Source: Nitrososphaeraceae archaeon (GTDB lineage: Archaea; Thermoproteota; Nitrososphaeria; Nitrososphaerales; Nitrososphaeraceae). From it: a stretch of DNA of 32,328 bases. A program made the position numbers and the translations under genes. The number at the start of each line of letters is the position of its first letter. Positions within the stretch are counted from its first letter, which is position 1. Location of the stretch: NCBI GenBank assembly GCA_016782225.1, contig JADDOW010000113.1, positions 1-32,328 of the forward strand. The letters run 5' to 3'. Below the pieces are notes generated by a model, which searched no databases, was not told where the DNA came from, and was given only the letters and a program-made list of their open reading frames with translations. Below, piece after piece: positions 1 to 32,328 of this stretch.

Positions 1-369
1 TATGGCGTCTGTTGGAAACTTCCCCTCAAGGCTTTTGGCCAACTCAACAACAATCTGTTTTTTCTGTTGCTTTGCGTAAGCATCTATTTTTTCTAGTTTG
101 TCTCTTGCATCTTTAAACAACATGGAAATCTCTGCATCAGAATTTTCTTCAACAATTTCTCCGTTTTTATAATCTTCATCTTCCTCCTCTATTATAATAT
201 CCAACATTTTTTCGATATTATGGATTCTGTGATAAGGTTCACTTTGTGATGAACACTCGCTATCCATATAATCGATATTGCTAGAATCACCTTCTATGCC
301 ATCGCGGTCAGAACCAATGATTTTATTAGGTAGAGATGCGGTATTAGTAACGTAACTATTCCTATTCAT
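1..369 (-). CDS. Acidic hypothetical protein, 3' part beyond the window
   Basis: An open frame runs from ATG at 369 without a stop to the window start, giving 123 codons of an N-terminal part. A GGTGA ribosome-binding sequence lies about 8 bases before the ATG, and the start follows the stop of the AbrB-like gene by 12 bases, so the two are probably one operon. The first 90 residues are Ser/Asn/Asp/Glu-rich and look disordered, with an acidic run IIIEEEDED near residue 60. After that comes a Lys/Glu-rich, probably coiled-coil helix. I do not recognise a family. It belongs to the same integrated element as the integrase at 1735-2952. Partition or nucleoid proteins encoded after an AbrB-like gene are possible, but nothing seen proves this. 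Confidence 0.65.
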   Translation of the reverse strand, partial: MNRNSYVTNTASLPNKIIGSDRDGIEGDSSNIDYMDSECSSQSEPYHRIHNIEKMLDIIIEEEDEDYKNGEIVEENSDAEISMLFKDARDKLEKIDAYAKQQKKQIVVELAKSLEGKFPTDAI

Positions 370-381
370 TTTTTTTCACCA

Positions 382-570
382 CTATGCTTTTTCTAACACT
401 ATTTTCCTGTTGTTTTCTATGTACACTTGGACAAAATCGCCCTTCCCGATTCCCAAAGATATCGCAAAAGATTTTGGAAGAACAACGGAGAATGAGGATT
501 CCCCTACAAGCCCTTGAACTTTTCTGTATTCTTTGTAAGTAACTTTATTTTTTGTTTCTATTTGCTCCAT
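382..570 (-). CDS. AbrB/SpoVT-type DNA-binding protein
   Basis: A 62-residue protein, the length of a single swapped-hairpin AbrB/MazE domain. The pattern is typical: a basic segment (KEYRKVQ), a conserved-looking strand with SFSVVLPKSFA near residues 26-36, then LGIGKGDFVQVYIE and a final IVLEKA strand. In known families the VVLPK.. and GI..GD.V motifs form the double-psi dimer that contacts DNA. It is probably a small transcriptional regulator or antitoxin-like protein of the integrated element. It precedes and is probably co-transcribed with the truncated acidic ORF at 369-1. It diverges from the 365-residue gene at 627, and the AT-rich 56-base gap may serve both promoters. No toxin partner is visible in the window. 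Confidence 0.75.
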   Translation of the reverse strand: MEQIETKNKVTYKEYRKVQGLVGESSFSVVLPKSFAISLGIGKGDFVQVYIENNRKIVLEKA

Positions 571-587
571 ACATTATGCAAAATAAT

Positions 588-599
588 TATATTATATAG
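588..599 (+). promoter_or_regulatory. TATA-like box in the divergent gap
   Basis: The sequence ttatattatatag lies about 30 bases before the ATG at 627, the right distance for an archaeal TATA box giving a nearly leaderless mRNA. Being almost symmetrical, it could also act towards the AbrB-like gene, whose ATG is at 570. Confidence 0.4.
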
Positions 600-626
600 A
601 TTAGTATTGACAAAAAATATCAAAAG

Positions 627-1724
627 ATGTCCAAAATCATAAAGGATGATTTTATGATAGACCCTGACATAATCTCTGTTTTACAAACATTTATGGGTTT
701 ACGCATAGATAAACTTCATGAAAAACCTTTACTGAAACACATTAAGATACTGAATTACTACTTAAAAAATCCTGCTAAGGCAACCTATGAATATTGTAAA
801 GATGTTGTTGATAATGACACCCCCGAATTGAGAACAATATACCGACACATCGGGGAGTTACTAAAGGATGGCTTTTTAGAGCCTGTATTTGAAAGTCAAG
901 ACTTCAAGAGGGAAATGAGAAAAAACTACAGAAAACCCTTAAAGCTGTCGTTAAGCGGGATATTTTGCATTATATTATACACTCCCGACATTTCCTGTAT
1001 AGAGTTAGTCAGAAAAATATTAAAGAATTACAGGGAAAATTGCCTCTTTGTCCGTTTTTTGTATCCCATTATAAAAGAAAAAACACTTGATGAGATAGAG
1101 TGGGATATTTTATTTTATTCAATTGTTGTGGAATACTTAAGGAGTGTTTGTAGAGATATAGTGTTTGCCATAAAATATCTTAAAGACATGTGTAAAAATT
1201 TATCAGTTGATGGTTATTTGATGGACCGGGTTTTTATTTGGCACAATGATTCCAGGGAAAACTCAAATCAAGACCTGGTTGATAAAATTCGGTTTTTCTT
1301 GGAAAATACTTTGAAGTGGGAAAACACAGGTTCACTGAGAATAAACCCAAATACTCATGAAAACACGATTGAAATAGTTGATGTGCTGAATCCATTGAGA
1401 GATACAAAAATAACGATATTAAAAAGTCAAGGTAAAGCAGTTCTTAGGCAAAATGGACAGAGATTACATGAATTCTCCGTCGTCCCATATGGTCCTCTTT
1501 TGAGTGTTGAATCCAAAAGCAATAGAAAAGCTATTGATGAAATCAAATTGCCCTTTATTGAAAGATATGGGGAGCAATTGATTGGTTTTTTAACCAAATT
1601 GCGAACTGGCCTTGTTCAGTCAACCTCTTTGTGTACCAACCCCACCTTTGAGACACTGTCTGAAGATGAGAGATATCAAAAAGCATTGGAATATTTAAAC
1701 AGGGAATTAAATATTAAACAGTGA
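627..1724 (+). CDS. Winged-helix-like hypothetical protein of integrated element
   Basis: A 365-residue protein I cannot assign to a named family. Residues about 35-90 look like a winged helix: LLKHIKILNYYL, then a helix-turn-helix-like stretch with ELRTIYRHIGELLKDGFLEPV, resembling the recognition helix and wing of archaeal transcription factors. Residues 100-200 are rich in hydrophobic helices with several Cys. The C-terminal part is mixed alpha/beta. No membrane segment or enzymatic motif is seen. It lies between the AbrB-like regulator and the integrase, and its stop is 10 bases from the convergent integrase stop. It is therefore cargo or a control gene of the integrated element. A replication initiator or transcription regulator is possible, but only the N-terminal DNA-binding look supports that. 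Confidence 0.75.
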   Translation: MSKIIKDDFMIDPDIISVLQTFMGLRIDKLHEKPLLKHIKILNYYLKNPAKATYEYCKDVVDNDTPELRTIYRHIGELLKDGFLEPVFESQDFKREMRKNYRKPLKLSLSGIFCIILYTPDISCIELVRKILKNYRENCLFVRFLYPIIKEKTLDEIEWDILFYSIVVEYLRSVCRDIVFAIKYLKDMCKNLSVDGYLMDRVFIWHNDSRENSNQDLVDKIRFFLENTLKWENTGSLRINPNTHENTIEIVDVLNPLRDTKITILKSQGKAVLRQNGQRLHEFSVVPYGPLLSVESKSNRKAIDEIKLPFIERYGEQLIGFLTKLRTGLVQSTSLCTNPTFETLSEDERYQKALEYLNRELNIKQ

Positions 1725-1734
1725 TTATGATACT

Positions 1735-2952
1735 TTATTGTGTCCTTGTCGTCTTCAGCTGTTGAATCTCTTCCATGAGCCTCATTACACGGTCTGACAG
1801 AGTAATAAACGCATCATCCTTTTCCTGTAGTTTGGATTTGATTATGTGTTCGTTGTTCTCATTTTTCTCTCGCAGTTCATCAATTTCTTTTTGAAAAGTT
1901 TTATTGTTAGTGTTTTCTAGAATTGTTAGGTTTTTAACTGCTTTCAGGTAATCCTCCATAATCGCTTTTTCCTGGGGTTTGTAGTAGCTCTTTGAAATGC
2001 CCAAGTCATGCCCAATAAGCATTTCAACGTTGGCGGCCATCATGGTCTGCTCTGCCTGAGTTTTGAAAAACTTGCGGAAGCCATGAGCTGTTTTAAACTC
2101 ATGTCTTTTTTGTCCTTCTTTGAGGAGGGGACGAACATTTTGCTGAAAGAGTGCCTTTGAGATTAGGTTCCTTATGCCACTGCTTCTAAACTTTACCGGG
2201 GATTTGGCATATCCCAGTTTGGCCCCATATGTTATGTTGGTAGTTTTCCACAGGTCCCTCATAACCCATGATTCACCTGTTATTTTTTCCCCATAGGAGG
2301 AACGAAAATCAATCCACTCCTTTAAGGCATAATAAGCCTCTGGAGTTATGAATGAGAAATATTGTTCCCTATCGCCAGCATAAACAATTATCTTGGAAGC
2401 AACAATAGTATTGTCAACTTCTATGGGAATAACGTGTTTCCATCTAAGGTAGTCCCATGCACCAACTCGAATACCCGAAGAAATCATTGTGAGGATGATG
2501 GCCTTGATACGAACATCCGGATATTTTAGTATCAGGATAATCTCATCCAAGGTGGGTGACCTATCATTTGCAGCATGGTTTCCGCGTGGCATGCCTCTGG
2601 TTACAAGTCTCCAGTTGATGACAATGTCGTTCATGTCACAAAAAAGTTTCACGGGTTTGTAATAGTTAGGAATCGTTGACTCAGTAATTTCACCTCTAGC
2701 CGCCCTTTCCTTTTGAAAGATAATAAAGTCAATTAAGGAATCCTGCAGCCATTCTGTATTTGATTTGGATTTGTCATACAGGTTGTAGAGTCTTTCCTCT
2801 AAAGTTGAGCCTTCTATGTTTATAAAGTTAAGAAAAACTTCTAGCCGCTTTGGATATTGCCTTTTTGATTCAGGAGCTTTCAAGGCATATACAAACCGAT
2901 TATATGGGCCGTTGGAAATTTGTTCCCGCTTGTTTTTTAGCTCAACTGTCAT
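1735..2952 (-). CDS. Tyrosine recombinase / integrase
   Basis: A 405-residue tyrosine integrase that would cut and join DNA at an attachment site. Catalytic residues are visible in order: Arg162 (SSGIRVGA), His290 and Arg293 (HGFRKFF), His315 (LIGHDLG) and Tyr323 or Tyr324 (KSYYKP). The N-terminal 120 residues look like a SAM-like core-binding domain (SKRQYPKRLEVFLNF). Residues 345-400 form a Lys/Glu-rich coiled coil after the catalytic domain, an addition to the minimal enzyme. The gene is intact, unlike the split integrases of SSV-type archaeal viruses. Its ATG lies 52 bases from the 3' end of tRNA-Arg and it points into the element, as expected for an element integrated in that tRNA. The gene ends 10 bases from a convergent gene. 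Confidence 0.93.
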   Translation of the reverse strand: MTVELKNKREQISNGPYNRFVYALKAPESKRQYPKRLEVFLNFINIEGSTLEERLYNLYDKSKSNTEWLQDSLIDFIIFQKERAARGEITESTIPNYYKPVKLFCDMNDIVINWRLVTRGMPRGNHAANDRSPTLDEIILILKYPDVRIKAIILTMISSGIRVGAWDYLRWKHVIPIEVDNTIVASKIIVYAGDREQYFSFITPEAYYALKEWIDFRSSYGEKITGESWVMRDLWKTTNITYGAKLGYAKSPVKFRSSGIRNLISKALFQQNVRPLLKEGQKRHEFKTAHGFRKFFKTQAEQTMMAANVEMLIGHDLGISKSYYKPQEKAIMEDYLKAVKNLTILENTNNKTFQKEIDELREKNENNEHIIKSKLQEKDDAFITLSDRVMRLMEEIQQLKTTRTQ

Positions 2953-3003
2953 TTAAGATAAATACATTAAGGCATGGGCCTAGAAAAGCGTTCATTATTG
3001 AAG

Positions 3004-3102
3004 CGGGCCCGGAGGGATTTGAACCCTCGACCTGACGCTTAGGAGGCGTCCGCGCTATCCATTTTACGCCCTTTTATCACAAAAGGTCTGCGCTACGAGC
3101 CC
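3004..3102 (-). tRNA. tRNA-Arg(CCU) with an intron in the D-loop
   Basis: Hand-folding gives a complete cloverleaf. The acceptor GGGCTCG (3102-3096) pairs with CGGGCCC (3011-3005), with one G-U pair. The D-stem is GCGC/GCGC, the anticodon stem GACGC/GCGTC with loop CTCCTAA (anticodon CCT), and the T-stem GAGGG/CCCTC with loop TTCAAAT. The discriminator is G and no CCA is encoded. The D-loop carries a 24-base insertion, interpreted as an intron, and without it the RNA is 75 bases. The 3' end faces the integrase, so this is the likely attachment gene of the element at 1-3003. Confidence 0.93.
3064..3087 (-). other. Predicted tRNA intron with bulge-helix-bulge ends
   Basis: The insert folds into a hairpin CCTTTT/AAAAGG with loop GTGAT. 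Next to it the D-stem strand GCGC pairs with GCGT inside the intron. This leaves 3-base bulges AGA (5' site) and AAA (3' site) on opposite strands separated by 4 bp, which is the BHB motif cut by archaeal splicing endonuclease. Splicing would leave the D-loop AGAATGGATA. The exact bases are a prediction from the fold. Confidence 0.75.
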
Positions 3103-3713
3103 TGAATCATCTATATCATATCTACCTTTATTTTTTTGGATTAATAAAACTATAATCCATGCACAACTTGACAAGCTTAAAGCCTCCGTCAAATAACAAT
3201 GTATCTATGCTTTGAAGATTGTTTTTGTCTCCGCTGCCCTTTTATGCATCCGCCTTTTGTCGCACCTATGGCAATTCTGGCTCCATTTTTCCATAGATGG
3301 ATATTGAATCGCAACTCTTGTAGTTTTATGCAGTCTCGACTTTGTTCTAGTTATTTCAGGTTGTATGTTGTAGGCAACACCGGCCAGCCGACCACCCACC
3401 AACCTCATCAATGCCCTCGGGATTTATTTTGCACTGTGGGTAAAAGCAAATTATGATGGATTTTGAAAAGTTATTGGTAAACAAACAAAATACTTGAAAA
3501 ACATTCAACTAGATTGGTTTGATAAAAAACCAAATCAACCGACAAATTGTTTTTTTTGCCTTCTAATTATGTTGCTGCTGCTGAAGCAGGAGATGCTGCC
3601 ACTACTCTAAAACATCATTCTTTAAGGTTTAGCATCTACCTGAGCACAAGAAAAAACCCGGGTGTATAAAAAATAAATGAATTAAAAATAACGAAAAAAC
3701 CTAAATGTAAAAA
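3103..3713. other. Gene-free stretch between tRNA-Arg and psmB
   Basis: Two short overlapping ORFs (3199-3456 plus strand, 3205-3411 minus strand) cover part of it, but neither has convincing composition, start signal or family likeness. No RNA gene could be folded here. It may be decayed sequence flanking the integration site. Confidence 0.4.
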
Positions 3714-4313
3714 TTAGGCACTATGAGACAGTTCTCTTTTTCCTTCTTTGGTGATTATCAACATATCGATACCATCACCACTAGATGAATCCCTCTGTAT
3801 TGAAGATCGAATGGCTCTCAATGCAAGGTTGGTTGCCTTTTCCTCATCAAGGGTGTCTGAAAATTCAGCATCCATCACACCCAAGGCCATCTCTGCACCT
3901 GTCCCAACGGCCGCATACCTATCCGGCAAAACAGATCCGAGTGGGTCCAAGGTATAAATCTCTGGTTTGTTTGTTGTGATTCCTCCAACTATTACCTGAG
4001 TTAACAGTGGAAAGTATCTTCTTTCAAACATGATAACGGACATTAGTTTTGCAACGGAATTTGGCTGGACAACCCTTCGGGTTTCCAATCGCCTAATTTT
4101 GGATAAAGCACTCACCTGGCGTACGAGCACCTGCATATCTGCAACCATCCCTGCACATGCAGCACCTACGTGATCTGTAACAGCAAATGTTTTTTTGGTA
4201 TTTTTATTAACTACAAAATTACCATAGGCGACTCTTTTTTCAGAAGCCAATAATACACCATTATCATAAGTAATACCGACTGCTGTTGCACCGGGCATAA
4301 ATTGAAAAGCCAT
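3714..4313 (-). CDS. psmB: Proteasome beta subunit, probably non-catalytic
   Basis: A 199-residue beta subunit of the archaeal 20S proteasome. Family features are clear: a short propeptide MAFQFMPG, the first strand ATAVGI, the GVLLASEKRVAYG segment, a Lys at the Lys33 position (Lys41), and later GVMDAEFSD and SSGDGIDMLIIT. The catalytic position is unusual. Active subunits begin TTTVG after cleavage behind Gly, but here the same place reads ATAVG, so the residue aligning with Thr1 is Ala9. As in archaea that carry two beta subunits, this one is probably structural and a second, active psmB should exist elsewhere. It lies 47 bases after the GHKL ATPase gene on the same strand and may be co-transcribed. 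The start ATG is 7 residues before the usual mature end. Confidence 0.93.
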   Translation of the reverse strand: MAFQFMPGATAVGITYDNGVLLASEKRVAYGNFVVNKNTKKTFAVTDHVGAACAGMVADMQVLVRQVSALSKIRRLETRRVVQPNSVAKLMSVIMFERRYFPLLTQVIVGGITTNKPEIYTLDPLGSVLPDRYAAVGTGAEMALGVMDAEFSDTLDEEKATNLALRAIRSSIQRDSSSGDGIDMLIITKEGKRELSHSA

Positions 4314-4360
4314 TTATTAAATAAAAAAAAAGAGTTAGATTTAGTCGTTTCTATCCTCAT

Positions 4361-6388
4361 CTATTTTTTCAAAAATGAGCTATCATGTATTTTGATAGCC
4401 TCGGAGATGAGTTTGTTTTGAATCTCCAATATATCCCTAGCTTCTGGATATTTGGAACCCACTACAACCTCTGCTACAATGTTTGTAATGTGCCTGAAAA
4501 GAAACTCATCCCCTCTTTCGGATTCAACTCTGTAGGTAGAGTGGGCCTTATTTACAAAAACAATATTTTCATTTGTAAAACTATATCTTGGATCCGACTC
4601 GTCCTCATATGGGATAACTTTGTATCCTATTTTTTTCAAAGTAAAGGTTTTCTTTAATATGGGTTTTCTCACGGTTTTTTTTGTCGCGTAGTTTTCGGTC
4701 CCTAAAATTATAGATGGATTGTCATTGTCATTGTCATTGTCATTGTCATTTGCTAAATAATGATAATTGTTGTCACTGGCTGCACCCGAAATATCCAAAT
4801 TAAATGGGGCCTTGTTATCGGATAATTCATTTACATTTTTGAAAGCTTCAACTGCTGAAACCATGTTTTGAGAAATAACGGTTGATGATGACGATGACGG
4901 TGCTGGCGGTGTGTTTTGAACTGTTTCTGTGTTGCTTTCACCATTGTCTGCATTACAAACAACTTGCCCAATGGGGTAATCGGGTAAGGAAAACTTTTTA
5001 GTTTCAGCGAAATCTAATTGGTTTTTAGATTTTGCAGAAAATTGATCATTATCGCTCTCATCCATAACGATGCTGTTTCTTTCTGTTTTTAATGTCGGTT
5101 TTGATTGGTCTTTTGCAGAATGTGTGAAAACGCCATCAGCCACATCATTTAAGAAATCTTTTGCCATATTTTGGGGATGCCTGTTTCCTTTGCCTGTTTC
5201 CTCTTTGTTGTCTTTTGAAGAAGAAGGCGAAGGCGAAGAAGAAAAAGGGTATTGGTGGTCTGTTGATGATGATTGATGAGGGCCATCCCCTTCGGCATTA
5301 GCAGCGTCAGCAGCAGCGTCAGCAGCATCAACAAACTCTACGGTCTCAAAACCCTGGACCTCTTCATCTGTTTGAATCATTTCCAAAACAGCTTGACCCA
5401 TTACTTTGTCTATTTCTTTGTAAATCTTTGACTCTTCCCGCGTGATTAAAACATCTTCATATTCAGTCAAACTGGGAAGTACTTGTTCCACAATAAAGTT
5501 TTTCATCGATTGATTGAATTTAACATATTCATCATTTTCGATTAATGCGGATTTATCCGCAAAGCGGGAAGTTAATTGATCACATTTAACATAGCCTGTA
5601 ACCTTGTTCATTTTGTTGTCAAAACCAAAAGTGGTTCTTTTGACCACATGGTTGCCCACCATTATTGCAATCCCCCTTTCATCCTGACCCAATGGTCTTT
5701 TTGCGATAATAATTTCACCAGATATGATTGGATTGGTAGTGACATTTACAACAATCTTGTAGCCTTGGACATCCGGCGATTTGACAATTTGAGAATCAGT
5801 GAGGTCCCATTCCTTAAAGACATCGGAATATTTTACATAAACCTCAAAAAGGGGATATTTTAAGATAGACAGTTTCTTTAGTTCTTTTGATAGTTTTACA
5901 GTATCGATGTTGATTTTTGAGTTGTATAGGAATATCTCTGTTCCATTTCTTTTTAATGGTGTTTCTGTTAGCTCCTGCAATTGTGCATGCCCTGCAAAAA
6001 GGTTTTCCAATGCATCGCCATTGATAACCATAGTTTTATGGAAGTTATCTAGTTTGGTTTTGATTTTCATGTTATCAAATGAGGTTAAAAAGGAAAGACG
6101 CCCAGTACCATACCTTCCAGTCCTGATTCTTTTTAGCTTGGGGGACAGGTTCTCATTAGCTTTATGGGGCGAGCCTACTATCAAAAACTTGTTAATGGAG
6201 TCTGCATCCATGCCTGCGTCATCTTCGATGACAACACTTCCATTATCAAGTACAGTAACAATAATTCTTGTTGCATCCTCATCAAAGGCGTTTTCAATCA
6301 ATTCGCGTATTATTTCATATGGTGAAATCCAGGTCTTTGTAGCAAATTCTTTAAAAAATGAAGGATGGACTTTAAGTTCTAATGTCAA
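4361..6388 (-). CDS. GHKL-type ATPase with long disordered linker
   Basis: A 675-residue protein of the Hsp90/MutL/histidine-kinase ATPase fold. Motifs are plain: the N box ELIENAFDED (residues 29-38), the G1 box with DDAGMD (56-61) and the G2 box GRYGTG (91-96). Residues up to about 330 look like an ATPase plus a transducer domain. Residues about 345-560 are low complexity: Ala/Asp runs, Ser/Pro runs and a five-fold Asp-Asn repeat. The last 100 residues form a folded, basic tail domain. The arrangement recalls MORC- or MutL-like clamps, but no endonuclease or kinase motif is seen. Known GHKL clamps dimerise on ATP binding. The start is TTG, as no ATG or GTG precedes the N box. It lies upstream of psmB on the same strand, which suggests but does not prove a shared role in protein quality control. 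Confidence 0.85.
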   Translation of the reverse strand: MTLELKVHPSFFKEFATKTWISPYEIIRELIENAFDEDATRIIVTVLDNGSVVIEDDAGMDADSINKFLIVGSPHKANENLSPKLKRIRTGRYGTGRLSFLTSFDNMKIKTKLDNFHKTMVINGDALENLFAGHAQLQELTETPLKRNGTEIFLYNSKINIDTVKLSKELKKLSILKYPLFEVYVKYSDVFKEWDLTDSQIVKSPDVQGYKIVVNVTTNPIISGEIIIAKRPLGQDERGIAIMVGNHVVKRTTFGFDNKMNKVTGYVKCDQLTSRFADKSALIENDEYVKFNQSMKNFIVEQVLPSLTEYEDVLITREESKIYKEIDKVMGQAVLEMIQTDEEVQGFETVEFVDAADAAADAANAEGDGPHQSSSTDHQYPFSSSPSPSSSKDNKEETGKGNRHPQNMAKDFLNDVADGVFTHSAKDQSKPTLKTERNSIVMDESDNDQFSAKSKNQLDFAETKKFSLPDYPIGQVVCNADNGESNTETVQNTPPAPSSSSSTVISQNMVSAVEAFKNVNELSDNKAPFNLDISGAASDNNYHYLANDNDNDNDNDNPSIILGTENYATKKTVRKPILKKTFTLKKIGYKVIPYEDESDPRYSFTNENIVFVNKAHSTYRVESERGDEFLFRHITNIVAEVVVGSKYPEARDILEIQNKLISEAIKIHDSSFLKK
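4718..4750 (-). repeat. Hexamer tandem repeat inside the GHKL ATPase gene
   Basis: About five and a half copies of the unit tcattg (plus strand), read on the coding strand as alternating Asp and Asn codons. In-frame expansion or contraction would only change the linker length. Confidence 0.9.
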
Positions 6389-6514
6389 TGTATAGCATTT
6401 CTTAAAAAAATTGAGTTATTTAGCAAATATATAAAGATAGTTGATAAATAAATAAACTTAATTTGACAAGAAAAACCAAATTTGTATAAATAGGGGAAAA
6501 TGTTTGATTTAACT

Positions 6515-6724
6515 TTATGTTAGGGGTCCATTGATAAAGTCAGGCGTTGAGACGTTAGGTATGAGTGTAATCAACCCCAATATGAATTCACCAGCATGTG
6601 CCTCTGGATTCGCTTGGTCATATGGTAAAAGCATCGCAAAATATATTATAAGCATTGGAACCGTTACAATTGCAACCATTGTTATGATTATTAACCAAGT
6701 TGCAGTCATCTTTCCAGTATACAT
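6515..6724 (-). CDS. Small membrane protein
   Basis: A 69-residue protein with one strong membrane helix (WLIIITMVAIVTVPMLIIYFAMLL, about residues 10-33) after a short basic N-terminus (MYTGKMTAT). A more polar part follows, with a second weaker hydrophobic segment (FILGLITLIPNV). The start ATG has an AAAGG sequence 2-6 bases upstream, somewhat close but clear. I do not recognise a family. The plus-strand ORF over the same bases lacks such signals and is treated as a shadow. It stands alone between the GHKL ATPase gene and the PUA-domain gene, all three on the minus strand with separate gaps, so no operon partner is evident. Confidence 0.6.
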   Translation of the reverse strand: MYTGKMTATWLIIITMVAIVTVPMLIIYFAMLLPYDQANPEAHAGEFILGLITLIPNVSTPDFINGPLT

Positions 6725-6794
6725 ACCTTTGTAAAAAATTATTCTGATATATAAATTTCACCAATCATCAAAAAAAAGATGATGACAGATAATG

Positions 6795-7283
6795 CTATAT
6801 GCGAAACGAGATTTCTTTATAGGTGTTCCAAAACTTATCCCCTACAAAGTGAAGATTGTCAACAACATATCCTTTTTGCAGTTTTTCTGCTATGTTGCTG
6901 TCGTCTAAAGCCAAACCCACGGATAGGTATTTTGCAAACCGCTCGTCTTTAACTGCAACAATATCATTTTTAGCAAATCTGTCAAACTTTACAATACCGG
7001 GACGCAATATCTTTGCCCCGTTGCAGATGAATTTTATGGATCCTGAATCGACGGTTATGGATGGAAACTTGTCAAGAACATCTGAATTTCCCAAAAAGGG
7101 AAGTACGAACTCATTTTTGATGAAAACACCCACAAGCGAATCAATCGCAACAATGCTTTTGCTATTTTCAATTTCGAAAACTTTGATGTTTTTGACTTTC
7201 GGTATCAATACGTTTGTCCATGTTTTATTTAAAAGACCAAGAACCCTCTCTGTCTCTTTTTTTGAAATAACATAGGTTTTCAA
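6795..7283 (-). CDS. PUA-domain RNA-binding protein (MCT-1/Tma20-like)
   Basis: A 162-residue protein with the layout of archaeal MCT-1/Tma20-type proteins: an N-terminal pre-PUA part (about residues 1-70, with SLVGVFIKNEFVLPFLG) and a C-terminal PUA domain (about 75-150). The PUA signature is GAKILRPGIVKFD followed by FAKNDIVAVKD and later KGYVVDNLHFVGD. PUA domains bind structured RNA, and the eukaryotic relatives act on the small ribosomal subunit during initiation and recycling. A ribosome-linked role is inferred from that family only. The start is TTG (codon TTG AAA ACC TAT); no ATG occurs before the conserved part. The divergent gene at 7405 has its own TATA box. Confidence 0.8.
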   Translation of the reverse strand: MKTYVISKKETERVLGLLNKTWTNVLIPKVKNIKVFEIENSKSIVAIDSLVGVFIKNEFVLPFLGNSDVLDKFPSITVDSGSIKFICNGAKILRPGIVKFDRFAKNDIVAVKDERFAKYLSVGLALDDSNIAEKLQKGYVVDNLHFVGDKFWNTYKEISFRI

Positions 7284-7365
7284 ACAAAATACTAAGGTGT
7301 ATATATATAATAAAGTTATGTGGATGTCAAGAAATTGCAGATTAACCTAGTTCACAATAAGAAAA

Positions 7366-7377
7366 TTTTTATAAATA
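7366..7377 (+). promoter_or_regulatory. TATA box for the gene at 7405
   Basis: The sequence tttttataaata is centred about 33 bases before the ATG at 7405 but only 9 bases before an upstream in-frame ATG at 7381. Transcription would start near 7398, so the second ATG is the likely start. Confidence 0.55.
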
Positions 7378-7404
7378 ATCATGTTCAATTATAATCACGT
7401 AGAA

Positions 7405-7704
7405 ATGAGTATATCACCCGAAACAACAGAAACAAAATATGACGTTCCAATCAAGCAAGTGGAAAAATCAATTAAAGTCTCAGAAAGAGCCAAACAGGAG
7501 CTAAAAAGCTCTGGAATGATGGACGAAAAGGGAAAGCTAAAGTTAAAGGGTGTCAGTCCAAAAATGCTAAAAAGAATGAAGTTGGAGTCTGTTGATTGCC
7601 CGGTATTTGAGCAAGAGATAGGCTTTGTACAATGCTATGTCTGTACCAATTTTCATAGCCGAATAAGCGGGGTAGTTTATTGCAAAGGCGAGCCCTTGAA
7701 ATAG
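7405..7704 (+). CDS. Hypothetical protein with C-terminal Cys cluster
   Basis: A 99-residue protein (107 from the upstream ATG at 7381, which is probably outside the mRNA given the TATA box at 7366-7377). The N-terminal two thirds are charged and Lys-rich: VSERAKQELKSSGMMDEKGKLKLKG is split between a helix and a basic strand. The C-terminal part has four Cys, in CPVFEQEIGFVQCYVC and VVYCKG, spaced like a zinc- or cluster-binding knuckle. I do not recognise a named family. It is followed after 50 bases by the ProRS gene on the same strand, so it may be transcribed with it. The basic character and Cys knuckle would suit a nucleic-acid-binding protein, but this is inference. Confidence 0.7.
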   Translation: MSISPETTETKYDVPIKQVEKSIKVSERAKQELKSSGMMDEKGKLKLKGVSPKMLKRMKLESVDCPVFEQEIGFVQCYVCTNFHSRISGVVYCKGEPLK

Positions 7705-7754
7705 AAATCCATAAGAAGCTTCATAAATAGAAATCAGTTCTTATTCATCAATAA

Positions 7755-9254
7755 TTGAATGATAAGAATGATAAGATAAGCAGCAACAGCAGCAGCAGCA
7801 ACAAAAAGGAAATAGGAATAACCGTAAAAAAAAACGATGACTTTAGTGAATGGTTTTCTCAAATTGTGGAAAAGTCCGGATTGGCTGACTATATCTCTGC
7901 AAAAGGATTTATCGTTCTAAAGCCCTACGGATTTGCGATCTGGGAATCAATAAGAGAATATCTGGATAAAAAACTAAAAGACACAGGCCATAGCAATGGA
8001 TTTTTACCGTGCCTAATCCCTGAAAGCATCCTAAATAAAGAAGAGGATCACTTTAAGGGTTTTAACCCCGAAGTGTTTTGGGTTACCCATTCGGGAGAAA
8101 ACAAATTAAACGAAAAACTGGCTTTAAGGCCAACCTCGGAAGCATTGCTGTATTCCATTTTTCCTAAATGGATTTCAAGCTATAGGGATTTGCCGCTTAA
8201 AATTAATTTTTGGAACACTGCATTGCGAGCGGAGATAAAGTCCACAAAACCTTTTATCAGAAATTCGGAGTTTTTGTGGCAAGAGGGCCACACGGTTCAT
8301 TCGTCAAAGAATGAGTCCGAGGATCAGGTAATGATGATTTTAGGCATCTATAAAAACTTGATTGAAAATGTTTTATCAATTCCAACAATAACTGGATTCA
8401 AAAGCAACAAGGAAAAATTTGTTGGTGCCGAATACACCACAACATTGGAGGGAATGATGCCAGACGGGAAGGCACTACAGTTAGGCACATCTCACAATCT
8501 TGAAAGGAATTTTTCAAAACCTTTTGAAATAAAGTTTCTCAACAAAGAAAATAACGAAGAATTTGCATGGCAAACCTCCTGGGGGACATCATGGAGGCTG
8601 ATTGGTGCCGTAATAATGGTCCATGGCGATGACAAGGGGCTGATTTTGCCGCCCATGATCGCTCCAATTCAAATAGTAATAATCCCAATTTACAAAAGTA
8701 ATAACGAAAAGGCTGTGAAAGAAAGCGCAAATATGTTGAAAGACAGTCTTTTGGAATCGGGATACAGGGTTTTTGTGGATGGGAGAAACGAATACACTGC
8801 GGGTTGGAAGTACAATGAATGGGAGGTTAAAGGAGTTCCAATTAGGGTAAGCATCGGTCAGAGGGACATCGAAAACAAAACCATAGAATTAGTGCGTAGG
8901 GACAACAGGCATAAACAGGTAATTCCTCTAGAGCACTTGGGTGAAAGCATGGAAAAAATCTTCAATAGCGTTCAAAATGATTTATTTAGTAATGCGCAAA
9001 AATATTTAAAGGAAAAAACCAAAAGGGTGTCAAACTATAAAGAGTTTAAAAAAATGATGGATGACTCCGAGGGATTTGCACTGGCGGGATGGTGTGGCAA
9101 GGAAGAATGCGAATTAAAAATAAAGGAAGAAACCACCGCCGATATTAGAGTGATACCATTTGACCAAGATGTGGAATTGAACAAAGAATTGAAAAATTGC
9201 ATTTACTGTAACGAATTGTCAGAAAAAACCGTTGTTTTTGCAAAGGCATACTAA
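7755..9254 (+). CDS. proS: Prolyl-tRNA synthetase (archaeal type)
   Basis: A 499-residue class II synthetase that charges tRNA-Pro with proline. It has the short archaeal/eukaryotic architecture without the bacterial editing insertion. Visible landmarks are RPTSE (residues 125-129), motif 2 with FIRNSEFLWQEGH (167-179), the GTSHNL proline-pocket loop (244-249) and motif 3 within WGTSWRLIGAVIMVHGDDKG (276-295). An anticodon-binding domain follows, and the C-terminal zinc-type domain has Cys pairs (WCGKEEC, CIYC). The first 20 residues are a Ser/Asn tract from AGC/AAC triplet repeats and are probably dispensable. The start is TTG; no in-frame ATG or GTG lies before the conserved region. The protein ends AKAY, as ProRS of this type commonly ends in an aromatic residue. 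Confidence 0.95.
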   Translation: MNDKNDKISSNSSSSNKKEIGITVKKNDDFSEWFSQIVEKSGLADYISAKGFIVLKPYGFAIWESIREYLDKKLKDTGHSNGFLPCLIPESILNKEEDHFKGFNPEVFWVTHSGENKLNEKLALRPTSEALLYSIFPKWISSYRDLPLKINFWNTALRAEIKSTKPFIRNSEFLWQEGHTVHSSKNESEDQVMMILGIYKNLIENVLSIPTITGFKSNKEKFVGAEYTTTLEGMMPDGKALQLGTSHNLERNFSKPFEIKFLNKENNEEFAWQTSWGTSWRLIGAVIMVHGDDKGLILPPMIAPIQIVIIPIYKSNNEKAVKESANMLKDSLLESGYRVFVDGRNEYTAGWKYNEWEVKGVPIRVSIGQRDIENKTIELVRRDNRHKQVIPLEHLGESMEKIFNSVQNDLFSNAQKYLKEKTKRVSNYKEFKKMMDDSEGFALAGWCGKEECELKIKEETTADIRVIPFDQDVELNKELKNCIYCNELSEKTVVFAKAY

Positions 9255-9353
9255 AACAAAATAGTCCACAAAGATGGTTAAACTAGTGGTTTTGATTCGG
9301 CAATCCCCAAACAGAATGTTTATGTAAGGTTTTTCCAAAACAATTATTGTAAC

Positions 9354-9983
9354 TTGTCAAAAAAGATCAATGACAGCAGCAGAAAAAAGGACATCAAGGT
9401 TATAGTAATTATAGCAATTATATTTGTAGTTGCTTTTGTTCTTGTAAGAGTAGCTTTATCAAATTCAAACCCGTTTTATGTTGTGGCAAGTGGAAGCATG
9501 GTTCCAGTCCTAAATGTTAATGATTTGATAGTTGTGTGGGGCAAAGACAACAACACGTCTTTTGATAGCGCAAAGGTTGGAGACATCATTGTGTTTAAAG
9601 CTTTTATTGCTGACCCTGGGGAAAAAGAGGGCAAAACAATAGTTCACAGGGTTGCATCTGTTTTTGAGGAAGGGGAAACACTGAGGGGAAATACCGAACT
9701 TAACCGATTGTGTTACCCAGTTTCAGTACCTGCTGTTTTGGAGAAAAAAACGATATTGACCAAAGGGGATGCAAATGAGTGCTCTATTCCTGGGGTTGAT
9801 ATTCCAATCACGCAAGAAAACTACATTGGAAAGGTGGTCTATACTGTCCCACAAGTGGGGATTATACCTGCAATCCTAAAACCCCCGGTAAATTATATAA
9901 TCATGGCCGTAATAGGCGGATTGTTAGTGGCGTCTTTTGTAAAAAGTAACAAAAAACAAGAAGAAAAAGTAAAAGATGAATGA
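9354..9983 (+). CDS. Signal peptidase I, archaeal Sec11 type
   Basis: A 209-residue membrane protease that removes signal peptides from exported proteins. Box B is SGSMVP with the nucleophile Ser48. His98 (IVHRV) stands where bacteria have Lys, as in archaeal and ER enzymes, and Asp139 (TKGDAN) completes the set. A membrane helix spans about residues 15-34 after a basic N-terminus, and a second one lies at about 180-197, with a charged tail. The start is TTG at 9354. The next in-frame Met is Met49, inside the active site, so TTG is needed. A TATA-like tttatgtaag near 9318-9327 fits a leaderless message. The last codons overlap the tsr3 start by 8 bases, showing one transcription unit. Confidence 0.92.
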   Translation: MSKKINDSSRKKDIKVIVIIAIIFVVAFVLVRVALSNSNPFYVVASGSMVPVLNVNDLIVVWGKDNNTSFDSAKVGDIIVFKAFIADPGEKEGKTIVHRVASVFEEGETLRGNTELNRLCYPVSVPAVLEKKTILTKGDANECSIPGVDIPITQENYIGKVVYTVPQVGIIPAILKPPVNYIIMAVIGGLLVASFVKSNKKQEEKVKDE

Positions 9984-10518
9984 CCAAAGCAAAAACACCC
10001 AAACAAGAATATCCATATTAATGCATAGACAAGATGACCCCAGCAAATGCACGGCTGCCAAACTCATAAAATTTAAAATGGCAACTGAGGTGAGAAAAAT
10101 TCCATACAACTCAGTTGTGTTGGATCCTTTTTCAAGTGTTGCTCTTACACAAGAAGACAAACAAAACATGGATGGTATCTGTGCTATTGATTGCTCCTGG
10201 AAGTTAGCCGCTGACACAATCAAAATACCGAAAAAGCTGAACATAAGCAATAGGAGGCTTCCAGCACTACTTGCAGGAAACCCAACCAACTATGCCAAAT
10301 TGGGTATGCTTTCTACATCTGAGGCAATATCCGGTGCTCTATATATTTTAGGTCATAAAGTACATGCCATGGAGATAATGAATAAGTTTAAGTGGGGACA
10401 TACTTTTATTGACCTAAATTACAATGTTTTAGAGGATTATTCTAACACAACCGAGCAATCTCGAATCAAACAAATAGAAAAAGAGTATTTTCCAAATATG
10501 TTTGTTGACACAGACTAA
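9976..10518 (+). CDS. tsr3: Tsr3-type rRNA aminocarboxypropyltransferase
   Basis: A 180-residue protein of the Tsr3 (DUF367) family, which transfers an aminocarboxypropyl group from SAM to a modified uridine of small-subunit rRNA late in ribosome maturation. Recognisable stretches are MHRQDDPSKCTAAKL near the N-terminus, the DCSWK motif (near residue 73), RRLPALLAGNPTNYAKLG (near 95) and STSEAISGALYILGH. The length is slightly short of some eukaryotic homologues but normal for archaea. The ATG overlaps the end of the signal peptidase gene by 8 bases. RNase P RNA follows after about 65 bases on the same strand, so this is a small RNA-maturation neighbourhood. Confidence 0.9.
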   Translation: MNDQSKNTQTRISILMHRQDDPSKCTAAKLIKFKMATEVRKIPYNSVVLDPFSSVALTQEDKQNMDGICAIDCSWKLAADTIKIPKKLNISNRRLPALLAGNPTNYAKLGMLSTSEAISGALYILGHKVHAMEIMNKFKWGHTFIDLNYNVLEDYSNTTEQSRIKQIEKEYFPNMFVDTD

Positions 10519-10581
10519 TACCTGTGTGTACATAATTAATTGAATTATGCAAAGTTAATAAACTATGGAGTTTGTTTTTAC

Positions 10582-10876
10582 TTTGTGAGCTAGCGGGCAA
10601 GTCACTTCTAACATGGCGAAGAGGAAACTCCTCCCTCATTACAGGGACCTGAATTAGCGATAATTAGAAGGATACTTCTGGCAACGAAATAGAAAAGAAT
10701 TCAGACTAAATCAAAAGCTATGAGGACTAGTAATCTGAGCGATTTTATGCTGAAATGAAACTGTCGTCCCAGGTTGAGAAAGGCCAAATAGAGTTTGAGT
10801 CCTGTATATATACTCAGGTAGGCTGCTTAGCTGAATCTTGCCTAAAACAAAAGGAGGGTTACTACTAGTACACATA
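10582..10876 (+). ncRNA. rnpB: RNase P RNA
   Basis: The RNA of RNase P, which makes the 5' ends of tRNAs. The core folds by hand. P1: GTGAGCTAG (10585-10593) with CTAGTACAC (10865-10873), one A-A mismatch and one G-U. P2: GGGCAAG (10595-10601) with CTTGCCT (10837-10843). P3: CTTC/GAAG. P4: AAC, bulged U, CCTCC (10626-10634) with GGAGGGTT (10853-10860), placed in the conserved GAGGAAA and ACAAAA contexts. The bulged U in P4 is the universal one. The size of about 290 bases suits archaeal type A. The exact ends are estimates. Confidence 0.88.
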
Positions 10877-10904
10877 TATGTGGATAAACACACATGTATC
10901 TGTT

Positions 10905-10935
10905 GCCCTAACTGTCTTTAGTGTTCGGTTAGGGC
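10905..10935 (+). terminator. Stem-loop after RNase P RNA
   Basis: A 10-bp stem (GCCCTAACTG with CGGTTAGGGC, one T-G pair) has an 11-base loop and is followed by a T-rich tract (ttttctttcttt). It could end the rnpB transcript or be a 3' structure protecting it. Confidence 0.45.
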
Positions 10936-11027
10936 CATAGATTTTCTTTCTTTAAAAGAATTACTCATGTTCGTGCATACAATAAAAAAACTATTAAATT
11001 ACAAATTTCTCTATATATTAAAAAAGG

Positions 11028-12074
11028 ATGAGCCGTAATGCAGAGAATCCCGACATTTTCCATAACGAATACTCTAAAAAGATAGCTGAAAAATACGGAT
11101 ATAAAGACTGGATGATATCAAGATTCTTGAGATTTGTCCCACACACCGAATTGCTCCTGGAATACATTGAAAAAAACAAATCGTCATATTCTGAGTACAT
11201 TAGAGCAAACAGCCTGAAAATGGATTCTGTAAGCCTCAAGAAAAGGCTTACAGAAAAAGGGTATCTTCTTGAAGAAACGATACTAGATGAGGTGTTTAAG
11301 ATAGATAAGGCCAACAATGCAAGCAATTCGAATAATTACAAGAAAACAAATTTGCCAACTATTGGTTCGACTTTGGAGTACCTGAAAGGATACTATTACA
11401 TACAAGACCTTAGCTCATGCATCGCAGTAGGTGAGTTGGAAATTGACGAACGGGATTGTGCAACCGTTTTGGATATGGCGGCATCACCGGGGGGAAAAAC
11501 AACCTTTATTGCTCAAAAAATGAATAATACGGGCAACATTATTGCCTGTGAGCCGAATCCTAAAAGAATGGCGTCGTTACTTTTTAACCTATCAAGATGC
11601 GGTGTAAAAAACACAACAATTTTCAACATGCCCGGTGAAGATGTCGAAAAGTTGGGAATAAAGTTCGATAGGGTCCTACTTGATGCACCCTGCTCTTGCG
11701 AGGGGATAGTGACTAAAGACGAGACGAGAAAGAAAAGCAGAAACCTAAAGGATATAGAAATTTGCAGCATTAAACAAAGAAATCTAATCCAATCAGCCTT
11801 TCAGGTTCTAAAACCCGGCGGAAAAATGGTGTATTGTACTTGCTCCTTTGCACCCGAAGAAAATGAGCTGGTTGTCGATGAGTTGATGAGAAACAATAAT
11901 GACAATGACATGGAATTAGAACCCGTGAGGTATGGGATTGATGGATTGACCGAATACGGCGACCGTCAATTTAGTAAAGAGTTGCATCACACAAAAAGGC
12001 TGTATCCTCACATTCACAATACAAATGGATTTTTCATTGCAAAATTAACTAAAAAACAATCCCAAGTTGTTTAA
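11028..12074 (+). CDS. NOL1/NOP2/Sun-family RNA m5C methyltransferase
   Basis: A 348-residue SAM-dependent RNA cytosine-5 methyltransferase. Residues 1-100 contain an N-terminal RNA-binding part (IRANSLKMDSVSLKKRL). The Rossmann domain has motif I DMAASPGGKT (149-158), an acidic end of strand 2 (CEP, 174-176), motif IV DAPCSCEG (219-226, Cys222) and motif VI TCSFAPEENE (271-280) with the catalytic Cys272. Both Cys of the NSUN mechanism are present. tRNA or large-subunit rRNA may be the substrate, and the sequence alone does not decide. There is no PUA domain in this protein, but the next gene, overlapping by 8 bases, encodes the PUA protein Nip7, so the pair may work on the same RNA. Confidence 0.92.
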   Translation: MSRNAENPDIFHNEYSKKIAEKYGYKDWMISRFLRFVPHTELLLEYIEKNKSSYSEYIRANSLKMDSVSLKKRLTEKGYLLEETILDEVFKIDKANNASNSNNYKKTNLPTIGSTLEYLKGYYYIQDLSSCIAVGELEIDERDCATVLDMAASPGGKTTFIAQKMNNTGNIIACEPNPKRMASLLFNLSRCGVKNTTIFNMPGEDVEKLGIKFDRVLLDAPCSCEGIVTKDETRKKSRNLKDIEICSIKQRNLIQSAFQVLKPGGKMVYCTCSFAPEENELVVDELMRNNNDNDMELEPVRYGIDGLTEYGDRQFSKELHHTKRLYPHIHNTNGFFIAKLTKKQSQVV

Positions 12075-12684
12075 AGATATTCCCGCATCGGCTGAGACCG
12101 TATTAAAAAGGGCGTTTAATAACTGGGGGATATTTGGTTTGTATGAAAAGATGGATATTATTGTAAGGCAATCAAGTAGAAAAAATGGGAATTCGAAAAT
12201 AGAAAAAAAACCTTTGAATGATTCCGATGAGAAAAAAGACAACAGGGACCTTCAAGTACATGTTTGTTCAAACAGGGTGCAAAAAGAATTGGCCATCAGA
12301 TTACAGCCCGCACATTCTGGAATAATAATCGGGCAAATAAAAGATAAAAAATTTTTACCAAACCTGAGTTTTGCAGAGTTGGTCGTAAGGCATAACCCAA
12401 AATTAAACTATCCTTATGCAGTTTTAGAAAATAAGTCTTCAAATTTGGTAATGTATGGAAGAGACATTATGGGAAACGCGATCATTGAATTCTTTAACGG
12501 AATAAAAGAAAATCAGATCCTGATAGTTTTAAACCAAAAAAAAGAGGTTATAGGGATAGGGAAATCAAGATTCAGTGGCAATCTGATTGCCCAAAGTGAC
12601 AAGATAACTATTGACAACATACAGGATATAGGGACACATTACCTAAAAGGCGAAAATAGATATGGTGCACTTCATGGCGATTGA
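12067..12684 (+). CDS. Nip7-like PUA-domain ribosome biogenesis protein
   Basis: A 205-residue protein related to Nip7, which binds pre-ribosomal RNA in large-subunit assembly. After an N-terminal alpha/beta part (to about residue 60, including a Lys/Asn-rich linker) comes the region VHVCSNRVQKEL, then GQIKDKKFLPNLSFAELV, the diagnostic MYGRDIMGNAIIEF (about 136-149), and the PUA domain ILIVLNQKKEVIGIGKS. The C-terminus has NIQDIGTHYL, like the family's NIxDIGxxLR tail. The frame begins with TTG at 12067, inside the last codons of the methyltransferase gene, so translation is probably coupled. T-rich tracts follow the stop and probably end the transcript. Confidence 0.85.
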   Translation: MFKDIPASAETVLKRAFNNWGIFGLYEKMDIIVRQSSRKNGNSKIEKKPLNDSDEKKDNRDLQVHVCSNRVQKELAIRLQPAHSGIIIGQIKDKKFLPNLSFAELVVRHNPKLNYPYAVLENKSSNLVMYGRDIMGNAIIEFFNGIKENQILIVLNQKKEVIGIGKSRFSGNLIAQSDKITIDNIQDIGTHYLKGENRYGALHGD

Positions 12685-12691
12685 AGTTCGA

Positions 12692-12768
12692 TATTTTTAT
12701 ATTTTTGTGGTTTATCGTTTCATTTCATTTTCATTTTTGTTATCCTTTTTGTTTTTGGACCTGTTAAA
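12692..12768 (+). terminator. Oligo-T terminator region
   Basis: Several runs of 4-5 T in a T-rich tract follow the Nip7 stop, with no strong hairpin. This is the usual archaeal intrinsic termination signal. Confidence 0.5.
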
Positions 12769-12805
12769 AAATATGTTTTTTATTCTTTCTCTTTAAAGGT
12801 AACCT

Positions 12806-12919
12806 ATGCAGGTATCATCATGGGATGTGCAAATGCCGTATGTGTTTGACAGAAGCATGTCTGGAATAGTCATTTGCCCTTGTTGCACGAATCTAAATGT
12901 GCTAATTGCTGGATCTTGA
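12806..12919 (+). CDS. Possible 37-residue protein with CPCC motif
   Basis: A short frame from ATG at 12806 to TGA at 12919. AAAGGT lies 6-11 bases before the ATG, a good ribosome-binding sequence. The peptide (MQVSSWDVQMPYVFDR, then SMSGIVICPCCTNLNVLIAGS) has balanced composition and a CPCC knuckle followed by NLNV, which resembles half of a zinc ribbon. I do not recognise a family. It stands in a 355-base gap between Nip7 and the exported protein. It could instead be a chance ORF. Conservation in related genomes would settle it. Confidence 0.42.
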   Translation: MQVSSWDVQMPYVFDRSMSGIVICPCCTNLNVLIAGS

Positions 12920-13039
12920 CATAGGGAAACCAAAACATTCTGGTGTGGTTGTCTATCTAAAATGGTATCAACCAAACAAAAGCGTGTTTTAGATTTGCAG
13001 AGAATAAATTACAAAAGTCTATTGCAATAAAAAATATGG

Positions 13040-14095
13040 TTATTTTCTGGCTTTTACAAGAACCAGTACAGCTATTCCTGCCATCATGACTCCAAATATC
13101 AAAAACACCGTAATTGGAAAACCACCTGATGATGTTTCAATGCCTGTTGGAGCGTCATTGGTTACCAGAGAAAATTCGCTGTTTCCAATCTTTATGATCT
13201 TGGAAAATCCTCCTATCTGCAGTTGCCCACTGGGAGGTGCTGTTAAACTATGCATGTTGACATTTACATTGTTGATATTACCGGATGCATCAGTCTCTTT
13301 TACCGTATGGGTTCCCTCCCTGAAACTACTTTCACCCAACGAGTATATGGATATTATCTCTGACCCTCCCTCTTCTACATTGAATCCAAATCCAGAAGCT
13401 CCGGCTTGAGCACCGGTTGCATCAAACAAAAAGTGCCAATTTCCCATTGCCGTACCAAACTCCTCGAAATCAAGTAATGGCTGATTAAAAGTTTCGGCTA
13501 ATGGGGTATTTGCAATGGCCGGAGCCAACTCTGGAGCTAGTTTTTCAAAACCCCCAATAGGGTGATTAATGTCTATCCTACCATACTCTGGAGTGTCAAC
13601 GAATAGTGGTTCATTTGTGGAGAAGCTTCTCCAATCCAAATCGACGATGGCCGACTCTGTTCCATTGGTTGATGTTACGAGATTTGTTGCAACGGGCCTT
13701 AGTTCAACCTGGTATGATATTGTTGAAGTGGCGGGGCCGCCATTAATACTTGCCCTATACGCAACAGTGGCATTCTCAAATTGCACCTGACTTTGCTTTT
13801 CTTGCAATAACACATTATTTAGGGAAGATAAAATTTGGGTTAATCCGTTGTTGGGATCTGATGAATTTATAGTGAAAGAAACACTTTCCTTTCTGCCGTT
13901 TAAAAGTTCGGAAATAGCGCTATTCTCAGGATACCTTAATGTAATGATTTTGTCACCTTTAAATGAAGCTTTTGCTTGATCGAGAGATGGGGAAATTGCA
14001 GCTTCGAACTGTATTGCAAACGCCTGATTAAAACTACCGCCAAAGATAACCACAGCTAATAAAATCATCATGCATTTTGAAGTTATTAATTGCAA
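13040..14095 (-). CDS. Exported, C-terminally membrane-anchored protein
   Basis: A 351-residue protein with an N-terminal signal peptide (hydrophobic MMILLAVVIFGG and cleavage likely after QAFA, about residue 27) and one C-terminal membrane helix (FPITVFLIFGVMMAGIAVLVLVKA) ending in the basic ARK. The body between, about 300 residues, would be outside the cell: it is rich in Ser, Thr, Asn and beta-type patterns with NxS/T sites (INSS, ENAT, TNGT) that could carry glycans. This layout suits a cell-surface protein. I do not recognise a named domain. The frame opens with TTG at 14095; ATG codons at positions 9 and 10 are alternatives that would still keep the signal peptide. It is transcribed away from cofD. 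Confidence 0.8.
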   Translation of the reverse strand: MQLITSKCMMILLAVVIFGGSFNQAFAIQFEAAISPSLDQAKASFKGDKIITLRYPENSAISELLNGRKESVSFTINSSDPNNGLTQILSSLNNVLLQEKQSQVQFENATVAYRASINGGPATSTISYQVELRPVATNLVTSTNGTESAIVDLDWRSFSTNEPLFVDTPEYGRIDINHPIGGFEKLAPELAPAIANTPLAETFNQPLLDFEEFGTAMGNWHFLFDATGAQAGASGFGFNVEEGGSEIISIYSLGESSFREGTHTVKETDASGNINNVNVNMHSLTAPPSGQLQIGGFSKIIKIGNSEFSLVTNDAPTGIETSSGGFPITVFLIFGVMMAGIAVLVLVKARK

Positions 14096-14204
14096 TGAGA
14101 TTCATTTCGATATAGCCTGTTATAATCTTATTGAAATAAAATTTATAGTGTCAATTGACCTAAATTATCCCATCAATAAAGCAATAATTATAGATTATTT
14201 GCAA

Positions 14205-14217
14205 ATATTATATAATT
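14205..14217 (+). promoter_or_regulatory. TATA-like box before cofD
   Basis: The sequence atattatataatt lies about 65 bases before the cofD ATG, so a leader of roughly 35-40 bases is expected. Confidence 0.35.
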
Positions 14218-14275
14218 TGTAAAGCCCAAAAAAATGTAAAAGATAAAAAAAGCAAAAGAGATTGTTTTCTTAACT

Positions 14276-15214
14276 ATGATAACAATTTTGGCTGGTGGCA
14301 CCGGTTCCGTCAAATTGGTAAGGGGACTCTATAACGAATTCAATGAAAATATCGCAGTTATTTCTAATGTTGCGGATAATTTTTGGTTTCATGGATTGTA
14401 TGTGTGTCCGGACATCGACACAATCATCTATGGCCTTAGCAACAACCTCGATAAAAAAAAGGGTTGGGGGATTAAAGGGGACTCATTTAATTTCCTAAAT
14501 CACATGAAGGATATAGGTGAGGAATCATGGTTTGGTTTGGGAGACAAGGATTTAACAACACACATTATAAGGACAAAACTGCTCAAAGAAGGCAAAAACC
14601 TATCGGTAATAACTGATTTTTTTGCAAAAAAATACAACATTCCTGTCAAGGTAATTCCTGCATCAAATGATCATTATGAAACCCACATAATTACCAAAGA
14701 TAAAAAGGAGATGCATTTACAGGAGTTTTGGATAAAACACAAGGGGGGCATTCCAATATCTGATGTAGTCTATCACAATATAGAAAACGCCCAAATAACA
14801 GAATCTGCAAAAAAGGCCTTGCAAAATTCAACGCTAATAATATTTGCACCAGGCAATCCAATAACAAGCATTGGATCAATCATCAATACAAAATCATTTA
14901 ACAAAGTGATCAAATCCTTGAGAAATAAAGTAGTGGTTATTTCACCGTTTATCTCAAATAAAGCCGTTAGTGGCCCAAGCGAAATGTACATGAAAGCAAA
15001 AGGGGTGGAGCCATCAACACAAGGTTTAGTTAATCTTTATTCGGAATATACAAATGAAATGGTTTTTTCAAACAAAGACAAAAAAGGCCTTGGAGGGCAG
15101 ATGATGAAAAACCATCAAAACATTAACTTTCATTTTACAAACATCATGATGGACACCCCATTAAAAGAGAAAAACTTTGCAAAGTATGTTGTTTCAAACT
15201 TTTGCAACAGGTGA
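14276..15214 (+). CDS. cofD: 2-phospho-L-lactate transferase CofD
   Basis: A 312-residue enzyme that joins the phospholactyl (or related) moiety, activated on guanosine diphosphate, to the deazaflavin Fo, making F420-0. The family hallmarks are the N-terminal LAGGTGSVKLVRGL (residues 5-18), then SNVADNFWFHGLYVCPDIDT (30-49) with Asp residues at the metal site, and TIIYGL. Later come KVIPASN (about 125), FAPGNPITSIGSI (about 193-205) and ISPFISNKAVSGP. The length is normal. It starts with ATG and is followed 13 bases after its stop by cofC, the enzyme that prepares its activated substrate. F420 serves as a hydride carrier, and thaumarchaea are known to encode this pathway. Confidence 0.94.
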   Translation: MITILAGGTGSVKLVRGLYNEFNENIAVISNVADNFWFHGLYVCPDIDTIIYGLSNNLDKKKGWGIKGDSFNFLNHMKDIGEESWFGLGDKDLTTHIIRTKLLKEGKNLSVITDFFAKKYNIPVKVIPASNDHYETHIITKDKKEMHLQEFWIKHKGGIPISDVVYHNIENAQITESAKKALQNSTLIIFAPGNPITSIGSIINTKSFNKVIKSLRNKVVVISPFISNKAVSGPSEMYMKAKGVEPSTQGLVNLYSEYTNEMVFSNKDKKGLGGQMMKNHQNINFHFTNIMMDTPLKEKNFAKYVVSNFCNR

Positions 15215-15227
15215 ATAGTGGTTCTTA

Positions 15228-15932
15228 TTGAGATCATCAAAGACCGCAATAATTATCCCTATCAAAAAATTTGATCACAGCAAAACAAGACTGGGTTCAT
15301 TTTTAAATTCAAAGGAAAGAAAAGAACTGACCAAATTACTGACGTTAGAGACACTGGAGAAAATATCAAACTTGCAGCAAAAGCAGATAATAATAGTATC
15401 TGGTGAGAGATTTGAGCCAATAGATAAATTCAGAGATATAGTTTTAATTAAGGAAACCGAGCTTAACGGAGTAAACAACGCAATAGGGTTGGCAAACAGC
15501 TTTATAAAAGACAACGAATTTAGCGAATCGCTGATTATTCCAATCGATTTGCCATTTTTATCTGCAAAGGATTTGCATGATGTGATAAAAACCTCAAGAA
15601 AATTTGAGAAGGGTATCTGTATAGTTCCATCAAAAAGATTTGATGGAACAAATGTTTTACTAAGGAAGCCTAATTTGGTGATAGACACCTTTTACGATAA
15701 TAACAGTTTCTATAACCATGTCAAAATCGCAGCAGAAAACAACGTATCCATAGAGATAATCAAAAATGAGAACTTGATGATTGATTTGGACACTGTCGAC
15801 GATGTTATGGAAATAATGGGCAGATACAACACAGTGCTTGATGGTCACAAGACCGATAGTGGCATGGATAAGAGCAAATCCATAACTTTCTTAAAAGATA
15901 AAATGAAAGACAATCTAAAAAAAAACATTTGA
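15228..15932 (+). CDS. cofC: 2-phospho-L-lactate guanylyltransferase CofC
   Basis: A 234-residue nucleotidyltransferase that activates phospholactate (or phosphoenolpyruvate in some organisms) with GTP for CofD. The N-terminus IIPIKKFDHSKTRLGSFL (residues 9-26) is the family's nucleotide-binding loop. IPIDLPFL (about 99-106) holds the Asp that binds metal, and NGVNNAIG and FDGTNVLLRKP are also typical. The last 30 residues are a charged extension beyond the usual end. The start is TTG, 13 bases after cofD; no earlier ATG is in frame. The order cofD-cofC places both steps of F420-0 formation in one operon, with cofE about 6 kb away. Confidence 0.9.
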   Translation: MRSSKTAIIIPIKKFDHSKTRLGSFLNSKERKELTKLLTLETLEKISNLQQKQIIIVSGERFEPIDKFRDIVLIKETELNGVNNAIGLANSFIKDNEFSESLIIPIDLPFLSAKDLHDVIKTSRKFEKGICIVPSKRFDGTNVLLRKPNLVIDTFYDNNSFYNHVKIAAENNVSIEIIKNENLMIDLDTVDDVMEIMGRYNTVLDGHKTDSGMDKSKSITFLKDKMKDNLKKNI

Positions 15933-15977
15933 ATTGGGTGTCGAAGATTCTTATTTCATTAGGGTGATACTTGATTA

Positions 15978-16358
15978 TTGCTAAATAACGTCATAGCCAT
16001 TGTGGTGATATCTTTTATAACAGTGGGATCAATGTGGGGGATAGGTGGCCTATTGAATCAGCCAGAAGAAAACAAAATAGAAAAATCAGGTGACTCTGTT
16101 TTGCTAATCGCACAAAATAACGCGTTTAACGAAACAAATCCCACAATATTTGTTAAAGAAAGTGCCCCGACCAAACTGATAATTCTCAATAAGGATTTTG
16201 TCAAACATGATTTTATTTCTGAGGGTCTAGGGTTAAACTCCGCGTATTTGACAACTGAGAGGGATTTTGTTACCGCAATTGCATCTGACAGAATAGGGGA
16301 GCATGAGTATTATTGCTCTTTTCACCCGTCAATGAAAGGAAAAATCGTCATCGGATGA
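15978..16358 (+). CDS. Membrane-anchored cupredoxin
   Basis: A 126-residue small blue-copper protein. One N-terminal membrane helix (about residues 4-25) places the copper domain outside the cell. The type 1 copper ligands are visible as His77 (KHDF), Cys113, His116 and Met119 in CSFHPSM, the plastocyanin-like arrangement. Ammonia-oxidising archaea use many such proteins in place of cytochromes for electron transfer, so that role is likely. Electron partners cannot be told. The start is TTG with GGTGAT 9 bases before it, a strong ribosome-binding sequence. It lies 45 bases after cofC and 50 before the methyltransferase gene, so it may be in the cof transcript. Confidence 0.88.
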   Translation: MLNNVIAIVVISFITVGSMWGIGGLLNQPEENKIEKSGDSVLLIAQNNAFNETNPTIFVKESAPTKLIILNKDFVKHDFISEGLGLNSAYLTTERDFVTAIASDRIGEHEYYCSFHPSMKGKIVIG

Positions 16359-16408
16359 TGATGGCGGCTTAATATTTTTATTCCTTTTGGGGCTGAACAT
16401 AAAAATAC

Positions 16409-16942
16409 ATGTACAATCCCTCTGATGACACATTTTTAATTGCAAATTCAATTGTAAACTGTCATGGCAACTATGCTTTAGAAATAGGGGTTGGTTCTGG
16501 ATATTTGACTGAAATTTTGTGCAATAACTATAAATTTGTTTTTGGAACCGATATAGATTTTTCCTCTGTTAAACACAGCAAAACCTTTCTCAAAAACTTT
16601 AACAACAAATTTTTAATTTGCTGTGATGTGTGTGAACCGGTCAAATTTAAGTTTGATATTATAATCAGTAACCCCCCCTATTTGCCATCTGCAGGTGACA
16701 GAGACATAAAAGATAACACTGTCTATGGAGGACATACAGGAACAGAAACCACATTGAGAATCCTGCACCTAATCAAATCAAATCTGACGGACGAAGGCAA
16801 AATAATATTTTTGAAATCGTCTTTGTCGGATGATGAAAAAATCAACCGATTTGTTGATGAGAATTCCTTGAAAAAGAGCGTATTGGCAAGAAAAAAAGGA
16901 TTTTACGAAAATCTTGAGGTGTGCGAAATAACAAAAGGATGA
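16409..16942 (+). CDS. Mtq2/HemK2-like protein methyltransferase
   Basis: A 177-residue class I SAM methyltransferase. It begins MYNPSDDTFLIANSI, matching the Y.P..DTFLL start of the archaeal/eukaryotic HemK2-Mtq2 group. It has motif I EIGVGSGY (25-32), an acidic strand-2 end (GTDID, 46-50) and the NPPY catalytic motif (88-91), which in this fold holds a planar amide or amino group. Known relatives methylate the Gln of the GGQ loop in release factor aRF1/eRF1, so that is the likely substrate. The protein is a little shorter than bacterial PrmC and has no N-terminal helical domain, as expected for this group. The stop lies 14 bases before the convergent dehydrogenase stop. Confidence 0.88.
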   Translation: MYNPSDDTFLIANSIVNCHGNYALEIGVGSGYLTEILCNNYKFVFGTDIDFSSVKHSKTFLKNFNNKFLICCDVCEPVKFKFDIIISNPPYLPSAGDRDIKDNTVYGGHTGTETTLRILHLIKSNLTDEGKIIFLKSSLSDDEKINRFVDENSLKKSVLARKKGFYENLEVCEITKG

Positions 16943-16956
16943 CTATTAGAATTCTG

Positions 16957-17982
16957 TTATTTCCTTAGGAAATCTGCAGATCTTTCTGCGATGGCATTGG
17001 TCATGCCAGATAGTGATGCTGTTCCGCCTAAATCATATGTTACGAATTTGTTTTCGTTTATTACTTGTTCTGTCCCTTTAAAAATTGCATCAGAGATGTG
17101 TTTTTCTCCAAGGTATTCTGCCATCCATGCTCCTGATAGAATTGTGGCCACGGGGTTAACCTTGTTTTGACCTGCATATTTTGGAGCACTACCGTGCGCA
17201 GGCTCAAACATTGCATATGAATCACCGTAATTGCCAGAATAAACATTTCCTATGGAGCCAACATGGCCTGACGCACATTCGGAAACAATGTCCATGAATA
17301 AATTTGTGCTAAGCAGTATGCTATTGTTAAACCGCTCTGGGTTCTTAACAAGCTGCTGGGTCATGTTGTCAATATAGTATTCCTCTACATCGATTTTTGG
17401 AAACATTTTTTGTGTTTCTACAACTGCATTCCAGAAAATTCCGTCGGTTTCTTTAAGGATGTTTCTTTTGGTAATTGCAAATATCTTTGTAAATCCTTTT
17501 TGTTGAGTTAGTTCAAATGCTTTTTTTACGATGCGTCGGCAACCTTTTCCGGTTGTTTTTCTCACTGCTATTGCTGAGTCATCACTTGTTTTAAATTCGA
17601 TACCGGTATACAGGCCCTCTGTTGCCTCTCGAACACAAATAAAATCCAGTTGTAATTTTGATGTATTGTATGTTTTTATGGGTCGAATGTTGGCATATAG
17701 CTCAAACCTTTGCCTTATGGTGACAGCGACACTTCTGGGCGCATTTGGGTTAGGTACGGTTGTTGTGGGGCCTTTAAAACAAGCGTCAGATGATTCGAGT
17801 ATATTCCACACCTCATCTGAAATATATGAATTGCCTCCATTTTTTTCCCACCACTCAGATCCCGCATCGCATTTTATTAATTCGATATTGGAGTTGCATG
17901 ACTCCAATACGCTTATCATTGAGTTTACTAGTTCGGGGCCTGTACCGTCTCCTTTTATTATCGCTGCTTTCTTATTGCTCAA
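16957..17982 (-). CDS. icd: Isocitrate dehydrogenase-like beta-decarboxylating dehydrogenase
   Basis: A 341-residue enzyme of the isocitrate/isopropylmalate dehydrogenase family. Substrate residues are recognisable: RSVAVTIRQ (83-91), ANIRP (97-101), VREATEGLYTGIE (117-129) and YIDNMTQQ (203-210). The cofactor loop HGSAPKYAGQNKVNP (263-277) has Lys268 and Tyr269, the pair that in E. coli Icd prefers NADP, whereas isopropylmalate dehydrogenases have APDIAG there. NADP-dependent isocitrate dehydrogenase is the best call. The usual SxN of isocitrate enzymes reads Ser84-Val-Ala86, so the Asn is lost. Homoisocitrate or isopropylmalate activity is a less likely alternative. It starts with TTG (codons TTG AGC AAT AAG). 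It is alone, convergent with the methyltransferase gene. Confidence 0.82.
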   Translation of the reverse strand: MSNKKAAIIKGDGTGPELVNSMISVLESCNSNIELIKCDAGSEWWEKNGGNSYISDEVWNILESSDACFKGPTTTVPNPNAPRSVAVTIRQRFELYANIRPIKTYNTSKLQLDFICVREATEGLYTGIEFKTSDDSAIAVRKTTGKGCRRIVKKAFELTQQKGFTKIFAITKRNILKETDGIFWNAVVETQKMFPKIDVEEYYIDNMTQQLVKNPERFNNSILLSTNLFMDIVSECASGHVGSIGNVYSGNYGDSYAMFEPAHGSAPKYAGQNKVNPVATILSGAWMAEYLGEKHISDAIFKGTEQVINENKFVTYDLGGTASLSGMTNAIAERSADFLRK

Positions 17983-18027
17983 TTAAACTCAAAAAATGTT
18001 TTTGTGTATTTAAATTTATTTTTTCAA

Positions 18028-18591
18028 TTACTTTGAGGACAAATCAATCCTGCCAAAAAATGCATTGGAGAATGGGGGCATATCCGTCTGATTGCCTATT
18101 TTTGTAAAGTTTCCCTCAACAGAATAATATGAATAATTCACATTGTATTTATCTAAATCTAATGTCCTGTTGATTGGATTTCCAGTTGAATTGTCGATTA
18201 TGTCTATGGATTTATTGCCAGACGAATAAACCTGCATCAAATCTGGCATGGACAGCTTTATTGGCCTTATGTACTGCACATGCAATATGTCTCCCACTGA
18301 ATCGGTATGAATGGCGTGTACACATTCTTTGCCTTTTTCTATGTTTTTACCCAATGTGTCCGGAAAGAGATATTGCTTGTTATCGACAAATAGCTGTACC
18401 CGCGGATAAACATTGTATGGATCCAAATTATGTGCTTTTAAACACACACTCAATACATTAGGTGGCGGAAAAAAATGCGTAATGACAAATCCAATTAAAA
18501 CGGCAGCACCTATAACCCCTGGAAGAATAAGAATATCCTTTTTACCCATTTTTCTCTTGGGTCTTTCCTCTTTTATTTTTCTCTTAGGCAC
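18028..18591 (-). CDS. Single-pass membrane protein with outside domain
   Basis: A 187-residue protein. A very basic N-terminus (MPKRKIKEERPKRKMGKK) is followed by a membrane helix (about residues 20-40, with ILPGVIGAAVLIGFVITHFF), so the rest lies outside. The outer domain has two Cys, in SVCLKAH and KECVHAI, perhaps a disulfide, and beta-strand patterns such as YPRVQLFVDNKQYLFP and ILHVQYIRPIKL. Asn-X-Ser/Thr sites are frequent. I do not recognise a named family, though this layout is common in thaumarchaeal conserved hypotheticals. The start is GTG at 18591; an internal ATG at codon 15 would remove most of the basic tail and is less likely. Confidence 0.72.
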   Translation of the reverse strand: MPKRKIKEERPKRKMGKKDILILPGVIGAAVLIGFVITHFFPPPNVLSVCLKAHNLDPYNVYPRVQLFVDNKQYLFPDTLGKNIEKGKECVHAIHTDSVGDILHVQYIRPIKLSMPDLMQVYSSGNKSIDIIDNSTGNPINRTLDLDKYNVNYSYYSVEGNFTKIGNQTDMPPFSNAFFGRIDLSSK

Positions 18592-18699
18592 AAAAGCAAT
18601 AATATGGCGATAATATAATATTCTTTAGAAAATTTTGTTTTGGAGGAGGAAAAAGAAAATAAATAATGAATGGGCAATAACTCCTAAAGTGTTATACTG

Positions 18700-19116
18700 T
18701 TGCTTGAAGTAAATATAGATGGCGCAAGTAGGGGCAATCCCGGTCTGTCAGCAATAGGCATTATAGTGAAACAAAATGATGTGACACTAATAGAGCATTA
18801 TGAGTATTTGGGTATCAGGACAAACAACCAGGCAGAATATGAGTCTTTAAGGCGCGCATTAGAAATATGCAGCAAGCTGGACAAGGAGATAACGATATTT
18901 TCGGATAGCGAATTGTTGATTAACCAAAGAAACTCTAAATACAAATTAAGGAATCAAGAGCTAAAGGTAATCTCAAGAGAAATTTCGGTATTGGAAAAAA
19001 ACTTTGAAAAAATACTGTATAAACATGTCCCTCGGGAAAAGAATAGTAAAGCCGATAAGCTTGCAAACAGGGCACTAAATGAACACATTAAAAAAAATAT
19101 GGAACTGGCAAAATAA
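18700..19116 (+). CDS. rnhA: Ribonuclease HI family protein
   Basis: A 138-residue RNase HI that would cut the RNA strand of RNA-DNA hybrids. The four acidic residues are present: Asp7 (NIDGASRGNPG), Glu46 (NNQAEYE), Asp69 (FSDSEL) and Asp119 (KADKLAN). The C-terminal VPREKNSKADKLANRAL is the family's typical ending. It is of the short type without an N-terminal hybrid-binding domain, and without the basic protrusion of E. coli RNase HI, as in archaeal and retroviral-like forms. The start is TTG; the first conserved strand begins at residue 2, so no later start works. It stands alone before a 530-base gap holding a possible C/D-box RNA. Confidence 0.9.
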   Translation: MLEVNIDGASRGNPGLSAIGIIVKQNDVTLIEHYEYLGIRTNNQAEYESLRRALEICSKLDKEITIFSDSELLINQRNSKYKLRNQELKVISREISVLEKNFEKILYKHVPREKNSKADKLANRALNEHIKKNMELAK

Positions 19117-19490
19117 GGATTTAGTATCGCCTTAGTTAAAAATTATAAAAAATGCATAAAACAACACATTTGGGGCAATTGTTAAGAGAAACTGATGCGT
19201 ACATTGATACCTTGTCAATACCGTTTTGAAAACAAAAAGAAAACGTTTCCAGATGCTTTAGAAGATGCCAATAACCATGGATGATTGTAAAGAATTTAAA
19301 GTCACAGACATGCGACAAATATTGTGCTGATTTTTTTACTTAAATCGAATGTGCCACAAAAGATACGTTATGCCCCCCATGTGATAAAAGAAATTGCAAT
19401 AGCGTGTAGATGTCTAGTTGGGGCTGGCAACATGGGTTAAAAATATGTAGCAACACTAAAGAAACGACAACATTAAGACAACTCTACATT

Positions 19491-19503
19491 CTTATTTATA
19501 TTA
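19491..19503 (+). promoter_or_regulatory. TATA-like box before candidate RNA
   Basis: The sequence cttatttatatta lies about 25 bases before 19520, where the terminal stem of a candidate C/D-box RNA begins. No ORF follows on this strand. Confidence 0.4.
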
Positions 19504-19519
19504 CTGTTAAAATAGATGT

Positions 19520-19584
19520 GCAGCGATGAGGAATCAGAGTTAAACTGTAAAAAGACATGTAGAAAAGGCATTTGACTGAGCTGC
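19520..19584 (+). ncRNA. Candidate C/D-box guide RNA
   Basis: The ends pair (GCAGC 19520-19524 with GCTGC 19580-19584). The 5' stem is followed by GATGA (C-box core; the full box would be GCGATGA, one mismatch), and the 3' stem is preceded by CTGA (D box). The 65-base length suits archaeal C/D sRNAs. The internal D' and C' boxes are weak, and the guide target is not known. The TATA-like box sits at the proper distance. Confidence 0.35.
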
Positions 19585-19652
19585 TGCCTTATATCTATAC
19601 TAATATAGCAATTTTATACAGTAAAACATGTTGCGCATTAGACGCAAAATTG

Positions 19653-20774
19653 TTAGATTGCATTTATCCTCCTAACTATCGTAAGGACATCTTCATCAAC
19701 AACTTTGTGATCCAACCCGACTTTTTGGCCTGCGAACTTGACACTTTTGCCCCATATTTGGGCAAACTTGAAATCCCTTACCATATTTCTGTGAATTTTG
19801 CCGCAAATATTGTAAACCGTGCTCCCTCTTGGCATGATGAGGGGCTCCACATAATCTGCTTCTTTGCCCTTTGGTTTCATATATATCCTGATAAAATCCA
19901 ACTTGTTATAGATTTCCTGCTTAAGCAACTCAATATTTTTATCCGTGTCAGCTGACACGGGTACAAATGGGACGTTTAGCTTTGAAGTAACACTTTTTAA
20001 ATATGCGGAGTCTACCAGATCTATCTTGTTCACTACTACCAAAGAAGGTATGTAGATGCGGTTGCCCGAAACCACGTCTATAAGCTGGTCGACTGTAAGC
20101 CCATTTTCCCGTATTGTAATGCGCCCATTATGATAGCCGTTAATTCTCATTACGTTTTTAATAAAATTTTCATCCACCTCTGTAGGGGCCTGAATATTAA
20201 CTGAAATGCCTCCAGTAGAGGTTTTTTCGATCATGACATCTGGGGGTTTTTCATTTACCTTAACACCTATCTCGAAAAGTTCTTTTTTCAGGATCTCCAG
20301 ATGGTGAATTTGAAAGACATCCAGTACCATCAAAACCAGATTCGCATTTCTGGCTACAGATAGAACTCTCTTCCCAAGACCTTTGCCCGAAGAGGCTCCC
20401 TCAATAATCCCTGGTAGGTCTAGGATTTGAATTTGTGAGCCATTATAGTCCAGCATGCCCGGAACCGCAGTTAGGGTGGTAAAAGAGTATGCACCGGTCT
20501 TAGATTTTGCATTGGTCAGTGAATTCAATAACGTGGATTTGCCGACACTAGGAAATCCTATAAGAACGACGGTTGCGTCACCCGCCTTTCTAACGTCAAA
20601 ACCAGCACTGCCACCACCTGTTGAGACCGTTTTCCCATGCGTGTTTTCGTCTAGTTCTCTTTTTAATTTTGCAATTTTTGCTTTGAGAAGGCCAATGTGA
20701 AACTCAGTAGCTTTGTTGATTTGTGTTTTGTGCATCTCATCCTGGATGGCCTTGATTTTCTCTGGAATTCCCAT
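19653..20774 (-). CDS. DRG-family GTPase with TGS domain
   Basis: A 373-residue Obg-superfamily GTPase of the DRG type, known to associate with ribosomes. A basic helical N-terminus (1-60, with AKIAKLKRELDE) leads to G1 GFPSVGKS (73-80), G2 around FTTLTAVPG (98-106) and G3 DLPG (119-122). The S5D2L-type insert follows (about 170-230), then G4 NKID (about 250) and G5 VSADTD. The last 80 residues (with PRGSTVYNICGKIHRNMVRDFKFAQIWG) are the TGS domain that binds RNA or ribosomal partners. Length and domain order match archaeal and eukaryotic DRG proteins well. It starts with ATG at 20774. The next upstream gene on this strand starts about 600 bases away, with a 72-base gap between them. Confidence 0.95.
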   Translation of the reverse strand: MGIPEKIKAIQDEMHKTQINKATEFHIGLLKAKIAKLKRELDENTHGKTVSTGGGSAGFDVRKAGDATVVLIGFPSVGKSTLLNSLTNAKSKTGAYSFTTLTAVPGMLDYNGSQIQILDLPGIIEGASSGKGLGKRVLSVARNANLVLMVLDVFQIHHLEILKKELFEIGVKVNEKPPDVMIEKTSTGGISVNIQAPTEVDENFIKNVMRINGYHNGRITIRENGLTVDQLIDVVSGNRIYIPSLVVVNKIDLVDSAYLKSVTSKLNVPFVPVSADTDKNIELLKQEIYNKLDFIRIYMKPKGKEADYVEPLIMPRGSTVYNICGKIHRNMVRDFKFAQIWGKSVKFAGQKVGLDHKVVDEDVLTIVRRINAI

Positions 20775-20846
20775 TAGCTTTGATATTGATCTATGAATTT
20801 TATAATAAAAATTTTGTTAATTTGAATTTTCAAAATACACTTCAGT

Positions 20847-21401
20847 TTACTTTATCAACATAAAAAACTTTAAGCCATACAAAATGGCAAGCGCACTGAT
20901 GAACCCCACCATTCCAATCCAAGGCATGGCCGGAATTTTGGGTGATTTTAGATTAATTTGATGATCATCTATGATGTTTGTTATGTAGTCTTTGACATAT
21001 GAATGCCAAAGTTGATATTCTATGCGATGTTTTTTTAAGATGGACTCTATCTCATAAACTACGGGAACCCGGACAGACTTTAGGTGTTGAAAATAATTCC
21101 TAGATATCTCGACCTCGGCATGTATTCCAATTAGTCCCTGGCTAAAATCCAATAACCTTACATGCATTTCCCATGGCTTGGTCAGCTTTTTTGAAAAACC
21201 ACAGCCTATCTGAAGAGGTTTTTTGTTTTCAAACTTGACCATTTTGAAACCTTCAGATGCAAGAGTGTGGATTATTTCGTCCTTTTTTATTTGAACCATC
21301 AAAAACAGGTGATCTAGTTCCACCTCTTCCCTTTTTATTAGATTTTGAATTCCTTGCAAAAGATTGATTCTTTTAGGATATAGTGTAGAAAACTCCGCCA
21401 T
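20847..21401 (-). CDS. Tail-anchored hypothetical protein
   Basis: A 184-residue protein when read from ATG at 21401, which has GGGGATC 7-13 bases upstream; an earlier in-frame TTG at 21416 would add five residues but lies on that ribosome-binding sequence. The first 155 residues look cytoplasmic, with helices (LLQGIQNLIKREEVELDHLFLMVQ) and a beta part (MHVRLLDFSQGLIGIHAEVEIS). The last 25 residues form one membrane helix (MPWIGMVGFISALAILYGLKFFMLIK), making a C-tail anchor. I do not recognise a family. It follows cofE by 47 bases on the same strand, so the two are probably transcribed together. A link to F420 is only positional. Confidence 0.7.
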   Translation of the reverse strand: MAEFSTLYPKRINLLQGIQNLIKREEVELDHLFLMVQIKKDEIIHTLASEGFKMVKFENKKPLQIGCGFSKKLTKPWEMHVRLLDFSQGLIGIHAEVEISRNYFQHLKSVRVPVVYEIESILKKHRIEYQLWHSYVKDYITNIIDDHQINLKSPKIPAMPWIGMVGFISALAILYGLKFFMLIK

Positions 21402-21448
21402 ACTTGAGATCCCCAATTATTTTTGTTTGAACATGGTTTAATTAATTA

Positions 21449-22237
21449 TCAGGTACAATTAAAAGAATTAGTTTTTCTTTGACCGTGTAAAGATAACCCC
21501 CTCATGTAAATGTCGAATTTGCTTTCTATTCCCATATCGCTATTAGTTGTTTTTTTATCGATCAATTTAAGTTCTATGTCCCTTATCAATATCACTGGTG
21601 TGGATTTATTTGATTCGCCCATAATAAACACGCCCAAAGACGCAAGACTATCCGCTAGATTTTGAGAAGTATATTTTAAAACATTGCCAAACAAATCCTT
21701 TGTACCCCTTAGGTCAACAATGGGCTCAAAACCCGAAGACGCAAGGGCGATTCCCACAGTGCCTATGCGCATTGGAAGTATTCTGCTGTCTGATAGAATA
21801 ATGCATATTCTTATTCCAAAATCGACAAAAAACTTTTTCCTAAGGATATCAATTGAATCATAAGGTTCTTTTGGGTATAACACAACCTTTCCTGATGGGA
21901 TGTTTGATTTATCGATTCCCGCATTAGGCGACAATATTCCGTGGACTGCTGTCAAAACAAAGCCGTACAATCCACCAAAAATTTCGTCAGACTCCCTCAC
22001 TATCAACTCCATCAATTTTGGATCAATATGGTACAATTTTGCGAGCGCAATGGATTCTTTGCCTGGCTTTACGGTTGATAGTTTTTTTACTCGTCCTTCA
22101 CTGATTGAAAGGTATTTGCTAGATATTATCAGTAGGTCGCCGTTCTGAAAGGCGATGTTGTTTTTGTTACCAATGATTTTATCATATAAATCAAAGGTTT
22201 CTGATTCCCGCTCCAAGTACAATGGAATAATTCGCAA
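21449..22237 (-). CDS. cofE: F420-0:gamma-glutamyl ligase CofE
   Basis: A 262-residue enzyme that adds glutamate residues to F420-0 with GTP, finishing coenzyme F420. Typical stretches are IIPLYL at the N-terminus, GDLLIISSKYLSISEGR (33-49), NAGIDKSNIP (105-114) with the metal and GTP site, and SDSRILPMRIGTVGIALASSGF (149-170), followed by DLRGTKDLFG. The length is normal for the archaeal single-domain enzyme, without the bacterial FbiB-like C-terminal domain. The start is TTG (TTG CGA ATT ATT). It is followed by the tail-anchored gene. cofD and cofC lie about 6 kb away on the other strand. The Fo synthase genes are not in the window. Confidence 0.94.
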   Translation of the reverse strand: MRIIPLYLERESETFDLYDKIIGNKNNIAFQNGDLLIISSKYLSISEGRVKKLSTVKPGKESIALAKLYHIDPKLMELIVRESDEIFGGLYGFVLTAVHGILSPNAGIDKSNIPSGKVVLYPKEPYDSIDILRKKFFVDFGIRICIILSDSRILPMRIGTVGIALASSGFEPIVDLRGTKDLFGNVLKYTSQNLADSLASLGVFIMGESNKSTPVILIRDIELKLIDKKTTNSDMGIESKFDIYMRGLSLHGQRKTNSFNCT

Positions 22238-22374
22238 TGCGCATATTGAGCAGAGGGAATAGATAAATTAATTTGTTAATCTGGGCATTACCCTTTTTTG
22301 TTTTAGAGAGCCTAAACAAAAACTGCGATTCAAAAGGTATTAATCTTTAGTTTGACAAATAAGATAATATCAAT

Positions 22375-23652
22375 ATGGGAATGACAATCACTGAAAAAAT
22401 CTTATCCCATGCGTCAAATTGCAACAAAGTAACACCGGGTGATGTTGTTTTTGCTAATGTCAACAAAGTAATGATTCATGACGTGTCAGGTCCAGGGGTG
22501 ATGAAAGTCTTCAAAGAATTGGAAAAAAAAGGAAAGCCTATGGGAAAGATATGGAATCCCGACAACGTGTGGATTTCAGAAGACCATTTTGTTCCTGCCT
22601 CCGATAGAGTATCTGCAGATAATGTAATACAGTTGACAAAATGGGCCCAAAAAAATGGCATACAAAAACATTTTAAATATGGTTTTGGGCAGTATGGGAT
22701 TTGCCATACGCTGTCTCATGAAGAGGGTTTGGTGTTACCCGGGGAAGTATATGTGGGAGGGGATTCCCATACAAATACAACCGGTGCGATGGGCGCGTTT
22801 GCGGCTGGATTAGGACACACGGATATTGCCTATGTTTTGACTCATGGGAAGATATGGTTCAAAGTGCCAGAGACTTTATTGTTTAAACTAAGCGGAAAAA
22901 GGCCGGCACATCTAATGGCAAAAGATATTATTCTGAACATAATTTCAGACATTGGAACGGACGGGGCAAATTACAAAACAATGCAATTTGCAGGAAATGT
23001 TGTAGATGAGTTAGAAATGGAGGAGCGATTAACCCTAACCAATATGACCACAGAGGCGGGAGCCAAAAATGGAATTATTGAACCTGACACTGTAACAACA
23101 GAATACCTAAAACACAGGACCCAACAAAAGTTTAACTTAATTAAATCAGATGCAGATGCTGAGTTTGGGGAGGTATTTGAATACGATTGTGACAAGATGG
23201 AGCCATCTGTGGCAAAACCTTTTTCACCCGAAAATGTCGTAGTGGTGCGCGAATTACAAAACACGGAGATTGATAAAGCCTATATCGGCTCATGCACTGG
23301 AGCCAAACTATCTGACCTCAGGAGCGCAGCTAAAATATTAAAAGGCAGGAAAGTTAGGGTGAGAACAGAGGTTCTACCGGCAGCCCAATCAATATACATG
23401 AAGGCAATCAAAGAGGGATTGGTAACGATATTCATGGAATCTGGGGCAGTAATAGGCCCGCCCACATGCGGTGCTTGTTGCGGTGCGCATATGGGCGTTT
23501 TGGGAAAAGGCGAAATCTGCGTAAGCACAACAAACAGGAATTTCCCCGGAAGAATGGGCCATGTAGAGTCCCAAACATATCTTGCATCCCCTATGGTTGT
23601 TGCAGCATCTGCGATAACGGGGAAAATAACGGATCCAAGGGATATCCAATGA
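22375..23652 (+). CDS. leuC: 3-isopropylmalate/homoaconitate dehydratase large subunit
   Basis: A 425-residue subunit of an aconitase-type hydro-lyase. The 4Fe-4S ligands are Cys307 (IGSCTGA), Cys365 and Cys368 (PTCGAC). Other family marks are HVVPASDR-like HFVPASDR (71-78), SHEEGLVLPGEVYVGGDSHT (114-133), TGAMGAFAAGLG and NRNFPGRMGH (387-396). The size is that of the archaeal LeuC/homoaconitase group. It probably makes 3-isopropylmalate in leucine synthesis. The same family serves homocitrate in the alpha-aminoadipate lysine route, which archaea of this kind may also use, and the large subunit does not tell these apart. Its stop overlaps the leuD start (ATGA). It starts with ATG at 22375; a second ATG two codons later is also possible. 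Confidence 0.93.
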   Translation: MGMTITEKILSHASNCNKVTPGDVVFANVNKVMIHDVSGPGVMKVFKELEKKGKPMGKIWNPDNVWISEDHFVPASDRVSADNVIQLTKWAQKNGIQKHFKYGFGQYGICHTLSHEEGLVLPGEVYVGGDSHTNTTGAMGAFAAGLGHTDIAYVLTHGKIWFKVPETLLFKLSGKRPAHLMAKDIILNIISDIGTDGANYKTMQFAGNVVDELEMEERLTLTNMTTEAGAKNGIIEPDTVTTEYLKHRTQQKFNLIKSDADAEFGEVFEYDCDKMEPSVAKPFSPENVVVVRELQNTEIDKAYIGSCTGAKLSDLRSAAKILKGRKVRVRTEVLPAAQSIYMKAIKEGLVTIFMESGAVIGPPTCGACCGAHMGVLGKGEICVSTTNRNFPGRMGHVESQTYLASPMVVAASAITGKITDPRDIQ

Positions 23653-24143
23653 TACTGCAGGGAACGGTTCACAAATACAGTAAGGCAAATATAGATACAG
23701 ATGTGATTATTCCAGGTCCCTATTTGAAAATACATGATCATGATGAACTTGCGACCCATGCGATGGAAGGGATAGATCCGGAGTTTACAAAAAAGGTTTC
23801 AGACGGTGATTTTCTATTGGTGGGCAACAATTTTGGATGTGGCTCAAGCAGAGAACACGCACCAATAGCCCTCTCAAAATCCGGGATAAGGGCTATCCTA
23901 TCACCGTCTTTTGCAAGGATATTCTACCGAAATGCTATTGATGGTGGATATTTGCTGCCAATTGAAATTGATGAAAACATACTTGATCAGATAGACGATA
24001 AAGACAAGATAGAAATTAATTTGGAAAACCATACGATAAAGGATATGACAAAAGACAATAAAATTTACGACATAAAGCCATTCAGCAAAATAATTTCAGA
24101 AATAGTCGAGGCCGGGGGACTATTCAACTACAATAAAACATAG
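23649..24143 (+). CDS. leuD: 3-isopropylmalate/homoaconitate dehydratase small subunit
   Basis: A 164-residue swivelling small subunit that completes the active site of the LeuC-type enzyme. It begins MILQGTVHKYSKANIDTDVIIPGPYLKI and contains GNNFGCGSSREHAP (about 61-74), the family's substrate-phosphate-like loop, and later SPSFARIFYRNAIDGGYLLP. The ATG at 23649 shares ATGA with the leuC stop, so translation is coupled. A longer open frame begins upstream inside leuC, but the conserved protein starts here. The substrate loop reads YLKI (25-28). In studied archaea, homoaconitase small subunits have YLR and isopropylmalate ones YLV, so the Lys is closer to the homoaconitase type. The substrate is left open. 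Confidence 0.93.
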   Translation: MILQGTVHKYSKANIDTDVIIPGPYLKIHDHDELATHAMEGIDPEFTKKVSDGDFLLVGNNFGCGSSREHAPIALSKSGIRAILSPSFARIFYRNAIDGGYLLPIEIDENILDQIDDKDKIEINLENHTIKDMTKDNKIYDIKPFSKIISEIVEAGGLFNYNKT

Positions 24144-24160
24144 CAGTTTTTGTACCTGGT

Positions 24161-24436
24161 TTATTTTCTAGGAATGAGTTTAGGGTTTTGTTCCTTTATT
24201 TTGACATGAACACCACAAATGCATCTGAGAGATTGTTGTAGACCGGCAGATTGAATCCCTTTCCCGATAAAAGAATGCATGATGATAAATGGCTCATTAG
24301 TAAAAACCCAAATAGCATTCCATGAAAATTGCACTGTTCCTATGTTTTGAGGTTGATTCAAAGATCCCTGGTAATTGAAATGAACCTTTGATTTTGGTAT
24401 ATTTAATATGGCAATTCTATTCCATAGAGTATTCAT
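24161..24436 (-). CDS. Doubtful small hypothetical protein
   Basis: A 91-residue open frame immediately after the frameshifted helix-turn-helix gene. Composition is mixed, with three Trp and a Cys pair (LRCICGVH). No ribosome-binding sequence, TATA box or family likeness is visible. It may be decayed sequence like its neighbour. Confidence 0.25.
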   Translation of the reverse strand: MNTLWNRIAILNIPKSKVHFNYQGSLNQPQNIGTVQFSWNAIWVFTNEPFIIMHSFIGKGIQSAGLQQSLRCICGVHVKIKEQNPKLIPRK

Positions 24437-24440
24437 GTTT

Positions 24441-25015
24441 TTAAGGTAATTTAATATTGTTGCCTATACTGTTGTTTTTGAGTTTGTTTGTTTCCATTTG
24501 AAAGTATTTTGGGGTTTCTTTCGCATTGAGTGTGTCTGGTTCCAATTTTTCGCTTTCAAGCATTAATTCATTTGTGCTTTTTGCTATGCCAAACCTATCT
24601 ATAAAGTCTTTGAAACTAATGCGATTTTCATTTGTATATTTATATATATATCTCAGACGATATGGAGTTGTTTCCAGATTCATCTAATGCAGGTACTACA
24701 GCCTCCTGCTTACTTTGCAACATTGAGTAATCATAATGGATTTTCAAAATTTGCTCCGTAGGTAAGTCAAGACTAATGGCAACCTGACAATGGATTTACC
24801 CCGCAAAAATGATTTAAAAGCCTTGAGATTGTGAAGACAATGGTTTTTTCTTTTGGCCATCTTATTCTCTTCATTGGCGTCGCCAGTCAGTTTCATTCTT
24901 GTCTTTTTGATATGTGAGAACGAAACACGAGCCGTCTTTGCAATCTCCCTTGTTGTGTGTTCCCGTTAAGCAACCAAATAACAAAAGTCTCTTTGTCCTT
25001 TTCATTTAAGGCCAT
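24441..25015 (-). pseudogene. Frameshifted helix-turn-helix protein gene
   Basis: The minus strand from ATG at 25015 encodes MALNEKDKETFVIWLLNGN, then an AC duplication (in AACACAC) shifts the frame. The next frame continues TTREIAKTARVSFSHIKKTR, a classic helix-turn-helix motif (GxTTREIAKxARVSxxxI). A further shift near a GTCAGG leads to VAISLDLPTEQILKIHYDY, and another into NLETTPYRLRYIYKYTNEN, which runs to the stop at 24441. Three frames read as one protein of about 190 residues, so at least three indels broke the gene. Intact relatives would be putative DNA-binding regulators. Confidence 0.72.
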
Positions 25016-25024
25016 TACAACTAC

Positions 25025-25598
25025 CCTTGTTATCGGGTTGGCTTATAAAGAAATGATTTTGCTATCCCTGTTACACCATGTCCTCAACTGCTACATGTGT
25101 TGTTTTTTGTGTTGCTTTTCATAGGGCTGATATCGTCACAAATTGTATTCTAATAAATCCTTAGAAATTTTGATTTGGACCAAAATTAGGTGGACCCAAT
25201 ACAACATCCAGATCTTGAGTGTTTTCCTTGGGTTTTGAATGATTTGTGATGCCAAATCCTCTTTTTGTGCCTCGAAGTAAATTGATGATATTGACTGAAA
25301 ACATCACTAAATATGCAATATTTTATGTTCATTGTTATGGTTTACACCCGCCTTTTTCGTATTCCCGCGTTTCTTCTGTGCCAATTAAGTAGTAATGGTA
25401 ATAGCCGGCATAATTTATAGAATTGATAACAACAGATTGAAATTTTTTTTTGTGACTATGATATCTAAAAACTATCTGAGCAGAACCCAGATGAAAGTCG
25501 AAGGTTCAAATACGATTATTTCTCGTTAATCTTTCCTTGTGTTCTATTGCATACGCAAACTTTCATTTCTGGCCAATACTGAAAATAAAAACTGCAGA
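25025..25598. other. Gene-free stretch
   Basis: No ORF or RNA fold could be supported over about 570 bases between the broken helix-turn-helix gene and the NHLP-like ORF. A T-loop-like TTCAAAT near 25506 has no partner stem. Confidence 0.4.
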
Positions 25599-25775
25599 TT
25601 ATTGCATTAGATCTCTGATGCTTTTTTGGATTATGTGTTTTGCTTCCCCAGAAATACTGTAGCACTCTAATATTTTTTCGGGATTTCTTATTAATCGTTT
25701 CCTGAATTCAGGTTCGCTAGCAGCTTTTAGCAGGATTTCGCTAACAATCTCGGCTTCAATATTTTTAGAATTCAA
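25599..25775 (-). CDS. NHLP-clan-like small protein, possible RiPP precursor
   Basis: A 58-residue protein (62 if the upstream TTG at 25787 is used). The stretch LLKAASEPEFRKRLIRNPEK, then ILECYSISGEAKH, matches by eye the pattern of NHLP-clan leader proteins: alternating helix, D/E-P-E-F-R..L...P...L..Y.L/I...E. That clan (nitrile-hydratase-like leaders, Os1348- and Franean1_4349-type families) supplies leaders for ribosomally made, modified peptides. Here almost the whole protein is leader-like; the possible core is only the last residues (SIRDLMQ), and one Cys (Cys38) is present. It faces ycaO across a 168-base gap. A TATA box at 25797-25808 predicts an mRNA start near 25778, favouring TTG at 25775, with GAGG just before it. 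It may instead be a stand-alone helical protein. Confidence 0.62.
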   Translation of the reverse strand: MNSKNIEAEIVSEILLKAASEPEFRKRLIRNPEKILECYSISGEAKHIIQKSIRDLMQ

Positions 25776-25796
25776 GTAATTCCTCAAAAGAATTTG

Positions 25797-25808
25797 CTAT
25801 ATATATAC
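25797..25808 (-). promoter_or_regulatory. TATA box for the NHLP-like gene
   Basis: The plus-strand sequence ctatatatatac reads as a TATA box for the minus strand. It lies about 28 bases before the TTG at 25775 and so supports a leaderless start there. Confidence 0.5.
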
Positions 25809-25903
25809 TTAATCCATATTCATAATACACTGAATCATCACTTCTTTTACCTTTTAGAGCCGTGCCAGTCAATAATTTATGTGCAAAATGAGGAAAACAA
25901 CAA

Positions 25904-25916
25904 TTAAAATAATATT
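25904..25916 (+). promoter_or_regulatory. TATA-like box for ycaO
   Basis: The sequence ttaaaataatatt is centred about 33 bases before the TTG start of ycaO at 25944, as for a leaderless or very short-leader message. Confidence 0.42.
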
Positions 25917-25943
25917 TGATTGTTATTGACATATTAACATTAA

Positions 25944-27287
25944 TTGGAAAATATTGAGTTATCAACTCTAAAATCAAGAAAAAAATGGACATCCAAAGGA
26001 ACCTCCAGAGTGCAACCTGTGGAAGCGACCCTAAAAAATGTAAATCAAATCGTAAATGAAATTGGGATTACAAGAATAGCCGATATAACCGATATGGACC
26101 GGTTAAAGATACCAAATTTTTCATCTGTGTTGCCTGGAACTGAGGATTACATTTGGGTGTATGGTGGAAAAGGGCCAACAAGAAATCATGCGAAGGCTAG
26201 CGCAATAATGGAAAGCATAGAAAGGTTTTCGTCATTACCTAGAAACTATGCCGGTAAAACAATAAGAGGAAGCTATGAGGAACTGTCAAAGAGCCACAAT
26301 ATTCTCAAATACAGCGATGTGATAGAGCCTGTATCTTTTTCCCTGGATGACAAGATGATGATGGATTATTGTGTTGGATATGATTTGATGAGCAAAAAAA
26401 ACATTTTAGTACCACTCTCGTTAGCGCTTTTTAAATACATTCCAAAACCACCTTCCGTAAATCCATACGCCTTTTACCATACCAATGGGTTGGCGTCGGG
26501 TAATGTAATCGAGGAGGCGATTTGCCACTCATTATGCGAAGTCATAGAAAGAGATGCTGTAAGCATAGCCGAATTCGTTTCCAGTGCGTTCCAATTCCAT
26601 ATTTTGAGAACAATTGAAAATGAGTTAATCCATAATGGCGTAGGATTAAAGCCAATTGAATCAAGAAAATTCGTTGATGATAACGAAATGTATCCTGATG
26701 TTGATTTAAAGGACATGGGCGAAGACAACGAACCGACTAGAAAACTCCTGGAAAAATTCGATAATTGCCAAATTTCAATAATGGTTAAAGATGTGACTTC
26801 TGATCTTGGAATACCCACATTCATTGCAAGCAGTGTGGAGTGGATCAATCATGATTATGGTTATTTGGTTGAAGGTCATGGTACCCATCCAGACTCCAGA
26901 ATTGCGATGATCAGGGCTATTACTGAGGTGTCACAATCTAGGGCAGCTAATATCCAAGGTTCGCGAGATGACCTAAGGAAAATGAAATATGATCCGGATG
27001 ATAGCGACGACAAACGCTCTTGGCAGTTTATAAAATCCGCAAAAAACATAAAATTTACCGAAATAAGGTCGTATCACAATGAGGATATTTTGGACGACAT
27101 AAAACTGATTTTGGCAAAACTAAAAGAAAGAAAACTAAACAGGGCCATAATAGTAAATCTTACGCACCCTAAAATAAACATCCCCGTAGTGAGGGCAATT
27201 GTTCCGGGATTAGAAACGTTTAAGGTAAACAAGTCTATTGTCGGCAACAGGGCCAAAGAGTCTTTTGCAAAATGCCTAAACCAGTGA
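25944..27287 (+). CDS. ycaO: YcaO cyclodehydratase-family protein (TfuA-associated)
   Basis: A 447-residue ATP-dependent YcaO enzyme, which activates a peptide-bond carbonyl by phosphorylation. The ATP/Mg motifs are intact: GGKGPTRNHAKASAIMESIER (74-94, with Glu90, Glu93 and Arg94), CHSLCEVIERDA (194-205, with Glu199, Glu202 and Arg203), and RAITEVSQSRAANIQGSRDD (324-343, with Glu328, Gln331 and Arg333), then PVVRAIVPGLE (414-424). The C-terminus (ESFAKCLNQ) lacks the Pro-rich PxPxP end of azoline-forming YcaOs. With tfuA overlapping by 16 bases, it fits the thioamide-forming class, in which sulfur replaces backbone oxygen. In methanogens such a pair acts on McrA, but no mcr gene is in this window. 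The start is TTG; no other start precedes the conserved part. Confidence 0.92.
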   Translation: MENIELSTLKSRKKWTSKGTSRVQPVEATLKNVNQIVNEIGITRIADITDMDRLKIPNFSSVLPGTEDYIWVYGGKGPTRNHAKASAIMESIERFSSLPRNYAGKTIRGSYEELSKSHNILKYSDVIEPVSFSLDDKMMMDYCVGYDLMSKKNILVPLSLALFKYIPKPPSVNPYAFYHTNGLASGNVIEEAICHSLCEVIERDAVSIAEFVSSAFQFHILRTIENELIHNGVGLKPIESRKFVDDNEMYPDVDLKDMGEDNEPTRKLLEKFDNCQISIMVKDVTSDLGIPTFIASSVEWINHDYGYLVEGHGTHPDSRIAMIRAITEVSQSRAANIQGSRDDLRKMKYDPDDSDDKRSWQFIKSAKNIKFTEIRSYHNEDILDDIKLILAKLKERKLNRAIIVNLTHPKINIPVVRAIVPGLETFKVNKSIVGNRAKESFAKCLNQ

Positions 27288-27961
27288 TTTTTTTAGGCCC
27301 AACACTGTCAATAGAAAAGGCAAAAGGATTTCTTGATGCAGACTATAGGCTACCTGCTAAAAAAGGGGATATTCTGCAGTTAATACCGACAAGCGTAAAG
27401 ACTGTGGGCATAATTGATGGATATTTTCTCCAAGACTATCCCCCAACACCCATTGAAGTTTACAATCTATTAAGAAAAAGGGGTGTAAGGGTTTTTGGCT
27501 CCTCTAGTTTAGGAGCACTTAGAGCAGTGGAGTTAAAAAAATTCGGTATGGTGGGAATTGGAAAAATTTTTGAACTATTCTCAAAAGGGATAATGGATTC
27601 AGACGATGAAGTTGCTGTTGCATTCACTGGGTATGCGGGATACAAATCAGACGCATTGATAGACATACGATATAACTTGTTTTTAGCCCATAAAAACAAC
27701 ATAATCGATAATGACACAAAGAAAATCATTTTACGGGTTTCAAAAGACACATACTTTCCCTATCGCACATATGGCGACATAACGGATGAGTCAAAAAGAT
27801 TGTTTCCCTCTCAAAAGAGGCAAATCGAGGGTTTTAAAGAATACCTTGTGAAAAACAAGAGAAGCTTGAAAGAAAAAGATGCCATAGAACTTTTAAAGGC
27901 TATAAAACGGGAAATACGTGCCAACAACAACAACAACAACAACGATAACACTAGTGATTAG
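27272..27961 (+). CDS. tfuA: TfuA-like protein
   Basis: A 229-residue TfuA-like protein. Family marks are GPTLS (9-13), PAKKGDI (28-34), GIIDGYF (46-52), FGSSSLGALRAVEL (75-88) and the acidic DDEVAV (111-116). TfuA proteins partner YcaO and are thought to supply or place the sulfur for peptide thioamides, as studied in methanogen and actinobacterial systems. The ATG lies inside the last codons of ycaO (16-base overlap), which implies coupled translation and equal amounts of both. The last 15 residues are a poly-Asn tract (AAC triplets, 27922-27942) with no apparent domain. The membrane gene follows 42 bases after the stop. Substrate unknown. Confidence 0.9.
   Translation: MPKPVIFLGPTLSIEKAKGFLDADYRLPAKKGDILQLIPTSVKTVGIIDGYFLQDYPPTPIEVYNLLRKRGVRVFGSSSLGALRAVELKKFGMVGIGKIFELFSKGIMDSDDEVAVAFTGYAGYKSDALIDIRYNLFLAHKNNIIDNDTKKIILRVSKDTYFPYRTYGDITDESKRLFPSQKRQIEGFKEYLVKNKRSLKEKDAIELLKAIKREIRANNNNNNNDNTSD
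27922..27942 (+). repeat. AAC triplet repeat in tfuA tail
   Basis: Seven AAC codons in a row near the 3' end of tfuA encode Asn. Together with the AGC/AAC tract at the proS start and the hexamer in the GHKL gene, such repeats lie in the unstructured ends or linkers of proteins. Confidence 0.85.
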
Positions 27962-28003
27962 AAGGTAGTTTTATATCTTAATTGATTTTTTTCTAAATCA
28001 TTT

Positions 28004-28582
28004 ATGAATAAGGCGGATCACAAATATCTCGATAGGCTAATAACCCCTTATCGTATATACATTATCGTCTTTTATTTCTCGGCATTTATGATGCTGTACA
28101 TAACATCGTTTGGTATGTACTGGAGTTGGATGGATTACAAAAACACCGGAACGATAAACGTGGGCGAGATAATTGTTAAAAATGACCTGTTTTTTGATGG
28201 CGGTGGCAAGTTAGTGACATACCTGGCAATTTTCGCGGTACTGTCATGGTTTTGTGTCACTAAAATTGGTTCTCAAAGAGTATTAAATACGCCAAAAATA
28301 GCCAAAGACATATTCTCAACAATATGTGTGGTTTTGATTGTTGTATCTGCCTATGAATTCGTTTACAATTTTACTGTGTGGGGATCTCTTATCACAATTG
28401 ATGTGCTGGATAAATCAATAAATTTGGATGAATTAAACATAAAATACCCAAATCCCGAGACGCCCTGGAATCTGGTCTTTTCCACAAAGATGACCCTCGC
28501 AGCATTGATAATATCGTGCCACTCTTTTTACGTGATACACAAGTCCTACAAATCATCAACAACCATCAAAAACAAGCCATGA
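28004..28582 (+). CDS. Four-helix membrane protein after ycaO-tfuA
   Basis: A 192-residue protein with about four membrane helices: YIIVFYFSAFMMLYITSFGMYW (about 18-40), LVTYLAIFAVLSWFCV (about 68-84), ICVVLIVVSAYEFVYNF (about 106-124) and LAALIISCHSFYVI (about 167-182). Conserved-looking polar residues in membrane parts (Cys, His, Trp) exist, but no transporter or enzyme motif is evident. I do not recognise a family. It starts with ATG 42 bases after tfuA on the same strand and may be in that transcript. A part in export, sensing or membrane attachment of the modified product is possible, but only context suggests it. Confidence 0.72.
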   Translation: MNKADHKYLDRLITPYRIYIIVFYFSAFMMLYITSFGMYWSWMDYKNTGTINVGEIIVKNDLFFDGGGKLVTYLAIFAVLSWFCVTKIGSQRVLNTPKIAKDIFSTICVVLIVVSAYEFVYNFTVWGSLITIDVLDKSINLDELNIKYPNPETPWNLVFSTKMTLAALIISCHSFYVIHKSYKSSTTIKNKP

Positions 28583-28693
28583 ATGATTCTATTGGCCATA
28601 AAGAAAAAATACGGATCTTACAAGGGTGTGTGGTCTCTAGTATATGATATTATGATTATCTAAAGGTGATCAACCAGCAGGCTGTCGTTTTGG

Positions 28694-28818
28694 AATTGGT
28701 TAAAACGCAGTAATTGAAACTGATAGGAATGATGACTATAAAGGTGAGGTGAACAAGATTGCATCAACAGGTATTACAATACACTCAACGAGCCTTCATA
28801 ATGGCGTTTTAACCAATT
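28694..28818. repeat. 15-bp perfect inverted repeat, 95-base spacer
   Basis: AATTGGTTAAAACGC at 28694-28708 is repeated as its exact reverse complement at 28804-28818. No ORF or transposase lies between. It could be a long-stem RNA, a regulatory palindrome or a relic of a small mobile element. Confidence 0.7.
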
Positions 28819-28896
28819 TAAAACAAACAAAATGCCCAAAGCCTGTTTATTGAATTGTTTCATAAATCAATGTGATTGCAGACAAAAAAAAACACT

Positions 28897-28945
28897 CTGT
28901 GATCAGGGGGGAAATAATGGCCGTAAAAATTGTTAATGATCACAG
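28897..28945. repeat. 9-bp inverted repeat before small zinc protein
   Basis: CTGTGATCA (28897-28905) and TGATCACAG (28937-28945) are reverse complements 31 bases apart. The right arm ends about 30 bases before the TATA box of the next gene, so an operator or stem-loop is possible. Confidence 0.45.
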
Positions 28946-28975
28946 TGGGAATGAAATAAAATGTTGAAATGAGCA

Positions 28976-28988
28976 AAAACATATATTA
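28976..28988 (+). promoter_or_regulatory. TATA box for small zinc protein
   Basis: The sequence aaaacatatatta is centred about 31 bases before the ATG at 29014 but only 14 before the ATG at 28996. This favours the second start, with a leaderless message. Confidence 0.5.
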
Positions 28989-28995
28989 TTACCTT

Positions 28996-29139
28996 ATGGC
29001 TCAACATAACACCATGATAACAAAAAGCTACTTTTGTTTTGAATGCGGCGCAATATTGACTACAAAAGAGGATAAAAAACAGCATGAAGAGTGGGAGGAG
29101 CTGAACAAAAAAACAACGGCACCCAAAGACGAACCCTAA
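28996..29139 (+). CDS. Small zinc-finger-like protein
   Basis: A 47-residue protein, or 41 from the ATG at 29014, which the TATA box position favours. The core FCFECGAILTTKEDKKQHEEW has the spacing Cys-x2-Cys-x12-His of a C2H2 finger, with the aromatic residue before the first Cys, but the last His is replaced (HEEW), so only three zinc ligands are clear. The C-terminus is Lys/Thr/Glu-rich. Composition and a proper promoter make it a likely gene despite its size. Small single-finger proteins of this kind are common in archaea, and their partners are mostly unknown. It is convergent with the next gene. Confidence 0.65.
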   Translation: MAQHNTMITKSYFCFECGAILTTKEDKKQHEEWEELNKKTTAPKDEP

Positions 29140-29177
29140 ATCATTTTACCAAGAAATCGTAAATAAATGTGTTTCCA

Positions 29178-29513
29178 TCAAGTATCGTTGTGCTCAAACT
29201 TTTGTACCTCTATAGTGACCTTGTCCCCAACCTTGATCTTTAGATCATCATATTCTTTCATGGTGACCTTAAATGTGGGTGAATCACTCATAGCACCTCC
29301 ACCACCAAACATGTTTGTGATGTTTGACATGGCTTTTGGCAAGTTTTTCATCAAATCCTCTGGGGAAGTAAAGGCCATAACATTAGGGCCAAATGGGTTT
29401 GTTTGCTTGTCACCAGATTTATAATACTCATTTTGATCTTTAAAGGTCACATAAATGTAAGGGGACCCATCGGTGGATGCCTCAACTTTAGCCACTATAA
29501 AATCTTTTTTCAT
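29178..29513 (-). CDS. Hypothetical protein, beta-rich
   Basis: A 111-residue protein starting with ATG at 29513. The sequence alternates strands and polar loops: FIVAKVEASTDGSPYIYVTFKDQNEYYK, split by a short turn, then a Gly-rich MFGGGGAMSDSP loop (about residues 68-79) and a C-terminal FKVTMKEYDDL with KVGDKVTIEVQK. The last part resembles the strand-turn-strand KVGDKV of OB or SH3-like barrels. There is no signal peptide or membrane helix. I do not recognise a named family. It is alone between convergent and same-strand neighbours. Confidence 0.75.
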   Translation of the reverse strand: MKKDFIVAKVEASTDGSPYIYVTFKDQNEYYKSGDKQTNPFGPNVMAFTSPEDLMKNLPKAMSNITNMFGGGGAMSDSPTFKVTMKEYDDLKIKVGDKVTIEVQKFEHNDT

Positions 29514-29585
29514 TTATATTCATAACAGACAATCAATATAATAAATATTTAATTTGCGAAAGAGTCTGGGATTGCTTGTTTGCAT

Positions 29586-29672
29586 CTATAGGTGGTGAGA
29601 GTTCTTATCAGAGAGTCCTCCAAAAAAGGGATTTATTTCTTGTGTTGCATATCCAACTGAGTTTCCAGCCAT
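29586..29672 (-). CDS. Very short possible peptide
   Basis: A 28-residue frame (MAGNSVGYATQEINPFFGGL, then SDKNSHHL) after ATG at 29672. Its composition is protein-like, but no ribosome-binding sequence or TATA box is clear. It could be chance or a remnant of a longer gene. Confidence 0.22.
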   Translation of the reverse strand: MAGNSVGYATQEINPFFGGLSDKNSHHL

Positions 29673-29739
29673 GAGCTCGTGGTCCTGGATGCTTTTTCAA
29701 ATCCACCGGGGTAAGCATGCATAACCTAAAGCCACTTAA

Positions 29740-30981
29740 TTAGGATATTGTGTAAACAATGCCTTCCCTTAGGGATACGATATACATTTTGCCGTCTGGC
29801 CCTGTTTCGATATCCGTTATGCTGCCAAATCCGTCTCCTAGAATATGGCTATCTATTTCACTTTCAGAGTCTATGATTGCATCATTCACATCCAACCCTG
29901 TCCTAGCTTCGTTTACCTTGAAAAAATAAAGCTTACCAAGGTTATGATCCCCAACCAAAATGTTGTTTTGATATTCTGCACCCAAAAGTGGGGTATTGAT
30001 AAACTCTATATCGGTTATGGCTATTGGTGTGGGCCAGCTCACTATTGGGTCTGAATACCTGGAGTTTGGGAACACCACAAGGTCATTTACTGTTGATTCA
30101 GATGAGGAAACAGGCCCCATGATTGATCGCCAGCCACTGTTAAAACCCGGATACACAATGTTAATCTCATCAAAGTAGTCTGGGCCGTTTTCAGTGTCCC
30201 ATATTGTACCGGTTATGGGATCTGAGGTCAACCCATAGGAATTTCTTATGCCATAGCTAAAAGTCTTGTCCATGTTTGGGATGCCGGTTCCAACAAATGG
30301 GTTGTCAGGCAACGCAGATCCATCCAAAGGATTAATCCTAAATATGGAACCAGTAAGGTCAGGATCATTGCCATTCTCTATGTTTTGCAGTTTTGACCTG
30401 TGATTCAAATCTCCTATTACAACATAAAGTTGGCCATCCTTGCCTATTGTGATTTTGCCGCCGTCATGGTTTGGCCCAGGAAGGGCAGGCAAATCCAGCA
30501 ATAAAGCCTGGTTGGTCAGTCTGTTGCCATCCCACACAAAGCTATAGACGCGGTGCCTTAGGTTTTCTGAATCGCCATTGGATGGCTCCTCCGATGACCT
30601 TTCAGTTATGTAAAAAAACACAAAGGTGTTGCCGTTTTTTTTCAGAACCTCAACTCCCAATAGTCCCCTTTCGCTTAGAAAATCGACATTAAACGTATGG
30701 ATCGGGGACTCTTGGACAACCCCGTCAGAGACTAACCTGACGTTTCCTTTTTTTTCAATAACAAGGGTGTTGTTTCCGGTATCGTTCAAAAAGGCGATGC
30801 CTGTAGGCGATGAGAAACCCGAAAAAGCCGGATTCAATGAGAGGGCGGGGTCTCTGATACTTTGTGCGTATCCCAATTCAAAGGTTGACAAATCAGACTG
30901 CTGTGATGGCGCTAATAGGAAGAGAATTATGACACCAAAAAGACTGATGGCGTAATAAGGTAGTTTTTTTTTCCCAAGCAT
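29740..30981 (-). CDS. Exported aldose (GSDH-type) dehydrogenase
   Basis: A 413-residue beta-propeller protein of the glucose/sorbosone dehydrogenase family, whose known members oxidise sugars with bound PQQ. A signal peptide is visible (basic LGKKK, then a hydrophobic stretch to about residue 25). Family motifs are ERGLLGVEV (about 104-112), GPNHDGGKI with the catalytic His (about 172), IGDLNH (calcium or PQQ site, about 190), FSYGIRNSYGL and WDTENGPD (about 255-285), and NILVGDHNLGKLYFF. The start chosen is ATG at 30981; a TTG just before it is in frame. PQQ synthesis genes are not in the window, so the cofactor supply is unknown. It could also be one of the family members without PQQ. Confidence 0.88.
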   Translation of the reverse strand: MLGKKKLPYYAISLFGVIILFLLAPSQQSDLSTFELGYAQSIRDPALSLNPAFSGFSSPTGIAFLNDTGNNTLVIEKKGNVRLVSDGVVQESPIHTFNVDFLSERGLLGVEVLKKNGNTFVFFYITERSSEEPSNGDSENLRHRVYSFVWDGNRLTNQALLLDLPALPGPNHDGGKITIGKDGQLYVVIGDLNHRSKLQNIENGNDPDLTGSIFRINPLDGSALPDNPFVGTGIPNMDKTFSYGIRNSYGLTSDPITGTIWDTENGPDYFDEINIVYPGFNSGWRSIMGPVSSSESTVNDLVVFPNSRYSDPIVSWPTPIAITDIEFINTPLLGAEYQNNILVGDHNLGKLYFFKVNEARTGLDVNDAIIDSESEIDSHILGDGFGSITDIETGPDGKMYIVSLREGIVYTIS

Positions 30982-31594
30982 CAATACTGAACAATGTGAA
31001 TTGACACTTTTTAAAATTTTCTAGAAAGGCGGTCCCTCTATCAAAAGGAAACCCAAAGCCGTTATGGGAATGCCCTTTGCTTTTTATTTGTTTGATATTT
31101 CTCATATTATTAGCGAAAACCATTTGTGATGCCGGTATGCCGAAAATCCAAATCGTGTTTGATAAGGTGGAATTTCCAATGACTGGTGGCCAACAAAACA
31201 AACGGATTTGCCAGGTTTGATTTAGCGTTTGTTTTATTTAAAATTTGAGTTGCCACTGCTGAAGGGACACAACCCTTGAATGGTCATTGGCATCAAAAAC
31301 AACCCTAAAAGAACCATGTGTGATTAGGCATGGCCTAAAAACATCTATATTCGCAACTGTATTTTTGCTATGGACCACTTTTTTGGAAATTTCCATAACG
31401 CTAAGTGAAACATGTTGTGTGATAATATGCAAAATATTTGCGTATGTAGATAAATTCGGATTCAATCAACTTTTGTCGCAAAAGGCAGGTCAAAAACCAA
31501 TTGGCATTACCTGTAATGGCCTTTAGGCGCATTAAATAAATTTAATTATGCTGTTTTCGGATAACGGTGCTTGAGTTAGTAAATATACTATATT
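30982..31594. other. Gene-free stretch upstream of exported repeat protein
   Basis: Overlapping short ORFs on both strands (31238-31465 minus, 31287-31526 plus) lack start signals and a recognisable composition. Nothing firm is seen until the stem-loops at 31595. Confidence 0.35.
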
Positions 31595-31620
31595 GGTAAC
31601 ACTTAATTTTGAGTGTTATC
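31595..31620 (+). terminator. Stem-loop followed by T-rich sequence
   Basis: A 9-bp stem (GGTAACACT with AGTGTTATC, one G-T pair) has an 8-base loop, followed by gttgtcttttt. It resembles a terminator, but no gene ends just before it. Confidence 0.4.
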
Positions 31621-31677
31621 GTTGTCTTTTTGGGCATATATGTTGATTATGTTTTAATACAAATGGTGTTGAATCGC

Positions 31678-31708
31678 AATAACGTTACAATAAGGGGATA
31701 ACGTTATT
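31678..31708. repeat. 10-bp perfect inverted repeat AATAACGTTA
   Basis: AATAACGTTA (31678-31687) and TAACGTTATT (31699-31708) are exact reverse complements with an 11-base loop, followed by TTT. Each arm itself holds the palindrome TAACGTTA. Operator or hairpin RNA are possible. Confidence 0.55.
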
Positions 31709-31834
31709 TTGGCATGGGTGGCGCTCAAATCTTCGTAAGGCATTCTAAAATAAAAACAAACAAATAAATAGGAACATCATGTTAATTGATCTCCGTTTAA
31801 CACATTTACAATTAGTGAATTTTATTCCTAACGA

Positions 31835-31852
31835 ATTATATAGAAATATTTA
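31835..31852 (+). promoter_or_regulatory. TATA-like boxes for the exported repeat protein
   Basis: The sequences attatatag and aaatattt lie 45-60 bases before the ATG at 31897, giving an mRNA start near 31866-31876, at the foot of the stem-loop 31875-31898. Confidence 0.42.
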
Positions 31853-31874
31853 TCTAAATCCATTAATATGTAAA

Positions 31875-31898
31875 ATATGCTTATTCAATTAAGCATAT
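31875..31898 (+). promoter_or_regulatory. Stem-loop covering the start codon
   Basis: ATATGCTTA (31875-31883) pairs with TAAGCATAT (31890-31898), a perfect 9-bp stem with loop TTCAAT. The first two bases of the ATG at 31897 are in the stem. Folding could limit translation of the exported repeat protein. Confidence 0.5.
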
Positions 31899-32328
31899 GA
31901 ATCGGGGAATTACATTTTACTATACCTTTATATTGATAATTGCTACTATGTTTACTGCTTTAGGGAATTACCAAAACATCTATGCAACTTCTACATTCTC
32001 CGTTTTATCCAATGGCACTTTGAACAGCAATTTGAATGGCACTTTGAATCTATCACCACCATTTAATGATGAGGTATACAATACCGAATCAAACAATTTG
32101 AAAGATTGTGCTAATTGCATTGGCAATAATGACATAAACCCCAGTACTACCGCCCCCCTCATCAGCAACGATAATGGTGGCGGCAACGATAATGGCGACA
32201 TAGGCGGCGGCGGCGGCAACGATAGGCCTAATGGGAATGATATCGGCATAGGCGGCGGCGGCGGCAACGATGGCGGCAACGATGGTGGCAACGATAATGG
32301 TGACATAGGCGGCGGCAACGATGGGCCT
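31897..32328 (+). CDS. Exported Gly/Asn/Asp-rich repeat protein, cut by window end
   Basis: An open frame from ATG at 31897 to the end of the window, 144 codons without a stop. The N-terminus MNRGITFYYTFILIIATMFTALGNYQNIYA is split as a short basic part, a hydrophobic core and a likely cleavage site after IYA: a signal peptide. A Ser/Thr/Asn-rich part with NGT sites and a Cys pair (CANC, about residue 71) follows. From about residue 92 onward the chain is made of imperfect repeats such as GGGNDNGDIGGGGGND, rich in Gly, Asn and Asp. Asp/Asn-Gly repeats outside the cell may bind calcium. The GC-rich repeat DNA stands out from its AT-rich surroundings. I do not recognise the family. Confidence 0.72.
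   Translation, partial: MNRGITFYYTFILIIATMFTALGNYQNIYATSTFSVLSNGTLNSNLNGTLNLSPPFNDEVYNTESNNLKDCANCIGNNDINPSTTAPLISNDNGGGNDNGDIGGGGGNDRPNGNDIGIGGGGGNDGGNDGGNDNGDIGGGNDGP

Follow-up and report, generated by a model that had tools for sequence, protein, structure and literature searches.

A methanogen-type YcaO-TfuA enzyme pair and its conserved small NHLP-like partner in ammonia-oxidising archaea

In methanogens a YcaO-TfuA pair acts on a glycine residue of McrA (PMC5589413). The window analysed here, a contig of 32,328 nucleotides assigned to the Nitrososphaeraceae (JADDOW010000113.1), encodes a similar pair in a genome in which no mcrA was detected, and therefore raises the question which molecule the pair modifies. 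The host genus of the window is Nitrosocosmicus.

The locus and its enzyme pair

The locus comprises four open reading frames (Table 1). Their coordinates as given in the first-pass annotation were all reproduced, including the overlap between ycaO and tfuA and the gap in front of the membrane protein gene.

Table 1. Features of the ycaO-tfuA locus, with positions in the window
Feature	Position	Strand	Basis and remarks
Small NHLP-like protein gene, 58 aa	25599..25775	-	Open reading frame list, TTG start; proposed dedicated partner or substrate of YcaO-TfuA
Divergent intergenic region	25788..25943	.	TATA-like AAGTATATATA just 5' of the small gene, kept across the genus
ycaO, 447 aa	25944..27287	+	Pfam; closest NCBIfam model TIGR03266 (McrA-glycine thioamidation), score below cut-off
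tfuA, 229 aa	27272..27961	+	Pfam; 16-base overlap with ycaO; NF033432 below cut-off
Membrane protein gene, 192 aa, multi-helix	28004..28582	+	42-base gap after tfuA; genus-specific paralog of a family-wide gene

The Pfam scores assign the two enzymes to the YcaO superfamily (PF02624; 236.9 bits at a cut-off of 25.7, E-value 4.7e-70) and to the TfuA family (PF07812; 113.9 bits at a cut-off of 30, E-value 5e-33), the gene of the latter adjoining ycaO. The ATP motifs of YcaO had been described as intact, which is confirmed by the Mg/ATP residues E90, E93, R94, E199, E202, R203, E328, Q331 and R333 being invariant over the archaeal set. The methanogen YcaO MJ1094 was the top match in a search against solved structures. 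With 289.5 bits against TIGR03266 (cut-off 365) and 198.2 bits against NF033432 (cut-off 235.2) both proteins score below the equivalog cut-offs and are thus placed near, yet outside, the McrA-modifying families. The source assembly (2.62 Mb, completeness 99.8% according to the tool estimate) encodes a single YcaO and yielded no PF02249 match, while the Mcr control genomes do match, so that the pair is found without McrA, as had been proposed, also at the level of the whole genome.

The membrane protein had been counted as a member of the system. Its position and its spacing from tfuA stand, but a core role was rejected. No Pfam match above the cut-off was obtained for the protein, whose family occurs in 64 of the 70 genomes of the window family, mostly far from ycaO, and an extra copy adjoining tfuA is restricted to Nitrosocosmicus. 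As a duplicate that is confined to one genus and belongs to a family-wide gene with varying neighbours, it is probably not a core part of the system.

The small protein encoded opposite to ycaO

The small open reading frame is coding and under strong purifying selection, since its dN/dS amounts to approximately 0.04-0.2 (pairs with estimable dS) and substitutions occur mainly at third codon positions. Its product is 72-98% identical within the genus, and the gene adjoins ycaO in all 14 genomes having the region; in “Candidatus Nitrosocosmicus sp. SS” (genome G063, NZ_VUYS01000002.1) it is located at 163635-163805. The frame is also open from a TTG at position 25787, which would result in 62 aa. 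A conserved TTGAGGAATTACTTG stretch is present at the opening of the frame in most of the small genes of the genus, and the TATA-like element lies about 20-26 bases 5' of the 62-aa start. The protein presumably starts at the second TTG and has 58 aa, the same choice as in the first-pass annotation. Apart from close relatives, a contig search with the single sequence yielded only a match in Marinomonas (L137), which was rejected as a homologue because it reflects a chance common word (ECYSISGEA) in an AsnC/Lrp-type regulator.

The leader-protein signature ascribed to the small protein is real at the profile level but sub-threshold for single sequences. The single sequence matched TIGR03793 and NF038399 with E-values of 7e-5 and 9e-5, its 22.6-22.8 bits remaining under the cut-offs of 50.9 and 40. 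Twelve of 16 members match both models at E-values up to 0.01, and the family profile retrieved the N-terminus of the nitrile hydratase alpha subunit (8.5e-8 to 6e-7) as well as the NHLP leader 9cjx (4e-4 to 5e-3). The family therefore shares ancestry with the NHLP leader/Os1348 family at the level of profiles.

According to an AlphaFold2 model (pLDDT 90) the protein is predicted to form four helices and a single non-helical loop (residues 37-42) with the pattern [C/K/Q]Y[D/N/S][I/V]S, of which Tyr39 and Ser42 are nearly invariant. Cys38 is present in Nitrosocosmicus and not kept beyond the genus. The fold search with this model against the PDB gave no significant match; the best balanced TM-scores were obtained for the split borosin precursor SonA (0.61/0.66), a suggestive result only in view of its probability of 0.38 and E-value of 3.3.

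Conservation extends to the last residues with no division into leader and core, and neither the hypervariable core nor the GG cleavage motif expected of a RiPP precursor was detected in the alignment. Genus g6 has additional copies of the small protein, and these paralogs do not diversify at the C-terminus. The conserved C-terminus, the lack of a variable core or GG site and the undiversified paralogs speak for a fixed partner protein rather than a secreted RiPP. The first-pass reading of a leader-like protein next to ycaO is retained; its conservation over the full length and its scores under the NHLP cut-offs make the term precursor peptide doubtful in the RiPP sense. On our best reading of the sequences, the small protein appears to be nearer to the protein thioamides of McrA and uL16 than to a secreted RiPP.

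Distribution of the module and its exclusion with McrA

Co-occurrence was analysed in 400 genomes of the order using YcaO and a 16-row profile of the small protein as queries. Matches of the small protein were counted at E < 1e-9, leaving out seven more at E-values of 3e-4 to 8e-3. YcaO and the small protein occurred together in 71 genomes, YcaO alone in seven, the small protein alone in two and neither in 320, and in the 73 genomes encoding it the small protein is conserved over its full length. Two of the seven YcaO-only genomes belong to the Mcr-positive family f13. In another two (G140, G113) ycaO lies less than 400 bases from the contig start, in G155 it is merely a fragment at a contig end, and the remaining two (G213, G234) have a completeness of 66-73%; both genomes with the small protein alone are 67-69% complete. 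Since the co-occurrence is clustered in three kindred families, a Fisher p value overstates independence and is not a true probability.

All 55 pairs located on the same contig within 5 kb are divergently oriented, usually at a distance of about 90-240 bases. They were found in three amoA-bearing families, 14 in the window genus, 33 in the rest of its family (f1), six in f2, which we take to be the Nitrosocaldaceae, and two in f3. In the genera g4, presumably Nitrososphaera, and g2 the small gene has been relocated but retained, and in the closed genomes G056, G083 and G086 it lies about 1 Mb away from ycaO. Retention of the protein in spite of the lost linkage is evidence that it is functionally tied to YcaO. 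The neighbours of the relocated gene in Nitrososphaera-type genomes (antiporter-like and glycosylase-like genes, followed by cytochrome b/Rieske-like genes) were considered as a clue to a target and discarded, as they form a conserved housekeeping stretch without an obvious target.

The small gene, ycaO and tfuA hence constitute a real, conserved three-gene module, in agreement with the expectation of the first-pass annotation that the small gene would be conserved next to the pair in relatives. A functional link of the small protein to YcaO-TfuA is in our judgement very highly probable.

In a phylum-wide search of 300 genomes TfuA was found in the ammonia-oxidising families and in the families f20 and f49. 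All f20 and f49 genomes tested contain an mcrA-type gene, as do genomes of f13. The small protein was absent from 24 of 24 f20/f49 genomes, the identical query having matched 73 genomes of the order, and likewise from 26 of 26 checked mcrA-positive genomes carrying ycaO and/or tfuA. Direct reading of the loci revealed no small gene at 13 Mcr-type ycaO loci, while it was present at 12 of 12 control loci. The TfuA-bearing Thermoproteota accordingly fall into two sets, one with mcrA and no small protein (f13, f20, f49) and one with amoA and the small protein and no mcrA (f1-f3); representatives of f1, f2 and f3 were all amoA-positive. Family f9, presumably the Nitrosopumilaceae, encodes amoA and lacks YcaO, TfuA and the small protein. 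In the non-amoA families checked, neither YcaO nor the small protein was present. Soil and hot-spring ammonia-oxidising archaea possess the type of enzyme pair with which methanogens insert sulfur into the McrA backbone.

The YcaO tree and the TfuA tree each separate an Mcr clade from an amoA clade (support 100/100), and f13 groups with the Mcr clade despite sharing the order of the window. Proteins of the Mcr clade exceed both cut-offs (464-527 bits for TIGR03266, 268-274 bits for NF033432), whereas those of the amoA clade remain below both. Since the catalytic and the TfuA invariants are common to both clades, the chemistry is, as judged from the sequences, probably the same and the partner a different one.

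The YcaO homologs of ammonia-oxidising archaea were placed in the methanogen clade in an eLife paper of 2017, and eight TfuA clusters were counted in Thaumarchaeota in a genome-mining paper of 2021. Neither the small partner nor its synteny and mutual exclusion with McrA is described in the literature searched, the coverage of which is incomplete, and nothing there links YcaO, TfuA or a thioamide to Nitrososphaera. The enzymes in these archaea have already been noted; the conserved partner and the exclusion with McrA appear to be new, as far as the literature searched is concerned.

Proposed role of the small protein and comparison with known systems

We favour, with a probability of roughly 55%, the reading that the locus encodes a McrA-type YcaO-TfuA thioamidation pair whose dedicated partner is not McrA but the facing 58-aa protein, which would itself be the thioamidated substrate. 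The NHLP leader has been described to dock as a folded domain on a YcaO cyclodehydratase (PMC12455567), and the helical NHLP-like body of the small protein may provide a similar docking surface. In analogy to characterised pairs, YcaO would activate an amide in the backbone of the small protein in an ATP-dependent manner, the oxygen being replaced by sulfur. TfuA, described as a hydrolase acting together with a thiocarboxylated carrier protein in the delivery of sulfide equivalents (PMC13063428), would serve as their source and/or assist in docking. The small protein itself would carry the thioamide. Its one conserved loop, residues 37-42, is the most plausible position, as a helix would need to unwind before entering the active site of YcaO. 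The product is presumed to be a conserved modified protein that is retained in the cell and neither cleaved nor exported. The thioamide chemistry, the role as substrate and not as adaptor, the site and the function of the small protein are all what we infer.

The main rival reading regards the small protein as a stand-alone, leader-like adaptor that binds YcaO-TfuA in trans, the thioamide being formed on another cellular protein. The protein does resemble a leader without a core, it is retained in Nitrososphaera-type genomes despite being unlinked, its sequence marks no acceptor residue, and its full-length conservation is also compatible with a trans-acting leader or adaptor. However, no co-distributed target is known, and a target common to all ammonia oxidisers seems unlikely since f9 has amoA without YcaO and the small protein. 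Taking furthermore into account that the extra copies in genus g6 fit a substrate better, we consider an adaptor unlikely, albeit deserving of attention. The small protein could also be the substrate of a modification other than a thioamide, such as an azoline, an amidine or another YcaO product, as several nucleophiles are usable by YcaO enzymes (PMC13063428) and Cys38 is available in Nitrosocosmicus. This seems very unlikely, because TfuA is the mark of thioamide formation in characterised systems, the YcaO is nearest to the McrA-thioamidation model and the cysteine is lost outside the genus.

In a conventional thioamidated RiPP system the small protein would be a precursor that undergoes modification and cleavage before leaving the cell, and the membrane protein would provide export or immunity. 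This reading is suggested by the similarity to NHLP RiPP leaders, by the membrane gene 3' of tfuA in the window and by the use of YcaO-TfuA in thioamidated RiPP clusters (PMC8120280). Given that a variable core and a GG motif are both missing, that a protease or an ABC transporter is not consistently present at the loci read and that the tfuA-adjoining membrane gene is a duplicate limited to Nitrosocosmicus, it appears quite improbable. The least credible of the readings considered is that the pair modifies a housekeeping protein, for instance a ribosomal one, with the small gene as a chance neighbour. Although the thioamidation of uL16, likewise a static substrate, by the E. coli YcaO is proven (PMC13063428), this enzyme acts without TfuA, and chance leaves the conservation in three families, the retention of the unlinked gene and its absence without YcaO unexplained.

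If the small protein is indeed the substrate, it would be the third protein with an enzymatically made thioamide besides McrA and uL16, the two named in the uL16 paper of 2026 (PMC13063428), and would occur in three families of archaea central to nitrogen cycling. “Methanogenesis marker 1” would gain a function outside methanogenesis, and the enzyme pair would represent a case of substrate switching. We regard it as an even question whether this constitutes a further, third kind of backbone thioamidation on proteins, in which the ancient McrA-type pair would act on a small stand-alone NHLP-fold substrate in McrA's place, the NHLP domain being a permanently modified working protein and not a leader. 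Such a system would date back to the common ancestor of three or more amoA families and would have been lost in a fourth, presumably the Nitrosopumilaceae. The system is open to a direct test, as the partner has only 58 aa and cultured strains of Nitrososphaera, Nitrosocosmicus and Nitrosocaldus exist; a signal of +16 Da may already be contained in existing proteomes, misread as oxidation.

Compared with known systems, the locus shares the YcaO-TfuA pair with thioamitide RiPP clusters, but neither a hypervariable core nor a dedicated protease, a transporter or further tailoring enzymes were found. The small protein matches the NHLP leader/Os1348 models (TIGR03793, NF038399) at the profile level and has the same helix signature (A..ePeFR..L...P...L..y.i), yet it remains below their cut-offs, has neither a core peptide nor a cleavage site, and forms a C-terminal helix where the leaders continue into the core. 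SonA (PMC8429565) is likewise a small stand-alone helical protein and bears a backbone modification, although the match is not significant (E-value 3.3) and SonA is methylated by an unrelated enzyme and has a C-terminal core. With the E. coli YcaO-uL16 system (PMC13063428) the locus would have in common a conserved static protein substrate, here proposed, and no RiPP core; that system differs in working without TfuA on a ribosomal protein encoded elsewhere. From the methanogen pair modifying the McrA glycine (TIGR03266/NF033432; PMC5589413) the locus is set apart by the lack of McrA, sub-cut-off scores of both enzymes, a separate clade and a constant small NHLP-like partner that is absent in Mcr-bearing Thermoproteota. 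The same pair nevertheless provides the closest models, with the same catalytic and TfuA invariants and an overlapping operon, and the YcaOs of ammonia-oxidising archaea have been reported within the same archaeal clade.

Genomic position of the module and of the small gene

Genes resembling pheT, pheS and trpS adjoin the three-gene module in the genera g3, g5 and g8 (loci L036, L040, L041 and L042), which suggests that this neighbourhood represents the ancestral position of the module in the family. The relocated small gene (L082-L089, genera g4 and g2) lies within a conserved housekeeping stretch, flanked by an antiporter-like and a DNA-glycosylase-like gene. Cytochrome b/Rieske-like genes lie close to it, all these roles being assigned by eye.

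Further genes of the window

The membrane protein encoded after tfuA (homologues in L154-L161) is family-wide and was duplicated in Nitrosocosmicus; the Pfam search with these proteins retrieved no family above the cut-off. According to the genus comparison the 111-aa protein and the CxxC protein, which match no named family, are both retained downstream in unchanged order. Proteasome-like and MutL/ATPase-like genes adjoin the putative recombinase, and the proline-rich ORF may be artefactual, stemming from repetitive DNA.

Features of the window outside the module
Feature	Position	Strand	Remark
Putative tyrosine recombinase (integrase)	1735-2952	-	by eye
Membrane protein	28004-28582	+	
Short CxxC-containing protein	28969-29139	+	
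111-aa protein	29178-29513	-	82-85% identity across genus
Proline-rich low-complexity ORF	31980-32318	-	PPPMSPLSLPPSLPP repeats; at window edge

YcaO paralogs without TfuA

The genera g8 and g9 additionally encode YcaO paralogs without TfuA (L043, L044, L149-L153). All seven loci are set amid one repeated protein family (22 members, motif YGxWAAxWWxWxxSIPKxxNP) that found no match in Pfam. Six of the seven also contain a multi-helix membrane protein of 435-543 aa, and C1 and M4 peptidases or a Dyp-type peroxidase occur at some of them. These loci appear to represent a distinct YcaO cluster for protein modification, of which no description was found in the papers searched.
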